From positions 1-64,000 of the forward strand of contig CALGNN010000049.1 in NCBI GenBank assembly GCA_937961455.1: a stretch of 64,000 nucleotides of DNA. Reading direction: 5' to 3'. The notes under the pieces were generated by a model, which made no database searches, had not been told where the DNA came from, and worked only from the letters and a program-made list of their open reading frames with translations. Positions 1 through 64,000 of the stretch are shown piece by piece. Numbering within the stretch: position 1 is the first letter of the stretch; the number at the start of each line of letters is the position of its first letter. The translations under genes and the position numbers were made by a program. This DNA comes from an uncultured Saprospiraceae bacterium. Its GTDB lineage: Bacteria > Bacteroidota > Bacteroidia > Chitinophagales > Saprospiraceae.

Positions 1-101
1 TTTATATCTTGACTTTGTCTGCACGCTTAAGGAATTACTTAATGTAGTTGGATAAATCATTCAGAACAAGTCTTAGGTGAGCGCCTATAAATCCTATAAA
101 A

Positions 102-137
102 AAAGAGGCTACCTTTTAAAAGTAGCCTCTTTCTTTC
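102..137. terminator. Bidirectional-looking terminator hairpin
   Basis: An 11-bp perfect stem (AAAGAGGCTAC at 102-112 pairing with 122-132) has an A-rich 5' flank and a T-rich 3' flank, so it could act in both directions. It lies just past the stop of the minus-strand secreted protein gene, which it most likely terminates. It could also end a plus-strand gene: a frame open from base 2 stops at 52-54, but that is too little to call a gene. Confidence 0.8.
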
Positions 138-138
138 A

Positions 139-1008
139 TTAAAACTTACCAGAATAAAGCGTTTCTTCGCTCGTAATGATTCTGTAAATCCCTATTGTCA
201 TTCCTTGGTTTAAATGAATGGGTATTTCTTGCTTACCATTTATAATATTGATATTCTCAGTGCGTATCAATTGTCCTGTAATCGTATAAATCTCTAATAC
301 TGCTTTATATTCTACCTCAGAAGAAATATGCAGTACTGCTTCTTTATCATTCGTCCTATACGAATTTACATTCAAATTTAAGGGAGGATTTTTACAGGGA
401 TATTCCCATTCAACAAGTGAAAAGGTAGAAACTGTTGAACCATCGCAAGAGGTAAAAGTAACTCTCACCCAAACTTGAAAATTGTTGGCTGGGGTAGGCA
501 CGGTTACCTCTTGTCCAGTGGCAGTAAAGAAGATGTTATTACTATCAGGAATAAATCCTGTTCCAGCTTCCCATGTGTAAGTTCCAGGGGAGGCATTGTC
601 GGGTAAAACAGATGCTTCAAAATCGATATCATCTCCCGGACATCCATTTCCGGGTACGATTATTTGCCTCATTGAAATCGAATTGGCTGGAATACAATCT
701 ATCACTTCATTAATTTGAATCACTACGCAGTTACAACATGGTTCTTTGCCAGGGCTAAATTTAGTTACACATAAAGTAGCTGTTCCAGGATCTAAAGCTT
801 CTAATTGAACAAAAGGACCTGTATTGCCTGAATTTAATTGCGCATTGCCCATTATTGACCAAAAATATTGCGCATTTGGACTTGGAGGAATTTGATAAGA
901 GGCTGATGTGCCTTCATCCAGAACCAATAGCCCTTGAATGTCACATTGACTTTTTAATGCAAAGCTGCTCAAAAGAAAAAGGAATAAAATTGAAAATTTA
1001 ATATTCAT
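139..1008 (-). CDS. Secreted protein with T9SS type A C-terminal sorting domain
   Basis: The 289-residue product starts with a signal peptide (hydrophobic residues 4-18, then SQC). Residues about 25-90 read like a PKD-like fold and about 100-205 form a second Cys-containing beta region. The last 75 residues have the T9SS sorting pattern: a beta segment with EIYTITGQLIRTE, then GIYRI and a short basic end (SGKF). The family expectation is Sec export, outer-membrane passage through the type IX system and surface anchoring or release. No catalytic motif is visible, so an adhesive or structural role is only a guess. It is a single gene with a terminator directly downstream. Confidence 0.8.
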   Translation of the reverse strand: MNIKFSILFLFLLSSFALKSQCDIQGLLVLDEGTSASYQIPPSPNAQYFWSIMGNAQLNSGNTGPFVQLEALDPGTATLCVTKFSPGKEPCCNCVVIQINEVIDCIPANSISMRQIIVPGNGCPGDDIDFEASVLPDNASPGTYTWEAGTGFIPDSNNIFFTATGQEVTVPTPANNFQVWVRVTFTSCDGSTVSTFSLVEWEYPCKNPPLNLNVNSYRTNDKEAVLHISSEVEYKAVLEIYTITGQLIRTENINIINGKQEIPIHLNQGMTIGIYRIITSEETLYSGKF

Positions 1009-1404
1009 GTCTACATGTTTTAAGATTAGGAAAAGGAATCTTAGCTATAAAAATCATAAGACTTGCTTAGCTTAGATTTTGCCTAGCCAATGGCTTTCAA
1101 TCTTTCATAACATCAATCTTAAAAAGGTAATAAATGCTGTTGGATTTTTCTTCAGCAAGCTCAGGATGACATTTGCTCAAGAGTAAGCTCCATCTTAGCG
1201 CGAAAGCACCTCAATCTAATTTTAACAAACAGCCAAATAATGAACGAACGAACTGTGTAACAGTGGCGACCGACAGGTCGACAAGTGAGAGAAGCGCGAC
1301 TGCGCACTTAAACAAAGTTTACCAAACAGCTAAAAGCTAAAAGCTAAAAAGCTAAAAGCTAAAAGCTAAAAAGCTAAAAAGCTAATCAACCAAACAGCCA
1401 AAAA
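1009..1404. other. Non-coding gap with hairpins and direct repeats
   Basis: No convincing gene lies in this roughly 400-base gap between the secreted protein gene and the 3' end of leuS. It holds three short hairpins in a row: 1252-1264 (ACTGT/ACAGT), 1267-1280 (CGACC/GGTCG) and 1294-1305 (GCGC/GCGC). Three near-identical copies of CAAACAGCYAAA lie at 1226, 1323 and 1391, and a GCTAAAA tandem array occupies 1329-1385. The hairpin stretch is richer in G and C than its surroundings. Confidence 0.6.
1329..1385. repeat. GCTAAAA tandem repeat array next to leuS stop
   Basis: Eight units of GCTAAAA or GCTAAAAA start at 1329, 1336, 1343, 1351, 1358, 1365, 1373 and 1381. The spacing runs 7-7-8-7-7-8-8, so most of the array is two copies of a 22-bp higher-order unit. 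It is flanked by direct repeats CAAACAGCYAAA at 1323 and 1391 and ends about 20 bases from the leuS stop. In the leuS transcript it would be a TTTTAGC array. Confidence 0.9.
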
Positions 1405-4260
1405 CTACACCACAATATTCACCATCCGCCCAGGCACTACAATAATCTTACGAATCTCCTTCCCCTCAATCCACTTCTGTACCTCTTCTAACTCCACCAC
1501 CGCCTTTTCAATGCTTTCCTTGTCAGCATCAGCAGGGAATGAATGATTCGCTCGTTTTTTACCATTGATGGAAATCGGATAATCTATAGAATCTTCTTTG
1601 AGGTATTGCTCGTCGAAACTAGGATAATTGCTTTTGTGAATCGAAGCCTCATTGCCTAGCACCGACCAAATTTCTTCCGTGATGTGTGGAGCAAAGGGCG
1701 CAAGTAAAAGAGTCAAATCTTGAAGGATGGATTTGTTATTGCATTGCATTTTTTTCAACTCATTAACACAAACCATAAAACTGCTCACTGCGGTATTGAA
1801 GGAATATTTTTCAATATCTTGACTTACTTTTTTAATGGTTTTGTGCAGCGACTTTAAGGCCTCAGCTGAAGGAGCTTCATCTGTCAATTCAATAGCTCCT
1901 TGCTCTGTGAAAAAGAGGCTCCAATATTTTCTGAGAAATTTTGATAAGCCCTCGATACCTTTCGTATCCCATGGCTTTGCTTGATCAATGGGTCCTAAAA
2001 ACATTTCATACATTCTAAAACAATCAGCCCCATAACGATTCACAATGTCATCAGGGTTAACCACATTAAAATATCTCTTAGACATTTTTCCTACTTCTGA
2101 ATGCGTTAAGAGCAAACTATCGGTACTTTCTCCCTTAGCTGTGAAAACGCCCTTGTGGTAAGTTCCTTTTGAACATTCAAAAATGGCATCTTTATACTCA
2201 GGTCTCCAGTCGATGAATTTTTTAATACCATCCAAATTAACATGTGAACCTGGAGTTCCATATTGAGAAACAAAATCTATATGAATTGGTAATCGAGCCA
2301 CTTCTAAATTTTGACTTTCAGCCAACTTTGAACACATAAAATGATTTTGGCCGTCTGTCTTTTCTTTCAATAAATACAAGAATTCAATCACCCCTTGAAT
2401 CATTCCTTGGTTGATCAATTTTTTAAATGGTTCAACCGTAGGAACCAATCCCTTGTCATATAAAAACTTATGCCAAAATCTGGAATACATTAAATGACCT
2501 ACGGCATGCTCTGTGCCTCCAATATATACATCTACATCCTTCCAGTAATTTAATGCAGATTCACCGGCAAAGCGTTCTTCATTATTCGCGTCCATGTAGC
2601 GCAAGAAGTACCAACTTGATCCTGCATAGCCAGGCATGGTATCTGTCTCTTTAGTGGTTCCATCTGGATTTTGCACCCATTCAGTCAAACCGGCCAATGG
2701 CGATTTACCATCTGCACTGGGTTTAATATTATCCAAATGTGGTAGCGTATGTGGTAATGATTCAAAAGTATTGGGTATTGTAATTCCCTCTGGCGTATAA
2801 CTAATAGGGAAGGGCTCTCCCCAATAACGTTGTCTGCTAAAAATAGCATCTCTCAGCCTATAGTTAATTTGTCGCTTACCTAATTTCTGAGCTTCGATGC
2901 GCTTCAACATTTCTTCGATTGCATCTTTTACTTCCATCCCGTTTAGGAATTCTGAATTGATCATTTTACCCACCTTATCATTCAAGGTCGCATTTGGGTA
3001 ATCTGACTTGTCAACCACATCTACGATGGGTAAATCAAATTGGGTAGCGAAAGCTTGATCTCTTTCATCATCACTTGGTACCGCCATGATGGCACCTGTA
3101 CCATAATCCTTCAATACGTAGTCTCCAATCCAAATAGGAATCTTTTCATTGTTAAATGGATTCAAGGCATAAGCTCCAGTGAATACACCTGTAACTTTTT
3201 TCTCAGCCATCCGCTCGACATCCGACTTTGCACTTACCTGAGAAATGTATTTTTCAACTTCTTCTAATTGGTCAGATGTAGTTAATTCTTTTACAAAATC
3301 ATGTTCAGGAGCGAGCACCATATAACTAGCTCCAAAAATGGTGTCAGGACGAGTAGTGAAAATTTCTATTTTCTTATCGGAATCTACAATGTCGAAAAAC
3401 ATTTGAGCACCTTCCGACCTTCCGATCCAATTGGCCTGCATCGTCTTCATGGCATCCGTCCAATCAAGAGGTTCTAAATCATTTAATAATCGTTCTGCAT
3501 AAGCTGTAATTCTTAAAGACCATTGAAGTAATGGTTTCTTTTCTACCGGATGACCTCCTCGCTCTGAGACACCATCTTTTACTTCATCATTAGCTAAAAC
3601 GGTACCTAAGGCTTCACACCAATTTACATAACTCACCTTTCTGTAGGCAAGGCGATAATTCATCAATATTCGATCTTTTTCAGCATCCGAATATGCGTTC
3701 CATTCGGCGGCACTAAAGTCTGTTTCATTACTGTGAAAAGCTTTCACTGAAGTTGAGCCTCCTGCCTCAAATTTTGAAACGAGATTTTCTATAGTATCTG
3801 GCTTGGAAGTAGTTTTATCAAAATAGTGATTGAAGAGTTCGAGGAAGATCCACTGGGTCCATTTATAAAATTTGGGATCTGATGTTGAAACCTCTCTTGA
3901 CCAATCATAGGAGAATCCAATGTTGTTCATTTGAGATTTGTAGTACTTGATATTTTCTTCGGTGGATACAGCTGGATGGATGCCTGAGTCGATGGCGTAT
4001 TGTTCTGCAGGCAAACCAAAAGCATCAAAACCCATTGGATGCAAAACATTGAAACCTTTGAGTCTTTTATATCTACTTAATATATCTGAGGCAATATATC
4101 CAAGAGGATGTCCTACATGCAGCCCTGCACCACTTGGATAGGGAAACATATCTAAGACATAGTACTTTGGCTTATCAGAATCATTGGAAACTTTATAAGT
4201 CCCATGTTCTGCCCAATATTTTTGCCACTTTTTTTCGAAATTTGATGGTCTATACTCCAT
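1405..4260 (-). CDS. leuS: Leucyl-tRNA synthetase
   Basis: LeuS charges tRNA-Leu with leucine in the cytoplasm and edits mischarged products. The 951-residue protein has the class I HIGH motif as HVGH at residues 48-51 (within FPYPSGAGLHVGHPLGY) and the KMSKS motif as KMSKR near 725. Between them lie the CP1 editing domain (about 230-430) and, just before KMSKR, an extra segment (about 640-720) of the kind seen in Bacteroidota LeuRS, which explains the length. The anticodon-binding and C-terminal domains follow. The ATG at 4260 gives the expected N-terminus. The short gap upstream is shared with the divergent gene at 4381, so the promoters are probably back to back. Confidence 0.98.
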   Translation of the reverse strand: MEYRPSNFEKKWQKYWAEHGTYKVSNDSDKPKYYVLDMFPYPSGAGLHVGHPLGYIASDILSRYKRLKGFNVLHPMGFDAFGLPAEQYAIDSGIHPAVSTEENIKYYKSQMNNIGFSYDWSREVSTSDPKFYKWTQWIFLELFNHYFDKTTSKPDTIENLVSKFEAGGSTSVKAFHSNETDFSAAEWNAYSDAEKDRILMNYRLAYRKVSYVNWCEALGTVLANDEVKDGVSERGGHPVEKKPLLQWSLRITAYAERLLNDLEPLDWTDAMKTMQANWIGRSEGAQMFFDIVDSDKKIEIFTTRPDTIFGASYMVLAPEHDFVKELTTSDQLEEVEKYISQVSAKSDVERMAEKKVTGVFTGAYALNPFNNEKIPIWIGDYVLKDYGTGAIMAVPSDDERDQAFATQFDLPIVDVVDKSDYPNATLNDKVGKMINSEFLNGMEVKDAIEEMLKRIEAQKLGKRQINYRLRDAIFSRQRYWGEPFPISYTPEGITIPNTFESLPHTLPHLDNIKPSADGKSPLAGLTEWVQNPDGTTKETDTMPGYAGSSWYFLRYMDANNEERFAGESALNYWKDVDVYIGGTEHAVGHLMYSRFWHKFLYDKGLVPTVEPFKKLINQGMIQGVIEFLYLLKEKTDGQNHFMCSKLAESQNLEVARLPIHIDFVSQYGTPGSHVNLDGIKKFIDWRPEYKDAIFECSKGTYHKGVFTAKGESTDSLLLTHSEVGKMSKRYFNVVNPDDIVNRYGADCFRMYEMFLGPIDQAKPWDTKGIEGLSKFLRKYWSLFFTEQGAIELTDEAPSAEALKSLHKTIKKVSQDIEKYSFNTAVSSFMVCVNELKKMQCNNKSILQDLTLLLAPFAPHITEEIWSVLGNEASIHKSNYPSFDEQYLKEDSIDYPISINGKKRANHSFPADADKESIEKAVVELEEVQKWIEGKEIRKIIVVPGRMVNIVV

Positions 4261-4380
4261 GGTTACGCCTCTTTAATCTCTTTCTTTAAAATTAGCGCGC
4301 AAATTAGCTAAATTGTGCAACATATACGGAATCTTAAACGCTTTGAACGCGTTATAAGATTTGAAATTAAATTGAAAAAA

Positions 4381-4791
4381 ATGATAAAGAAACTCATCAG
4401 AATAGCTTTGATCGCCATTGTTGCAGTGGTTGGATATAATTATTTTTTAGGCGATGCTGCTGAAAAAGAACAAGCTACCAAGATCGTAGATGGTGTTAAA
4501 AATGTCGGATCCTCAATCAAAGACATGGTTGTTAATGAAAAAGAAAAAATCAAAGACGGCAAATATGACAAGGTCTTAGATTTTGTAACAGATAAAATTG
4601 ATGGCCTTAAAGCGGGTAATAATGATGCAGGTACACAGCGTAAGATCGAAGATCTTGAAGCTGAAAAGAAGAAGGTAGAAGAAGAGCTTGCCAACAAAAA
4701 TGCAACCAAAGAAGAAAAAGATCTAGCTGAAAAGGCTTTAGAAAAACTCATGGACAAGCTTGGCGAACTCCTCGTTAATAATGCTGAGTAG
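4381..4791 (+). CDS. Small membrane-anchored coiled-coil protein
   Basis: The 136-residue product has one N-terminal transmembrane helix (residues 5-21, IRIALIAIVAVVGYNYF) followed by a soluble, very charged tail. Residues about 80-125 are rich in Lys and Glu with heptad-like spacing (KIEDLEAEKKKVEEELANK), which predicts a coiled coil. The frame is open from 4315, but the ATG at 4381 places the membrane helix directly at the N-terminus and is preferred. I do not recognise a family. It is followed 41 bases later by a lipoprotein gene on the same strand, so the two may be co-transcribed. Confidence 0.65.
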   Translation: MIKKLIRIALIAIVAVVGYNYFLGDAAEKEQATKIVDGVKNVGSSIKDMVVNEKEKIKDGKYDKVLDFVTDKIDGLKAGNNDAGTQRKIEDLEAEKKKVEEELANKNATKEEKDLAEKALEKLMDKLGELLVNNAE

Positions 4792-4832
4792 AAAATAGCA
4801 AGTTGAAGTTATACATAATCTTTTCCCATACA

Positions 4833-5381
4833 ATGAAGGCACTTGTGTGCTGTCTGATCATCTTTTGTTTTTCGTGCAAAACTGAAGTCAAAGAAAGTAT
4901 TGCCATACCTTATGATGTGATTGAATCAAACATTACAGGAATGGAAAAAGCCTTTGGAGAAAAACGACTGAAGGATGTCGCAGGTTTTTACGCCAAAGAT
5001 GGCATCATGTTGAGCCCTGGAGGAAATAAAAGTATTGGGGAGGAAGCTATGGTGGAGTATTGGACAGGCATTGAAAATCCAGTCTCTTGGAAATTGGAGT
5101 CTTTGAAAATTACCAATAGTTTGGATTCCATTTTTGCCACCAAGGGATGGAAGACCTTGCCTACAAAAATTGAACTTTGGGGAGAAGAAGAAGTAGCGGT
5201 CTATAGAGGCAGAGATCCTATATATCAAATTGGTAGATCTCATTTAACCACACTTCGAAAAGGGAAGGAAAGCACTTCTGTTGTAAATTTTGTTTTGGTC
5301 TGGTGTAAAGAAAATGAGGAATACAAAATCTGTTTAGATATCTACGCGCCTCATAAATTAAATTTTTTAGCGCCGCAATAA
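4833..5381 (+). CDS. Lipoprotein with NTF2/SnoaL-like fold
   Basis: The predicted 182-residue product begins with a lipoprotein signal ending in FCFSC, with the lipidated Cys near residue 15. The rest resembles the DUF4440/SnoaL type of NTF2-like domain: an N-terminal helix with RLKDVAGFYAKDGIMLSPGG, a mid region, and a final strand ending VLVWCKENEEYKICLDIY. Members of this superfamily bind small ligands or are weak enzymes; the ligand is unknown here. A TTG at 4803 would add ten residues before the signal peptide, so the ATG at 4833 is chosen. The gene is convergent with the PhoD-like gene. Confidence 0.65.
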   Translation: MKALVCCLIIFCFSCKTEVKESIAIPYDVIESNITGMEKAFGEKRLKDVAGFYAKDGIMLSPGGNKSIGEEAMVEYWTGIENPVSWKLESLKITNSLDSIFATKGWKTLPTKIELWGEEEVAVYRGRDPIYQIGRSHLTTLRKGKESTSVVNFVLVWCKENEEYKICLDIYAPHKLNFLAPQ

Positions 5382-5388
5382 TCTTCGA

Positions 5389-6396
5389 TTAATAAACCAC
5401 TTTCATGTGTTCATGGAGGGCATTATCATCACCTCTGATTTCTAAGTTGCCAATCAGTTTTCGACTTTCGATATTGAGTCTTATAAGACCAAAGTTTTTT
5501 TCACGTATTCTTTCTCCAACCCTTAAATTATTTTGTTCGAATGGTGCTTTGACCCACGTGTGTGTGAGTCCGCTAGAAGTCATATCGTAGAGATCGTAGT
5601 CTAATTCATCATCATTTAGTAAAGAAAATTCTGCTGTGTGTCGATCTCCTGAGATGAAGATTGCAGGAGTCTCTTGATATTTTTTTAGAAGATCGATAAG
5701 TCGTTTTCTTTCATTGGGAAAATTGGCCCACTTCTCATATTTGTGATCAGCGGAAAGTATCTGAATGCCTGAGCCAATCACATGCAAATCTGCATCTGAA
5801 TTTTTTAATTCTGACTCAAGCCATTGCCATTGTGTTTCACCTAAGATGGTTCCTTCTATATTGGCTTCTTTTTTATTCCAATGATCTCTAAAATATCTTG
5901 CATCAAGAAGTAGTACTTTGATCTTTTTATCCATTTTTTCAATGGTATAAGCGGAGTACATTCCTTCTCTACTTCTCCTTGGATCATCCGACTCAACATC
6001 TAAAAAGTCCAATAATTCTTTTTGACTTTCTTTTTTCATGGGATAGTCTTTGCCACCATCATTGACTCCAAAATCATGGTCATCCCAAACACCAATTACC
6101 TTACATTGTTCATAGAGATTTTTATATGCTGGGTTTGCTTTTTGTATCTGATATTTCTTGCGTGTAACGGCCATGTTTTCAGTATCAGCATAAACAATAT
6201 CTCCCAACCAAATCCATACATCAGGCTTTTGTTTGATCACATCGTCCCACAATAGTTGAGGGTCATCATGATGATTACATGATCCGAAAGCAATGATGAT
6301 CTCTTCCTCAGATGGATCTAAGGTAATATTATGATGAATGTATTTCGCTCCGCAAGTTGCAAAAAGTAAAAAGGAACAAAAGGTGATAAACTTCAT
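5389..6396 (-). CDS. PhoD-like metallophosphatase, lipoprotein
   Basis: The 335-residue protein matches the alkaline phosphatase D / metallophosphatase family, which hydrolyses phosphate mono- or diesters outside the cytoplasm. Metal-binding motifs are visible in order: FGSCNHHDD (residues 37-45), WLGDIVYAD (63-71), WDDHDFG (104-110), LLLDARYFRDHW (mid) and SGDRHTAEF (about 249-257). The N-terminus ends its hydrophobic stretch with LFATC, a plausible lipobox, so it may be lipid anchored. It starts immediately next to the stop of the upstream lipoprotein gene and is last in a three-gene minus-strand run. It is shorter than classical PhoD and lacks its N-terminal domain. The substrate is unknown. 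Confidence 0.85.
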   Translation of the reverse strand: MKFITFCSFLLFATCGAKYIHHNITLDPSEEEIIIAFGSCNHHDDPQLLWDDVIKQKPDVWIWLGDIVYADTENMAVTRKKYQIQKANPAYKNLYEQCKVIGVWDDHDFGVNDGGKDYPMKKESQKELLDFLDVESDDPRRSREGMYSAYTIEKMDKKIKVLLLDARYFRDHWNKKEANIEGTILGETQWQWLESELKNSDADLHVIGSGIQILSADHKYEKWANFPNERKRLIDLLKKYQETPAIFISGDRHTAEFSLLNDDELDYDLYDMTSSGLTHTWVKAPFEQNNLRVGERIREKNFGLIRLNIESRKLIGNLEIRGDDNALHEHMKVVY

Positions 6397-7074
6397 CTAG
6401 CTTTTTACAAATTGCTTAAAGAGTTGGTCTCTTTTTGCTGAATCAAAAATGAATTTATTGTAGAATTTGTTGGTTTCTCCTTCTGGATCTTTTCCAAAGC
6501 TCATCCCTGTAAATTTTTCAAATGCAGATCTAGAAATATTACACTTATAGGTTTTACCAGCCAATGGAAAATCAATTTTGACTTTATTTTTTGCTGGATC
6601 ACTAATGAAAATTTGAGCAGGTAATATCACTAAGTGCTTTTTCCAATAAGAACCTGCTGTCCAATAATCTTCTACCGATCCTCTGAATTCTCCTTCAGAC
6701 TTTTTAACCTTCTCAACTGAGTTGTCATAACTAATATGAACGGTATTTGGCTCAATATCTAATCGGTCAATAAATACAGCTCCTTTAGATCCGTGCACCG
6801 CAGCTAGGATTTTATCTTTGGGCTTTAAGGTATTTTCTTCTAAACCCGTTTTCGGGTTGGTTGTCGATATGGTGCCCACCTGAGATCTACCAGGCAATTC
6901 TTTTGGAACACTTTCATATTCTTCTATAGTAGCGGGTGTAAAAGTAGATCCGTCAGCTTGCTTCACTGCTTCACCACCGATGCGAATTTCCGTTTGAGCT
7001 TCTTTTTTACTTGAAGAACACCCCAAAAATATAAGGCAGGCAAAACAAAATAGGCTTTGAATAAAAATTTTCAT
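6397..7074 (-). CDS. Lipoprotein of unknown function
   Basis: The 225-residue product has a clear lipoprotein signal: a hydrophobic stretch ending FLGCSSSKK, with the lipidated Cys near residue 19. The remainder is soluble and I recognise no family. Visible elements are a Pro/Glu-rich linker at about 45-65 and a likely beta-rich region at about 85-190 (GAVFIDRLDIEPNTVHISYD; KVKIDFPLAGKTYKC). Its ATG overlaps the stop of the upstream gene by one base (TAATG), and its own stop abuts the start of the PhoD-like gene, so the three are very probably translated from one mRNA. Confidence 0.7.
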   Translation of the reverse strand: MKIFIQSLFCFACLIFLGCSSSKKEAQTEIRIGGEAVKQADGSTFTPATIEEYESVPKELPGRSQVGTISTTNPKTGLEENTLKPKDKILAAVHGSKGAVFIDRLDIEPNTVHISYDNSVEKVKKSEGEFRGSVEDYWTAGSYWKKHLVILPAQIFISDPAKNKVKIDFPLAGKTYKCNISRSAFEKFTGMSFGKDPEGETNKFYNKFIFDSAKRDQLFKQFVKS

Positions 7075-7649
7075 TAGGTTCTATCGCAATTTATAATTTT
7101 CGAAATATTGTCAATTAGGATGTTACCCATTACCGCGTCTGATTCAGGCCAATAGGCTTCAATACTGATGTGTTTAATATTAACTGTTGCATCAAATTTA
7201 ATTTGGTAGCGTTCCCAATCTAAATGCTCTATGAGTTCAGATTCAAACAAAAGTTGATCTTGTCCACATTTCTTTTTGCCACCCCAAATTCGAATTTTCA
7301 CTGGTGTGAAATATCCTACGTAGGTGTCTGAGTGTGCAAGATCAATACTGAATTGGTAGCAACTGCCTTTTTCCAAGGGTTCAGAAAGCCTTTGTCCGAT
7401 ACTTTCAAAACTACCATCTGATCTCGTAATCATCCCTACATAACTATCACCATCCATTGGATCAAGATAAACACCCCAAGGTCCAGGAAGGATATCCGGT
7501 GTCGTTGACTTCGTACAAATATACCATCCAATAGGTGTGGTAGCATCTTGAGGTTCACCCTCAAAAGAGCTATTATCCAGAATTGTATGACTTTGAGCGT
7601 GTAAATTAATTGAAAAAATACACAGGCAAATGATCAAGTATTTATGCAT
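7074..7649 (-). CDS. Exported jelly-roll, carbohydrate-binding-like protein
   Basis: The preferred start at 7649 gives a 191-residue protein with a signal peptide ending in NLHAQS. The mature part has the layout of the single-domain jelly-roll modules common in secreted Bacteroidota proteins: NSSFEG at the start, then PIGWYICT, GDSYVGMITR, a Cys-containing core (GSCYQFSIDLAHSD) and a final strand NILIDNISKI. Such modules often bind glycans or Ca2+; no ligand can be inferred. A start ten residues upstream is possible but would precede the signal peptide. It heads the three-gene exported set and is divergent from ftsX across a 43-base gap. Confidence 0.7.
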   Translation of the reverse strand: MHKYLIICLCIFSINLHAQSHTILDNSSFEGEPQDATTPIGWYICTKSTTPDILPGPWGVYLDPMDGDSYVGMITRSDGSFESIGQRLSEPLEKGSCYQFSIDLAHSDTYVGYFTPVKIRIWGGKKKCGQDQLLFESELIEHLDWERYQIKFDATVNIKHISIEAYWPESDAVMGNILIDNISKIINCDRT

Positions 7650-7692
7650 ACCTAAAAATAATATATAAATTCGATGCATAGGTATAAAAACT

Positions 7693-8574
7693 ATGGGTGC
7701 TAACGTAGAAAAAGTTAAAAATAAAAGTGTTAATACGGTTTTTTATTTTACCATATTGGGAATTTCTTTGGTCCTTTTTCTAATTGGCGTTTATGGATTG
7801 GTTGCTATTCATGCTAGCAACATAGAACAGAATCTTAAAGAGCAAATCCAAATCTTAGCGGAATTAAAAGAAACGGTCACAGAAGATGAGATTCGATTTA
7901 TAGAGGATGCAATAGAAAATATATCTGGTGTTAAAGAGGGTAGTGTATCTTTTATTTCTCAAGAAGAGGCGCTTGAAATGATGAAGAAAGATTTTGGAGG
8001 ATCTTTATTAATAGAGGAAATGGATAATCCCTTTAGGAATATTATGCTATTCAAAGTCGATCGTGCATTTCAAAATCCAGAGGCTTTGCAATCCATTAAA
8101 GAAAATGCAGAATTGCTATCAGGGGTTGATGGGGTCTATATGCAGGATGACATCTTTGTTTCATTTAGAGAGAATTTATTCAGACTTAATAATTTTGTGT
8201 TGATCTTGGGGATCATCTTTGCCTTGATCTCTTTAATCCTTATTCATAATACCTTGCAATTGTCTTATCTAGGGCAAAGGTTTGAAGTTAAGAGTATGCA
8301 GTTGGTTGGTGCTGAATGGTCCTATATTAGAAAACCTTTTATTTGGAAGGCGATTTTAATGGGCTTGGTAGGGGCTATGGTCGCTGTAACGGGCTTGAGT
8401 ATTTTAATTCTTTTCATAGAGTCAAGGTCTGAGATTATTTCTGCAATTATCTCTTATAGCAAGGTGTTTTTTGTATTCGTGTTTTTAATTGGCTTGACGC
8501 TTATCACCATGATTGCCTCTTCGACCTATATCATCAATAGATTTTTAAAAGCAGGCACTGATGAAATGTATTAA
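7693..8574 (+). CDS. ftsX: Cell division protein FtsX
   Basis: FtsX is the permease half of the FtsEX complex, which couples cytoplasmic FtsE ATPase activity to peptidoglycan hydrolase activation at the septum. The 293-residue protein has the expected layout: a cytoplasmic N-tail, TM1 (about 18-40), an extracytoplasmic domain (about 41-163, with VKEGSVSFISQEEALEMM) and three more membrane helices (about 164-186, 213-236, 255-278). ftsE is not in the window. In many Bacteroidota ftsX is followed by DUF3098 and uppP; here a gene on the opposite strand intervenes. Confidence 0.93.
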   Translation: MGANVEKVKNKSVNTVFYFTILGISLVLFLIGVYGLVAIHASNIEQNLKEQIQILAELKETVTEDEIRFIEDAIENISGVKEGSVSFISQEEALEMMKKDFGGSLLIEEMDNPFRNIMLFKVDRAFQNPEALQSIKENAELLSGVDGVYMQDDIFVSFRENLFRLNNFVLILGIIFALISLILIHNTLQLSYLGQRFEVKSMQLVGAEWSYIRKPFIWKAILMGLVGAMVAVTGLSILILFIESRSEIISAIISYSKVFFVFVFLIGLTLITMIASSTYIINRFLKAGTDEMY

Positions 8575-8629
8575 GTAATTGATACTTAAGACAAATCATC
8601 AGCTACCAACTATGATTGTTTTAGCTTAG

Positions 8630-9508
8630 TTAGTCCTTTAAGCATCTACATGCAAGTCCATAAGACCCGCTAAAAAATCCAGCATTCGCTTCAGCGTCAT
8701 CATATCTGAAAGTAAGGCCATAACCAACGGTTGAAGTTAGGGAGTCAGAAGTCCATAAATTTAATATGTATTTAGGGGTTCCTGAAAACCACGTGCCACC
8801 CGTATTCCTTCTAATGCTAGGTACAGCTGTAAAACCCAAACTGTCGATGGCTCCGGTATTGGGACTTTCCCATAGTCCATCACCTGTGACTAGATCTCCA
8901 GTTGATTTTAAAATACCTCCCGCAATGAGACTTGAAGAAGGGGTAGCAGCTGGATCAACTGTTTGTAATAGAATTTCTATATCCATTTCGGTTGGAACAT
9001 GCCATCCTACGGGACAAATGTTTTTACCCCCATTAGTGAGGGTGTCAATGGCAAACCAATTGTAAACTGCTCCATATGTGACAGCTGTAGTTGGATCATC
9101 TAATATCCAACTGTAAGTAGGAATGGTATTCCCCCCACTGTTATTAGCGAGCCAGCCTGCTGGATCTGCTGCGAATGGAATGGGTGTGCCGTCATTATAT
9201 GTGGTAACCCGAAGATTCTCACCCATCCAACATTGTGATCCAATGTTTACAGTTGGATATTCATTGCCATCTTGATCAGTAACGATAACTGTTGTATCCG
9301 CAAGATTGCAGCAAGTTAACGAAAGCCATTGGGTACCATCATAACCTTCGAAGTCCAAGCCAGTCCATCTAATGGTTCCAGCCGTAGGATTTGGGTCATC
9401 ATTGTTATCAATAACAATAGCACCTTGGACAACAATTTTTTCATTTTGAGAATATAAAGAGGTACAAATAAGGAACAGGGGCAACAATAGAAGAATTGTC
9501 TTTTGCAT
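8630..9508 (-). CDS. Secreted FISUMP-domain protein
   Basis: The 292-residue product has a signal peptide (residues 1-20, ending LYSQ) and a short repeat-like region (VVQGAIVIDNNDDPNPTAG), followed by a Fibrobacter succinogenes major paralogous (FISUMP) domain from about residue 95 to the end. Hallmarks are DQDGNEYPTVNIGSQCWMGE, NLRVTTYNDG, AVYNWFA, CPVGWHVPT and the closing CRCLKD. The family is large in Bacteroidota surface proteins and its function is unknown. There is no T9SS sorting domain. The gene stands alone, convergent with ftsX, and separates ftsX from DUF3098. Confidence 0.88.
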   Translation of the reverse strand: MQKTILLLLPLFLICTSLYSQNEKIVVQGAIVIDNNDDPNPTAGTIRWTGLDFEGYDGTQWLSLTCCNLADTTVIVTDQDGNEYPTVNIGSQCWMGENLRVTTYNDGTPIPFAADPAGWLANNSGGNTIPTYSWILDDPTTAVTYGAVYNWFAIDTLTNGGKNICPVGWHVPTEMDIEILLQTVDPAATPSSSLIAGGILKSTGDLVTGDGLWESPNTGAIDSLGFTAVPSIRRNTGGTWFSGTPKYILNLWTSDSLTSTVGYGLTFRYDDAEANAGFFSGSYGLACRCLKD

Positions 9509-9620
9509 AGCGTTGTTTTAAATGTGAGGGTTTGTTGGGATTCTTGGTCTGTGAGAGTTACTAATATAATGAAAACTCAAGCTTTTATACTATCTTTAGT
9601 GTTCAAATAGTTGTTATTTC

Positions 9621-9962
9621 ATGGCAGACGAAAAGAAGTCTAAAAAGAAAGTAGTAGTTACCACATCGAAGACAAAGAAGAAGTTGAAACCAACAACTTC
9701 AAAAGTGTCAAAACTATCTGCTAAGGGCTCCGCATTGAAAGTGGCAAAATCCGAGCTTATATTTAAGCCTTATAATTATTATATCATGCTCGCTGGTTTG
9801 GGTTTAGTCTTGCTTGGCTTGCTATTGATGTCTGGTGGTGGAATGCCTGATCCTAATACTTGGGACGATTCAATTATTTATAGTTTTCGCAGGACCTTCT
9901 TGGCGACTACTGTTATTTTGGCTGGTCTAGGTTTAGAGATTTACGCCATTTTCAAAAAATAA
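9621..9962 (+). CDS. DUF3098 membrane protein
   Basis: The 113-residue protein has a very basic N-terminal tail (residues 1-50, rich in Lys, Ser and Thr) followed by two transmembrane helices (about 57-74 and 88-110) joined by a loop with MPDPNTWDD. This matches DUF3098, a family usually found between ftsX and uppP in Bacteroidota. Its function is unknown. It is nine bases upstream of uppP, so co-translation is likely. The Lys-rich tail should face the cytoplasm by the positive-inside rule. Confidence 0.85.
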   Translation: MADEKKSKKKVVVTTSKTKKKLKPTTSKVSKLSAKGSALKVAKSELIFKPYNYYIMLAGLGLVLLGLLLMSGGGMPDPNTWDDSIIYSFRRTFLATTVILAGLGLEIYAIFKK

Positions 9963-9971
9963 CAAAACTAA

Positions 9972-10769
9972 ATGTCAGATTTTATTCAAGCCATTATCCT
10001 TGGAATTATTCAGGGCTTGACAGAGTTTTTACCTGTCAGTAGTAGCGGACATCTAGAGCTGGCAAAGTACTTTTTAAATTGGTATAGCAGTGCAGAAAAT
10101 AGTTTGCTGATGTCAATCACTTTACATGGCGGTACTGCGGTAAGTACTTTGATCATGTTAAGAAAAGAGATCAAGGAATTAATTCAGGGAATATTTAAAA
10201 TGGATTCTTGGGCGCTGCAATTTGCAGCCAAGATCATTGTTTCTATGATTCCTGCGGTATTTGTAGGTTTATTTTTAGAAGATCAAATTGAAGCTTTATT
10301 CGATAAAAAAATTATTCTGGTTGGAGCCATGCTCATCTTGACAGGATTGCTCTTATTTATCTCGGATAGAGCAAAAAATACAGGTAAGGATATTTCATGG
10401 ACTGCTGCTATAATTATAGGAATTGCTCAAGCTGTTGCGATTATTCCTGGGATTTCTAGATCGGGTGCCACAATAAGCTTAGCTGTTTTACTAGGCATAG
10501 ATCGAGAGCGCTCAGCAAAGTTTTCTTTTTTAATGGTTTTGCCATTGATCTTTGGTAAAATGTTTCAGGATGCCCTAGATGGTTCTTTTGCAGCAGAAGA
10601 TGTTCAGCTTATGCCTTTGATTCTAGGGTTTGTTGCTGCATTGGTAACTGGCATATTTGCTTTCAAATGGATGTTGCATTTTGTCAAAAACGCACAGTTA
10701 AAATATTTTTCTTTTTATTGTTTTCTCATCGGAATGCTCAGTATAATTATTTTCTATGTCAACGGCTAA
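9972..10769 (+). CDS. uppP: Undecaprenyl-diphosphatase
   Basis: UppP (BacA) removes a phosphate from undecaprenyl diphosphate to regenerate the C55-P lipid carrier for peptidoglycan and other surface polymers. The 265-residue, multi-helix protein has both catalytic motifs: GLTEFLPVSSSGHLELA (residues 15-31, including Glu18 and His27) and PGISRSGATIS (about 159-169). It overlaps truB by 14 bases, a common arrangement in this phylum. About seven kilobases downstream on the same strand is a DUF368 gene whose relatives move the same lipid across the membrane. Confidence 0.97.
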   Translation: MSDFIQAIILGIIQGLTEFLPVSSSGHLELAKYFLNWYSSAENSLLMSITLHGGTAVSTLIMLRKEIKELIQGIFKMDSWALQFAAKIIVSMIPAVFVGLFLEDQIEALFDKKIILVGAMLILTGLLLFISDRAKNTGKDISWTAAIIIGIAQAVAIIPGISRSGATISLAVLLGIDRERSAKFSFLMVLPLIFGKMFQDALDGSFAAEDVQLMPLILGFVAALVTGIFAFKWMLHFVKNAQLKYFSFYCFLIGMLSIIIFYVNG

Positions 10770-11475
10770 AATTCCCAGTCCTGAAGAAGTTTTGGCAGGT
10801 GCGGTTTTTTTGTTTGATAAGCCCAGCACATGGACTTCCTTTGATGTAGTGAATAAGACGCGATATCTACTCAGCAAATACACAGAGAAAAAAAGAATAA
10901 AATTGGGTCATGCTGGAACACTTGACCCCTTAGCGACAGGCTTATTAATACTCTGTGCTGGAAAGGCTACTAAGACCATAGATCGCTATCAAGGTATGCG
11001 CAAAACTTATACAGGTATCATTAGAGTAGGAGGAGAGACGGCTAGCTATGATGCAGAGACTGAAGTTCATGCAGAATACCCTATAGAACACATAAGTCAT
11101 GAATTGATAGAAGAAGCGAGGCAGAGCTTCCTTGGGTTAATAGAGCAAGTGCCACCTATATATTCTGCCATAAAAGTCAACGGTAAGCGCGCCTATAAGA
11201 TGGCAAGAAAGGGAGAGGAAGTTACCATGAAAACGAGACAAATTGAGATATACGATTTTGTAATAGAGAAAGTAGCCTTGCCCCATATTCATTTTACCAT
11301 AGAATGCAGTAAAGGCACCTATATTCGTTCCATTGCATATGATTTTGGTAAAAAACTACAATCCGGGGCTTATCTGTTTCAGCTAAGAAGAGAAGCCATT
11401 GGTGATTTTAATGTAAAAAATGCTTGGGAAATAGATGATTTTGTAGATAAGGTCAGTTCTTTGATAAAAGAATAA
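10756..11475 (+). CDS. truB: tRNA pseudouridine-55 synthase
   Basis: TruB converts U55 in the T-loop of tRNAs to pseudouridine. The 239-residue protein has the catalytic motif GHAGTLDPLATG at 51-62, with the nucleophile Asp57, followed by the family elements YTGIIRVGG and SAIKVNGKRAYKMAR and the C-terminal SKGTYIRSIAYD motif. The ATG lies inside the last 14 bases of uppP in another frame, indicating translational coupling. The length is on the short side, lacking a long C-terminal PUA domain, as is usual in Bacteroidota. Confidence 0.97.
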   Translation: MSTAKIPSPEEVLAGAVFLFDKPSTWTSFDVVNKTRYLLSKYTEKKRIKLGHAGTLDPLATGLLILCAGKATKTIDRYQGMRKTYTGIIRVGGETASYDAETEVHAEYPIEHISHELIEEARQSFLGLIEQVPPIYSAIKVNGKRAYKMARKGEEVTMKTRQIEIYDFVIEKVALPHIHFTIECSKGTYIRSIAYDFGKKLQSGAYLFQLRREAIGDFNVKNAWEIDDFVDKVSSLIKE

Positions 11476-11520
11476 TGATATGTCGAATCAAAACGTTAAA
11501 CAATGTAGTAAATTCGTCTC

Positions 11521-12426
11521 ATGTCAATTAAGGTAAGTGGATTAACAAAATATTTTGGCAAGCAAAAAGCCGTTAACAATGTTTCCTTTGAAATTAAGAA
11601 GGGAGAGATTGTTGGTTTTTTGGGGCCTAATGGTGCGGGCAAAACGACTACCATGAAGATGCTCACGGGTATTCTGGAGGCCAGTGAAGGTCAGGCAGAA
11701 ATACTAGGGCTAGATTTTCAAAACCAAAAAGCTGAAATCAAAAAACAGGTAGGTTATCTAGCTGAAGCAAACCCGCTTTATACAGATATGTATATCGAAG
11801 AGTTTTTGTCTTTTGTGGCGAATGTCCATAAAATTGAAAATAAAAAAGAAGCAGTTCAATTAGCCATCGAGCGTACAGGATTAATTCCTGAAAGAAATAA
11901 GAAAATCCATCAACTCTCTAAAGGATTTCGTCAAAGGGTAGGACTGGCCCAAGCCATCATCCATGATCCTCAGGTTTTGATTTTAGATGAACCAGTGAGT
12001 GGACTGGATCCCAATCAACTCATTGATATCAGAGCATTGATTAAAGAGTTGAGTCAAAGTAAAACGATTGTTTTTTCAACGCATATTTTACAAGAAGTAC
12101 AGGCGCTATGTGATCGGGTACTTATTATTAATAAGGGGGAATTGGTTGCAGATGATCAGATTGAAAACATCACTCGCACCGCCCTTGAAAAATACCGCAT
12201 GCAGATTGAAACAAAGGCTGCCATCAAATTAGATGCGCTAAAAACTGCTGTCAGCGGACTTAAGGTAATTGATAAGAAGCATCAAAAGTATATATTAAGT
12301 TGGAATGGAAATATTTCCAAGCGTGAAGAAATATTCCAGTTTCTTGTAGCACAAGGACATGTTATTTATGAAATGAAAATGGAGCAAAATACGGTAGAAG
12401 ATGTATTCCAAAAATTGACTCAATGA
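11521..12426 (+). CDS. gldA: Gliding-type ABC transporter ATPase GldA
   Basis: This 301-residue ATPase has Walker A GPNGAGKT (35-42), a signature LSKGFRQRVGLAQA (about 132-145), Walker B VLILDEP (about 152-158) and a switch His in STHILQEV. The C-terminal 90 residues are the extension typical of DrrA/GldA-type ATPases. Together with the next two genes it forms the GldA-GldF-GldG transporter, genetically needed for gliding in Flavobacterium johnsoniae but also present in non-gliding Bacteroidota. The stop codon overlaps the gldF start (ATGA). A 45-base gap separates it from truB. Confidence 0.9.
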   Translation: MSIKVSGLTKYFGKQKAVNNVSFEIKKGEIVGFLGPNGAGKTTTMKMLTGILEASEGQAEILGLDFQNQKAEIKKQVGYLAEANPLYTDMYIEEFLSFVANVHKIENKKEAVQLAIERTGLIPERNKKIHQLSKGFRQRVGLAQAIIHDPQVLILDEPVSGLDPNQLIDIRALIKELSQSKTIVFSTHILQEVQALCDRVLIINKGELVADDQIENITRTALEKYRMQIETKAAIKLDALKTAVSGLKVIDKKHQKYILSWNGNISKREEIFQFLVAQGHVIYEMKMEQNTVEDVFQKLTQ

Positions 12427-13157
12427 TCAGCGTATATTTAAAAGAAATCAACAGCTTTTTTAGCTCATTAGTAGGTTATATAGTCGTAGCTATATTCTTG
12501 GTCTTATTGGGTTTGATCATGTGGGTCTTCCCAGATTTTAGTATTCTAGAATATAATTTTGCATCACTCAATCAATTATTCATCATTGCTCCATTGGTGT
12601 TTATGTTTTTGATACCAGCAGTGACCATGCGCAGTTTTTCAGAAGAATACCAAGCTGGGACTTTAGATTTATTAAGAACAAAACCCATAACAGAAAACCA
12701 AATCGTATTGGCCAAGTTTTTTGCCAATCTAAGCTTGGTCCTTTTTGCTTTGATTCCCACCTTACTCTATTATTACACGGTTTATGAATTAGGCTCACCG
12801 AGGGGTAATTTAGACACGGGTGCGATCATTGGTTCTTATATAGGTTTGATACTGCTTGCTGCTTGTTTTGTAGCAATTGGTTTATTTGCTTCTTCCTTAA
12901 GTAAGAATCAAATTGTAGCTTTTTTACTTGCAGCTTTTCTTTGTTTCTTTTTCTATTGGGCTTTCTTTTATTTAAGTAAGCTGCCAATATTCTATGGAAG
13001 GGTAGATGACATCATTCAGAAAATTGGTATTGATTATCATTATGAATCTATAAGCAGGGGCTTGGTAGACTCGAGAGACATTATTTATTTTATCACCATC
13101 ATCTTCACATTTTTATGGGCCTGCAAAGTGATGATTACAGAATTTAGAGTAAGATGA
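12423..13157 (+). CDS. gldF: GldF ABC transporter permease
   Basis: The 244-residue protein has six predicted membrane helices of the ABC-2 permease type, with the hallmark motif FLIPAVTMRSFSEEYQAGT near residues 62-80 and LDLLRTKPI after it. It is the membrane subunit paired with GldA. It overlaps gldA and gldG by four bases each, so the three are translated as a unit. The cargo of GldAFG is not established; roles in gliding and envelope assembly have been proposed. Confidence 0.92.
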   Translation: MISVYLKEINSFFSSLVGYIVVAIFLVLLGLIMWVFPDFSILEYNFASLNQLFIIAPLVFMFLIPAVTMRSFSEEYQAGTLDLLRTKPITENQIVLAKFFANLSLVLFALIPTLLYYYTVYELGSPRGNLDTGAIIGSYIGLILLAACFVAIGLFASSLSKNQIVAFLLAAFLCFFFYWAFFYLSKLPIFYGRVDDIIQKIGIDYHYESISRGLVDSRDIIYFITIIFTFLWACKVMITEFRVR

Positions 13158-14836
13158 TGAATAGAAAACAAAAACTCCTACAAGGGTTCATCCTTCTCGG
13201 AATCGTAATCCTAATCAATGTAATTGCCTCCTTTTTTTATGGCACCCTGGATCTCACTGAAGATAAAAGATATACCCTTACCGATGCCACTAAATCTAGC
13301 CTGGAGTCTTTAGAAGACATCATTTATGTTCGGATACTTATGGATGGCGATTTTGTTGCTGGGTTTAAAAGATTGCAAACGAGCACAGAAGAAATGCTGC
13401 AAGATTTTCAGTCTGTAAGTCCTTATATAGAATATGATTTTATAGATCCGCTTGTAGGTAATAATGAAGAGAAAAATAAGACCATAGAGCAACTCGCTGA
13501 ACAAGGATTAACTCCAACCAATTTAAGGGTGCCTGATGGTGATAAAGTAACGGAGAAATTGATCTACCCATATGCCATTTTTAATTATCACAAAACCAGC
13601 TTTGTCGTCAATTTACTTGAGCCAGATGTTCCGGGGACTAACAAGGATATCATATTAAATAACTCTGTAAGCTTATTAGAGTATAAGTTTGCTAATGCCA
13701 TTCAAAAATTACTCTTAGGGATAAAGAAAGATATCATATTTACAGATGGCCATGGTGAATTAAATGCACAACAAACCTCAGATTTAGAAACTTCGCTGAG
13801 ACCTTTCTACAATACTGGACGGATTGATTTGGATACGGTTACAGGGATTACACAGGACTTGGATTTGTTGGTCGTCGCCAAACCGAAAATGCCTTTTAGC
13901 GAGAAGGACAAATTCAAAATTGACCAATATGTCATGAACGGTGGTAAAGTCCTTTGGATGCTAGATAGATTGAATACAAGTTTAGACAGTATCTCATTAT
14001 CTGGAAATTACATACCATTGGATCTGCCATTGGAGTTGGATGAATTGTTATTTAAGTATGGTGCTAGAATTCAGAGTAATATGGTTTTAGACTTAGAATG
14101 TTCCCGTATCCCGATGTTTATAGACGCTAATCAGCAAGAGATGTTTCCTTGGTATTATCATCCATTAATCGCACCAACTTCGCAGCATCCCATTGTGAAA
14201 AATTTAGATCGTATAAACTTGAAGTTTCCTAGTACCATTGATACCTTAAAAACAAAAACGAATGTCAAGAAAACCGTTTTGTTAAGTAGTTCACAATACT
14301 CAAGGATTCAAAGAGTTCCAACGCGTTTGAATTTTGAAATTCTCAGATATGAACCAGAGGTAGATTTATTCAACAAAGGACCTCAGCCAGTAGCATTACT
14401 ATTAGAAGGTACATTTCCATCATTATATGAAAATCGCTTAGAATCAGGTATGAAAGAAATGCTTCAAGACATAGGGGCACCTTTTAGAGAAAAAAGTGTA
14501 GACACTAGAATGATTGTAGTCTCTGATGGAGATTTTGCTAAGAGTCTTTATAATAACAATACACAAGAAGTTAGTGAAATAGGATTTAATAAATGGGAGC
14601 GCAGGGTGTACAAAGGGAATAAAGATTTTATAATAAATGCCATTGAATATTTGATTGATAATAATGGCATTTTGAACGCCAGGTCAAAAGAGGTTAAATT
14701 GAGGATGTTGGATAAATATCGAGCAAAAGCAGAAAGGACGAAATGGCAACTGGTCAACATAATTTTGCCTTTAGTGTTCTTACTTTTGTTTGGCCTTGTT
14801 TTTAATTTTTGGCGTAAAAGAAAATATACATCTTAA
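13154..14836 (+). CDS. gldG: GldG ABC transporter auxiliary protein
   Basis: The 560-residue protein has an N-terminal membrane helix (about 11-30), a large extracytoplasmic region (about 40-530) and a C-terminal helix (about 536-553) before a basic tail. The periplasmic part carries the GldG pattern: YTLTDATKSSLESLEDIIYV after the first helix, DIIFTDGHGEL mid-protein and VMNGGKVLWMLDRLN. Two adjacent ATG codons could start it; both overlap the gldF stop. GldG binds or supports GldF in the membrane and has no catalytic residues that I can identify. Confidence 0.92.
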   Translation: MMNRKQKLLQGFILLGIVILINVIASFFYGTLDLTEDKRYTLTDATKSSLESLEDIIYVRILMDGDFVAGFKRLQTSTEEMLQDFQSVSPYIEYDFIDPLVGNNEEKNKTIEQLAEQGLTPTNLRVPDGDKVTEKLIYPYAIFNYHKTSFVVNLLEPDVPGTNKDIILNNSVSLLEYKFANAIQKLLLGIKKDIIFTDGHGELNAQQTSDLETSLRPFYNTGRIDLDTVTGITQDLDLLVVAKPKMPFSEKDKFKIDQYVMNGGKVLWMLDRLNTSLDSISLSGNYIPLDLPLELDELLFKYGARIQSNMVLDLECSRIPMFIDANQQEMFPWYYHPLIAPTSQHPIVKNLDRINLKFPSTIDTLKTKTNVKKTVLLSSSQYSRIQRVPTRLNFEILRYEPEVDLFNKGPQPVALLLEGTFPSLYENRLESGMKEMLQDIGAPFREKSVDTRMIVVSDGDFAKSLYNNNTQEVSEIGFNKWERRVYKGNKDFIINAIEYLIDNNGILNARSKEVKLRMLDKYRAKAERTKWQLVNIILPLVFLLLFGLVFNFWRKRKYTS

Positions 14837-14838
14837 TT

Positions 14839-15822
14839 GTGAAAAAGAATTTATCGCTTTTAGTATTGTTGCTTGTACTTGCTGCTATTGCATTTGGCTT
14901 TTATAAAAAAGATCAAGTTAAAGAAGCAAATGTCAAGTATGAGGGGAATTTTAAGATTGAGAATCCCGAGCAAATTACAAGAATTTTCATGGTGGATCGC
15001 GGAGGTAGGAAGGTAGACCTGAAGAAGAAAAGAACTTGGATGGTTAATGATACCTATCAGGCGAGAGAGCCTATGATTATTAATTTGCTAGAAGTTTTAG
15101 AACATGTAAATGTCCAATTCATACCAAGGCAAAAAGCCGTAGAGCGGATCGTTAAAGAGATTGCTTCGAATGCAATTAAAGTGGAAGTGTATAAGAAAGG
15201 AGACGAGCCAGTTAGTACATTCTATGTGGGAGGTGTCACCTCGGATGAAAGAGGAACCTACTACATTAAAGAAGGATCAGACCAGCCATTCGTGATGGAG
15301 TTGCCTTTTTTTGAAGGAAGCCTAAGAGCAAGATTCGTTATGGATTATAAGGATTGGCGTTCGATCTGGATGCTCAATGAGGATACGGATCAAATTGAAA
15401 AGATCGAGATGAAATATCCACGAATGCAGAATGCTTCTTTTCAATTAGAGAAGAAAGGATCTCATTATGATGCAACACCTTATTTGAGTATAAGTGATGA
15501 TAACTCAAAGGTCAATCATGCCATGACTAGAGCATATATAGAAAGCATTGACCAGGTGGGAATGCAAGCTTATTTGGAGTCCACCGATGAGTTGCTTGCT
15601 TTAAAGAAAGAAACACCTTGGGCAGATTTTACATTGACAAGAAAAGATGGGACGCAAAAAAAAATCCTATTTTATCCTACTCCTATGAAGTCTAATCCTA
15701 CCGTTAGAGAGGCTACCAAAAGATATTATGGTTACCTTCAAACGGGTGAATTTTTCATCATTCATGAAGATATGTTGAAGAAACTACTCTGGACTTATGA
15801 CTCATTCTTAGACAAAGAATAA
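14839..15822 (+). CDS. DUF4340 protein linked to GldAFG
   Basis: The 327-residue product starts with GTG two bases after the gldG stop. It has one N-terminal membrane helix (about 5-21) and a soluble region outside the cytoplasm with the DUF4340 pattern: ITRIFMVDRGGRKVDLKK, a motif around TFYVGG, and DYKDWRSIWML. DUF4340 genes often accompany GldG-type ABC transporters, so it is likely an accessory subunit of the same complex. Its stop overlaps the next ATG by one base, extending the operon. Confidence 0.8.
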   Translation: MKKNLSLLVLLLVLAAIAFGFYKKDQVKEANVKYEGNFKIENPEQITRIFMVDRGGRKVDLKKKRTWMVNDTYQAREPMIINLLEVLEHVNVQFIPRQKAVERIVKEIASNAIKVEVYKKGDEPVSTFYVGGVTSDERGTYYIKEGSDQPFVMELPFFEGSLRARFVMDYKDWRSIWMLNEDTDQIEKIEMKYPRMQNASFQLEKKGSHYDATPYLSISDDNSKVNHAMTRAYIESIDQVGMQAYLESTDELLALKKETPWADFTLTRKDGTQKKILFYPTPMKSNPTVREATKRYYGYLQTGEFFIIHEDMLKKLLWTYDSFLDKE

Positions 15823-17051
15823 TGAACTACAAGAACCTTAGCTACTTATTACTACTTACAAGTCTTGTCACTTTAAGTGCGATGTCAATCTCTCATACCA
15901 ACTGGGGATTTTATGGACACAGACTTATCAATAAAATGGCGATTTATAGTTTGCCGACTGAGATGTTTGGTTTTTTTAAAACAAACGGCAGCTATATCTC
16001 AGAACATGCAATTGATCCAGATAAAAGGAGGTATGCTACACCATATGAAGCTGTAAGACATTATATAGACATCGATCATTGGGGTACTTATCCTTATGAT
16101 AATGTGCCGCGGAAATGGACAGATGTTATGATGAAGTATTCCACTTTTCATGGTATTTTTGAAAATGGTGATACACTGCATTTTAAGTTTGATATCGATG
16201 CAGATTTGGAGCAATTACATTTTGTTAATGCCAATGATGAAAGCGAACTAGCATCGTTTTCTTATGAAAAAATAAAGGGTCTTTTCAAAAAAGTAGTACT
16301 TCCGCTCTACTATGAAGAAGAGAAAATAATTCCAACAGAACTCGTTGATCTATTATTTGAAAATCAAGAATTTAAAGGAGACTTTACTAAGGTCTTGTGG
16401 AGTGAAAATTTTAGTGAGATGGGTATTTTACCTTATCATCTAGAAAAGATGTATTACCAACTTTCATCCGTCATGGAGCAGAAAGATTACAATAAGATTC
16501 TGCGAATATCTTCAGAAATTGGACATTATATTGCTGATGCACATGTGCCCTTGCATACAACAGAAAACTACAATGGGCAATTGACCGATCAAGTTGGGAT
16601 TCATGCTTTTTGGGAAAGTAGAATTCCTGAATTATTGGCTGAAGAGGAATGGGATTTTTTAGTAGGAAAGGCTCAGTATATTGAAAACCCCAATAGTTAT
16701 TTTTGGAATATTGTCTTGGAAAGTAATGCCTTGGTAGGGGAAGTTTTACGAATAGAAGAAGACTTGCGCAAACGATTTGATCAAGATGAGTTATATTGTT
16801 ATGAAGAGCGATTAGAACGGACTGTAAGGGTAGAGTGCGAGTCTTTTGCTAAGGCTTATGCTGCAGCATTAGATGGACAAGTTGAAGATCGATTTAGGGC
16901 ATCCATATTATCAGTAGCAAGTGTATGGTATTCAGCTTGGGTAGATGCAGGCCAACCAGATTTGACTTGGGATGAGCCAGTGAATGTAGTGGTTGAACAA
17001 GAAGAAAAGATCTTCGGCAAAATATTTGGACGTAGTCATAAAAATGAATAA
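15822..17051 (+). CDS. S1/P1 nuclease / zinc phospholipase C-like exported hydrolase
   Basis: The 409-residue protein has a signal-peptide-like N-terminus (residues 1-24) and the zinc-site pattern of the S1/P1 nuclease and zinc-dependent phospholipase C superfamily: NWGFYGHRLINKMA (27-40), IDIDHWG, SEIGHYIADAHVPLHTTENY and GIHAFWESRIPEL. Members cleave phosphodiesters in nucleic acids or phospholipids using three zinc ions; the substrate cannot be told here. In P1-type enzymes the Trp is the mature N-terminus, whereas here three residues may precede it, depending on the cleavage site. It overlaps its neighbours by one base on each side, within the gld run. Confidence 0.78.
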   Translation: MNYKNLSYLLLLTSLVTLSAMSISHTNWGFYGHRLINKMAIYSLPTEMFGFFKTNGSYISEHAIDPDKRRYATPYEAVRHYIDIDHWGTYPYDNVPRKWTDVMMKYSTFHGIFENGDTLHFKFDIDADLEQLHFVNANDESELASFSYEKIKGLFKKVVLPLYYEEEKIIPTELVDLLFENQEFKGDFTKVLWSENFSEMGILPYHLEKMYYQLSSVMEQKDYNKILRISSEIGHYIADAHVPLHTTENYNGQLTDQVGIHAFWESRIPELLAEEEWDFLVGKAQYIENPNSYFWNIVLESNALVGEVLRIEEDLRKRFDQDELYCYEERLERTVRVECESFAKAYAAALDGQVEDRFRASILSVASVWYSAWVDAGQPDLTWDEPVNVVVEQEEKIFGKIFGRSHKNE

Positions 17052-18025
17052 TGAAAGAACGGGTATTATTGGCATTGAAAGGTATGGTAATGGGAGTTGC
17101 AGAAGTGATACCTGTAGTATCAGGAGGAACTATTGCTTTTATCACAGGCATTTATGAGGAGTTATTAAATACCATTAAGTCTTTCAATTTCAGCCTTTTT
17201 GCAACACTAAAAAATGAGGGCTTCAAAGGATTGTGGCAAGCCATCAACGGTAATTTTTTACTATTCCTTTTATCTGGAATGGGTCTAGGTGTCATAGTGG
17301 GTGTTTTTGGGGTTTCTCATATGATGATCACCTATCCTGAAATCTTATGGGCATTTTTCTTCGGATTAATTTTAGCCTCATTCATTTACATCGTTAGACA
17401 AGTTAGTCAATGGAATGTCGTCAGTATCTGTCTGCTTGTTCTAGGAGCTTTGGCTGCCTACTTTATTACCATTCTTGAGCCTGGGAATGGGGGAGAGAAT
17501 CTGTTTTTTATTTTTCTTGCTGGAATGATCGCTATTTCAGCGCTCATATTACCAGGTATTTCAGGCTCATTTATTTTACTGTTGCTTGGTATGTATAGTA
17601 TCGTTATCCCAGCAGTTAAATCAGTTTTGAGTTTTGAAGACCTTTCTGAATTGACCTTGGTTTTAGTTTTCGCAGCAGGCTGTTTAGTTGGCTTAGTTAG
17701 CTTTGCGAGAATCCTGTCGTGGACATTTAAAAATTATAACAATCAAACGCTAGCGGTGCTATCGGGCATTATGCTAGGTTCCTTAAATAAAATATGGCCT
17801 TGGAGAAATCCATTAAAATTTATCGATGAAGATGGTGTTGTTCAAAACGCTCTTCCTGTTGGCGCTGATGCAAGTATTTTTGAATCCATCAAAGTACTTA
17901 AAGAAGTAAATGTTATGCCTGAGGCTTATTTTACAGGTGAGCCAAACACCATGTATGTAATAATCGCTTTGTTGATCGGATTTGGATCAGTTTTTATCAT
18001 GACCCGATTTCAAAAATCTGAATAG
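17051..18025 (+). CDS. DUF368 protein, PopT-like undecaprenyl-phosphate translocase
   Basis: The 324-residue multi-helix membrane protein matches DUF368: the N-terminal motif GVAEVIPVVSGGTIAFITG (about 16-34) and the paired internal motif LPGISGSFILLLLGMYSIV (about 172-190). Members of this family (PopT) have been reported as undecaprenyl-phosphate translocases that return the C55-P carrier to the cytoplasmic face. That makes it a functional partner of UppP in the same gene run. The ATG overlaps the previous stop by one base. It ends two bases from a convergent gene, with no terminator hairpin between them. Confidence 0.85.
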   Translation: MKERVLLALKGMVMGVAEVIPVVSGGTIAFITGIYEELLNTIKSFNFSLFATLKNEGFKGLWQAINGNFLLFLLSGMGLGVIVGVFGVSHMMITYPEILWAFFFGLILASFIYIVRQVSQWNVVSICLLVLGALAAYFITILEPGNGGENLFFIFLAGMIAISALILPGISGSFILLLLGMYSIVIPAVKSVLSFEDLSELTLVLVFAAGCLVGLVSFARILSWTFKNYNNQTLAVLSGIMLGSLNKIWPWRNPLKFIDEDGVVQNALPVGADASIFESIKVLKEVNVMPEAYFTGEPNTMYVIIALLIGFGSVFIMTRFQKSE

Positions 18026-18027
18026 CA

Positions 18028-19416
18028 TTAAAATTTAGTGAATTTCCTTACCAATTGTTTTTGAGGACTTCGCATCCTTAAGTAGTAAAGACCACTGCCT
18101 AAGTTTTCTAATTGATTAAAGCTGAATTGATTCCGACCAGGTGTCATTTGCATTTGATAATTTTTAACTACCCGCCCTGTTTGGTCAATTAATTCGATGG
18201 TCAAATCTTCTGATTTCAAAGCATAAAATTCTAGGAAAAAAGCATCGTTAACTGGATTTGGATATAAAGTAACATTGCTTAAGTCTTCTGACAATTCTTC
18301 AAGATCAGTTGAGCAACCCTTGGTTCTGATTACCAAAGAAGGAGACCAGTCGCTGCTGTCAAATTTACAGATCGTTCTTACTTGAAACTCATAAGTAACG
18401 CAGGCTGTCAAAGTATTGAAATCAGCAAAAGTATCAAGTGTACTTGCTACTTCCCATTCATCGTCAGCTTGTTCTAATTCTTTATATTGATAATTGTAAC
18501 CGATACCATTTCCCGGATCTTCGAAAGCATCCCAAATTATAGATACCTGAGTCTGACTCAAGAATGTGGTATCCAAACCTGTTACATTAAAACACTCGCC
18601 AAGAAAATTAGCTAGATTAACACAGTAGTCTTCAACCTCACCATTGGTAAGCATGTCACAGGGTCCTTGTCCTTCAAAGTTGATTGCTGACCTGGTCGTG
18701 CTTACTCTCATTCTCGTCATACCTTCTACTATGGTATCAGGAACGGTAAAACTTGAATCTATTTGAATGTTTGCTTGTGCTTCTCCTTGATCAAAAACCA
18801 ACTCATTATCATCTTCAAAATCACCATCCATATTGTAATCAATCCAAATTTTAGAATAAGAATTTACATTGACAGGAGAACCAAACAATAAACTAAAATT
18901 ATAACTAGAACCTGCCAAAAGCTCTGTTGTATACGTGTTGGCAAAATTTTCATATCCTCCATTATCACCGCTTAAATTTTGGATGCTGGACATTCCAAAA
19001 CTATCAATATAAATTTGGTCCGTCATGTTGCCAAAGCTTTCGCAGTAATCCAGATCTAGACATTGCCCACAACCTTTCGTTGTAAAAAAGCTTGATGTTC
19101 CAAAACCAGAATCTGAAGCACTACAGTTTACCTTTACTTGAACCTCATAAGAAGCACATGCCATTAAATTGATAAAAGTATAAATTGTATCAGTAGTGTT
19201 ATCATCAATCCAATCTGTAGCTCCTTGCATTCTGTATCTGATATCATAAGAAACAGCATCATCAATAGGATCCCAATTCATGTTGGCAAAGTATTCAGAT
19301 TCATTGAATACATTTGGCTGATTAATTGTGTCACATTGACCTAATGAGATCTGATATGAAATTCCCACTATCAGTAGGCTTAATACAATTCTTAAACTTT
19401 TAATTTGGTTCAGCAT
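18028..19416 (-). CDS. Secreted Fn3-GEVED protein with T9SS sorting domain
   Basis: The 462-residue product has a signal peptide (about 1-26). It carries two fibronectin type III-like domains (about 32-115 and 275-370), each with an ACxxYEVQV or ACVTYEFQV strand, flanking a GEVED domain (about 150-268, with SKIWIDYNMDGDFEDDNELV and the name motif NGEVEDYCV). The last 80 residues are a T9SS type A sorting domain (VTLYPNPVNDAFFLEF ... GLYYLRMRS). It is expected to reach the cell surface. GEVED domains accompany adhesins and peptidases, but no catalytic domain is present, so an adhesion role is likely but unproven. Confidence 0.88.
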   Translation of the reverse strand: MLNQIKSLRIVLSLLIVGISYQISLGQCDTINQPNVFNESEYFANMNWDPIDDAVSYDIRYRMQGATDWIDDNTTDTIYTFINLMACASYEVQVKVNCSASDSGFGTSSFFTTKGCGQCLDLDYCESFGNMTDQIYIDSFGMSSIQNLSGDNGGYENFANTYTTELLAGSSYNFSLLFGSPVNVNSYSKIWIDYNMDGDFEDDNELVFDQGEAQANIQIDSSFTVPDTIVEGMTRMRVSTTRSAINFEGQGPCDMLTNGEVEDYCVNLANFLGECFNVTGLDTTFLSQTQVSIIWDAFEDPGNGIGYNYQYKELEQADDEWEVASTLDTFADFNTLTACVTYEFQVRTICKFDSSDWSPSLVIRTKGCSTDLEELSEDLSNVTLYPNPVNDAFFLEFYALKSEDLTIELIDQTGRVVKNYQMQMTPGRNQFSFNQLENLGSGLYYLRMRSPQKQLVRKFTKF

Positions 19417-19532
19417 AATTTCTTATTGGAATTTGCAATATAAAGATAAGAGTAATGAAGTTTGTACCTAATGTTAAAGACTTTATTTGACTTATTTTTT
19501 ACATAGTATTTACTGAAACGTAAGACAGCTTA

Positions 19533-20153
19533 CTAATGCATTCTGTCACCTCTTGCCTCTAGATTAAGCATCACTGTAGCTTCATATTCGAGATATTCTT
19601 TCCAACGCTTTTCGGCTAGTTCTTTACCTCCATAAAGTTTTGCTAAGTCAAGAAACATACGATAATGGCCAGCTTCAGATACCATAAAGTTGTGATAGAA
19701 TTCTTGTAAGCCTTCTTCTTTTAAGTGTATGGAAAGCAATCGAAATCGTTCTGCTGATCTAGCTTCAATTAAAGCATTGGTCAAAAGACGTTCGACAAGA
19801 CTTTGCTCTCTTGATCCTCCCTTTTGTTGAAATGCTAAAAGCTTATTTACGTAGACGTCTTTTCTTTGTCGCCCGAGTTTGAAACCTCTCTTCTTAATTT
19901 CTTGAAGCACTAAACGAAAATGTCCCCATTCTTCTGTGACCACTGGAGCAAGCTCTTCTACGAGTTCAATTCGTTCTGGATTTTGTTGGATTAAAGAGAT
20001 GCAAGAGGTAGCTGCTTTCTGCTCACAATATGCGTGATCTGTCAAAATAAGAGATAGATCTTTTTCGGCTAAATTTACCCACCTCGGGTCAGTTGGGAGT
20101 TGGAGGCCTAACTTGGTTATTTTTCTGTTGTCGTTTTCGAATTCTTGAGGCAT
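19533..20153 (-). CDS. miaE: tRNA-(ms2io6A37) hydroxylase MiaE-like
   Basis: MiaE hydroxylates the isopentenyl group of ms2i6A37 in tRNAs that read codons starting with U. The 206-residue protein shows the ferritin-like diiron pattern: Glu44 (DHAYCEQKAA), Glu75 with His78 (EEWGHF), Glu130 (IEARSAERF) and Glu160 with His163 (SEAGHYRMF). The core TDPRWVNLAEKDL matches the family start, so the first 15 residues are an extension. The only ATG is at 20153, inside the preceding gene's last 37 bases in another frame, suggesting coupled translation. miaA and miaB are not in the window. Confidence 0.9.
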   Translation of the reverse strand: MPQEFENDNRKITKLGLQLPTDPRWVNLAEKDLSLILTDHAYCEQKAATSCISLIQQNPERIELVEELAPVVTEEWGHFRLVLQEIKKRGFKLGRQRKDVYVNKLLAFQQKGGSREQSLVERLLTNALIEARSAERFRLLSIHLKEEGLQEFYHNFMVSEAGHYRMFLDLAKLYGGKELAEKRWKEYLEYEATVMLNLEARGDRMH

Positions 20154-21496
20154 GTCAGTTGATTAATAAAAAAGTCAATCTCATATATTTCATAATCTTC
20201 ATAGCCCGTACTCCAAATAACCCTTAATTCATCAAGTTCTGTCTTACTCAATAATTTTTCATTGGCAGCACTTATAATGTACAGACCATTGTAAACGGTA
20301 TTTCCAGAATATGGATCAATTTTTCCAATATCGCGATTTGAATTGTATAAAGTTATCGTATTGCCATTGATTAATTTAAGGCTGATTTGCGCATTATTTT
20401 CTAATACACCAAAATTGTTTCGCGCATTTGGAGAGGCAATGCTGAAAGTTAAATTCAAATAACTAAAACCTCCGAGTGAAGTGAGTGCTGCTTCGCAAAC
20501 GAGTAATTCTTGTCCCTTTAAAAATGGTCTTAATTTTTCATCCGTATAGCTGAATAAAAATTGTCTTTCGAGATCTATTCTTTTTTTCTGTGTGAAATCA
20601 TCAATTTTATGTGATTCAACTACACAATCAGAATGATGTACCACATTAATTTCATCAACCCATGGTAGTTTAAATAATGCCTTACTATTGCTGATTGAAC
20701 TGCCTCCTCCGAGACTATTTTGTGCATCAAATTTTTGTGTTTTTACCTGGGTTTTAATTTCTGTAGGTTTAGTCTTTGTTATTTTTTCTCCTTCAGCATT
20801 TCTATTTCTTTTGACTCTTGTTTTTGGGCTTTCTTCAAGTTCAGCAAGGTCCTTTACTTTTGGCCTTTTTTCTCTGGTTTCTGGCTGTGTTTTCTTAACC
20901 CTTGTCTTCTGTGTTCTAGTATTCTTAACTTTTTGTTCGTCTGTGTCAACTGAGGCAATATTTTCGAAATTACTAATAGGCAATCCTTTTTCAGCTTGAT
21001 AAGTCTGAAGTATTTCTTGGTACTTTTTAAATTTTGCAGCCGTATAATTAGGAACTAGTTCACTTATAAGACGGCTCATCTGTAGATAAGCTTTTAAAGA
21101 AGTTTTGGTTTTTGAATGATTATAGTTTTCGAGACGCAGTTTTCTTTTGAGCTGTTCTATTTTATCTGCATCTACAGTTTCTCGGATCGATTTTTCTAGA
21201 TTAAATCTATTTAAATTAATAGCCCGAGCTTCTTGAGTTTTTAAGTGAACTTCTGCTTGAACCAATTTTTGAAGACTTAATAAGTCCTCAAGCCCTTGCG
21301 CTTTTATGCCTTCATTATCTTGAAGTTGAGTGGCAAAAGTGTTTTTGTCAGCGTCTGTAAAATATCTCCACGAGCCATCATTAAACTGAATGATCGTATC
21401 TCCCTTTTCATTAATTTTTAAATCTTGTCCATAGCTTAGCTGTGGAAGGCTGAAAAAAGAAAATGTAATCAAACAAAAAACTAAATACTTATACAT
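20117..21496 (-). CDS. Exported coiled-coil protein of unknown function
   Basis: The 459-residue product has a signal peptide ending SYGQ (about residue 24) and then a short region (GDTIIQFNDGSWRYFTD) seen in many Bacteroidota periplasmic proteins. A helical, probably coiled-coil segment spans about 60-170. A very basic Thr/Lys-rich linker covers about 190-255, and a C-terminal beta-rich domain about 270-450. I do not recognise the C-terminal domain. Its last 37 bases overlap miaE in another frame, although the two products should act in different compartments, so the link may be only positional. Confidence 0.6.
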   Translation of the reverse strand: MYKYLVFCLITFSFFSLPQLSYGQDLKINEKGDTIIQFNDGSWRYFTDADKNTFATQLQDNEGIKAQGLEDLLSLQKLVQAEVHLKTQEARAINLNRFNLEKSIRETVDADKIEQLKRKLRLENYNHSKTKTSLKAYLQMSRLISELVPNYTAAKFKKYQEILQTYQAEKGLPISNFENIASVDTDEQKVKNTRTQKTRVKKTQPETREKRPKVKDLAELEESPKTRVKRNRNAEGEKITKTKPTEIKTQVKTQKFDAQNSLGGGSSISNSKALFKLPWVDEINVVHHSDCVVESHKIDDFTQKKRIDLERQFLFSYTDEKLRPFLKGQELLVCEAALTSLGGFSYLNLTFSIASPNARNNFGVLENNAQISLKLINGNTITLYNSNRDIGKIDPYSGNTVYNGLYIISAANEKLLSKTELDELRVIWSTGYEDYEIYEIDFFINQLTCLKNSKTTTEK

Positions 21497-21608
21497 ATAT
21501 CATATTCGATTAAAAATGAACCGATTGATTTATTTGGATTGTAAAAATAGTAAAATATCAGGTGGGATTTTTTGTGTATTTTGAGTTTATAAGCATAACG
21601 AAGATAAT

Positions 21609-23759
21609 ATGAAAAACATTTCCAGCGCAATTCTTATTGTTTTGTTAACAATGACTTTAATTTCTTGTGAAATGGACTCAAGTAAAAAATTAGAAATAGC
21701 CAATCAGGAAGTTAGTTATCCTGAAACCAGAAAGGATACGAGCATCGTCGAAGACTATCACGGGACAGCTATTGCTGATCCATACAGATGGCTTGAAGAT
21801 GACCATTCAGAAGAGACCAAAGAATGGGTAAAAGCGCAAAATGAAGTGACTAATAAATTCCTAGATCATATTCCATTTAGAAATGATATTAAAGAAAGAC
21901 TGACTGGTCTGTGGAATTATGAAAAGTACAGCAGTCCATTCAAACGAGGAGATAAATATTATTTTTTCAAAAATGATGGCTTGCAAAATCAAAGTGTGAT
22001 GTATGCTTTGGATGAACTCAACGGAGAGCCAAGCTTAGTATTAGATCCTAATAAGTTATCAGATGATGGAACAAGTTCTCTTGGTTCAATCAGTTTTAAT
22101 CACGATGGTCGCTACCTCGCCTATCAAGTATCAGAAGGTGGTTCTGACTGGAGAAAGGTCAAAATTAAAGACTTAAAGACAGGAAAACACCTTGAAGAAG
22201 AATTGGATTGGTTGAAATTTACCGGTATGAGTTGGGCAGGAGATGGTTTCTTCTATAGCAGATATCCAGAGCCAAAAAATGATGCAGGTGAGTTAACCCA
22301 GAAGAATGAATTCCATAAGGTCTATTATCATAGATTGGGTGAGCCACAATCAAAGGATAAAGTTGTTATTGAAAATCCAGATAAGGCTAATATTAATTTT
22401 TATGCGCAGACCACAGATGATGAAAGATTTTTAATTGTAGCGGAAGCAGAATCTACGAGTGGGAATGGATTGAAAGTAAAAGATTTAGGTAAAAATAATG
22501 CACCTTTTATAAGTATTAGTGAAGGCTTTGATAATGATTTTAATGTCATCGATAATGTAGGAGACAAGCTATTAATCATGACTAATAAGGGAGCATCTAA
22601 TTATAAAATTGTAAGAGTAGATATTAATAAACCTAATGAAAACAATTGGGAAGACTTTATTCCTGAAGCAGATGAGCGTCTTCGATCTGCTCAATTGATT
22701 GGTGATAAGCTCTTAGTAAGCTACATCAAGGATGCCAAAAGTCTTGTAAAAGTATATGATCATAACGGTACTTTTTTAAATAATCTAGAGCTTCCAGGGA
22801 TTGGGACGGTTTCAGGATTTTCAGGCAAGAAGGATGAGAACATTGCGTTTTATTCATTCAGCTCATTTACAAGTCCCTCAAGTATCTATAAATTAGATAC
22901 CCATACGGGGAAGTCAGAATTATTTAGAAAGCCAGCTATGGATTTCGATGCGGACAAATATGAATCAAAACAAGTGTTTTTTGAAAGCTATGATGGAACT
23001 AAGGTCCCTATGTTTTTAACTTATAAAAAGGGATTAAAATTAGATGGACTAAGACCTACATTGTTATATGGATATGGTGGGTTTGATATTAGTATACTTC
23101 CTTCCTTTAGCTTAACTAAAACGATTCTTTTAGAGAATGATGGAATTTATGCTGTGGTAAATTTGAGAGGCGGGGGAGAGTACGGATCAGAGTGGCACAA
23201 GGCGGGAACCAAAGAAAGAAAACAAAATGTCTTTGATGATTTTCAATCAGCAGCGGAATACTTAATCGATAACAATTATACCTCAAGTGAAAAATTAGCT
23301 ATTGAAGGTGGTTCGAATGGTGGTCTATTAGTTGGAGCATGTATGACACAGCGTCCAGATTTATATAAGGTTGCCTTTCCCAGAGTTGGAGTTTTAGATA
23401 TGCTGCGCTATCACAAATTTACCATTGGCAGAGCGTGGGCTACTGATTATGGGACTAGTGAGTCTCCAGAAGATTTTGAATATCTAATTAAATATTCCCC
23501 TTTGCATAATGTCAAGGAGCAAGCTTATCCAGCAACCATGGTGATGACTGCAGATCATGATGATCGAGTGGTACCAGCTCATTCATTTAAATACATTTCA
23601 GAACTGCAGTCTAAGGAAAACGGTGAGTCTCCAAGCTTAATAAGAATTGAAACAGATGCAGGTCATGGAGCAGGCAAACCAACAGATAAACAGATTCAAG
23701 AAGCCACCGATATGATCAGTTTTATGTTTTTTCAAATGGGAGAAGAAATTAAATATTAA
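21609..23759 (+). CDS. Prolyl oligopeptidase family S9A, lipoprotein
   Basis: Prolyl oligopeptidases cleave short peptides after proline. The 716-residue protein has a lipobox (TLISC, Cys near 20), the N-terminal signature DPYRWLEDDHSEETKEWV, a seven-bladed beta-propeller (about 90-440) and the alpha/beta hydrolase domain. The catalytic triad is visible: Ser569 in GGSNGG, an Asp in DHDDRV (about 651) and His686 in DAGHGAGKP. The usual RGGGEYG motif precedes the Ser. Lipid anchoring suggests action in the periplasm or at the outer membrane. It stands alone between the unknown coiled-coil gene and a GNAT gene. Confidence 0.95.
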   Translation: MKNISSAILIVLLTMTLISCEMDSSKKLEIANQEVSYPETRKDTSIVEDYHGTAIADPYRWLEDDHSEETKEWVKAQNEVTNKFLDHIPFRNDIKERLTGLWNYEKYSSPFKRGDKYYFFKNDGLQNQSVMYALDELNGEPSLVLDPNKLSDDGTSSLGSISFNHDGRYLAYQVSEGGSDWRKVKIKDLKTGKHLEEELDWLKFTGMSWAGDGFFYSRYPEPKNDAGELTQKNEFHKVYYHRLGEPQSKDKVVIENPDKANINFYAQTTDDERFLIVAEAESTSGNGLKVKDLGKNNAPFISISEGFDNDFNVIDNVGDKLLIMTNKGASNYKIVRVDINKPNENNWEDFIPEADERLRSAQLIGDKLLVSYIKDAKSLVKVYDHNGTFLNNLELPGIGTVSGFSGKKDENIAFYSFSSFTSPSSIYKLDTHTGKSELFRKPAMDFDADKYESKQVFFESYDGTKVPMFLTYKKGLKLDGLRPTLLYGYGGFDISILPSFSLTKTILLENDGIYAVVNLRGGGEYGSEWHKAGTKERKQNVFDDFQSAAEYLIDNNYTSSEKLAIEGGSNGGLLVGACMTQRPDLYKVAFPRVGVLDMLRYHKFTIGRAWATDYGTSESPEDFEYLIKYSPLHNVKEQAYPATMVMTADHDDRVVPAHSFKYISELQSKENGESPSLIRIETDAGHGAGKPTDKQIQEATDMISFMFFQMGEEIKY

Positions 23760-23839
23760 AATAAATACTAAATCCCTAAACCTTCTGGTTACTTATCTAA
23801 TTTATTACGTCAAAGTATATATAATAATTTGATATTTAT

Positions 23840-24391
23840 ATGAGTCCAGAAATTGCAACACAAACTCAATTTTACTTAATTCCAGAAATGGAGTTAAGCA
23901 CCAAAGATGAACAGGAGTTAACTCAGCTGTTGCAAGATTTATTTATCGGATTTCCACAAAGAAGCCAGTTTGTTCAAGTTCCTCATTTTAGAGTCTTAGC
24001 TAAAATTAAGGGGCAAATTGTTGGGCATATTTCCGTGACACAAAGATTGGTAAGACAAAATGAAAATGTGATCAAGATATTTTTTATCTCTGATGTTTGT
24101 GTTAAAGAAGACTACATGGGCTTGGGGCTCGCAAGCAAATTACTATCCATGGTGGCAGACAAAGCCAAGAAGATTAACATTCCATTCCTCTTTGCTGTTG
24201 CTCCTGATAAGTCATTATACCTTAAAAATGATTTTAAGGAGATTAAAAATAATGGCAATTGGTTGATGATTCGTGAATCAAATTCTATCGGATTAATGAG
24301 AAGTCCCTTACCTTCACACTTTATGGTGGCTCAGCTGGGTAAAGAAAAGCTCAATGAGGCTGCTATCGATTTTTTAGGTCCTTTAATTTAA
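23840..24391 (+). CDS. GNAT family N-acetyltransferase
   Basis: The 183-residue protein has a GNAT fold: a central strand (IKIFFISDVCVKEDYMGLG), the acetyl-CoA-binding turn of Q/RxxGxG type (YMGLGLASKLL, about 94-104) and the following helix and strand. It acetylates an amino group on an unknown substrate. There is no signal peptide. The gene ends 13 bases before the M20 peptidase gene, so a shared transcript is likely. The C-terminal 40 residues are not typical for the fold. Confidence 0.75.
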   Translation: MSPEIATQTQFYLIPEMELSTKDEQELTQLLQDLFIGFPQRSQFVQVPHFRVLAKIKGQIVGHISVTQRLVRQNENVIKIFFISDVCVKEDYMGLGLASKLLSMVADKAKKINIPFLFAVAPDKSLYLKNDFKEIKNNGNWLMIRESNSIGLMRSPLPSHFMVAQLGKEKLNEAAIDFLGPLI

Positions 24392-24404
24392 GATCATTTA
24401 CAAT

Positions 24405-25775
24405 ATGGAAACAGTTCAAAATTTTATTGCTTCGAATAAGGAGCGATTTTTAAATGAATTAATGGAATTATTGAGGATTCCATCAATTAGTGCGGATTCA
24501 GCTTATGCGGGTGATGTAAGGAAAATGGCAGAAGCCCTTGAAAAAAGTTTAACAAGCATCGGAGTTGATAATGTCAAGATATTTGAAACTCCTGGCCATC
24601 CAATTGTATACGGCGAGAAAATAGTAGATGAAAATCTACCTACGGTTTTAGTTTATGGACACTACGATGTTCAGCCTCCCGATCCACTTGAGTTGTGGGA
24701 TTCCCCACCTTTTGAGCCAGTGATAAAGAATGAAAAAATATATGCCAGAGGTGCTTGTGATGATAAAGGGCAAATGTATATGCATGTGAAAGCCGTAGAA
24801 GCGATGTTGGCGGAAAATGCACTTGCTTGTAATGTTAAGTTTTTAATAGAAGGAGAGGAAGAAGTGGGATCTGTCAATCTAGAAAACTTTTGTGTAGAAC
24901 AAAAATCCTTATTGGAATGTGATGTGATTCTTATTTCTGATACTTCTATCATTGCGAATGATACTCCGTCTGTGACTGTAGGCCTAAGAGGCTTATCTTA
25001 TATTGAAGTTGAGGTGACAGGTGCATCTAAAGATTTGCACAGTGGGACTTTTGGTGGAGCGGTAGCCAATCCGATCAATGAACTATCTAAAATGATCGCA
25101 TCGCTCAAGGATGAAAATAATAGCATAACCATTCCTGGTTTTTATGATGATGTTATTGTATTAACTGAATCAGAAAGAGCCGCTTTGAATGAAGCTCCCT
25201 TTGATTTGGATGCCTATAAAAATGAATTAAAAATCGAAGATGTGGAAGGGGAGAAAGGATATACTACCATAGAGCGTGCTTCTATTAGGCCTACCTTGGA
25301 TGTCAACGGAATGTGGGGCGGATATATCGGTGAAGGAGCAAAGACGGTGTTGCCTTCGAAGGCTTTTGCAAAAATATCTATGCGACTGGTTCCGAATCAA
25401 GATCCTGATAAAATCACCAAAATGTTTACGGATCACTTCAATGCAATTGCACCAAAGTCCGTTACAGTTAAAGTCACTCCTCACCATGGTGGTCCTCCGT
25501 ACGTGACGCCGACAAATACCATAGAATACCAAGCTGCCGAAAAAGCTTATGAAGCAGGATTTGGGAAAAAACCCATTCCAGCAAGAGCGGGAGGAAGCAT
25601 CCCCATTGTAAGCATATTTGAAAATGTATTAGGAGTCAAAACAGTCCTAATGGGCTTTGGGCTCAATACAGATGATATTCACTCTCCTAATGAGCATTAT
25701 GGTTTGTTTAACTACTACAAAGGCATAGAGACGATTCCGTACTTTTATCAATTTTATGCAGAAATGAAAAACTAA
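24405..25775 (+). CDS. M20 family dipeptidase
   Basis: The 456-residue enzyme belongs to the CNDP-like M20 metallopeptidases, which hydrolyse dipeptides with two metal ions. Visible motifs are [15 protein letters not shown] (with His86 and Asp88), [14 protein letters not shown] with its bridging Asp, GEEEVGS with the general base Glu and metal Glu, and DLHSGTFGG in the dimerisation lid domain. A late His in [11 protein letters not shown] completes the site. No signal peptide is seen, so it is cytoplasmic. The stop is one base before the TTG start of trmD. Confidence 0.93.
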
Positions 25776-25776
25776 A

Positions 25777-26460
25777 TTGATACATTTTGATATCATATCA
25801 GCTGTTCCAGCATTATTAGAGAGTCCCTTTGCACACTCCATTCTTAAGCGCGCTGTGGACCGCAAATTATTGGAAATCCATGTACACGATTTAAGGGCAT
25901 TTGGGAAAGGCAAGCATCGACAAATTGATGATTATGCTTTTGGCGGAGGTGCTGGGATGGTCATGATGATTGAACCCATCGAAAAATGTATTAATGCAAT
26001 AAAAGAAATCAGGAAGCCAGATGAAATCATTTACTTGAGCCCAGACGGTGAGCAGTTTGATCAGAAAATGGCCAATGACCTAAGCTTGAAAAAAAACATC
26101 ATATTACTTTGTGGTCACTATAAAGGTATTGACGAAAGAATTCGTGAACATATCATTACACGTGAAATTTCTATTGGGGATTTTGTCTTGTCTGGAGGCG
26201 AATTACCAGCAGCTGTAATCGTCGATGCAGTTGCCAGAATTTTACCAGGAGCTTTAAATGATGAATCTTCCGCTCTTTCTGATTCCTTTCAAGATAAGCT
26301 TGTTGCTCCTCCAGTATACACGAGACCTGCAGAATACAATTGTTGGAAAGTACCTGATATTTTACGCTCGGGAAATGATGGTGCCATTGAAGCTTGGAAA
26401 GAAAAAGAAGCGATCAAAAGAACCCAATTGAGGAGGCCTAATTTATTAGAAGAAGAATAG
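25777..26460 (+). CDS. trmD: tRNA (guanine37-N1)-methyltransferase TrmD
   Basis: TrmD methylates N1 of G37 next to the anticodon, preventing +1 frameshifts. The 227-residue protein carries the trefoil-knot SAM site: [13 protein letters not shown], then [14 protein letters not shown]. It starts with TTG at 25777, since the usual TrmD N-terminus ([13 protein letters not shown]) begins three residues in and no ATG is available upstream. It follows the M20 gene after one base. rpsP, rimM and rplS, often linked to trmD, are absent. Confidence 0.96.
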
Positions 26461-26474
26461 TCAACTGCCAGTTC

Positions 26475-27353
26475 TTATAGTAGATAGTTAATCGCAGTGA
26501 TTAAAAATGCTAGCTTCAAAATCATGGTCCCATCCAGCATTCCTGAAAAGAAATAATCATGAAAATCTTTATACTTCATTCTTAACAAGATCATGATTAA
26601 GGTATAAAATAAGGTCATAGAAATACAGCTTGTGAGGCTTTGGAGCTCAAATAAATAAGACATAATAATCATTACGGCTGACCCTAGAGCAAATGCTTGA
26701 GACAATCTTTTAGATGCTTCAAGACCAAATGTAGCTGGAATGGTTTTAACTTGATTTTCTCTATCCACATCTAAATCTCTAATATCAAACGGAAGGGTGA
26801 TTGCCATAAAATAGAATACCTGTTCTGCCGCCAGGAGACTTGATTTTAAGGATAATTGATCTCCATGGAAATACACTGGCACCACCACCGTGATGTGTGC
26901 CCATACAAGCGCAATTAGAAATATCTTAATGTAGTGTAAATCTCTTAATCTTCTCTTGCCGGGAAATATGGGTAGTGAATAAGCAGCTGCAATTATAATG
27001 GGTGCCATGAGTATCAGTTGAATTTTGAAATTCAATTGAAAGAACAGCCAGCAACAAGCAATAAATGAAATAAAGGTGTAAACAATGATATGATTTTTAA
27101 AAGTGTTGATGACTAAAAATCGACCTTGATTTGCAAATTTTTTAGACTTAGAAATACCGACTAATCTATGGGTGCCATAAAGCAAGACCGTAGCCGAAAA
27201 AACGAATGAAGAATACACATTCAAAGTGGGGTCGTAGTCCATCCATAATTCTGTATGAAAGACCAAACACAAAGCACCTAAGCCAATCAATAAACTGCTA
27301 TATAGAATAAAGTTTACAAGAGGGTAGAGGAAGGCTTCATGAAATTTTTTCAA
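26475..27353 (-). CDS. UbiA-like prenyltransferase homologue with degenerate first motif
   Basis: The 292-residue protein has about eight membrane helices and resembles UbiA-type prenyltransferases, which attach polyprenyl chains to aromatic acceptors. The second Asp-rich motif is intact (LPFDIRDLDVDRENQVKTIP, about 191-210). The first, normally NDxxDxxxD, reads LLYGTHRLVGI and lacks all its Asp residues, so classical Mg-diphosphate binding at that site is doubtful. It starts with TTG at 27353, overlapping the stop of the M42 gene, and is convergent with trmD. The product cannot be assigned. Confidence 0.7.
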   Translation of the reverse strand: MKKFHEAFLYPLVNFILYSSLLIGLGALCLVFHTELWMDYDPTLNVYSSFVFSATVLLYGTHRLVGISKSKKFANQGRFLVINTFKNHIIVYTFISFIACCWLFFQLNFKIQLILMAPIIIAAAYSLPIFPGKRRLRDLHYIKIFLIALVWAHITVVVPVYFHGDQLSLKSSLLAAEQVFYFMAITLPFDIRDLDVDRENQVKTIPATFGLEASKRLSQAFALGSAVMIIMSYLFELQSLTSCISMTLFYTLIMILLRMKYKDFHDYFFSGMLDGTMILKLAFLITAINYLL

Positions 27354-28429
27354 ATGTATTTGAAGTCGTGATTGCGTTTAATAAGTTTCAGGCTTTCAAA
27401 GATCAATTGGATTAAATTTTCTACATCTGATTTTTCAGCCATCTCTACTGTAGTATGCATGTATCTTAATGGCAATGAAATCAATGCTGAGGGTACACCA
27501 CCATTGGAATAAGCAAAAGCATCCGTATCTGTTCCAGTTGATCTTGAACTAGCAGCCCTTTGAAACGGGATTTTATTTTTTTCTGCTGCTGATATGATTA
27601 GGTCATTGAGTTTGTTGTGCACAGGTGGTGCATAGCAAAGTGTTGGACCTAAACCGATTTTCACATCACCTTGAATTTTTAGATTGATCATAGGTGTATG
27701 AGTATCATGGGTCACATCCGTAACGATAGCGACATGTGGTTTGATAGTATGCGCAATCATTTCAGCTCCTCTTAGACCCACTTCTTCTTGAACAGAGTTT
27801 ACAACATAAAGTGAGTAGGGGAGTTTTACTTTTTGCTGTTTGATGAGTTTTGCAACTTCTGCAATAGCGAAACCTCCAATCCTGTTGTCAAGAGCACGTC
27901 CTACATAATACTTCTTATTAAGGATCATGAAGTCATCTTCAAAAGTGATAACACAACCTATATGAACGCCAAGCTTATGAACTTCTTCTTTTTTCTGACA
28001 TCCAACCTCAATAAAGATATTGTCTGTGGTTGCAGTAAGTGCTGCATCTTTTCCTTTACGTGTGTGAATTGCAGGCCAACCAAAGACCCCTTTGACAATG
28101 CCTTTTTTTGTATGAATGTTAACCCTCTTTGATGGAGCAATGCTCTGATCTGAGCCTCCGTTTCTGATAACAGACACAAAGCCATCTTCAGAAATGTAAT
28201 TTACATACCAGCCAATCTCATCAGCATGTCCCTCGATCACTACACGAAATGACTTGCCAGGGTTGATGACTCCATATGCGGTTCCATAATTATCTACATG
28301 CGTTTCATCAACGTATTTTTTGATATAATTTAACCACAGCTTTTGACCCTCTGATTCAAATCCACTTGGGCTGGGATTGTCTAAGTATTTTTTTAAAAAA
28401 TCTTCTGATCGCTTTGTTAACTTAACCAT
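27350..28429 (-). CDS. M42 family metallo-aminopeptidase
   Basis: The 359-residue protein matches the M42 (glutamyl aminopeptidase/endoglucanase-like) family, which forms large oligomers with two metals per active site. Metal ligands are visible as His in GHADEIGW (about 72), Asp in ALDNRIGG, the Glu pair in SVQEEVGLRGAE, Asp in TDVTHDTHTP and His in YMHTTVE. No signal peptide is present, so it is cytoplasmic. It sits between pyrE and the UbiA-like gene in a minus-strand run with minimal spacing. Confidence 0.93.
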   Translation of the reverse strand: MVKLTKRSEDFLKKYLDNPSPSGFESEGQKLWLNYIKKYVDETHVDNYGTAYGVINPGKSFRVVIEGHADEIGWYVNYISEDGFVSVIRNGGSDQSIAPSKRVNIHTKKGIVKGVFGWPAIHTRKGKDAALTATTDNIFIEVGCQKKEEVHKLGVHIGCVITFEDDFMILNKKYYVGRALDNRIGGFAIAEVAKLIKQQKVKLPYSLYVVNSVQEEVGLRGAEMIAHTIKPHVAIVTDVTHDTHTPMINLKIQGDVKIGLGPTLCYAPPVHNKLNDLIISAAEKNKIPFQRAASSRSTGTDTDAFAYSNGGVPSALISLPLRYMHTTVEMAEKSDVENLIQLIFESLKLIKRNHDFKYI

Positions 28430-28432
28430 TAG

Positions 28433-29089
28433 TTAGTTTGAATTTTGTCTTTGAGTAAATGATTCAGACCATTGAACAGGGTCCTGGTTCCAACTCTTCA
28501 GTTGTTGAATCTCTTCAGTTTTCATGCTCCCGTTTTCTAATACCTCTTCTAATAAATTTGGATAATCAGACAAACAATGATAATTACAATTAGCTTCACT
28601 AAAATTCTTATTGGATAGATCAAATCTATAAGTGAAGATGGCATGCACAGATAGTACATTAATTTTTTCCTCTCTTAAAGAATGAACCGCCTCAAGACAA
28701 CTTGATCCGGTAGAAATTAAATCTTCTATAACCACAGCAGACTGACCTTCTTCAAATCGGCCTTCTATTTTTTGTTGTCTACCATGCTTTTTTGCAGAAG
28801 ATCTTACGTAAATAAAAGGTAAGTTCATAGCTTCTGCTACTAAAGCACCGAAGGCAATCCCAGACGTAGCCACTCCAGCTATTACGTCAGGATTAAGTCC
28901 AGCAGATTGGATGGATTCCACCATTAGCTTGGTTACAGTCTTTCTAGCATTGGGAAATGATAGAATAATTCTGTTGTCACAATAGATGGGGGATCTTAAG
29001 CCTGAGGCCCAAGTAAATGGATTTTGAGCATTAAGCTTAATTGCATTTATTTGCAAAAGTTCTTTCGCTACTATGCGATCACTATTCAT
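28433..29089 (-). CDS. pyrE: Orotate phosphoribosyltransferase
   Basis: PyrE converts orotate and PRPP to orotidine 5'-phosphate in pyrimidine synthesis. The 218-residue protein has the PRPP loop AVVIEDLISTGSS (about 118-130) and the early motif TWASGLRSPIYCDNR typical of the enzyme, with GVATSGIAFGALVA mid-protein. It heads a minus-strand run with the M42 and UbiA-like genes and is divergent from a NUDIX gene across 14 bases. It is far from pyrR and pyrB at 47-49 kb. Confidence 0.97.
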   Translation of the reverse strand: MNSDRIVAKELLQINAIKLNAQNPFTWASGLRSPIYCDNRIILSFPNARKTVTKLMVESIQSAGLNPDVIAGVATSGIAFGALVAEAMNLPFIYVRSSAKKHGRQQKIEGRFEEGQSAVVIEDLISTGSSCLEAVHSLREEKINVLSVHAIFTYRFDLSNKNFSEANCNYHCLSDYPNLLEEVLENGSMKTEEIQQLKSWNQDPVQWSESFTQRQNSN

Positions 29090-29103
29090 ACGCTAAAAAT
29101 AAA

Positions 29104-29730
29104 ATGCAAAATAAGAAAATCTATATTAACGAAAGCCTTTTACTACTATGTAGCCATGGCTATTACAAAGAAAATAGAAATGATTTTGATGCTTCTTTCC
29201 TTCAAATGAAGTATCGAGCAGGGATAAAGCAACTCTTCCAATTAATTGATAAAGCAGAAAAGCTCAAAGAAGCTGAAACGATAATTTTATATGCTGATGA
29301 TTTTAAGAAATTGTGGAAGGAATTTAAAAGTCTTTATAAAGTTAGAAAGGCTGCTGGTGCTGTTGTCATGAATACAAATTCAGAAATCTTATCCATTTAT
29401 AGATTGGATAAATGGGATCTGCCAAAAGGAAAATTAGAAAAAGGAGAAAATCGAAAAGTAGCAGCTTACAGAGAATTGTGTGAGGAGACTGGAATTGAGT
29501 CAGCCGAAAATCAGTTTCCCTTAATTAAAACCTACCATACTTATAAATTGAAAGGAGTAAGAAATCTTAAAGACACTAAATGGTATCAGTTTACATCTAA
29601 TAAAAATGAATTTAAGCCGCAAACTGAGGAAAATATTGTCGAAGTGTCTTGGAAAAAAAAGGGTGATTTTCTATCCGGAAAACTCGAGACATACCAGAAT
29701 ATTTTGGAAGTAATCAAAGCGGTTAAATAA
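29104..29730 (+). CDS. NUDIX hydrolase
   Basis: The preferred start at 29104 gives 208 residues and avoids overlap with divergent pyrE; the frame is open from 29041. A canonical NUDIX box spans residues 109-131 (Gly109, Glu115, Arg123, Glu124, Glu127, Glu128, Gly130), which binds Mg2+ for pyrophosphohydrolysis of nucleoside diphosphate-linked substrates. The first 80 residues (KYRAGIKQLFQLIDKAEKL) form an N-terminal extension. The LDKWDLPKGK segment resembles broad-range NUDIX enzymes. The substrate is unknown. Confidence 0.85.
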   Translation: MQNKKIYINESLLLLCSHGYYKENRNDFDASFLQMKYRAGIKQLFQLIDKAEKLKEAETIILYADDFKKLWKEFKSLYKVRKAAGAVVMNTNSEILSIYRLDKWDLPKGKLEKGENRKVAAYRELCEETGIESAENQFPLIKTYHTYKLKGVRNLKDTKWYQFTSNKNEFKPQTEENIVEVSWKKKGDFLSGKLETYQNILEVIKAVK

Positions 29731-29735
29731 AAAAA

Positions 29736-29772
29736 GTTCTCTGGTTGGATCCTAAGATTCAACACAGAGAAC
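29736..29772 (-). terminator. Strong hairpin with U-tract only on the minus strand
   Basis: GTTCTCTG (29736-29743) pairs with CAGAGAAC (29765-29772), and TTGGATC (29745-29751) with GATTCAA (29756-29762), giving about 15 pairs including one wobble. The A-run at 29728-29735 makes a U-tract on the minus strand; the plus strand has no T-run after it. It therefore looks like a minus-strand terminator although no minus-strand gene lies in the preceding 380 bases. Confidence 0.55.
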
Positions 29773-29799
29773 CGCTTATTAATCCCAAAAAACTATTTT

Positions 29800-29847
29800 T
29801 AAGACGACATCTAAATGATAAGTCACGTCTTATTATTCATTTTTTTT
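29800..29847 (+). terminator. Probable terminator of the NUDIX gene
   Basis: TAAGACG (29800-29806) pairs with CGTCTTA (29826-29832) around a 19-base loop, and an eight-T run starts at 29840. The stem is short for its loop, so confidence is moderate. It would end plus-strand transcription from the NUDIX gene. Confidence 0.45.
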
Positions 29848-30105
29848 AAATAAAATTAAATTTTATAGCAGATATTTTATTATTTCCATAATTATTTATC
29901 TTAATAGTAAATAATAATAAAATATTATACGGAATTTTGCAGGTATAATACTTGATACAGAATAATATTTCACATTCTAAACATCAATTTTTTCAAAAAA
30001 TAATTGATTTTGTTACTGAAATATTATGATTAACTCTACCAATTTGCCAAAATGATGCTCTTGTGAGTGTTTTACAGACGAATTTTTATAAGAATAAATC
30101 CATCA

Positions 30106-30144
30106 CAAAAAAAGCCTCTATGTAACTACATAGAGGCTTTTTTA
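30106..30144. terminator. Terminator of the Met-zincin gene
   Basis: AGCCTCTATGTA (30113-30124) pairs perfectly with TACATAGAGGCT, flanked by an A-run on the left and a T-run on the right, so it can act in both directions. It lies 16 bases beyond the stop of the minus-strand protease gene. Confidence 0.85.
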
Positions 30145-30159
30145 TATGATTTATTGTAA

Positions 30160-32616
30160 CTATTTAATATCTAGAAACTTTTTTGCTCTGGCATGTATGT
30201 CTGCCTTATGAAGATCAGCCATGCTTTTTCCACTGCCTCCTGATTTAGACATTTCGTAAACTTGCATAAGACCGTTTCTTGCTATGGCTTTTAAATCACT
30301 AACATCATATGCGTTGCCTTTCATGTTCAGCAAGTTGCCCATTTGTTGGACAAATGCTCTGTGAAGGTTTCGTCTAAAAACATCTTTGCCTCCAGATCCA
30401 AGATCAGAGAAGAGTGCCGAGATATTATCATTTAAATATTCAACTGCTGAGTATGCAGCTGGTCCATTTAAGGCTTCATTTTCCATCATCCGCTTAAGGC
30501 GATCTGCATCAAACATAGAATTTAAATACCTTGTTTGGAAGCTGCTTAAACGGTCTGTGATTCCTGCTTCTGAAATTCTATTTAAGATCTCTTTGTCAAT
30601 CAACCATGTGGGTGTTTCAAATAACTCCCTATGCATAAAACGCATTGCATCTTTTTGTAAATTTTTTGGGACGTGGGTATATACTTCTCCTTCTTGATCA
30701 TAGGTTTTGGGATGGGCGTATATTCCTCCAATGTTCGTAATAACATGACCCATATATCTTCCCATTTGCCCATACGCTGTGCTATAGAGTTCAGATAGAT
30801 CTGCATAATCCTTTCCTGCTTCGCTTGACCAAGTTATAAGATTGGGAATGATCCGTTTGATATTTTTAATACCAAGTGCGCCTGCTTCCATGGCATTATC
30901 ACCAAGATCTTCAGTCTGGGAACTAGGATCAGGCGTCCTCCATCGCTGTCTGCCATAGCGCATTGTAGGATCATTCTCTCTGCTTGTGATCCATCCATTT
31001 AGCGTTGCTTTTTCTTGTGCAGCATTTTTAGCAGTAGGAATTAATTTATATCCATATATGATTGACCAAACATCATACTCACCAATCCTAGGCATAAATT
31101 GCGTAATGCCATCTTCTGGTTGAGCTACATAATTGAATCTTGCATAATCCATGATAGAAGGTGCAGTGCCATGATTCGCTGTAAAGGTTTTTGATCTGAG
31201 TGAATCAACAGGATAGGCTACACTAGAGCCCATATTATGAGGAAGTCCAAGCGTATGACCAACTTCGTGAGCAGAAACAAATCTGATCATTTCTCCCATG
31301 AGTTTATCATCAAATTTCACTCCTTGGGTCCCTTTGTATATGGCGGATGTTTGTATGAATCCCCAGTTCCTTAATAAGTTCATGATGTTATGATACCATA
31401 GGATATCACTCTCAAGAATTTCACCAGTTCTCGGGTCATGCACATGTGGTCCTTGTGCGTTTTGTATATCAGTCGTAATGTATCTTATCACAGAATATCT
31501 TACATCTTCAGGACTCCAATCTGGATCTTCTTCTTTAGTAGGTGGATCCTTTGCATAGATGGCATTTTTAAACCCAGCAGCCTCAAAAGCAAATTGCCAA
31601 TCATCAACTCCTTGTTTGATATATGGAACCCATTTTTTCGGAGTACCTGGATCAATGTAGTAGACGATAGGTTTTACAGGTTCAACCAATTCTCCTCTAG
31701 CATAAGCTGCAGGATCTTTTGGTTCTAGTCTCCATCTAGTAATAAATCTTTTACTAGCTGCTTTTTGTTCGTCAAGACTATAATCCGTTTGAGATATAGA
31801 AAAATAACCAATTCGATCATCGTAATACCGCTTTTTCATAGGTTTTTCAGGTAGTTCGATAAAGGATTGATTCATCTCAACGGATAAAGCATTAGTGATG
31901 GCATTATCAGGAAGTTTCTTTCCATTGTAGGTGAGGATGTGTCTAACTTCAACATTCTTTGGGAAACTTTTGATGCCAGTGATCATAGATCTTTTGGTAT
32001 CTAAATTGCTGATTTCAAATCGCTTCTTTTGTCCATCATTAATGGCACCGATCATTTTGACATCAGTAGTAAAAAGGTCCTTGACATCGATAACAACGCT
32101 GCTAGAATCTTTTCCCATAGCTTCGATATCAAAGCTCATCACAATAGGCTCAAAATTGTTGTTGACTAAAGATTTGTAAATGGGATCTTCATGGCTTGCG
32201 ATACTATTATAAGAAACAGATCGAAGTAAAATCTTGTTTCCTTGTCTTTGCCAGCGAATGACTTGCTGTGGACGAGATTTCATTCCTGCTCCTCCAAAAC
32301 TTAAGTTCTTTACATAACCAGAGATTCTACTTACAACTAATAGTTCTTTATTTAAAACATCATTCGGTATCTCGAAATAATATTTGTCATCAGAGAAATG
32401 AATGTTAAATAAACCTTCATCTGACACTGCATCATCACTGAGTAAGTCAGAGAGTTTTTTTATTTTATCTTTTTTGTCATCCTTTTTTTCTGCAGCTAAT
32501 TTTGCAGCTTCTGCTGCTTTCTTTTTCTTAGACTTGAATATTTGTGCATCTACATTTAGCGGAATCAAAATTAATACGCCAGCAATAATTTTGAAAAATA
32601 GTGAAAGGGACTTCAT
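30160..32616 (-). CDS. Met-zincin zinc metalloprotease (DUF5117/DUF5118 type)
   Basis: The 818-residue exported protein (signal peptide 1-25, ending VDAQ) belongs to the large Bacteroidota zinc-protease family with DUF5118, DUF5117 and a Met-zincin domain. The zinc site is HEVGHTLGLPH at residues 450-460, with three His ligands and the catalytic Glu, followed by the Met-turn region SIMDYARFNY. The Lys/Ala-rich stretch after the signal (KSKKKKAAEAAKLAAEKKDD) is a charged linker. It probably degrades proteins or peptides in the periplasm. Substrates of the family are unknown. It is nine bases from the acyl-CoA dehydrogenase gene on the same strand. Confidence 0.92.
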   Translation of the reverse strand: MKSLSLFFKIIAGVLILIPLNVDAQIFKSKKKKAAEAAKLAAEKKDDKKDKIKKLSDLLSDDAVSDEGLFNIHFSDDKYYFEIPNDVLNKELLVVSRISGYVKNLSFGGAGMKSRPQQVIRWQRQGNKILLRSVSYNSIASHEDPIYKSLVNNNFEPIVMSFDIEAMGKDSSSVVIDVKDLFTTDVKMIGAINDGQKKRFEISNLDTKRSMITGIKSFPKNVEVRHILTYNGKKLPDNAITNALSVEMNQSFIELPEKPMKKRYYDDRIGYFSISQTDYSLDEQKAASKRFITRWRLEPKDPAAYARGELVEPVKPIVYYIDPGTPKKWVPYIKQGVDDWQFAFEAAGFKNAIYAKDPPTKEEDPDWSPEDVRYSVIRYITTDIQNAQGPHVHDPRTGEILESDILWYHNIMNLLRNWGFIQTSAIYKGTQGVKFDDKLMGEMIRFVSAHEVGHTLGLPHNMGSSVAYPVDSLRSKTFTANHGTAPSIMDYARFNYVAQPEDGITQFMPRIGEYDVWSIIYGYKLIPTAKNAAQEKATLNGWITSRENDPTMRYGRQRWRTPDPSSQTEDLGDNAMEAGALGIKNIKRIIPNLITWSSEAGKDYADLSELYSTAYGQMGRYMGHVITNIGGIYAHPKTYDQEGEVYTHVPKNLQKDAMRFMHRELFETPTWLIDKEILNRISEAGITDRLSSFQTRYLNSMFDADRLKRMMENEALNGPAAYSAVEYLNDNISALFSDLGSGGKDVFRRNLHRAFVQQMGNLLNMKGNAYDVSDLKAIARNGLMQVYEMSKSGGSGKSMADLHKADIHARAKKFLDIK

Positions 32617-32624
32617 CAGTATGC

Positions 32625-33779
32625 TTATTTAAATTCGTTTAATATTTCTCGGGAAATGACCAATTTTTGTATTTCAGAGGTACCTTCACCAATAGTACAG
32701 AGTTTGGAATCTCTATAATATTTTTCGACGGGAAACTCTTTCGTGTATCCATATCCTCCATGGATTTGAACGGCATCTGTAGAAATTTCAACACAAGCTT
32801 CAGAGGCGTAATATTTTGCAATAGCACCAGCCTTAGTTACATTTTCTCCTTTATTTTTTAGATCCGCCGCCTTCCTTGTCAAAAGCTCTGAGGCCTGAAT
32901 CTTCGTGGCCATATCAGCAAGCTTAAAGCTGATACCTTGAAATCTTGCAATCGGTTTTCCAAACTGTTCTCTCTGCTGAGAATACTTGACAGAAGCTTCA
33001 TAAGCACCTTTTGCAATACCTAATGATAGAGCAGCAATACTAATTCTTCCACCATCTAAAATCTTCATAGCTTGGATGAATCCTTGCCCTTCTTCTCCAA
33101 TCATTTGATTGGCTGGGATGCGACAATTTTCGAAAACCATTTCTGCCGTTTCAGATGCTCTCATGCCTAATTTATCTTCTTTCTTTCCTCCTGAAAACCC
33201 AGGAGTACCTCTTTCTACATAGAAGGCGGTAATACCTCTGCTATCTAATAGCTCACCAGTTCTTGCAAGTACCACAGCTACTTCTCCCGTCTTACCATGC
33301 GTGATCCAGTTTTTCGTTCCGTTGATGACCCAATGATCTCCATCTCTTTCTGCTATGCATTGCATTCTCATGGCATCAGATCCTGTGTTGGCTTCCGTTA
33401 ATCCCCATGCGCCTATCCATTCGCCAGTAGCCAATTTTGGAAGGAGTTTTTGTTTTTGTTCTTCATTGCCAAATGTCAATATATGATTGGTACAAAGAGA
33501 ATTATGCGCTGCAAGTGAAAGACCAATGCTGCCACATACTTTTGCAATCTCCTCAATGATGGTAATGTATTCTTGATATCCCAAACCAGAACCTCCATAT
33601 TGTTCAGGCACGAGGACTCCTAAAAATCCTAGTTGTCCCATCTCCTTAAATACCTCAGTTGGAAATTCTTGGGATTCATCCCATTTCATCACATTTGGTA
33701 AAATTTGATTCTTAGCAAAATCTCTTGCCGAACTCCGAATCATTTCCATATTCTCCGCTGAAAGCTCTAATGTCATCAT
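32625..33779 (-). CDS. Acyl-CoA dehydrogenase
   Basis: The 384-residue flavoenzyme oxidises an acyl-CoA to the 2,3-enoyl-CoA, passing electrons to ETF. It shows the family signatures GAWGLTEANTGSDA (about 128-141), KNWITHG, the FAD-contact QIHGGYGYTKEFPVEKYYRD near the C-terminus with its catalytic Glu, and SREILNEF at the end. The length is that of short- or branched-chain enzymes. Chain-length preference cannot be read here. It shares a strand and a 9-base gap with the protease gene, but no metabolic link between them is evident. Confidence 0.93.
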   Translation of the reverse strand: MMTLELSAENMEMIRSSARDFAKNQILPNVMKWDESQEFPTEVFKEMGQLGFLGVLVPEQYGGSGLGYQEYITIIEEIAKVCGSIGLSLAAHNSLCTNHILTFGNEEQKQKLLPKLATGEWIGAWGLTEANTGSDAMRMQCIAERDGDHWVINGTKNWITHGKTGEVAVVLARTGELLDSRGITAFYVERGTPGFSGGKKEDKLGMRASETAEMVFENCRIPANQMIGEEGQGFIQAMKILDGGRISIAALSLGIAKGAYEASVKYSQQREQFGKPIARFQGISFKLADMATKIQASELLTRKAADLKNKGENVTKAGAIAKYYASEACVEISTDAVQIHGGYGYTKEFPVEKYYRDSKLCTIGEGTSEIQKLVISREILNEFK

Positions 33780-33883
33780 ATAATTTAATTGAATGCAAAC
33801 GTACAGTAAAAGAATGATTTTATAGCAAAATTGTTGTCTTTTGAAATTTGTTTTCCATTTTGATTTTGCACAAAATTTCTCAT

Positions 33884-35155
33884 TTAAAGCTCATATTTAT
33901 CCTTCCATAATTCTCTTAAGGATTTTCTAAATCTTTCTTCAGAAGCGTTGCTTGCTGGTTTGTAGAAACTTGATCCTGACATTTCTTCAGGAAGAAATTC
34001 CATATCAGCAAAGTTATTTTCAAATTGATGGGCATATTTATAATTTGCCCCATAATTTAAATCTTTCATCAACTTTGTTGGGGCATTTCTTATGGCTAAT
34101 GGAACAGGGAGATGGCCGTATTCATCAACGGCCTGATAAGCACTAGCAATAGCTGCATAAGCCGAATTACTTTTTGGGCTGCAAGCTAAATAAATCACTG
34201 CTTGCGAAAGGATTATTCTAGCTTCAGGCATGCCTATAGCTTGTATGGCTTGAAACGCGCTGTTGGCCATCAACAAAGCATTGGGATTGGCTAAGCCTAT
34301 GTCTTCAGATGCTAGAATAATCATCCTTCTCCCAATGAACTTTATATCCTCTCCGCCTTTCAACATTTTTGCTAAATAATAAAGTGCAGCATTTGGATCA
34401 CTTCCTCTTACTGATTTTATAAAAGCAGAAATGACATCATAATGCATTTCACCACCTTTGTCGTAAATGGGAATATTTTGCTGAATGATCTTTGGAAGAT
34501 TTTCATTATTTATAATGACCTCTTCTTCTCCAAAGTATTGTATGGCCAATTCTAATGCATTGTAAAGTTTTCTTGCATCCCCTCCAGAAATTCTAAATAA
34601 AGCTTCTTTTTCAGTTACCGTAATTTTCTTTGATTTTAAAAATTCATCTTCAGTGAGCGCCCTTTCAAGTAATTGATCTAAGTGATGAACTTCTAAATGT
34701 TGTAAAATGTAAACCTGGCATCTTGATAAGAGTGCAGGGATAACTTCAAAAGAGGGGTTTTCAGTTGTCGCACCAATTAAAGTGATCACTCCTTTCTCTA
34801 CAGCTCCCAAGAGAGAGTCTTGTTGTGATTTTGAAAAGCGATGAATTTCATCAATGAATAAAATGGGATTGGGGCGATCAAAAAAATGTTGAGACTTTGC
34901 CTTAGTAATCACTTCACGAATATCTTTGACTCCACTATTAATTGCGCTTAAAGTATGGAATGGGCGTTCTAAATTTTGCGCAATAATACTTGCTAAGGTA
35001 GTCTTGCCTACACCAGGAGGTCCCCAAAAAATCATGGATGGAATATTGCCAGATCCGATAGACTGTCTCAATACAGCACCTGGACCCACAAGATGCTCCT
35101 GCCCAATATATTCATCAAGCGTGCGAGGCCTTAATCTTTCTGCTAAAGGTTTCAT
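33884..35155 (-). CDS. rarA: Replication-associated recombination protein RarA
   Basis: RarA (MgsA) is a clamp-loader-like AAA+ ATPase that acts at stalled replication forks. The 423-residue protein has Walker A GPPGVGKT (45-52), Walker B LFIDEIHRF (99-107), a sensor region with GATTENPSFEVIPALLSRC and the C-terminal tetramerisation domain (SVRGSDPNAALYYLAKML; RRMIILASEDIGLANPNAL). The N-terminal PLAERLRPRTLDEYIGQEHL is characteristic. It is divergent from an AlkD-like repair gene, so two genome-maintenance genes lie side by side. Confidence 0.96.
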   Translation of the reverse strand: MKPLAERLRPRTLDEYIGQEHLVGPGAVLRQSIGSGNIPSMIFWGPPGVGKTTLASIIAQNLERPFHTLSAINSGVKDIREVITKAKSQHFFDRPNPILFIDEIHRFSKSQQDSLLGAVEKGVITLIGATTENPSFEVIPALLSRCQVYILQHLEVHHLDQLLERALTEDEFLKSKKITVTEKEALFRISGGDARKLYNALELAIQYFGEEEVIINNENLPKIIQQNIPIYDKGGEMHYDVISAFIKSVRGSDPNAALYYLAKMLKGGEDIKFIGRRMIILASEDIGLANPNALLMANSAFQAIQAIGMPEARIILSQAVIYLACSPKSNSAYAAIASAYQAVDEYGHLPVPLAIRNAPTKLMKDLNYGANYKYAHQFENNFADMEFLPEEMSGSSFYKPASNASEERFRKSLRELWKDKYEL

Positions 35156-35247
35156 AATTATTCTAAAAGCAATTTAGCTTTTATGTCAGAATTATTTATT
35201 GGAATAACAATAATGCTATAGATTTAAATTTCAATTAAGCCTATTAT

Positions 35248-35925
35248 ATGCAGCAAGATCATGAAATATTGTTTGATGAGTTAATTTCAATATTAGAAGC
35301 CAATACTGTAAAAGCTCAGATTGCTCCCATGAAGAAATATATGAAAGGACAGTTTGAATATTATGGTCTCAAGTCCCCGCATAGGAGGGAGGTGACCAAT
35401 GATATAGTCTTAGAATCTAAAAAACTCAATGATCATGATTTTAAAAGCTTTATAAACTTATGTTGGAATGACCCACATCGTGAACCGCAATATGTAGCAA
35501 TGGAGTCCATGAAAAGAAGGATGAATAAAATGGATGAAAGCTATATTGAGTTCACTATAAAATTGATAGAATCAAAATCCTGGTGGGACACCGTTGATTT
35601 TTTAGCAAGTACTATTTTTGGTAAACTCATGGCACGGTTTCCAGAACAAAATGCGATGGTCCCCGATCGCCTAATAGCTTCAGACAATATGTGGTTGAAA
35701 AGAACCGCAATTATATATCAATTGAAATATAAAGATGAAGTAGATTTTGCTCGTCTCAAAAAGTATATTCTATCAACTAAAGGCTCGAAAGAGTTTTTTA
35801 TTAATAAAGCCACAGGTTGGGCCTTACGACAGTATTCTAGATTTAACAGAGATGCGGTTTATGAATTCATCCATTCAAATGAGTTGAGCGCTTTAACCAA
35901 GCGCGAAGGGACCAAGTATTTATAG
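35248..35925 (+). CDS. AlkD-like DNA alkylation repair protein
   Basis: The 225-residue all-helical protein matches the AlkD family of HEAT-like DNA glycosylases, which excise positively charged alkylated bases such as 3-methyladenine. The key residues are at family spacing: Trp113 and Asp117 in SWWDTVDFL and Trp191 in TGWALRQYSR, corresponding to Trp109, Asp113 and Trp187 of Bacillus cereus AlkD. The RREVTNDIV and WNDPHREPQYVA segments are also typical. It is a single gene divergent from rarA. Confidence 0.92.
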   Translation: MQQDHEILFDELISILEANTVKAQIAPMKKYMKGQFEYYGLKSPHRREVTNDIVLESKKLNDHDFKSFINLCWNDPHREPQYVAMESMKRRMNKMDESYIEFTIKLIESKSWWDTVDFLASTIFGKLMARFPEQNAMVPDRLIASDNMWLKRTAIIYQLKYKDEVDFARLKKYILSTKGSKEFFINKATGWALRQYSRFNRDAVYEFIHSNELSALTKREGTKYL

Positions 35926-36046
35926 GCTATTGTTAAAATTATGTAAAAATAAGCTCGTATCTTGTACAAAATTTACAATTACATCGTTTGAGATGTGTTT
36001 GTTCATTCCTGCCAGAGAATATAATATCCCTTTTTAAATAAATAAT

Positions 36047-36078
36047 GTGGTCCGACGGTAATTGATCGTCGACACTAC
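36047..36078 (+). promoter_or_regulatory. Hairpin in the leader of the OmpA/TSP3 gene
   Basis: An imperfect stem of ten pairs (GTGGT with ACTAC, CGACG with CGTCG, one internal 1x2 loop and a nine-base terminal loop) sits 31 bases before the ATG at 36110. No T-run follows, so it is not a normal terminator. It is GC-rich in an otherwise AT-rich leader and could protect the mRNA or bind a regulator; this is inference. Confidence 0.4.
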
Positions 36079-36109
36079 ATCTATTAAACATATTATAAAA
36101 TAAATTTAT

Positions 36110-37762
36110 ATGATTTGTAAGAATCTCGTTCTCACCTTTTTATTGTTGACCAGTTTATTTCAAGGAATACAAAGTCAGACACCAACTAAACCTTGGGCAG
36201 TTGGTCTCGAACTTGGTAAGCAGGCTTACAATGGTGATCTTGGCAATGGTTTTTTTAGTTTCGAACAACCCCTTCACTTGACAGGTGGTTTGACAGTGAC
36301 TAGATATGTCAATTCTTGGTTGGATGTAAATCTTCATGGTAGCTATGGCAATCACGGATATTTTGAATGGATTAATGGTACAGGTAATAATGAGTTTTTA
36401 GGAACCTTGACACAGTTCAACTTGACAGGAAGAATTAAAATTTTGGATGGTCCTTTTTCTCCTTGGATTGCAGCAGGAGTCGGATATGGAATTGTAGGTG
36501 AAGAAAATGATCCTACAAGAGTAGTCCCTGAGTCCGCGCTTCATATTCCTTTAGGTATTGGAGCAAAGATTCGAATAGGTGATGCTGCTCAGGTTTATTG
36601 GCAATCGACATTGGGCTTGTTTCAAGCAGATGAGTATGATAAGTCTGTAGAAAATAACAATAATGATAATTTTTTGCATCATGCAGTTGGAGTGAGTTTT
36701 AATCTAGGTGCAACCATTGATACAGACAAAGATGGGGTCGCTGACAAAAATGATAAATGTCCATTGGTAGCTGGTTTATATCAATTTGATGGCTGTCCAG
36801 ATACGGATAATGATGGAATGCCAGACAAGGATGATAAATGTCCTTTACTGGCAGGACCACTTAGTTCGGAAGGTTGTCCTGATACAGATGGAGATGGTAT
36901 TGTAGATTCTAAAGATCGCTGTCCAACGGCCGCAGGTCCAATTGCTACTGACGGCTGTCCTGATAGTGATGCCGATGGAGTTCTTGATAAGGATGATAGA
37001 TGTCCTGACTTAGCAGGTCCTGCCGCGAGTTTTGGCTGTCCTGATACAGATGGAGATGGTGTATATGATAACTTAGATAAGTGTCCTAATGAAAAAGGTA
37101 TTTCATCTAATGATGGTTGCCCACAAAGCGATAGAGATGGTGATGGGGTTCCTGATAATATAGATCAGTGTCCAGATACTCCTGGGATTGCTGGGAATAG
37201 AGGTTGTCCTCGAATTGCTGATAGTGACAATGATGGTGTACCAGATGATAAGGATCGATGTCCTTCAGTAAGCGGATTAATTTCTAATGATGGATGTCCG
37301 GCTACTGATCCTGATAGTGATGGTGATGGAATCGTTGACCGCTTAGATAAATGTCCATTTGTTGCAGGTGTATCCAGTCGGTCAGGTTGTCCAGAATTAT
37401 CTGTCGAAACGAGACGGATATTTGAAGAAGCTCTTAGAGGTATTAATTTTGAATCGTCCAGAGCAACGATAAGATCTAATTCATATGGAATCTTAAATGA
37501 AGTAGTTGGAGTGATGGTTCGAAATCCAAATTACAACTTAGAAATCATTGGACATACAGATTCTCAAGGCGATGCCAGCACGAATCAAAAATTATCAGAA
37601 AACAGAGCGCAAGCTGTAAAAATGTATTTAGTCAATAAAGGTATTGAAGCATTTAGAATGACAGCTATAGGGTTCGGAGAATCTGTGCCAATTGCAGATA
37701 ATAATACTGCTGAAGGTAGAGCAACAAATAGAAGAGTAGAATTCAAAGTAAGATATAATTAA
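36110..37762 (+). CDS. OmpA-family outer membrane protein with TSP3 repeats
   Basis: The 550-residue protein has a signal peptide (ending QSQ, about residue 23), an N-terminal beta-barrel-like domain (about 25-200), eight calcium-binding thrombospondin type-3 repeats (about 203-427, each with D-x-D-x-D-G-x-x-D, then CP and GCP) and a C-terminal OmpA domain (about 435-550). The peptidoglycan-binding motif is IIGHTDSQGDASTNQKLSENRA followed by NRRVEFKV. It should link the outer membrane to the wall, with the repeats as a stiff Ca2+-dependent spacer. It is a single gene with a terminator. Confidence 0.92.
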   Translation: MICKNLVLTFLLLTSLFQGIQSQTPTKPWAVGLELGKQAYNGDLGNGFFSFEQPLHLTGGLTVTRYVNSWLDVNLHGSYGNHGYFEWINGTGNNEFLGTLTQFNLTGRIKILDGPFSPWIAAGVGYGIVGEENDPTRVVPESALHIPLGIGAKIRIGDAAQVYWQSTLGLFQADEYDKSVENNNNDNFLHHAVGVSFNLGATIDTDKDGVADKNDKCPLVAGLYQFDGCPDTDNDGMPDKDDKCPLLAGPLSSEGCPDTDGDGIVDSKDRCPTAAGPIATDGCPDSDADGVLDKDDRCPDLAGPAASFGCPDTDGDGVYDNLDKCPNEKGISSNDGCPQSDRDGDGVPDNIDQCPDTPGIAGNRGCPRIADSDNDGVPDDKDRCPSVSGLISNDGCPATDPDSDGDGIVDRLDKCPFVAGVSSRSGCPELSVETRRIFEEALRGINFESSRATIRSNSYGILNEVVGVMVRNPNYNLEIIGHTDSQGDASTNQKLSENRAQAVKMYLVNKGIEAFRMTAIGFGESVPIADNNTAEGRATNRRVEFKVRYN

Positions 37763-37792
37763 TACCAGAGATTAACTCAATCTCATGAACAG

Positions 37793-37828
37793 TGGTCGTA
37801 ATCCTTTTGATTGCGGCCATTTTTTATG
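37793..37828 (+). terminator. Terminator of the OmpA/TSP3 gene
   Basis: TGGTCGTAATC (37793-37803) pairs with GATTGCGGCCA (37809-37819) with G-T wobbles around a five-base loop, followed by a T6 run. It also faces the end of the minus-strand TRAP permease gene. Confidence 0.75.
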
Positions 37829-37832
37829 TGCC

Positions 37833-39176
37833 TTATATTAAGTATAAAATTTCAGGAAAGAAGAGTACTAAAGCCATCATGAGTAATTGGATAATAATGA
37901 ATGGAACAATTCCCCGATAGATGTCTGAGGTTTTAACATTTTCTGGCACGACGCCTTTTAGATAGAAAAGTGAAAAACCAAAAGGTGGTGTAAGGAATGA
38001 GGTCTGTAAATTCATTGCAATTAGAATTCCAACCCAGAGTAAATCCATATCATAGCTTGCAAAAATAGGAGCGACAACCGGGATGAAAATGAAAATGATT
38101 TCAATGAAATCAATAAAGAAGCCAGCAATAAACATGACAACTAAAACGATCGCTAAAAAAGCCATAGGACTTAAGTTTGCTGCTAAAATCATCTCAGCTA
38201 AATAATCATCTCCACCAAGTGTACGAAATATAAGGGTGAAGGTGGTGGCGCCTAGTAAAATTAGAAAGACCATAGAGCTCAACTGCATCGTCTGGCGCAT
38301 AACTTTTTTCAAAGTTTCTAAATTGAATTTCTTTTGAATTATGGTTAGAATAATAGCCCCCAAAGCACCAACTGCTGCAGCTTCTGTAGGAGAAGCAATT
38401 CCTCCAAAAATGCTTCCAAGTACAGCAAGAATTAGTAAAAGGGGAAGGAAAAAAGCTTTAAAAACTTTAACACCAAAACCAGCTCCTCTTAATGCGCTAA
38501 CTTCAGATGCTGGCATAGCTGGAGCAAATCCTGGCTTAAAAGCACTCATAATAAATATGTACAGGATGTAGGCACCAACTAACATTAAACCTGGCAATAA
38601 TGCTGCTTGAAAAAGTGAACCCACATCAACTTGAGAATTGCCTCTTGATGAACTGCTTATTTGTTCTGCAAGTAAAATGAGAACTATAGATGGAGGAATG
38701 ATTTGTCCTAAAGTCCCTGAAGCACAAATAACACCAGATGCAAGAGACTTGCTATAATTCCTTTTTAACATGGTGGGCATGCTGATCAGTCCCATAGTCA
38801 CTACAGTGGCACCAACTATTCCTGTGGAAGCAGCAAGCAAAGCACCAACGACAATAACCGAAATGGCAAGACCTCCCTTGAATTTGCCAAACAACAATGC
38901 CATGGTCTCTAAAAGTGATTCCGCTAAGCCAGACTTTTCAAGCATAATTCCCATAAATATGAATAGCGGAACTGCCATCAACATGGTATTATTTATCGTT
39001 CCCATAATCCGAGAAGGAAGCAGATTTAGTATTGAAAAATCAATGAGATCTGGACGGATCAACATAAGGATGAGGGCAAAAATAATGGAAACTCCACCCA
39101 AGGTAAATGCTACAGGGTAGCCTTTTAAAATAAAGATGAAAATCAATAAGAAAAGCAAGATGGCCAGTATCCCCAT
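37833..39176 (-). CDS. dctM: TRAP transporter large permease (DctM)
   Basis: The 447-residue protein has about twelve membrane helices and matches the DctM/TRAP-M subunit, which forms the Na+-coupled transport path for organic acids. Typical motifs include LFIFMGIMLEKSGLAE, GATVVTMGLISMPTML, SGTLGQIIPPSIVLILLAEQ and GGIASPTEAAAVGALGA. Its ATG overlaps the stop of the small permease gene by one base. No substrate-binding P subunit gene lies on either side. Confidence 0.93.
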   Translation of the reverse strand: MGILAILLFLLIFIFILKGYPVAFTLGGVSIIFALILMLIRPDLIDFSILNLLPSRIMGTINNTMLMAVPLFIFMGIMLEKSGLAESLLETMALLFGKFKGGLAISVIVVGALLAASTGIVGATVVTMGLISMPTMLKRNYSKSLASGVICASGTLGQIIPPSIVLILLAEQISSSSRGNSQVDVGSLFQAALLPGLMLVGAYILYIFIMSAFKPGFAPAMPASEVSALRGAGFGVKVFKAFFLPLLLILAVLGSIFGGIASPTEAAAVGALGAIILTIIQKKFNLETLKKVMRQTMQLSSMVFLILLGATTFTLIFRTLGGDDYLAEMILAANLSPMAFLAIVLVVMFIAGFFIDFIEIIFIFIPVVAPIFASYDMDLLWVGILIAMNLQTSFLTPPFGFSLFYLKGVVPENVKTSDIYRGIVPFIIIQLLMMALVLFFPEILYLI

Positions 39177-39724
39177 TACGATTCTTTTTCTTCAGTGCTT
39201 ATTTCTTTTATAGATTGTATGACGGAGGCAATGCCTTGCAAGAATAGAAATACAAAAGCGAAAAAGATGATAAACTTCAATAAGTATAAGGCAGGGAGTC
39301 CTCCTGCTTGAGGAGAAGATTCAGCTATTTTAAAAGAACGTAAGGCATATTTAAAACTTACAATCAAAATGACGATACACCATGGAATCAAAAACAACAA
39401 ACCTCCAATTAAATTACTTTTTGCTTTAGCTTTTTTTGACCAATTAGAATAAAATAAATCTACTCGTACATGCTGATCATGCTTAAATGTATAGCCGGCA
39501 CCTAATAAAATGCAAAGCGTGAAAAAGTAAACTTGTAATTCTATGACCCAAAGAAAGCTGATCTTAAAAAAGTATCGGGCACCTACGTCAAGACAAATAA
39601 TAATTATTAGGATGAGAACAGTCCATGAAAAAACATTGCCGATCCGCTCATTCAAATTATTGATAAAATTAGATAGGGAAAGGAGAAGTTTCAATGTGTA
39701 AAGTTTATGCACTAAAAAATGCAT
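39176..39724 (-). CDS. dctQ: TRAP transporter small permease (DctQ)
   Basis: The 182-residue protein has four membrane helices and the DctQ signature: RYFFKISFLWVIELQVYFF, then GAGYTFKHDQHVRVDLFY. It is the Q subunit that works with DctM. The first 30 residues form a slightly long N-terminus. It starts the two-gene unit. The substrate is unknown; relatives often import C4-dicarboxylates, sialic acid or other carboxylates. Confidence 0.88.
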   Translation of the reverse strand: MHFLVHKLYTLKLLLSLSNFINNLNERIGNVFSWTVLILIIIICLDVGARYFFKISFLWVIELQVYFFTLCILLGAGYTFKHDQHVRVDLFYSNWSKKAKAKSNLIGGLLFLIPWCIVILIVSFKYALRSFKIAESSPQAGGLPALYLLKFIIFFAFVFLFLQGIASVIQSIKEISTEEKES

Positions 39725-39908
39725 CTAGTTAGGTAAATAGATGCATTCTCATAGTATGTCAAAAATTAGTTTGACTGTAGTTAGTACCTTCAAGTTAGAA
39801 TATTTTTTTGAACAAAAAAAAATGTTTATCATCTATTTTAAATAGCTTGTCGATAAATTTTGAACTATTTCTAAAGCTTCTTTATTTTAAAAGAAATAAG
39901 AATAAGAT

Positions 39909-40523
39909 ATGTCAGAAGATAAAAATACAAACAACCCAGCTGCAGACTCAATCATACGAAATCACATGATATGGTCTATGGGTGCAGGATTCATTCCAGT
40001 TCCTATTGCTGATTTTTTTGCTGTCAGTGCCATTCAATTAGACATGATTCGTCAATTGTGTAAACTTTATGATGTTGATTTTAAAGAAACTGAAGGAAAA
40101 GCCGTTATTACTGCATTAACAGGTTCGGGGTTGGCTAGATTAGGAGCTAGAGCAGTTAAATTTATACCAGGTATTGGATCTGTCCTTGGAGGAGTCACAA
40201 TGGCTATTTTATCAGGAGCTTCATCCTACGCCTTAGGAGAGGTTTTCAAAAAGCACTTTGAGACAGGTGGAACATTTCTAGATTTTGATCCAGGTAGATT
40301 GAAAAAATTCTACAATGAGAAGTTTGAGAAAGGAAAGAAGGTTGCAGAAGATATTCAAAAAGAACAGAAAGAAACAAAGAAGGCTTTTCAAAAAATGAAA
40401 TCCAGTAAAGAGGATGATCCTATTGGAAAATTGAAAGAATTAGCCGAACTGAAAAAAGAAGGAATCATAACTGAGGAAGAATTTCAGAAAATGAAGGCCA
40501 AGCTTATTGGTGATGACGCCTAG
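39909..40523 (+). CDS. DUF697 protein with C-terminal SHOCT motif
   Basis: The 204-residue product has a DUF697-like region (about 15-120): HMIWSMGAGFIPVPIADFFA, then QLDMIRQLCKLYDV, and a Gly-rich helix region SVLGGVTMAILSGASSYALG that may insert in a membrane. A charged helical linker follows (about 140-180), and the end is a SHOCT motif (KLKELAELKKEGIITEEEF, about 175-204), a short oligomerisation module. In other proteins DUF697 is fused to a GTPase, but no GTPase motif is present here. Function is unknown; a membrane-associated role is likely. Confidence 0.8.
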   Translation: MSEDKNTNNPAADSIIRNHMIWSMGAGFIPVPIADFFAVSAIQLDMIRQLCKLYDVDFKETEGKAVITALTGSGLARLGARAVKFIPGIGSVLGGVTMAILSGASSYALGEVFKKHFETGGTFLDFDPGRLKKFYNEKFEKGKKVAEDIQKEQKETKKAFQKMKSSKEDDPIGKLKELAELKKEGIITEEEFQKMKAKLIGDDA

Positions 40524-40533
40524 CAAAAAACTT

Positions 40534-41547
40534 TTAAAACTTTAATCTAGGGTCGGGCGTAATATCTTGGGTAGCAAAATCGCTCTCTAAATATTTATAA
40601 TGCGCAGCAACTGCGATCATTGCAGCATTGTCAGTGCAATACTGAAAAGCTGGTACAAATCCTGTCCATTGATTCTTGGTGCACAATTCCAAAAAGCGTG
40701 TACGTAATTCAGAATTGGCGGAAACACCACCTGCAATGGCGATTTGATTTACATTTTCTTGCAAGGCTGCCTTTTCTAGTTTGAGAAGTAATATTTCTAC
40801 AATGGTATTTTGAACAGATGCACAAATGTCATTGATATGTTCTTTTACAAAATTGGGGTCTTTTTTAACGGACCTTTGAACAAAGTATAATATCGCTGTT
40901 TTCAATCCACTAAAACTGAAATCAAGTTTATCAATCTTGGGTATCGGAAATTCATAAATAGCCTTGCCTAATTTTGCCCTCTTATCGATTTGTGGTCCAG
41001 CTGGATAGGGAAGACCCAAGAGTTTTCCTGTCTTATCAAAGGCTTCTCCTGCAGCATCATCAATGGTTTGACCTAATAGCTCCATTGTGTAAGGACTAAT
41101 TACTTTAACTAATTGAGTATGACCACCTGAGACTGTTAGACAGATAAATGGAAATGATGGCTTAGGTTCTTCAGCAAAGTGAGCCAATATGTGCGCGTGC
41201 ATGTGATGAACTTCAATAATGGGTATGTCTAGTGCCAATGCCATGGCTTTAGCAAAGTTAACACCAACTAATAATGAGCCTAATAAGCCAGGGCCCCTCG
41301 TAAATGCAATAGCATTCAATTGCTTTTTAAGCACCTTTGCCTCTATCATAGCTTTATCAACTGCAATAGAAATGTGCTGTTGATGCACCCTGGAAGCAAG
41401 TTCAGGAACCACACCACCATAGGCAGCATGATCATCTTGTTTAACGATAATATTGCTTAATATTTCTCCATTTTTTATGATGGAAGCTGCTGTATCATCG
41501 CAAGAAGATTCGATGGCAAGCAAATAAATGTCATTTTTTTTCTTCAT
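40534..41547 (-). CDS. tsaD: tRNA threonylcarbamoyladenosine synthase subunit TsaD
   Basis: TsaD transfers threonylcarbamoyl from its AMP-activated form to A37 of tRNAs that read ANN codons. The 337-residue protein has the ASKHA-fold motifs: AIESSCDDTAASI at the start, the metal-binding HHMHAHILAH, TVSGGHTQLV and the late NAAMIAVAA. The ATG at 41547 is preferred; a GTG at 41559 would add four residues. It is convergent with the DUF697 gene and divergent from the pseudopilin-like gene. Confidence 0.96.
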   Translation of the reverse strand: MKKKNDIYLLAIESSCDDTAASIIKNGEILSNIIVKQDDHAAYGGVVPELASRVHQQHISIAVDKAMIEAKVLKKQLNAIAFTRGPGLLGSLLVGVNFAKAMALALDIPIIEVHHMHAHILAHFAEEPKPSFPFICLTVSGGHTQLVKVISPYTMELLGQTIDDAAGEAFDKTGKLLGLPYPAGPQIDKRAKLGKAIYEFPIPKIDKLDFSFSGLKTAILYFVQRSVKKDPNFVKEHINDICASVQNTIVEILLLKLEKAALQENVNQIAIAGGVSANSELRTRFLELCTKNQWTGFVPAFQYCTDNAAMIAVAAHYKYLESDFATQDITPDPRLKF

Positions 41548-41634
41548 GTCACACGCCACGAATTGTAATTCTACTATCTGATAATAAAAAAAAATAGTAT
41601 AATTGTATTCGTTGAAAATTTAGACAAATAAAGA

Positions 41635-42210
41635 ATGAAATTTTTAATTAATTTAATCTTGATGCTTTTAGTTTTATTTCTTGGGTTCGTATTGTATAAA
41701 TCCGTACAAGAACCCATCTCATTTAAAACTGAAAAAACGAAAAGAGATAAGTCTGTGCAAAGTCGTTTAATGCAAGTTAGGACCGCACAAGAGATGTTTA
41801 GAGGAATAACAGGTAAGTATGCACATAACTTTGATACCCTAAGTCAAGTGCTGAAAACTGAAGATTTTGCCAATGTCATTGTAATGGGAGATCCAGATGA
41901 TCCTACGGGTAAATCGGTTTTCTATGATACGATATTTGTGCCAGCTATTGATTCTGTAGCTACAATTGGTTTTAATATTGATTCATTAAGATACATTCCT
42001 TACAGTGGAGGTAAGACCTTTGATATTCAAGCAGATACATTGACTTATCAAAGTACGCTAGTGAATGTTATGGAAGTAAAGACTTTAGTATCCAACTACA
42101 TGGGTCCTTTTGCACATGTCAGATATAGTAAATATGATGATAAATATGATCCTGGCAATTACATGAAGATTGGAGACATGAGTAAGCCAAATACCTCTGG
42201 AAATTGGTAA
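41635..42210 (+). CDS. Single-pass, pseudopilin-like membrane protein
   Basis: The 191-residue protein has one N-terminal membrane helix (about 4-22) and then a basic helix (KTEKTKRDKSVQSRLMQVRT) leading into AQEMFRGITGKYAHNFDTLS. This layout, an N-terminal hydrophobic helix running into an amphipathic helix and then a globular domain with GKYxxxFDTL, resembles pseudopilins but lacks a leader peptidase site. It overlaps the DUF3822 gene by seven bases, so the pair is probably co-translated. Function is unknown. Confidence 0.7.
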   Translation: MKFLINLILMLLVLFLGFVLYKSVQEPISFKTEKTKRDKSVQSRLMQVRTAQEMFRGITGKYAHNFDTLSQVLKTEDFANVIVMGDPDDPTGKSVFYDTIFVPAIDSVATIGFNIDSLRYIPYSGGKTFDIQADTLTYQSTLVNVMEVKTLVSNYMGPFAHVRYSKYDDKYDPGNYMKIGDMSKPNTSGNW

Positions 42211-43037
42211 GAGAGCGCTTAAGTCTCACACATCCTCAATACGAAAAATTAACAAAATCATCAGACAAACTGTTTGCCCTAATTGGAGCAAACAGTTTTT
42301 TTTATTTGATCAGCTCTGAATCTGGGGCATATTTGTCTAGTGCTCATATTCATTTTACAAAATCTTCAATTTTGGCAGGTGAGACTGATTGGATGATTTC
42401 TAAAATGCTTGATTATGAGGATCGATTTTTTGATGAATTTGAAGAAGTCCACTTTGGTATGCTTAAAGCTCCTTTCACAGTGCTGCCTAGCCAACTAGGT
42501 AAAGCAGAAAAAAAATGGTTAGACTTTGCACTTCCCAAAGACAAAAACGAAAATTATTATGAAAATGAAATTGAGGGGCAAGAATCCTCCTTACATTTTG
42601 TGTTGCGTGATTCCTTTGTCGAAAATGCAGAAATGTATTTTTCTGAAATTTCCTATCACCATATTGTAGCATGCTTAATTAAGGAATTCAAAAAGTCTCA
42701 ACAAGACGGACTATTTTGTTTGTGGCGAGAACAGAGGCTCTATGTTATTTTGTTTGAAAAAGGCTTATGTAGTTTTCAAAATAATTTTACTGTTTTCAGT
42801 AATAAGGATTTACTATATTTTATAAATCTTGTTTTCTTGCAAAGAAATTTAGTGAAGGAGCGCACCAAAATATGGTTATCAGGTGGCATTGATTTAGAGG
42901 CCATGGAATTAGTCAAAAAGTATTTCCCTGTTGTAGGCCGTCCGGTAAATGATAGCTTTGAAGGAATATTCAAAAATAATGACATCAGTTATGCTGATGT
43001 AGTTGATTTAATTGCCTTAAGTACATGCGGATCATAG
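42204..43037 (+). CDS. DUF3822 family protein
   Basis: The 277-residue product resembles DUF3822, a Bacteroidota family commonly next to rsmD. Visible elements are FFYLISSESGAYLSSAHIHF, KAPFTVLPSQL (a TLVP-like strand seen in PilM/GspL-type ASKHA proteins) and a late KIWLSGGIDLEAMEL strand-turn. It has no signal peptide. The start is TTG at 42204, inside the end of the previous gene, because no ATG occurs in the first 70 codons. It overlaps rsmD by 13 bases. Function is unknown. Confidence 0.78.
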   Translation: MVRERLSLTHPQYEKLTKSSDKLFALIGANSFFYLISSESGAYLSSAHIHFTKSSILAGETDWMISKMLDYEDRFFDEFEEVHFGMLKAPFTVLPSQLGKAEKKWLDFALPKDKNENYYENEIEGQESSLHFVLRDSFVENAEMYFSEISYHHIVACLIKEFKKSQQDGLFCLWREQRLYVILFEKGLCSFQNNFTVFSNKDLLYFINLVFLQRNLVKERTKIWLSGGIDLEAMELVKKYFPVVGRPVNDSFEGIFKNNDISYADVVDLIALSTCGS

Positions 43038-43573
43038 GAGGAACATTTAAAGGAAGGAGATTTAATCCTCCAGCAAAAAATTGGCCGACTCGACCTACTA
43101 CAGATATTTCTAAAGAAGGGCTTTATAACATCCTGGCCAATAGTGTTGATTTTGCTTCTATTAGTTTTCTAGATTTATTTGGAGGGACGGGCAATCATTG
43201 TTACGAGTGCATCTCTCGTTCTTGCACAGATGCTACTTATGTTGATAAGCATGGTCCCTGTATAAAGTTTGTAGAGAAAACAGCAGAAACCTTAGAGATT
43301 ACTGAATATCTAAAAGTCATAAGGTCTGATGTATTTAAATTTTTAAGTAATAATAAACGTTCCTTCGATCTGATTTTTGCAGGCCCACCTTATGGTTTGA
43401 AAAACCTTGATGATATCCCGGATAAAGTTTTCTTATCTCCAGCTGTTCATGAACACACCATCTTAGTATTGGAACATAACCCTAATCATAATTTTGAAAA
43501 TCATATACATTTTCAAAAAATGAGAAATTATGGCCAAACCATTTTTAGTTTTTTTTCTTTGTCTTCTATATAG
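43025..43573 (+). CDS. rsmD: RsmD-like 16S rRNA methyltransferase with altered active site
   Basis: RsmD methylates N2 of G966 in 16S rRNA with SAM. The 182-residue protein has the family start MRIIGGTFKGRR, RPTTDISKEGLYNIL and the SAM loop FLDLFGGTGN (48-57). Two places are unusual: after the SAM loop it reads HCYECISRSC instead of a pattern like ISYEFASRG, and the catalytic [DN]PPY motif reads GPPY at 120-123 (GGC at 43382). Loss of the Asp would be expected to impair catalysis. The frame is otherwise intact and the gene overlaps DUF3822, so it is called a CDS, not a pseudogene. Confidence 0.85.
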   Translation: MRIIGGTFKGRRFNPPAKNWPTRPTTDISKEGLYNILANSVDFASISFLDLFGGTGNHCYECISRSCTDATYVDKHGPCIKFVEKTAETLEITEYLKVIRSDVFKFLSNNKRSFDLIFAGPPYGLKNLDDIPDKVFLSPAVHEHTILVLEHNPNHNFENHIHFQKMRNYGQTIFSFFSLSSI

Positions 43574-43632
43574 TTGATCTTGCCATGAGTCTTTGATCTT
43601 TTTGAGCGAAAATTCTATACTCCAAAATCAAG

Positions 43633-43660
43633 TTTCCAAATTAAAATAAGACTACCTTTG
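43633..43660 (+). promoter_or_regulatory. Candidate promoter of argS
   Basis: TACCTTTG at 43653-43660 fits the Bacteroidota -7 form TAnnTTTG and lies ten bases before the argS ATG. The best upstream element is TTTC at 43633, at a spacing shorter than usual, so only the -7 part is convincing. Confidence 0.4.
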
Positions 43661-43670
43661 CATACCTTTT

Positions 43671-45509
43671 ATGAAAGCTGAAAAACAAATTAAATCCTGG
43701 GTAATAGATCTTGTAAAAGAGCTCTACCAACATGAGTTGGTAGATCAAGATATTACGGTCAAACAAACGCCTAAAAACTTTGTTGGGCAGTACACCATTG
43801 TGGTATTTCCTTTCACGAGATTCTCAAAAAAATCTCCTCCACAAACTGCAGAAGAACTTGGGGAAAAACTGAAACTTGATAATCCACTAGTAAAAGATTT
43901 TTCCGTTGAAAAAGGATTCTTGAATCTTGATATGGAAGATGCTTTTTGGATTGCACAATTACAAGCGTTTGCTAAAAATCCTGAATTTTGGCGTAAGCCC
44001 AAAAAGAACGAAACTTTCATAGTAGAATTTAGTTCACCAAATACTAATAAGCCGCTTCATTTAGGACATATTAGAAACATCTTATTAGGATGGTCTATGT
44101 CTCAAATCCTTGAAATAGAAGGCTATGATGTATTCAAGACGCAAGTGGTAAATGATCGTGGAATAGCCATCTGTAAAAGTATGCTTGCATGGAATCAATT
44201 CGCAGATGGAAAAACTCCGGAGTCTGAGGGTATTAAATCTGATCACTTTGTGGGTGATTGGTATGTGAAATTCAATCAAGAGTTAGCCAATGAATATGAA
44301 CAATGGCAAAACTCAAATGAAGGAGAGGAAGCATTCGAAGAACATGGAAAAGATCAAAGCAAGGATGCCTTTTTTAAATCTTATTCGAATAAATATTTCA
44401 ACATTCATTCTGCCATCGGAAAACAGGCGCGAGAATATTTGTTAAAATGGGAGAATGGAGATCCTGAAATTAAGGCGCTTTGGGAAAAGATGAATAATTG
44501 GGTGTATGCAGGTTTTGAAACAACCTATAAAAATTTAGGAGTATCCTTTGATGGTACGGATTATGAATCTCAAACTTACCTCCTCGGTAAGTCTGTGGTA
44601 GAGAAAGGCTTACAAGCTGATACCTTTTATAAAGAAGCTGATGGTTCGATATGGGTAAATTTAGAGGATGTAGGACTCGATAAAAAAATAGTATTACGGT
44701 CAGATGGAACATCCGTTTATATCACTCAAGATATAGGCACTGCCATGGAACGCTATAAAGATCAGAAATTTAAAAAGATGATCTACGTAGTTGGTGATGA
44801 GCAAGAATATCATTTCAAAGTGCTATTCGAGATACTAAAAAAGTTGGATGAACCCTATGTTGATGGCATGTATCATTTATCCTATGGAATGGTTGATTTG
44901 CCAACAGGAAAAATGAAATCAAGAGAAGGTACGGTGGTTGATGCAGATGTGCTGATGGAAGAAGTAGTTGAGGAGGCTAGAAAAGCAGCAGAGGAAAATG
45001 GAGCGATAGAAGATTTGAATACAGATGAAAAGTCGGACGTTTTGAGAAAGATAGGCATGGGAGCTCTGAAGTTTTTTATGATCAAAATCAATCCTAAAAA
45101 GAGAATGGTTTTTGATCCAAAGCAATCTGTCGACATGCAAGGGCAAACAGGGCCTTATATTCAAAATGCCTATGTGAGAATCCAATCAATTTTAAGAAAG
45201 ACTAATCTTGCGGAACAAGCGCCTTTTGATACACATGTTCCTACAGACCTTGAAAAGGAAATCTTAGCCTATCTAGGTTCATTTTCAAAAACCATAAGTA
45301 TGGCTGCTGATACAAATGATCCGAGTTTAATTGCAAACTATGCTTATCAATTGGCTAAGAACTTTCACAGATTTTATCACGAACATCGAATTTTAAATGC
45401 TGACACTGAGGCAGCTATTAGTTTTAGACTTGAGTTGTCTAATAGGACGGCAATAATATTAGCAGAGGCAATGAGACTACTTGGAATAGAAATGCCTGAA
45501 AGAATGTAA
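43671..45509 (+). CDS. argS: Arginyl-tRNA synthetase
   Basis: ArgS charges tRNA-Arg with arginine. The 612-residue protein has the N-terminal additive domain (about 1-110), the HIGH motif as HLGH (about 129-132, in SSPNTNKPLHLGHIRN), a KMSKS-like loop KMKSREGTVV and the C-terminal DALR anticodon-binding domain (about 490-612, ending LLGIEMPERM). The length fits the long Bacteroidota form. It is followed five bases later by glnS, suggesting an operon of two synthetases. Confidence 0.97.
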   Translation: MKAEKQIKSWVIDLVKELYQHELVDQDITVKQTPKNFVGQYTIVVFPFTRFSKKSPPQTAEELGEKLKLDNPLVKDFSVEKGFLNLDMEDAFWIAQLQAFAKNPEFWRKPKKNETFIVEFSSPNTNKPLHLGHIRNILLGWSMSQILEIEGYDVFKTQVVNDRGIAICKSMLAWNQFADGKTPESEGIKSDHFVGDWYVKFNQELANEYEQWQNSNEGEEAFEEHGKDQSKDAFFKSYSNKYFNIHSAIGKQAREYLLKWENGDPEIKALWEKMNNWVYAGFETTYKNLGVSFDGTDYESQTYLLGKSVVEKGLQADTFYKEADGSIWVNLEDVGLDKKIVLRSDGTSVYITQDIGTAMERYKDQKFKKMIYVVGDEQEYHFKVLFEILKKLDEPYVDGMYHLSYGMVDLPTGKMKSREGTVVDADVLMEEVVEEARKAAEENGAIEDLNTDEKSDVLRKIGMGALKFFMIKINPKKRMVFDPKQSVDMQGQTGPYIQNAYVRIQSILRKTNLAEQAPFDTHVPTDLEKEILAYLGSFSKTISMAADTNDPSLIANYAYQLAKNFHRFYHEHRILNADTEAAISFRLELSNRTAIILAEAMRLLGIEMPERM

Positions 45510-45514
45510 GAAAT

Positions 45515-47179
45515 ATGGAAGAGAAAAAAGCATCACTAAATTTCATCGAAGAAATCATTGAACAAGATCTGGAAAATGCCAAACATGGAGGAAGAATACA
45601 TACCAGATTTCCTCCCGAACCAAATGGCTTTCTCCATATAGGTCATGCTAAAGCAATTTGTCTCAATTTTGAGATAGCAAAAAAGTATGGTGGTAAGACC
45701 AACTTGCGTTTTGATGATACAAACCCAACTACAGAAGAAACAGCCTATGTAGATGCAATAAAAAAAGACATAGCTTGGTTAGGCTTTGATTGGGAAGATC
45801 GGCTGTATTATGCTTCTGATTATTTTCCACAATTATATCAATTTGCAGTCAAATTGATAAATGACGGAAATGCATATGTTGACGACGCCACACCTGATCA
45901 AATAGCAGCTATGAAAGGCTCACCAACTGAGGCAGGTACCAATAGCCCATCTAGAGATAGAAGTATCGAAGAGAATCTTCGCTTGTTTGAAGAAATGAAA
46001 GCTGGCCAACATCCTGATGGCTCAATGGTACTTAGAGCAAAAATTGATATGGCTGCACCTAATTTATTGCTGAGGGATCCAGTGATTTATAGGATTAAAA
46101 AACAAACACATCATAGGACAGGAGATGATTGGTGTATCTATCCTATGTATGATTTTGCCCATGGTCAATCTGACGCCATTGAAGAGATTACTCATTCTTT
46201 ATGCTCTTTAGAATTTAGACATCATAGAGATTTATACAATTGGCTCATTGAGAAGTTAGACATATTTCCTTCTAGACAAATAGAGTTTTCTAGAATGAAT
46301 GTGGCATATATGATTACGAGTAAAAGGAAGTTATTAAAATTAGTGCAAGGAGGATTTGTGACTGGATGGGATGACCCTAGGATGCCTACCTTGTCTGGCT
46401 TAAGAAGAAAAGGTTATCCTGCTTCTGCAATTAGAATTTTTTGTAGTAAAGTTGGAATGACACGAAGGGAGAATTTAATAGAAATTCAGCTTTTGGAGAG
46501 TTGTGTAAGGTCAGAATTAAACAAGCAAGCCGATCGAGTAATGGTGGTGCTTGATCCGCTAAAAGTAATCATTACCAATTATCCAGAGGGTTCTGAAGAA
46601 ACTTTGAAGGCATTAAATAATCCTGAAGCTGAAGTAGCGGTGCACAGAGAAATGCCCTTCAGTAGAGAAATTTTCATTGAGCGTAAAGACTTTATGATTG
46701 ACCCTCCAAAGAAATTTTATCGAATGGGACCAGGCCGAAATGTGAGATTGAAGCATGCTTACATTTTGCAATGTGAAAATTACAAAATAGGAGATAATGG
46801 TGAAGTTGCTGAAGTGCATTGCAGCTATTTTGATAATACCAAGAGTGGTGAAGATAATTCTGGAATAAAAGCTAAGGGAGTTTTACATTGGGTAAATGCG
46901 TCGACGGCGATAAATATTCAGGTGAGAAATTACGATCGTTTATTTACGGACCCTACACCAGATGGACATGATGACAAGGATTTTATAGAATTCGTTAATC
47001 CTGATTCACTCCAAATTAATAATCATGCCTTAGCTGAACCTTCATTAATGAATGCAAATGATGGTGATACATTTCAATTTATGAGAAATGGCTATTATAC
47101 CTTGGATAGAGATAGTACCGATGAGAAGAAAGTATTTAATAGTACAATCAGCCTAAAAGATAGTTATAATAAAAAGTAG
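45515..47179 (+). CDS. glnS: Glutaminyl-tRNA synthetase
   Basis: GlnS charges tRNA-Gln directly with glutamine, so this organism need not rely on the GatCAB route for that tRNA. The 554-residue protein has HIGH as HIGH-like HIGH variant HIGHAK at 41-46 within RFPPEPNGFLHIGHAK, GWDDPRMPTLSGLRRKGY and two C-terminal beta-barrels for anticodon reading. The KMSKS-type loop reads TSKRK at 268-272, where Escherichia coli GlnRS has MSKRK at the same positions; the Met to Thr change is unusual. It directly follows argS. Confidence 0.96.
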   Translation: MEEKKASLNFIEEIIEQDLENAKHGGRIHTRFPPEPNGFLHIGHAKAICLNFEIAKKYGGKTNLRFDDTNPTTEETAYVDAIKKDIAWLGFDWEDRLYYASDYFPQLYQFAVKLINDGNAYVDDATPDQIAAMKGSPTEAGTNSPSRDRSIEENLRLFEEMKAGQHPDGSMVLRAKIDMAAPNLLLRDPVIYRIKKQTHHRTGDDWCIYPMYDFAHGQSDAIEEITHSLCSLEFRHHRDLYNWLIEKLDIFPSRQIEFSRMNVAYMITSKRKLLKLVQGGFVTGWDDPRMPTLSGLRRKGYPASAIRIFCSKVGMTRRENLIEIQLLESCVRSELNKQADRVMVVLDPLKVIITNYPEGSEETLKALNNPEAEVAVHREMPFSREIFIERKDFMIDPPKKFYRMGPGRNVRLKHAYILQCENYKIGDNGEVAEVHCSYFDNTKSGEDNSGIKAKGVLHWVNASTAINIQVRNYDRLFTDPTPDGHDDKDFIEFVNPDSLQINNHALAEPSLMNANDGDTFQFMRNGYYTLDRDSTDEKKVFNSTISLKDSYNKK

Positions 47180-47208
47180 AAAAGAGAGATAGCTATTTAG
47201 ACAATTAT

Positions 47209-47216
47209 TATCTTTG
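47209..47216 (+). promoter_or_regulatory. Candidate -7 element upstream of pyrR
   Basis: TATCTTTG fits the Bacteroidota TAnnTTTG element and lies only eight bases before the pyrR ATG, so a transcript from it would have almost no leader. No clear -33 element was found, so this is tentative. Confidence 0.3.
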
Positions 47217-47224
47217 AAGTCAAC

Positions 47225-47773
47225 ATGAGCAGAGGCCGGATCATATTAGAACAAGATCGTTTTCGTCTTACCATCGAGCGGCTTTGCCATCAATTAATCG
47301 AAGAATATCAAGATTTTAGCAATTGCTGTATCATCGGAGTCCAGCCTCGAGGTATAAATCTTTCCGATAGGGTTCACGAGCGCCTCAATGCCATTCTCAA
47401 AAAACCTAAACATCAATACGGGAAGATCGATATTACTTTCTATAGAGATGATTTTCGAACAAGAGAGAAACCATTGGTTGCGAGTTCAACCGAAATGGAT
47501 TTTATTATAGAAAATAAAAGAGTCATTCTTATTGATGACGTGCTATACACAGGACGCACCATTCAAGCAGCTCTCATAGCATTAAATCATTATGGCAGAC
47601 CAAAATCTGTAGAGCTACTAACGCTTATTGACCGAAGATTTAATAGAGAACTACCCATCGAATCTGATTATACTGGGATTACAGTAGATGCCTATGATGA
47701 GACTTATGTGAAGGTTGAATGGGAAGAACATGATGGAGCTGATAGAATTAAAATATTCCCAAGGAAAAAATAA
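47225..47773 (+). CDS. pyrR: PyrR bifunctional regulator / uracil phosphoribosyltransferase
   Basis: PyrR binds pyr mRNA in response to UMP in some bacteria and also has uracil phosphoribosyltransferase activity. The 182-residue protein has the PRPP loop VILIDDVLYTGRT (100-112), GVQPRGINLSDRV and the DITFYRDDFR loop. It is five bases upstream of pyrB. Only 45 bases separate it from glnS, leaving no space for an attenuator leader. The C-terminus is rich in Lys and Arg (IKIFPRKK). Confidence 0.94.
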   Translation: MSRGRIILEQDRFRLTIERLCHQLIEEYQDFSNCCIIGVQPRGINLSDRVHERLNAILKKPKHQYGKIDITFYRDDFRTREKPLVASSTEMDFIIENKRVILIDDVLYTGRTIQAALIALNHYGRPKSVELLTLIDRRFNRELPIESDYTGITVDAYDETYVKVEWEEHDGADRIKIFPRKK

Positions 47774-47778
47774 AAGAT

Positions 47779-48711
47779 ATGTCTGAACAACAGTTAAGTA
47801 CCAAGCACATCCTCGGAATTAAATACCTAACTCGCAAAGACATCGAATTAATTTTTGAAACTGCTCAGAGTTTTAAAGAAGTTATCAACCGACCCATCAA
47901 AAAAGTGCCTTCTCTCAGAGATGTAACCGTCGCAAATCTATTTTTCGAAAATTCTACTCGAACAAAGTTATCCTTCGAATTAGCAGAAAAAAGATTATCC
48001 GCAGATGTGGTTAATTTTTCAGCTTCTTCTTCAAGTACCAAAAAGGGGGAGACCTTATTGGATACAGTTAATAATATTCTATCGATGAAGGTCGACATGG
48101 TTGTAATGAGACACCCAGCACCTGGAGCTGCTTATTTTCTATCAAAGCATATTGACGCAAGCATTATAAATGCAGGTGATGGTACCCATGAACATCCAAC
48201 TCAAGCACTTTTAGATGCTTTCAGTATGATAGAGCAAGTAGGCACACTTAAAGACAAAAAAATTGTCATTATTGGTGATATATTACATAGCCGAGTTGCA
48301 TTGAGTAATATCTTTTGTCTCAAAAAATTGGGAGCAAAAGTTATGGTATGTGGCCCTCCTACATTGATTCCCAAGTACATTAGTGATTTAGGCGTTGAAG
48401 TTTCTTATGATGTGAAAGCTGCATTGGAATGGTGTGACATTGCTAATGTATTAAGGATACAACTTGAGCGTCAAGACATTAAATACATTCCTTCCCTCAG
48501 AGAGTACGCACTTTATTATGGGATCAACAGAGATTTGCTCGACAGTATTGACAAAGAAATTGTCATTATGCATCCTGGTCCTATTAATCGAGGTGTAGAA
48601 CTAAGCAGCGATGTTGCTGATTCAGATCAATCCATTATTCTACAACAGGTCGAAAATGGAGTCGCAGTAAGAATGGCAGCTCTTTATTTGTTGGCCGCCT
48701 CAAGAAATTAA
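47779..48711 (+). CDS. pyrB: Aspartate carbamoyltransferase catalytic subunit
   Basis: PyrB joins carbamoyl phosphate and aspartate to make N-carbamoyl-aspartate. The 310-residue protein has the carbamoyl phosphate motif FFENSTRTKLSFE (56-68), the SSSSTKKGETLLDT loop with the Ser and Lys that reach the neighbouring subunit, GDGTHEHPTQALLD and HPGPINRGVEL. The Arg usually ending STRTR is Lys63, a conservative change. No pyrI regulatory subunit gene follows, so it may be of the unregulated trimeric type paired with PyrR. Confidence 0.96.
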   Translation: MSEQQLSTKHILGIKYLTRKDIELIFETAQSFKEVINRPIKKVPSLRDVTVANLFFENSTRTKLSFELAEKRLSADVVNFSASSSSTKKGETLLDTVNNILSMKVDMVVMRHPAPGAAYFLSKHIDASIINAGDGTHEHPTQALLDAFSMIEQVGTLKDKKIVIIGDILHSRVALSNIFCLKKLGAKVMVCGPPTLIPKYISDLGVEVSYDVKAALEWCDIANVLRIQLERQDIKYIPSLREYALYYGINRDLLDSIDKEIVIMHPGPINRGVELSSDVADSDQSIILQQVENGVAVRMAALYLLAASRN

Positions 48712-48798
48712 AACTCCTTCTTCAAGCACATTCCCGTATTCAAGTTTTTTAAAGTTGGCATGGAATTGTCTTTATATAAGCTTAAAGCATTTGAGATC

Positions 48799-48817
48799 AT
48801 ATGTATTTTTTACATAT
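48799..48817. other. Short inverted repeat after pyrB
   Basis: ATATGTA (48799-48805) and TACATAT (48811-48817) form a perfect 7-bp stem with a T5 loop, about 90 bases past the pyrB stop. There is no clean T-run after it, so terminator function is weak. The 231-base gap 48712-48942 holds no gene. Confidence 0.4.
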
Positions 48818-48893
48818 AATTTTGGTGATTGTATAAAGTATTGAATATTAATACAATACACATTAAGTATTCATGTTATGGCTTAATTGAAAA

Positions 48894-48925
48894 TTGTATT
48901 AAAATATTTTAAAAATGTAAATTTG
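48894..48925 (+). promoter_or_regulatory. Candidate promoter of the giant HYR protein gene
   Basis: TTG at 48894-48896 and TAAATTTG at 48918-48925 are separated by 21 bases, a good fit to the Bacteroidota -33/-7 promoter form. The -7 element is 17 bases before the ATG at 48943. Confidence 0.55.
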
Positions 48926-48942
48926 CTCATTAGAATTTTACC

Positions 48943-51900
48943 ATGAGAATGTCCAAGCTAAGAAGATTTTTTATCGCTTTATTTTTCCTGCATTTTACAT
49001 CCCTTGTAATTGCTGAAGGAACTAGAGAATTGTCACCTACACCAAGTGATGAGTTGATGCTTTTAATCAACAGTAATGATTACGGAGATTTTGGGGTTTT
49101 TGATGGGCTCGCAGCCTCCCGATTAAATATCAGTATCTGGGACGATACTGTTGAAGAGGTTTTCTTTGGCCTTTCATGTTCGGCAGATAATCTTGGAGCT
49201 CCAGATGGTGGGTACTGGTTTCAAGTAAAAGATCCTTTAGGCAATGTGGTTCATGGTCCATTCTTTGTCGATTGTACAACGGCTAATGCGAATACTCATG
49301 CACTTGCTGCTGCAGGTCCTGATGTATTATCAGCAGGAGGATATGATACAAGCCCAGCATATGCTTCTTTTAACCCTACTTCAGGGATTGGGGATTATTA
49401 CGTTGAATTTAGTGAAAACATGGTGGGGAATGGTTTTTTCTCCTTTAACATAAAATGGTTTGATATAACTGTCGTCGCAAATGGTGTAACTGAAATGCCT
49501 GGAAGAATCAATTCTAGAAATTGGGCTTTCAGATCTCCTACCATAGACATAGACCCACCTGATTGTGATTATGACAGAGAATTTAATGGAGCGGTATATT
49601 CTTACACTCAGGATGGTTTTGTAACCAAGTTAGATTTTGCAAATTCTGGATTTAAAGGCTTAGCTTTTAGTCTAGTTTTCAATTCGACAGGTCCAGGTAC
49701 AAGTGGCAATTTGATTATTGATCGTCGATCCGTCAACTTTGCCAATGCTACCTTGAATGCTGCAGAACATAGAATTTTCTTGAATGAACCTGATATTGAT
49801 TGCTTCCCTTCAAGTCAAGATGCTTGTGGTGAAGCTACACTTTCAAGTGTATCTTGTGATGGCAGTTCCTACTGCATAAATGTAGATGTTGAAAATGTAG
49901 GTCAAATTGAAGTCTTATTAGATTTCTTTGGTGGTAATGGCGTTTTCGATCCTGGAACAGAAGATGTATTGATCGTTGAAAGTTTTACGGCCACAAGTAC
50001 AGTTTGTCTTGAATGGGATTTACTAGATGGTTTAGGAAATTCCGTGGATCCAACAGGTAACATTCCTTTAGTTTTAACTTATACTCAAGGCGTACAACAC
50101 TATTCAGCTTTTGATGTCGAAAGATTAGAAAATGGATTTTGTGTTGAAACCATACGACCTATTTGTTCAGCACTTACTTCGGATTTACTCTATTGGGATG
50201 ATTCGAATATTGTTGATGATTTTTCTACCACATTCATTGATGAAAGTGATCCAGGCACCGGACAGCCAACCATTCAGTTAGCAGGTTGTTCTTGTCAAAC
50301 TGGTGGATGCAGAACTTGGACAAATTTCCAAGTTGGCGAAGATGCAAGTAATTGTGATGGAAGTCCACATGGTTATGGTGAAGCAAGTACTTTGAATACA
50401 TGGTGGTTTGCAGCCACTACAGTTTCACCAATACTTACAGTAGCATTGCCTAGTGTAGATGTAGTAGGTGTTTCTGAAGTTTGTCCAGGAGATGAAACAG
50501 AATTTTCTGTGACCTCTACCTTAGCAGATATTTCTCAATTTGACTACTCATGGACGGGACCTAATGGTTTTGTTGCAAACACTGCCACTACTGGTTCTAT
50601 TTCTGAGCCGGGAGAATATTGTGTTACCGTTATAGATGGCATATCTGGTTGTACCATGATGGACTGCTTAACTCTGTCAAATGCTGGAGGAGCGGGAGCT
50701 TTAACTTGTCCTCCGACCTCAAATATAAATTGTGGCGATGTGGTTCCTGAATTTGCTACACTTACAGAATTTCTTGCTGCTGGTGGTACAGTTGGAGATG
50801 CAGCTGCAGTTTTAAGTTTTACATTACAAAGTTCAGTTACTGTGTCTGGAGCTTGCCCTGCATATGAAACTGTAACAAATACTTATGCAATAACAGACGA
50901 CTGCGCAGTAGCTATTACTTGCGAGCATACTATCATTATTTCAGATGCTACTCCTCCTTCTATTATGGATTGTCCAATAGATGTTACCGTAGAATGTGGT
51001 GATTCTACAGACCCTGCTGATACAGGAACTGCAGTTCCAGGTCCTGATGGTTGTGGAGATGATGTTTTATCATTTAGTGATGTTGTTATGGGTGGTAATT
51101 GCCCAGATGAAATGATTGTAATGAGAACTTGGAGTGTTACGGATGGATGTGGTACCGCAGCAAGTTGTACACAAAATATTTTAATATCAGATTTTACACC
51201 TCCCTTAATTATTGATCCTATCCCAGATGATGTAACTGTAGAATGTGCTTCTTTGGTACCTGCACCTGCAACGCTTGCAGTAACGGATAATTGCGGAGCA
51301 AGTCTTATGATTATGCCTACTGATGTGATCTCTGACATGACCTGTGCCAATTCATTTACCATTACAAGAACATGGACCGTTTCTGATCCTTGTGATAATG
51401 TAACTTCAGGCGTGCAAATAATCACGGTGAATGATACAACAGATCCTGTGATAACCTGCCCAACTAATATTTCAATCAGTTGTTCAGCAAATTTAGATCC
51501 AGCCAATACAGGTATGGCTACAGCAACAGATAATTGCGGTGGAGCACCTGTGATAACTTTTACAGATGTAACCATTGGATTTGACGGTACATGCACAGGT
51601 AATACGATCGCTACTGTAGAGCGTACGTTTGTAGCAACTGATGCTTGTGGATTATCTTCTTCATGCACACAAATAATAACACTGATAGATGATGTTGCTC
51701 CAATTGCTGTTTGCCAAGATATAACAGTTGATTTTGCTGGTAGTAATACCGTTTCAATTGTTCCTAGCCAAGTAGATGGTGGAAGTTCTGACGCTTGTGG
51801 AAGTAACTTAACTTTCAGTTTAAGTCAAACGGATTTTGATTGTACGACTGTTGGTGTGAGTGAAACTGTTACACTTACCGTTACAGATGAATGCGGCAAT

Positions 51901-54900
51901 TCATCGAGTTGTACTGCAACAGTTACCTTCCTCTCAAGTACTTTAGTTGACCTAGGATGTCCAAGTGATACAGTAGTTGTCTTAGCTTCTGGCTTATGTG
52001 GAGATATTGTTAATTATGATATTTTCGCTTCGAATGCTTGTGGCGTTATTCCTGATGTTACTCAAACGGATGGAACAGGATTTACTTCTGGTGATTACTT
52101 TGAAATTGGAACATACTTCCAATCTTATCAAGCAATTAACTCTGATGGAGATACAGCTACCTGCGAGTTCACGATAGAAGTGGTAGAGGCAACAATAGAT
52201 AATACGAGTTTGACCTGTGTAGGTCAAATTAACTTTTCACTTGATGAAAATTGTGAAGGGCTTATAACCCCAACCATGATCATTCAAGGAGAAATTGGAT
52301 GTGAAGATAATTATGAAATAATCGTATGTGCTGGACCTAATGGACCAGATATTCCTACAAGTCCGATGGTGACAGGAGATTACATAGGTGATACACTCTA
52401 TGTGAAAGCTTGTGAAATTACAACTGGCCTTTGCTGCTGGGGAATTGTAGTGATCCAAGATAAAGGTATTCCAGATTTAGTTTGTGAAAATGATACCATC
52501 GCTTGTGCTGATGATATAGATCCTTTCGTTCTTGGTTTTCCAGCAGATGGACCTGTAAATCCAATCTTGATAGGTACCAATACTTATCAAATAAATGGAA
52601 TCGACGCATGTGGAGGAGCAACCTTAAGCTATGATGATACAGTAATTCCTCAGCCTTGCTCTAGTCCTTACATAAAATTAATACAAAGAGATTGGGACAT
52701 TGTTGATGACTATGGAAATAGTTCATCATGTACCGAAGAAATATACATTTTAAGATCACAGCTTGAAGATGTTACACTTCCACCAGATTTCGATGGAATT
52801 GCTAATCCAATGATATCTTGTAATAGCTCTTGTGCTATTCAAGGATTACCCACCTCGTGTACTGGAGAGCCAGGAGGATTGAATTGCGATAATTTGATTG
52901 CAGTTTATGAAGACGAAATTTTACCACTTTGCGGACCTAATTATAAGGTGCTTAGAACTTGGACTATTTTAGATTGGTGTACAAGTGAATTCTTCTTGCA
53001 TTATCAAGTTATTAAAGTACAGGGAGATGGTCCTACGATTAATTGTCCTGCGGACATGACGATAGGTGCATTTGGCTATGGATGTACTGGGACTACTCAG
53101 TTGCCAATGCCAGACGTATTTTTAGCTTGTAATAATAATGACTACACTTATACTTATGAAGTAGAAGTAGAAAATGGAACCGTAAGTTCTTTCGGACAAG
53201 TATATCAAGTTTCGGGTCTATTACTTGGAGACAATGAGGTGACTTACATCGCTACAGACGAATGTGGAAATAAAGCAGAGTGTAGTATGACTGTAACAGT
53301 TGTAGATGATATTCCACCAGTTGCGATTTGTGATGAGTTTACAGTTATTTCACTTAATGCTACAGGTGAAGTTACAGTTGATGCAATAGGATTTGATGAT
53401 GGTTCTTATGACTATTGTGAAATTGACTACTTTGAAATTAGAAGAGTGAATTTTGGTCCTTGCAACAATGTTTCCTTCAATACAACGAATTTTGGACCAA
53501 CAGTATCCTTCTGTTGTGAAGATGTAGCTCAAGGACCTATCATGCTAGAGTTGAGAGTTTGGGACGTGAATGGCAATAGCAATATTTGCTCAATAGAAGC
53601 AACCATTCAAGATAAAGTTGCACCTGAAATAGAATGTCCTGCAGATATTACATTGACCTGCGGAGATGATATTGACTTGGTAGCCCTATCTAATGTTTTG
53701 GATGATACTTATGGTACTATTTCAGTTTCAGGAAATTGTAATAGTTACAACATTGATATAGAAGTTTTTGATAATAGAGTTTGTGGCTTAAGCCCACTTG
53801 ATGCAAATGGAAATTATTTACCAGCGATATCTAGATACGCAACGGTAAATAGTGGAAATGGAACTTCTCAGTGTTTTCAGAATATATACATTATAGATAA
53901 TGATCCATTCAATGGTAATGATATAACCTGGCCTCAGAACTATGATTTAGGTTGTATGGATGATACGGATCCAGAATCATTACCTGACGGCTTTGATGTT
54001 CCAGATTATCAACAAGCTGGCTGCGGCCTCATAGCCGTAAGTTATGAAGATGCTGTTTTTTATCAGGAGGATGGATTCTGTATGAAGATTTTAAGAACTT
54101 GGACAGTTATTGATTGGTGTCAGTTTGATCAATCAAATCCTGGTGCAAATGGCATATGGACCTTTACACAAGTGGTTAGAGTTGATAATACAACAGCTCC
54201 GGTAATTACTTCTGCTTGTAGCAATGTTTCAGTTTGTGCCTTTAGCGATACTTGCCAAGGAGAACAAATTGAATTAACCGCAACGGCAGAGGATGATTGC
54301 GATGGAGCAAATCTCGATTGGGAGTATGAAATTGATGCCTTTAATGATGGATCAATTGATATCACTGGAAGCACAAATGATGCAACAGGTGATTATCCTG
54401 TTGGAACACATACCATTACTTGGACAGTTACTGATCAATGTGGGAATAGCAGCAGTTGCTCTTATCAATTCGAAATTACAGATTGTAAAAAACCAACACC
54501 TGTTTGCATAAACGGTCTTTCAACTGTTATCATGCCTACCACTGGTGAAGTAACCATCTGGGCATCAGATTTTGAAGCAGGAAGTAGCTTTGATAATTGC
54601 ACAGATTATGATGACTTACAATTTTCATTTTCAAGTGATGTAAATGAAACGAGTCTAACGATCACATGCGATGACATACCTAATGGTATGAGCGCTAGTA
54701 TTATGGTTCAGATTTGGGTGACTGATGAAGCGGGTAATCAAGATTTTTGTGAGACCTTCATTTTGGTTACAGATAATGACGATGTTTGTACTGATATTTC
54801 ACTAGCTAATGTTGATATATTCGGTACCATTATGACAGAAAATAATTTACCGGTATCTGAGGTGAATGTCTATTTGAAGAGCAATGATCCAGCAATAGAT

Positions 54901-56043
54901 GATATTATATATACAACTACAGAAAGCGGAAATTTTGCATTCTCTTCAGTTGAAGTAGGGCACGATTATAATTTGACACCATTTAGAGATGATAATTATA
55001 TCAATGGTGTTACGACCCTAGATTTAGTAGCAATTCAAAAACACTTGTTAGGAATCCAATCTTTGGATAGTCCATATAAGATGATAGCTGCAGATGCCAA
55101 TAACTCATCTGGAGTTTCAGCAATTGACATCATAGAAATACGAAAATTGATTTTAGGTGCGATTGATGATTTCCCACATAACTATTCTTGGAGGTTTGTT
55201 CAAGACAGACCAGATGCAATGTCGCCAAATAATCCTTGGCCATTTACCGAAATGTATGATTACCTTGATTTGAATTCAAGTGAATTGCAGGAAGGTTTTG
55301 TTGCGGTCAAAGTTGGAGATGTAAATCAATCTGCGAGTACTTTCTTAACTGATTTAGAAGATAGAAATGATGATGAATTACTATTTAGTATTCAAGATCG
55401 TTTGATCAAATCTGGAGAGAAAGTGGATGTATCTATTGCTGTAAATCAAGATGTTGATCTTTCTGCATTCCAGTTTACTTTGGCTTCAGAATCATTGAGA
55501 CTTCTTTCAATGAATGCTCCAAGCCTCGTATTTAATAATTACAATAGTGCTAAAATTAATGAGAGTACAAGTACAGTAAGCTGGCATGATATTACCTCAG
55601 CTCCATTGAAGGCTGGTGATATCATTTTGAATATAAGCTTCGTAGCCACTGAAAGTGGTCAGTTGAGCGAAATGATGGAGTTTGGTTCAGACATAACAGA
55701 ATTGATATTCTATGATAAAAATTCTAATAGCTACACAGCAAACTTCAATTTTGAAAAAACATCTGTTAAAGATGAAGACCTAAGTTTTGCTTTGTATCAA
55801 AATGTACCGAATCCATTTGAGAAGCAAACTAGAGTTGATTTTTATCTACCTAGTGAATCAGACTTCGTTCTTAATATTTACAATATCGAAGGTAGCTTGA
55901 TAAAGCAAATCGCTGATTCAGGTTCCAAAGGTGTAAATAGTTTGAATATCACAGCTGATGAATCATTATCAGCAGGTATTTATTACTATCAATTAAGTGC
56001 GGGTTCTCATACGGCCACGAAAAAATTGACCATTATCAAATAA
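48943..56043 (+). CDS. Giant secreted HYR-domain protein with dockerin-like and T9SS domains
   Basis: The 2366-residue product has a signal peptide (1-25), N-terminal beta-rich domains (about 30-500) and a PKD-like segment (about 505-580). A long series of Ig-like HYR-type repeats (from about 590 to 1940) shows recurrent DxTPPxIxCPxDxTxxC and VTDxCGNxSSC patterns. A carboxypeptidase-regulatory-like domain (about 1955-2010) is followed by a dockerin-like pair of Ca2+ helices (about 2020-2080: GVTTLDLVAIQKHLLG; GVSAIDIIEIRKLILG), a cohesin-like beta region (about 2150-2270) and a T9SS type A sorting domain (about 2280-2366, NVPNPFEKQTRVDF). It is expected to be a surface or matrix adhesin. No enzyme domain is seen. 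Confidence 0.9.
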   Translation: MRMSKLRRFFIALFFLHFTSLVIAEGTRELSPTPSDELMLLINSNDYGDFGVFDGLAASRLNISIWDDTVEEVFFGLSCSADNLGAPDGGYWFQVKDPLGNVVHGPFFVDCTTANANTHALAAAGPDVLSAGGYDTSPAYASFNPTSGIGDYYVEFSENMVGNGFFSFNIKWFDITVVANGVTEMPGRINSRNWAFRSPTIDIDPPDCDYDREFNGAVYSYTQDGFVTKLDFANSGFKGLAFSLVFNSTGPGTSGNLIIDRRSVNFANATLNAAEHRIFLNEPDIDCFPSSQDACGEATLSSVSCDGSSYCINVDVENVGQIEVLLDFFGGNGVFDPGTEDVLIVESFTATSTVCLEWDLLDGLGNSVDPTGNIPLVLTYTQGVQHYSAFDVERLENGFCVETIRPICSALTSDLLYWDDSNIVDDFSTTFIDESDPGTGQPTIQLAGCSCQTGGCRTWTNFQVGEDASNCDGSPHGYGEASTLNTWWFAATTVSPILTVALPSVDVVGVSEVCPGDETEFSVTSTLADISQFDYSWTGPNGFVANTATTGSISEPGEYCVTVIDGISGCTMMDCLTLSNAGGAGALTCPPTSNINCGDVVPEFATLTEFLAAGGTVGDAAAVLSFTLQSSVTVSGACPAYETVTNTYAITDDCAVAITCEHTIIISDATPPSIMDCPIDVTVECGDSTDPADTGTAVPGPDGCGDDVLSFSDVVMGGNCPDEMIVMRTWSVTDGCGTAASCTQNILISDFTPPLIIDPIPDDVTVECASLVPAPATLAVTDNCGASLMIMPTDVISDMTCANSFTITRTWTVSDPCDNVTSGVQIITVNDTTDPVITCPTNISISCSANLDPANTGMATATDNCGGAPVITFTDVTIGFDGTCTGNTIATVERTFVATDACGLSSSCTQIITLIDDVAPIAVCQDITVDFAGSNTVSIVPSQVDGGSSDACGSNLTFSLSQTDFDCTTVGVSETVTLTVTDECGNSSSCTATVTFLSSTLVDLGCPSDTVVVLASGLCGDIVNYDIFASNACGVIPDVTQTDGTGFTSGDYFEIGTYFQSYQAINSDGDTATCEFTIEVVEATIDNTSLTCVGQINFSLDENCEGLITPTMIIQGEIGCEDNYEIIVCAGPNGPDIPTSPMVTGDYIGDTLYVKACEITTGLCCWGIVVIQDKGIPDLVCENDTIACADDIDPFVLGFPADGPVNPILIGTNTYQINGIDACGGATLSYDDTVIPQPCSSPYIKLIQRDWDIVDDYGNSSSCTEEIYILRSQLEDVTLPPDFDGIANPMISCNSSCAIQGLPTSCTGEPGGLNCDNLIAVYEDEILPLCGPNYKVLRTWTILDWCTSEFFLHYQVIKVQGDGPTINCPADMTIGAFGYGCTGTTQLPMPDVFLACNNNDYTYTYEVEVENGTVSSFGQVYQVSGLLLGDNEVTYIATDECGNKAECSMTVTVVDDIPPVAICDEFTVISLNATGEVTVDAIGFDDGSYDYCEIDYFEIRRVNFGPCNNVSFNTTNFGPTVSFCCEDVAQGPIMLELRVWDVNGNSNICSIEATIQDKVAPEIECPADITLTCGDDIDLVALSNVLDDTYGTISVSGNCNSYNIDIEVFDNRVCGLSPLDANGNYLPAISRYATVNSGNGTSQCFQNIYIIDNDPFNGNDITWPQNYDLGCMDDTDPESLPDGFDVPDYQQAGCGLIAVSYEDAVFYQEDGFCMKILRTWTVIDWCQFDQSNPGANGIWTFTQVVRVDNTTAPVITSACSNVSVCAFSDTCQGEQIELTATAEDDCDGANLDWEYEIDAFNDGSIDITGSTNDATGDYPVGTHTITWTVTDQCGNSSSCSYQFEITDCKKPTPVCINGLSTVIMPTTGEVTIWASDFEAGSSFDNCTDYDDLQFSFSSDVNETSLTITCDDIPNGMSASIMVQIWVTDEAGNQDFCETFILVTDNDDVCTDISLANVDIFGTIMTENNLPVSEVNVYLKSNDPAIDDIIYTTTESGNFAFSSVEVGHDYNLTPFRDDNYINGVTTLDLVAIQKHLLGIQSLDSPYKMIAADANNSSGVSAIDIIEIRKLILGAIDDFPHNYSWRFVQDRPDAMSPNNPWPFTEMYDYLDLNSSELQEGFVAVKVGDVNQSASTFLTDLEDRNDDELLFSIQDRLIKSGEKVDVSIAVNQDVDLSAFQFTLASESLRLLSMNAPSLVFNNYNSAKINESTSTVSWHDITSAPLKAGDIILNISFVATESGQLSEMMEFGSDITELIFYDKNSNSYTANFNFEKTSVKDEDLSFALYQNVPNPFEKQTRVDFYLPSESDFVLNIYNIEGSLIKQIADSGSKGVNSLNITADESLSAGIYYYQLSAGSHTATKKLTIIK

Positions 56044-56046
56044 TAT

Positions 56047-56075
56047 AAAAAGCCGGATTTTTCCGGCTTTTTTTC
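56047..56075 (+). terminator. Terminator of the giant HYR gene
   Basis: AAAGCCGGA pairs with TCCGGCTTT around a T-rich loop, flanked by A and T runs, three bases past the stop. A textbook hairpin that could act in both directions. The remaining gap to 56236 is AT-rich and has no gene. Confidence 0.88.
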
Positions 56076-56235
56076 TTCCTCCTTTACAATCAAGGTTTAA
56101 AATTGGCTTTATAGACGTTTATAAGGTTAAAGAATTATTAATTGAAGGTCTATAATGGAATTATTATTGGCTAATTTTGATTTTTGTATATGTAAATACA
56201 AGGATAGATACTATTCTTATTAGAATTATTAAAGA

Positions 56236-57678
56236 ATGAAAAAGACGAATATATTTCTCTCACTACTAATGCTACTCTCCATTTCTTTAAGCATAACGGC
56301 TCAAGAAGGCTATGAGATCAAAGTGGCTATCGATAAATTTGAAGGAGAAGAGATGTACTTAGGTTATTTCTATGGAGAAAACCAATACATTAAGGATACG
56401 CTCAAAACCAATGAAGGTAAATACTTTGTTTTTCGAGGAGAAGAAAAACTCGCTGGAGGTGTATACATGATAATCGTTCCACCTAATAATGAATTTGTTC
56501 AAATTTTGATTGATGAAGATGATCAACATTTTACCGTAGAAAGTTCAATGGATGATCTCGTAGAAAATACAAAAGTAACAGGAAGCGCGGATAATGAGAT
56601 GTATTACGATTATTTAAAGTACCTCAATAAGATACGTCCGAAACAAGCATCATTAAAAGAAAAGAAAATGGGCATGGAAGAAAGAGAAATGCCCACAGAT
56701 GTCATCGATAGACAACTCGAAGATTTAGACAATCAAGTATTCGAATATCAAGATAACATCATAAAAAAACATCCAAATTCAATTACCGCTTTACTGATTA
56801 AAGCAACAAAGGAGATTGATGTTCCAGAATTTGAAGGTACCAATGAAGAGAAGGGTATGATGCAATATCTATTCTTTAAAAATAATTATTTCAATAATGT
56901 AGATTTAAGTGATCCTAGGATGATCAGGACGCCTATCGTACATTCTAGAGTAGATTACTATGTGAATAACTTGACAGCGAAACATCCTGACTCAATCTCA
57001 CAGTCAGTAGATTATATTTTAAATTCTTTTACGGACAAGTCTGACGGGTACAAATATTACCTCATTCACTTCTTGAATAAATATGCAAGCTCTAAGATTG
57101 TGGGTATGGATGGCGTATATGTGCATCTAGTTGACAATTATTATGCAAAAGGAGTGGCTCCTTGGATTGAGATGGATGACTTAAATAAAATGAAAAGAAA
57201 TGCGAATACCCTCAGACCCATCTTAATTGGTAAGACGGCTCCTGACATTAAAATGTTTTTAGAAGATAAGTCAACCATTAACTTACACGACATTGATGCA
57301 AAGTATACCGTGATGTTTTTTTGGGATCCCAATTGTGGACATTGTAAGAAATCCATACCTGTCTTAATTGATGTGTATGAAAAAATGAAAGCCAGAGGTG
57401 TTGAAGTATTTGCCGTATGTACAAAGACAGGTCCTGAGGCAGGTGAATGCTGGGATTTGGTCAAAGAAAAAGATATGGGAAGATGGGTAAATGTCAATGA
57501 CCCATTAATAAGCTCTCGATATAAACTCACCTATGATGTTCAAAGAACGCCGCAAATTTTTGTCTTGGATGAAAATAAAACCATCATTTCCAAGAAGATT
57601 GGTGCAGGCCAAATTGAACAAGTGATCGATTACCATGAACACCGTCAAAAATTGGAAGAAGAAAAAAGTCAAAAATAA
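56236..57678 (+). CDS. TlpA-like thioredoxin protein with DUF4369/DUF5106 region
   Basis: The 480-residue exported protein has a signal peptide (1-22, ending ITAQ), a DUF4369-like beta domain (about 24-125), a helical middle (about 125-330, DUF5106-like) and a C-terminal TlpA/thioredoxin domain (about 335-470). The redox motif is WDPNCGHCKKS, with Cys367 and Cys370, and the cis-Pro follows in RTPQIFVLD. Such proteins act as periplasmic thiol reductases or cytochrome maturation factors. It may serve Cys-rich exported proteins such as the HYR protein upstream, but that is inference. A 43-base gap leads to the next gene. Confidence 0.85.
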   Translation: MKKTNIFLSLLMLLSISLSITAQEGYEIKVAIDKFEGEEMYLGYFYGENQYIKDTLKTNEGKYFVFRGEEKLAGGVYMIIVPPNNEFVQILIDEDDQHFTVESSMDDLVENTKVTGSADNEMYYDYLKYLNKIRPKQASLKEKKMGMEEREMPTDVIDRQLEDLDNQVFEYQDNIIKKHPNSITALLIKATKEIDVPEFEGTNEEKGMMQYLFFKNNYFNNVDLSDPRMIRTPIVHSRVDYYVNNLTAKHPDSISQSVDYILNSFTDKSDGYKYYLIHFLNKYASSKIVGMDGVYVHLVDNYYAKGVAPWIEMDDLNKMKRNANTLRPILIGKTAPDIKMFLEDKSTINLHDIDAKYTVMFFWDPNCGHCKKSIPVLIDVYEKMKARGVEVFAVCTKTGPEAGECWDLVKEKDMGRWVNVNDPLISSRYKLTYDVQRTPQIFVLDENKTIISKKIGAGQIEQVIDYHEHRQKLEEEKSQK

Positions 57679-57721
57679 AAACACCATTCCAATATTTTTG
57701 ACCAATTTTAGTTTATACTAA

Positions 57722-58480
57722 ATGAACACTAAGCTAAAGAACCACTTACTATCTGCATTCTTTTTTGTCATGCTTCTTGGCAATTTGAATGCTCAAGTTG
57801 ACATCAAGTTCAATCCTTTAGGTATTGTCTTTTTTGGTCCTGTCAACGCTTCAGTAGAATTTCCCATCAGCCATAAAATGTCTTTAGATCTTGGAGCTGG
57901 GATTAGACTGAATTCAAGCTTGATACCATATCGAAACAATGCATTTAGTCAAGACTATAAAGTGCTAGCACTATGGCAATATTATCCAAATGCATTTCAA
58001 AAAATGGATCGATTTTCAATAGGTCTATATTCAAAAAATAGATTTGGGATATTCAATGTGCGTGAAACTGCATTGCCATTTAGACGCTTAGCTTTTGGTT
58101 TTGCTTTCGGATTAAAATATTATGATGCACCCACCAGATTTGGCTTTGGACTTCAATTAGGTTCAGGAATTGCATACGTAAATAATTTTACCAATGTAGA
58201 CGGGACGAAAAATGATTTCAAAGCCATTTCCGTAGAAAGTGGCTTAGTAGATGGTTTAGCGAATTTCACCTTTAGCTATAGACTGAATCCAATCAATGAA
58301 TACAACCTTATTAAGGCGGATGATCCCCTAAATATTGAATCAACGGAAACGACTAATCAAGATGACCGAAAGAAAAAATCATCCAATGCAGATCGAAAAA
58401 AGAAAAGTCGAAGCAAAAGCGCCAAGAAAAAATCTAAGAAGTCCAGGAAAAAGTCAAAAGGCAAAAAAAGGCCTGAATAG
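57722..58480 (+). CDS. Exported beta-barrel-like protein with Lys/Ser-rich tail
   Basis: The 252-residue protein has a signal peptide (1-25, ending NAQ) and an alternating beta pattern over about 26-200 (LGAGIRLNSSLIPY; FGFGLQLGSGIAYV) suggesting a small outer membrane barrel. The last 35 residues are almost entirely Lys, Arg and Ser, for example KKKSRSKSAKKKSKKSRKKS. I do not recognise a family. The strongly basic tail is unusual for an exported protein and could bind LPS, nucleic acid or peptidoglycan. It follows the thioredoxin gene on the same strand. Confidence 0.65.
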   Translation: MNTKLKNHLLSAFFFVMLLGNLNAQVDIKFNPLGIVFFGPVNASVEFPISHKMSLDLGAGIRLNSSLIPYRNNAFSQDYKVLALWQYYPNAFQKMDRFSIGLYSKNRFGIFNVRETALPFRRLAFGFAFGLKYYDAPTRFGFGLQLGSGIAYVNNFTNVDGTKNDFKAISVESGLVDGLANFTFSYRLNPINEYNLIKADDPLNIESTETTNQDDRKKKSSNADRKKKSRSKSAKKKSKKSRKKSKGKKRPE

Positions 58481-58570
58481 TACTTCGAACAATTGGTTAA
58501 GGTTTATTTAAATTTTTGTTTTTTATATTAAGCCAATTAAACTTGCCGTTTATCTGTGAAAATTTAATTA

Positions 58571-59500
58571 ATGACACAGAACAAATGGATTTTGTCTTTT
58601 CTCCTTTTAAGCACTTTTTCATACATCTCATGTGACAAAGTAATTACACAACCCAATGCAAGCAATGCTAAAGTCAATTTTGTATTTCAATTCGACGAAA
58701 CACAAGATCGGCTTGATAATTTTGGTAACCCTGCTGAACTCCCTGAGGGACATGCAGCCCAGACACCTGAATTCAGGAAAATGGGGGCACACTTTTTAGG
58801 CCTTTATCCAGATAAATGGACACCTTACTCCCAAGGAGTTCAATTGTATAAAGGAGAAGAAACAGATAAGGGTGGATCGCCTGCTGTTGACTTTCAAAAA
58901 TTACAATTAACAAACGATGGCGAAACATTTCTCGAATCAAACATTAGTGACATTCCCGCGGGAACCTATGAATGGCTGAGAATATCGGTGGCCTTTCAAG
59001 ATTATCAAGTAAATTACAATCTTAATGAAATTCCATTCATCGGAGATCTGACAAATGAGAAAGCCACCGTTGCTTCATTTTTAGGATTCAATAATTACAT
59101 CGAAGATTATCAAATTGATAATTTACTACTTGATGTAAATGGAAATCGAAATCAAGGCTTTTGGGCTTTTGAAACCAATTTTCAAGATGAACTGAGTACC
59201 TACAATGATGTTTTTTCTGGACAATCTCCAGAAGGAGCTACCACTGTAGTGAATCCACTTTTTAATTCTTCACCCATACCTGCAGGAAGTTGTGTAATAA
59301 CTGGGCAGTTTGACCCTCCACTAGTCATTACAGGTGAAGAAACAGAAGACATAGATGTGACACTTTCATTTTCTATTAACCAGAGTTTTGAATGGGAAGA
59401 TTTAAATGGAAATGGAGCATTGGATTTTAATGTGTCCAATCCAGCTGAAAATGAAAAAGTTGTGGATATGGGTGTAAGAGGTTTGAAAGTTAACTGGTAA
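58571..59500 (+). CDS. Lipoprotein of unknown function
   Basis: The 309-residue product has a lipobox SYISC (Cys near 21). The rest looks like beta-rich surface or periplasmic domains: NAKVNFVFQFDETQDRLDNF, a PAGTYEWLRISVAFQDYQV segment with the turn found in DUF-type lipoproteins of the phylum, and a C-terminal WEDLNGNGALDFN Ca2+-loop-like stretch. No enzyme motif is visible and I cannot name the family. It is 90 bases after the basic-tail protein gene and ends before a terminator. Confidence 0.65.
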   Translation: MTQNKWILSFLLLSTFSYISCDKVITQPNASNAKVNFVFQFDETQDRLDNFGNPAELPEGHAAQTPEFRKMGAHFLGLYPDKWTPYSQGVQLYKGEETDKGGSPAVDFQKLQLTNDGETFLESNISDIPAGTYEWLRISVAFQDYQVNYNLNEIPFIGDLTNEKATVASFLGFNNYIEDYQIDNLLLDVNGNRNQGFWAFETNFQDELSTYNDVFSGQSPEGATTVVNPLFNSSPIPAGSCVITGQFDPPLVITGEETEDIDVTLSFSINQSFEWEDLNGNGALDFNVSNPAENEKVVDMGVRGLKVNW

Positions 59501-59857
59501 TTATATTATCAAGTAATTTTTAGAGAAAGGGTAGAGTCGCAAGATTTTACCCTTTCTTACTTTTTATTATGACCTTTTTCAAATCATCGATATTAACAAA
59601 CAACAAAGAAAACTAATTGAAATAACTGCCTTGATAATTAACCAAAGCAGAACTACTTTCTTAATTGTTGCAGCCTTCGAATGGAAGGCTGCTTCTTAAG
59701 GATCAAAGCATATTTATCACTTTTGTTCAATTCAATTTGTGGTTTGCAATTGAGATTTATACGAAGACTTTTTGATTTGTTAATTAAGGAAATAAATTGT
59801 CTACAGACATCCTAAATTTTGATCTAAACCTTTTCCTCCTTTTTGTATTATCTTTAA
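59501..59857. other. Gene-free gap before selO
   Basis: About 357 bases without a gene. It begins with the terminator at 59524 and has a second hairpin, GCAGCCTTC (59670-59678) with GAAGGCTGC (59684-59692) and a five-base loop. Only a short T-rich stretch (TTCTT) follows it. No known RNA was recognised. Confidence 0.5.
59524..59565 (+). terminator. Terminator of the lipoprotein gene
   Basis: AGAAAGGGTA (59524-59533) pairs with TACCCTTTCT (59548-59557) around a 14-base loop and is followed by a T5 run. Confidence 0.75.
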
Positions 59858-61450
59858 ATGATGACACAACTGGGCCTTAATATCGCTGATACATTCAATA
59901 AAGAATTACCTGATGATAAAGATCGTAACAATACACGGAGACAAGTGCTCGAAGCTTGCTATTCTTTTGTGGAGCCTATTCAAACTTCGAATGCTACACT
60001 CATTGCTCACAGTGCTGAAGTAGCTGAGATACTTGGCATTAGTGAGGGTGATCTTCAATCCAACTTATTTACTAAGGTCTTTTCTGGTAATGAAGTATTA
60101 GAAGGTACTGCCCCTTTTGCCATGTGCTATGGTGGCCATCAGTTTGGTCATTGGGCAGGACAACTTGGAGATGGTAGAGCTATTAATCTCACAGAGGTCT
60201 TGCATGAAAATAAAAGATGGGCGCTACAACTCAAAGGAGCCGGCCCGACACCGTACTCAAGAAGTGCAGATGGATTAGCCGTTTTAAGATCATCCATTAG
60301 AGAGTTTTTATTAAGCGAGGCGATGCACCATTTGGGCGTTCCAACTACTAGAGCATTATCATTAAGCTTGACAGGAGATCAAGTTTTGAGAGATATGATG
60401 TATGACGGGAATGGTGCTTATGAAAAAGGAGCTGTTGTTTGTCGAGTAGCTGAAAGCTTCATCCGCTTTGGAAATTTTGAAATATTTGCCTCAAGAAACG
60501 ATAAAGTTAATTTGACGAAATTGATGGATTATACCATCAAGTATTTTTATCCGCACATCGGCAAACCGTCAAAGGAAAGCTATTTGCAGTTTTTCCAAGA
60601 GGTATGTGATCGCACAATGAATATGATCATTCATTGGCAGAGAGTTGGTTTTGTGCATGGTGTGATGAATACAGACAATTTTTCCATCTTAGGTTTGACC
60701 ATTGATTATGGTCCCTATGGTTGGTTGGAAGGCTATGATCATGGATGGACACCTAATACAACTGACAGAAGCCATAAGCGATATCGATATGGATATCAAA
60801 TGAACATCAGTCTTTGGAATTTAGCCCAATTAGCGAACGCGCTTTTTTTAGTGATAGATGATGCAAAATCATTAGAAGGGATTTTAATGAAGTATCGATC
60901 AGATATTCAAGAGGCTTATTTTTCGATGATGAGATCAAAGCTTGGTCTCTCTTTAGAAGAAGATGGAGATGAAAGCTTGGTGATAGAATTAGAAGAACTG
61001 TTGCAAAAGTCAGAAACAGATATGACCATCTTTTTTAGATTATTGTCGGAAGTTTCTAAAGAACAAAGTCTTCCTATCGAAGGTGATAAAAAGTTCTTAT
61101 CTGTTATAGAAAAAGCTTTTTATAAGCCCGAAGAAATAACAGAAAGCATTCTTGAATCTTGGAGGATTTGGTGGATGAAATATCTCATGCGTTTGAAAAA
61201 AGAAACCATTGATGATGCAAAAAGAAAAACATCAATGAATCTCGTTAATCCAAAGTATGTATTAAGGAATTACATGGCACAATTAGCCATTGATGACGCC
61301 AATCAAGGAGATTACACGCTTATCAATTCCTTACTTGAAGTTTTACGAAACCCTTATGATGAAAAACCAGAGCATGAAAAATGGTTTGTCAAAAGACCAG
61401 AGTGGGCTAGAAATAAAATAGGCTGTTCGATGCTTTCTTGTAGTTCTTAA
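59858..61450 (+). CDS. selO: SelO-family protein adenylyltransferase
   Basis: SelO (YdiU) is a pseudokinase-fold enzyme that transfers AMP from ATP to Ser, Thr or Tyr of proteins, linked to redox stress. The 530-residue protein has the signatures YGGHQFGHWAGQLGDGRA, QLKGAGPTPYSR, DGLAVLRSSIREFL and the metal site FVHGVMNTDNFSILGLTIDY. It ends CSS, with Cys528 where eukaryotic SelO has selenocysteine. Two ATG codons could start it. It is a monocistronic-looking gene after a 357-base gap. Confidence 0.95.
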   Translation: MMTQLGLNIADTFNKELPDDKDRNNTRRQVLEACYSFVEPIQTSNATLIAHSAEVAEILGISEGDLQSNLFTKVFSGNEVLEGTAPFAMCYGGHQFGHWAGQLGDGRAINLTEVLHENKRWALQLKGAGPTPYSRSADGLAVLRSSIREFLLSEAMHHLGVPTTRALSLSLTGDQVLRDMMYDGNGAYEKGAVVCRVAESFIRFGNFEIFASRNDKVNLTKLMDYTIKYFYPHIGKPSKESYLQFFQEVCDRTMNMIIHWQRVGFVHGVMNTDNFSILGLTIDYGPYGWLEGYDHGWTPNTTDRSHKRYRYGYQMNISLWNLAQLANALFLVIDDAKSLEGILMKYRSDIQEAYFSMMRSKLGLSLEEDGDESLVIELEELLQKSETDMTIFFRLLSEVSKEQSLPIEGDKKFLSVIEKAFYKPEEITESILESWRIWWMKYLMRLKKETIDDAKRKTSMNLVNPKYVLRNYMAQLAIDDANQGDYTLINSLLEVLRNPYDEKPEHEKWFVKRPEWARNKIGCSMLSCSS

Positions 61451-61532
61451 TGAATGATCTTTCTAACTAATAGTGTGCTATAATATTTTTTAAATGAGAG
61501 ACGTTTTTACCTAAACAATACTTCTGAACACC

Positions 61533-61907
61533 ATGAAAACCATTTTCAAATCGCTTAGTCTTTTTCTGGGAGGAGCACTTTGTCTTTTTATCTTATTTGC
61601 TTTAAGGCCTGTACCGCAAGCAACTGCTGACAATACTTCTACTGACCAGGGCATCATGACAAATGTCAAAGAAGGCTCAGGTGAAAAAGACATCGTATTA
61701 AAGCTTGCTGATAGTGATGTCTACTATTATATTAATAGAGGCTTGGAAAGAGGTTTGACCATTGAAGATCTAAGCCAAAAAACGGTAGGTAAGAAAGTAG
61801 CTATTAGCTATGTACAACATTTTTCTAGCCTAAATCTCAAAAACCAAAGTCGTCATGTTGCCAAACTCAGCGTAGGGCAAGAGGTCTTGTTTTCTGAAAT
61901 GAAGTAA
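61533..61907 (+). CDS. Small single-pass membrane protein of unknown function
   Basis: The 124-residue product has one hydrophobic segment (about 7-24, LSLFLGGALCLFILFAL) and then a soluble tail probably outside the cytoplasm. The hydrophobic stretch could be a signal peptide or an anchor. I recognise no family. The tail includes ADSDVYYYINRGLERGLTIE and a final strand with LSVGQEVLFSEM. It sits between selO and the sulfatase on the same strand with modest gaps. Confidence 0.55.
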   Translation: MKTIFKSLSLFLGGALCLFILFALRPVPQATADNTSTDQGIMTNVKEGSGEKDIVLKLADSDVYYYINRGLERGLTIEDLSQKTVGKKVAISYVQHFSSLNLKNQSRHVAKLSVGQEVLFSEMK

Positions 61908-61975
61908 GTGCTTTCTCCTCTCTATCCTTAACTTTTCTTTCTATCTTATGTAATCAAACACACTTGAATACATAG

Positions 61976-63562
61976 ATGAGATATCCAATAGTTCTGCTTG
62001 GCCTAATCTGCTGCACTTTAATAAGTTGCACAGAGGAGAAGTTAAAAGATAAAAAGCCCACGAACATCGTTTTTATAATGTCTGATGATCATGCTTACCA
62101 AGCATTGAGTGCTTACAGTGATCATTTACTTCAGACTCCGAATATTGATCGCTTGGCAAAAGAAGGAATGCTTTTTTCAAATGCCTGTGTTACCAATTCT
62201 ATATGCGCACCTTCCAGAGCAGTGATTTTGACGGGTAAACATTCTCATTTAAATGGTAAGATTGATAACATGGCTCCCTTTGATACCAGTCAAATCACTT
62301 TTCCTCAATTGTTTCAAGATGCGGGATATCAAACTGCCATGTTTGGCAAATTGCACTTTGGTAACAATCCTAAGGGAGTAGATCAGTTTAAAATTTTACC
62401 AGGACAAGGAAGCTACATCAATCCAAAATTTATAACGAAAGAAGGGGACACCACGATAACCGGGCATGTAACAGATATCATTACCGATTTAACCCTAGAT
62501 TGGTTACAGGAAGAAAGAAATCCTGATAAGCCCTTTTTGCTTTTTTATTTGCATAAGGCGCCTCATCGTCCTTGGTGGCCAAGCCCTGAAAAATTTAAGG
62601 AATTTTCGCAGAAAACCTTCCCTGAGCCAGAGACACTTTTTGATGATTATGCGAATAGAGGGACAGCTGCCAAAACCGCAGAGATGAATTTGCTAACACA
62701 TATGATGTATAGCCATGATTCTAAGATTAGACCCGAACTGCGCGATAAAATGAATCCCCAGCCTGCAGTTAAAGAATACAAAAATAGTTTTTACGGTCCC
62801 TACGGCCGTTCTACTGATGCCCAACTTGCACAATACGATCCTGTAGTCGACTCCATCAACAATTGGTTTGAAGCCCATTGGCCAAGCATGAATGATCAAG
62901 AAAAAATGCGCTGGAAATACCAAAGGTATATGCAGGACTATTTAGCTTGTATATCAGAGGTGGATGATAATGTAGGTCGAGTTCTCAATTATCTAGATGA
63001 ATCTGGTTTAGACGAAAACACCTTAGTAGTTTATACATCAGATCAAGGATTTTATCTTGGAGAACATGGCTGGTTTGATAAGCGCTTTATCTATAATGAA
63101 TCTTTTAAAACACCCTTACTCATGAGATGGCCAGGTGAAATAGCAGCAGGAACTGTCAATGATGAAATGGTGCAAAATTTGGACTTTGCACAAACATTTC
63201 TTGATGTCGCAGGGATTGAAGCACCAGCTGATATGCAGGGAGAAAGTCTTGTGCCTTTGTTGAAAAATGAAAAGAAGTGGACAAGAGAATCGGTATACTA
63301 TCATTACTATGAATATCCAAGTGTGCATATGGTCAAGAGACATTATGCCATAGTCACGAAAGAATATAAACTCACACATTTTTATCACGATGTAGATGAA
63401 TGGGAATTGTATGATCGATTGAAAGATCCTTTAGAAATAAAAAATGTTTATGATGATCCTTCTTATGCAGCGGTCGTTTCAAAACTCAAAAATGAACTAG
63501 ATGGACTGAGAGTAAAATATAAAGACTCAGAAGAATTAGATCAGAAGTTTTTATACAAATAG
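61976..63562 (+). CDS. S1-family sulfatase, lipoprotein
   Basis: Sulfatases remove sulfate esters from carbohydrates or other molecules. The 528-residue protein has a lipobox TLISC (Cys18) and the S1 signature CAPSR at 77-81, where Cys77 must be converted to formylglycine. Metal ligands are in FIMSDDHAYQ and the late VVYTSDQGFYLGEHGWFDK. The end (WELYDRLKDPLEIKNVYDDP) is typical. The substrate is probably a sulfated glycan, but the window has no SusC/SusD, glycoside hydrolase or maturation gene to define it. It is convergent with the next gene across one base. Confidence 0.93.
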   Translation: MRYPIVLLGLICCTLISCTEEKLKDKKPTNIVFIMSDDHAYQALSAYSDHLLQTPNIDRLAKEGMLFSNACVTNSICAPSRAVILTGKHSHLNGKIDNMAPFDTSQITFPQLFQDAGYQTAMFGKLHFGNNPKGVDQFKILPGQGSYINPKFITKEGDTTITGHVTDIITDLTLDWLQEERNPDKPFLLFYLHKAPHRPWWPSPEKFKEFSQKTFPEPETLFDDYANRGTAAKTAEMNLLTHMMYSHDSKIRPELRDKMNPQPAVKEYKNSFYGPYGRSTDAQLAQYDPVVDSINNWFEAHWPSMNDQEKMRWKYQRYMQDYLACISEVDDNVGRVLNYLDESGLDENTLVVYTSDQGFYLGEHGWFDKRFIYNESFKTPLLMRWPGEIAAGTVNDEMVQNLDFAQTFLDVAGIEAPADMQGESLVPLLKNEKKWTRESVYYHYYEYPSVHMVKRHYAIVTKEYKLTHFYHDVDEWELYDRLKDPLEIKNVYDDPSYAAVVSKLKNELDGLRVKYKDSEELDQKFLYK

Positions 63563-63563
63563 T

Positions 63564-64000
63564 TCAAGTTAAGTTTTTCTCGAAGCATATTTTATCAATT
63601 GCTTGAACGCCATTTTCCATAATAACTTCCGTGTAGTTTTTAAGAAAATAGTCTTTTTCAACGCTTAGTTTTTTGAAACCAGCTTTTTGATAAAAGGATA
63701 TTTGATAGCTACTTGAATCGGCAGTGCCAACATGTAGTTTTTTATAAGAATGTCTCTTTGCATAATCTGATGCAAATTCCAATAAGATATTTCCAATACC
63801 TTTTTTTTGAAATGATCTTGACACAGAAATATTTTTGATTTCAAGGATGTTTTCATCTATGGCTTCTAAGACGATTACAGCAAGCAGCAAGTTTTTCGAC
63901 TTAGCTGTAAAACAATCTCCCTTTTTTAAATATTTTTCAATGAGCAAAGGAGAAGGGTCAGCTTCCAAGAGTAATTCCCATGGTATTGCTTCCTCAGCTT
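63564..64000 (-). CDS. GNAT family N-acetyltransferase, cut by the window edge
   Basis: The visible 145 or so codons form a GNAT domain: PWELLLEADPSP near the left of the protein, ISVSRSFQKKGIGNILLEF (acetyl-CoA loop with QKKGIGNILL) and YQKAGFKKL near the end. The reading frame stays open from a TTG at 63968 to the edge of the window, with in-frame residues typical of the family before it, so the true start is beyond base 64000. The substrate is unknown. Confidence 0.75.
   Translation of the reverse strand, partial: AEEAIPWELLLEADPSPLLIEKYLKKGDCFTAKSKNLLLAVIVLEAIDENILEIKNISVSRSFQKKGIGNILLEFASDYAKRHSYKKLHVGTADSSSYQISFYQKAGFKKLSVEKDYFLKNYTEVIMENGVQAIDKICFEKNLT

Follow-up and report, generated by a model that had tools for sequence, protein, structure and literature searches.

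A GPPY variant of RsmD in an uncultured Saprospiraceae bacterium and its order, and the coupling of residue 120 with a second-site motif

The window, by which we mean the whole 64,000-nucleotide stretch of DNA analyzed here, contains an RsmD homologue that reads GPPY at residues 120 to 123, where motif IV of RsmD reads DPPY. From sequence comparison, the gene is best explained as an RsmD orthologue from a bacterium of Saprospiraceae type. It would belong to an order-wide GPPY variant in which Gly has replaced the motif-IV Asp and an [N/S/T/D]-Pro pair has been gained in the loop that follows strand 5. Across aligned homologues, residue 120 was shown to be coupled with residues 153, 172, 124, and 152. 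We favor, with somewhat less than even confidence, the reading that the variant is active on G966 of 16S rRNA and that the role of Asp120 has been taken over by the loop at residues 152 and 153.

The RsmD gene of the window

The open reading frame matched Pfam PF03602 over residues 1 to 177 with 111.4 bits, against a curated cutoff of 24, and scored 91.3 bits with the RsmD equivalog model TIGR00095, under the NCBIfam cutoff of 117.5. By the Pfam match the protein is a member of the PF03602, or RsmD-like, family. The accessible text of PMC9083416 words the RsmD signatures as Dx(F/G/Y)xGxG for SAM-binding motif I and (D/N/T)PP(F/Y) for motif IV; the window protein has D50-L-F-G-G-T-G56, which agrees with the first, and GPPY at residues 120 to 123, which departs from the second. 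Because of this departure and the score under the equivalog cutoff, the name m2G966 methyltransferase should be held back.

An earlier, sequence-only reading of this DNA had described an intact RsmD frame coupled to a DUF3822 gene and a Gly codon in motif IV, and both observations stood: the frame of 182 amino acids begins 13 bases inside the end of the DUF3822 gene, and codon 120 is GGC at 43382 to 43384 (Table 1). In a single-sequence search, a DUF3822-like frame adjoined RsmD at 52 of 103 GPPY loci and 38 of 131 DPPY loci. The same reading had taken His-Cys at residues 58 and 59 (CAT TGT, 43196 to 43201) for an altered neighbor of the SAM loop. The two residues are present, but they are no anomaly: of 54 relatives, 33 have His58 and 9 have Cys59, and in this alignment the pair is ordinary variation. 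Two other residues are unusual. The codon of Ser66, TCT, is at least two bases away from every Gly codon, and since both Ser66 and Thr145 lie at least two base changes from Gly, they are not single read errors; they possibly reflect local drift or a structural adjustment in the lineage of the window.

Table 1. Coordinates of the RsmD gene, its upstream neighbor, and the residues discussed
Feature	Coordinates	Strand	Basis
RsmD homologue (PF03602), GPPY variant, 182 aa	43025..43573	+	Pfam match, AlphaFold2 model, structural match
DUF3822 gene upstream of RsmD	42204..43037	+	PF12864, 75 bits; overlaps RsmD start by 13 bases
SAM-binding motif I and neighbors, residues 48-59 (FLDLFGGTGNHC), intact	43166..43201	+	D50, G54, and G56 invariant in 130/130 GPPY rows
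Ser66, private to the window	43220..43222	+	Only Ser among 349 sequences; Gly in 342/349
Motif IV, residues 120-123, GPPY replacing DPPY	43382..43393	+	Reading frame, alignment
Gly124, covaries with Gly120 (mostly P/A/G/K in GPPY proteins)	43394..43396	+	LR 43 as Pro, 66 as P/A/G/K
Thr145, rare	43457..43459	+	Gly in 339/349 sequences
E150-H151-N152-P153, second-site motif at end of strand beta5	43472..43483	+	[DNST]152-Pro153 counts; column 153 top of scan
Thr172, covarying position ranked second, opens last strand (172-178 in model)	43538..43540	+	LR 56

The genome has one strong PF03602 match, the frame in the window, and the RsmD homologue is single copy. We considered a second RsmD paralogue with DPPY that might take over its function, but the genome showed none; its one further PF03602-like match, at 20 bits (G000:C141), is a 257-amino-acid TrmN-like protein with NPPY, which itself scored 155 bits with the TrmN-like model against that model's cutoff of 350. 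A search for viral relatives confirmed none. Elsewhere in the window, a 2,366-amino-acid open reading frame at 48943 to 56043 is rich in repeated segments with cysteines, and its C-terminal stretch resembles a secretion or sorting domain.

An AlphaFold2 model built from 20 aligned sequences had a mean pLDDT of 92.2. Its best match among solved structures was Mycobacterium tuberculosis RsmD 6m1c (Z score, 25.1; rmsd, 1.9 over 176 residues). RsmD-like methylases filled the first five VIA-align rows, with Z scores of 23.0 to 25.1, the lower value being that for Escherichia coli YhhF (2fpo). Homology to these RsmD proteins (YhhF and M. tuberculosis Rv2966c, 3p9n and 6m1c) extends over the whole length of the window protein, and the N-terminal RIIGG..RPTTD, motif I, PPY, and E150 are common to both; the window protein differs in having Gly where the motif-IV Asp stands, and at position 153 the alignments of five solved RsmD sequences read K, T, K, V, and K, without a Pro. 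In the model, residue 120 is preceded by the strand 116 to 119, residues 152 and 153 are preceded by the strand 146 to 151, and residue 172 opens the strand 172 to 178. The sheet of class I methyltransferases has the strand order 3-2-1-4-5-7-6. Given the modelled strands and this standard order, residues 120, 152 and 153, and 172 would lie next to one another at one active-site edge of the sheet.

Distribution of Gly120 in the order

Gly120 was found in 129 of 149 aligned relatives from the same order; none of 69 Bacteroidota from outside the order has it. Within the family of the window, residue 120 is Gly in 39 and Asp in 9 of 48 aligned relatives, and in the other families of the order it is Gly in 90 and Asp in 11 of 101; all 39 relatives from other orders of the class and all 30 from the rest of the phylum have Asp. 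These counts take one sequence per genome (218 relatives from 220 loci) and refer to the fetched part of the matches, which comprised 149 genomes of the order, 39 of the class, and 30 of the phylum. A first set of 54 relatives from 60 related genomes had given 44 with Gly120 and 10 with Asp120. A strict DPPY DNA pattern matched 38 of 396 genomes of the order, the remaining genomes not all being confirmed as GPPY.

A search of named genomes, with patterns that admitted both Gly and Asp at residue 120, gave 32 GPPY and 48 DPPY proteins among the best 80 of 507 relatives. Within these best 80, GPPY was found in Lewinella cohaerens DSM 23179, two more Lewinella genomes, Puia dinghuensis, Paraflavisolibacter caeni, a Chitinophaga niabensis metagenome-assembled genome (MAG), Hydrotalea, and Sediminibacterium, and DPPY was found in Chitinophaga sp. 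sic0106 and a Flavipsychrobacter stenotrophus MAG. From these comparisons, Gly120 is a clade-wide trait of the order and not private to this genome. The GGC codon is one base away from GAC, and the sequence-only reading had named an assembly error among its explanations. The comparison of close relatives that it had proposed gives this explanation a negligible probability and excludes it: the same Gly occurs across the order in independent genomes that include named isolates, where it is written with all four Gly codons, and the window also has the partner motif N152-P153.

RsmD itself is seemingly lost in three families sampled at the class level (f27, f28, and f29), in which only weak PF03602 matches were found (best E values, 9e-7 to 9e-11). 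The genomes concerned, each with a stated completeness of 100%, are G106, G129, G133, G168, G203, G223, G242, G246, and G250, and the weak PF03602 match of G133 sits inside a 406-amino-acid frame.

Coupling of residue 120 with the 152-153 loop, residue 124, and residue 172

After column 120 itself, column 153 differs most between GPPY and DPPY rows. Among 349 unique sequences, reduced from 355 rows, 171 have Gly120 with Pro153, 14 have Gly120 without it, 7 have Asp120 with Pro153, and 157 have Asp120 without it; the exceptions to the coupling are thus 14 of 185 GPPY and 7 of 164 DPPY proteins. Residue 152 is D, N, S, or T in 184 of 185 GPPY proteins (the remaining one has His) and in 92 of 164 DPPY proteins, and the combined motif [DNST]152-Pro153 is present in 171 of 185 GPPY sequences versus 2 of 164 DPPY sequences. 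Thr172 occurs in 180 of 185 and 48 of 164, respectively. In the named set (best 80 of 507 relatives), Pro153 is found in 32 of 32 GPPY and 1 of 48 DPPY proteins.

Relatedness was handled with a gene tree built without columns 120, 124, 152, 153, and 172, on which models of dependent and independent change were compared in a Pagel-type test. The dependent model was better for Pro153 and residue 120 (likelihood ratio [LR], 77 in one run), and the LR for the [DNST]P motif and residue 120 was 88. In a scan of 164 columns (17 of the 181 were too uniform for scoring), column 153 ranked first (LR, 80), followed by columns 172 (LR, 56), 124 (LR, 43), and 152 (LR, 40), the median over the scored columns being 9.5 and the 95th percentile 27. 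In the fitted rates, Gly120 is gained only in a Pro153 background, and its rate of loss is more than 100-fold higher without Pro153 (4.2 versus 0.03).

With weak branches collapsed, residue 120 changed 15 to 17 times on this tree, which is that of one short gene and in which 131 of 346 branches have support under 80. One parsimony reconstruction gave 11 changes from Gly to Asp and 5 from Asp to Gly, the direction of single switches depending on the reconstruction. Ten of the 11 Gly-to-Asp switches led to clades without Pro153, nested Gly lineages apart, the exception being G567, which retains Pro153. Switches are also seen within genera: in one (g310), nine fetched GPPY proteins have EHTP and five DPPY proteins have EHTR or EHTQ, and in another (g276), three are GPPY and two are DPPY (EHDK and EHGT). 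A smaller tree, built earlier from 164 rows, had shown 7 changes and three independent, well-supported pairs, too few for a sign test.

Constraint, the target nucleotide, and readings of the GPPY protein

The GPPY RsmD is under strong purifying selection. Nei-Gojobori dN/dS ratios ranged from 0.011 to 0.075 for 19 GPPY pairs (median, 0.04) and from 0.015 to 0.097 for 17 DPPY pairs (median, 0.07), all of them close relatives elsewhere in the order and none a genus-mate of the window genome. In 130 GPPY rows, R2, G6, R23, P24, T25, D50, G54, G56, E61, S64, and R65 are invariant, as are P121, P122, Y123, E150, and Y169. The Gly120 codons are GGA (46), GGT (40), GGC (38), and GGG (28), 38 of the 349 rows being left out as without recoverable codons; about half of these codons lie two steps away from any codon for Asp, and Gly has therefore long been retained. 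The suggestion of the sequence-only reading that the protein is inactive by decay is disfavored by this purifying selection, by the intact SAM-site residues, and by the coevolving positions of the active-site rim, and these patterns point to an enzyme that was probably rebuilt rather than broken.

In the mechanism that we propose, GPPY RsmD would still bind SAM and still N2-methylate G966 in helix 31 of 16S rRNA. Asp120 would act as a hydrogen-bond acceptor from the target amino group, placing this group before the SAM methyl; in the variant this role would pass to the side chain at residue 152, which is Asn in the window protein and would be kept in position by Pro153, with help from the backbone carbonyls of both prolines in GPPY. 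We infer both the catalytic replacement and the G966 target. Gly120 without compensation would be expected to leave a dead enzyme, because in RlmJ the substitution D164A, in the Asp of DPPY, abolishes activity (PMC3814359, accessible text). According to the same text, RlmJ, the 23S rRNA m6A2030 methyltransferase, is likewise an amino-methyltransferase with a DPP[Y/F] motif IV and a target-facing residue of motif VI, W195, which lies 31 residues past D164 and is poised to stack on the target base; N152 of the window protein lies 32 residues past G120. RlmJ differs from the window RsmD in that it belongs to another family, has another target, and needs its Asp.

The RlmJ result (PMC3814359, accessible text) also lends itself to a reading in which methylation is lost and the protein is retained because it binds RNA, as an assembly or checkpoint factor at helix 31 of the 30S subunit, with the loop changes repacking the emptied site. 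Covariation of residue 120 with the loop would also be expected if the loop merely repacks around a missing side chain, and some other families of the class apparently manage without RsmD. We nevertheless regard this reading as unlikely, given that all 130 GPPY rows share D50, G54, G56, E61, S64, and R65 and that the repeated within-genus switches from Gly to Asp would restore a catalytic residue to a supposedly noncatalytic protein.

The target nucleotide bears on the choice between a G966 enzyme and a retargeted one. Helix 31 of 16S rRNA, read with a short h31 pattern, was readable in 19 of 149 genomes of the order and in 1 of 14 genomes behind the named loci, and a search with the Rfam 16S model matched only 5 of 33 genomes; in the assemblies of the window's own genome and family, the h31 pattern had no match. 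All 19 order genomes in which h31 could be read, none of them from the window's family, have G at position 966. The aligned RsmD is GPPY in 15 of the 19 and DPPY in one (G051), and for the other three no RsmD was aligned; all 15 GPPY genomes of this group retain G966. It is also present in the named GPPY genome of P. caeni. Position 967 is usually A in the readable order genomes, with C in G051 (L231, DPPY) and G in G038 (L247, GPPY). A role of position 967 as the driver is not supported, as A967 is found both inside and outside the order.

A GPPY enzyme that is active on another atom or nucleotide, its specificity having changed early in the order and reverting in DPPY lineages, would accord with the change in concert of five rim positions (120, 124, 152, 153, and 172) and with C967, instead of the usual A967, in G051, the sole DPPY genome of the order with a readable h31. 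However, G966 is unchanged in all readable genomes; A967 also occurs in Bacteroidota outside the order, and position 967 therefore does not track residue 120; and the N-terminal RPTTD and the YG motif that DPPY RsmD also has are unchanged. Such retargeting seems improbable to us. The 14 of 185 GPPY proteins without Pro153 would fit an ordinary m2G966 enzyme that has no need of the Asp, in which the two prolines would be enough through their backbone carbonyls, with [DNST]P as a packing partner only, but the occurrence of D, N, S, or T at residue 152 in 184 of 185 GPPY proteins is difficult to ascribe to packing alone, and we consider this quite unlikely.

We return to the favored reading, activity on G966 with the role of Asp120 taken over by the 152-153 loop. 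A bolder reading, that an RNA amino-methyltransferase has had its catalytic residue relocated throughout an entire order, the motif-IV [D/N/S/T]-P element being lost at 120 and such an element gained at 152 and 153, with repeated toggling between the two designs and Pro153 as the permissive step, is a possibility that the alignments suggest and that we advance with some doubt. In a literature search that covered few subscription journals, no paper on a GPPY methyltransferase was found, and the papers matching RsmD and Chitinophaga concern other subjects, going by their abstracts. Among the papers listed for m2G966 and Bacteroidetes (including PMC4119055) and for rRNA modification in Flavobacterium johnsoniae, none was seen to give rRNA modification data for the order.

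The motif-IV Asp or Asn is treated as a signature of amino-methyltransferases and is used as such in annotation. METTL14 is a catalytically dead but conserved amino-methyltransferase partner with a changed motif IV, in which the acid of (D/N)PP is lost, and it acts in a heterodimer with an active paralogue. In contrast to METTL14, which has an active paralogue as its partner, no RsmD paralogue was found in the genome of the window. The RsmD variant is a warning that one changed motif is insufficient for calling such proteins dead. An order-wide selected Gly with a coevolving partner amounts to a natural double-mutant cycle at residues 120, 152, and 153, and these residues bear on the real role of the Asp and on a possible relocation of catalysis. 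For Chitinophagales and Saprospirales, the finding also raises the question of methylation at the P-site base, G966.
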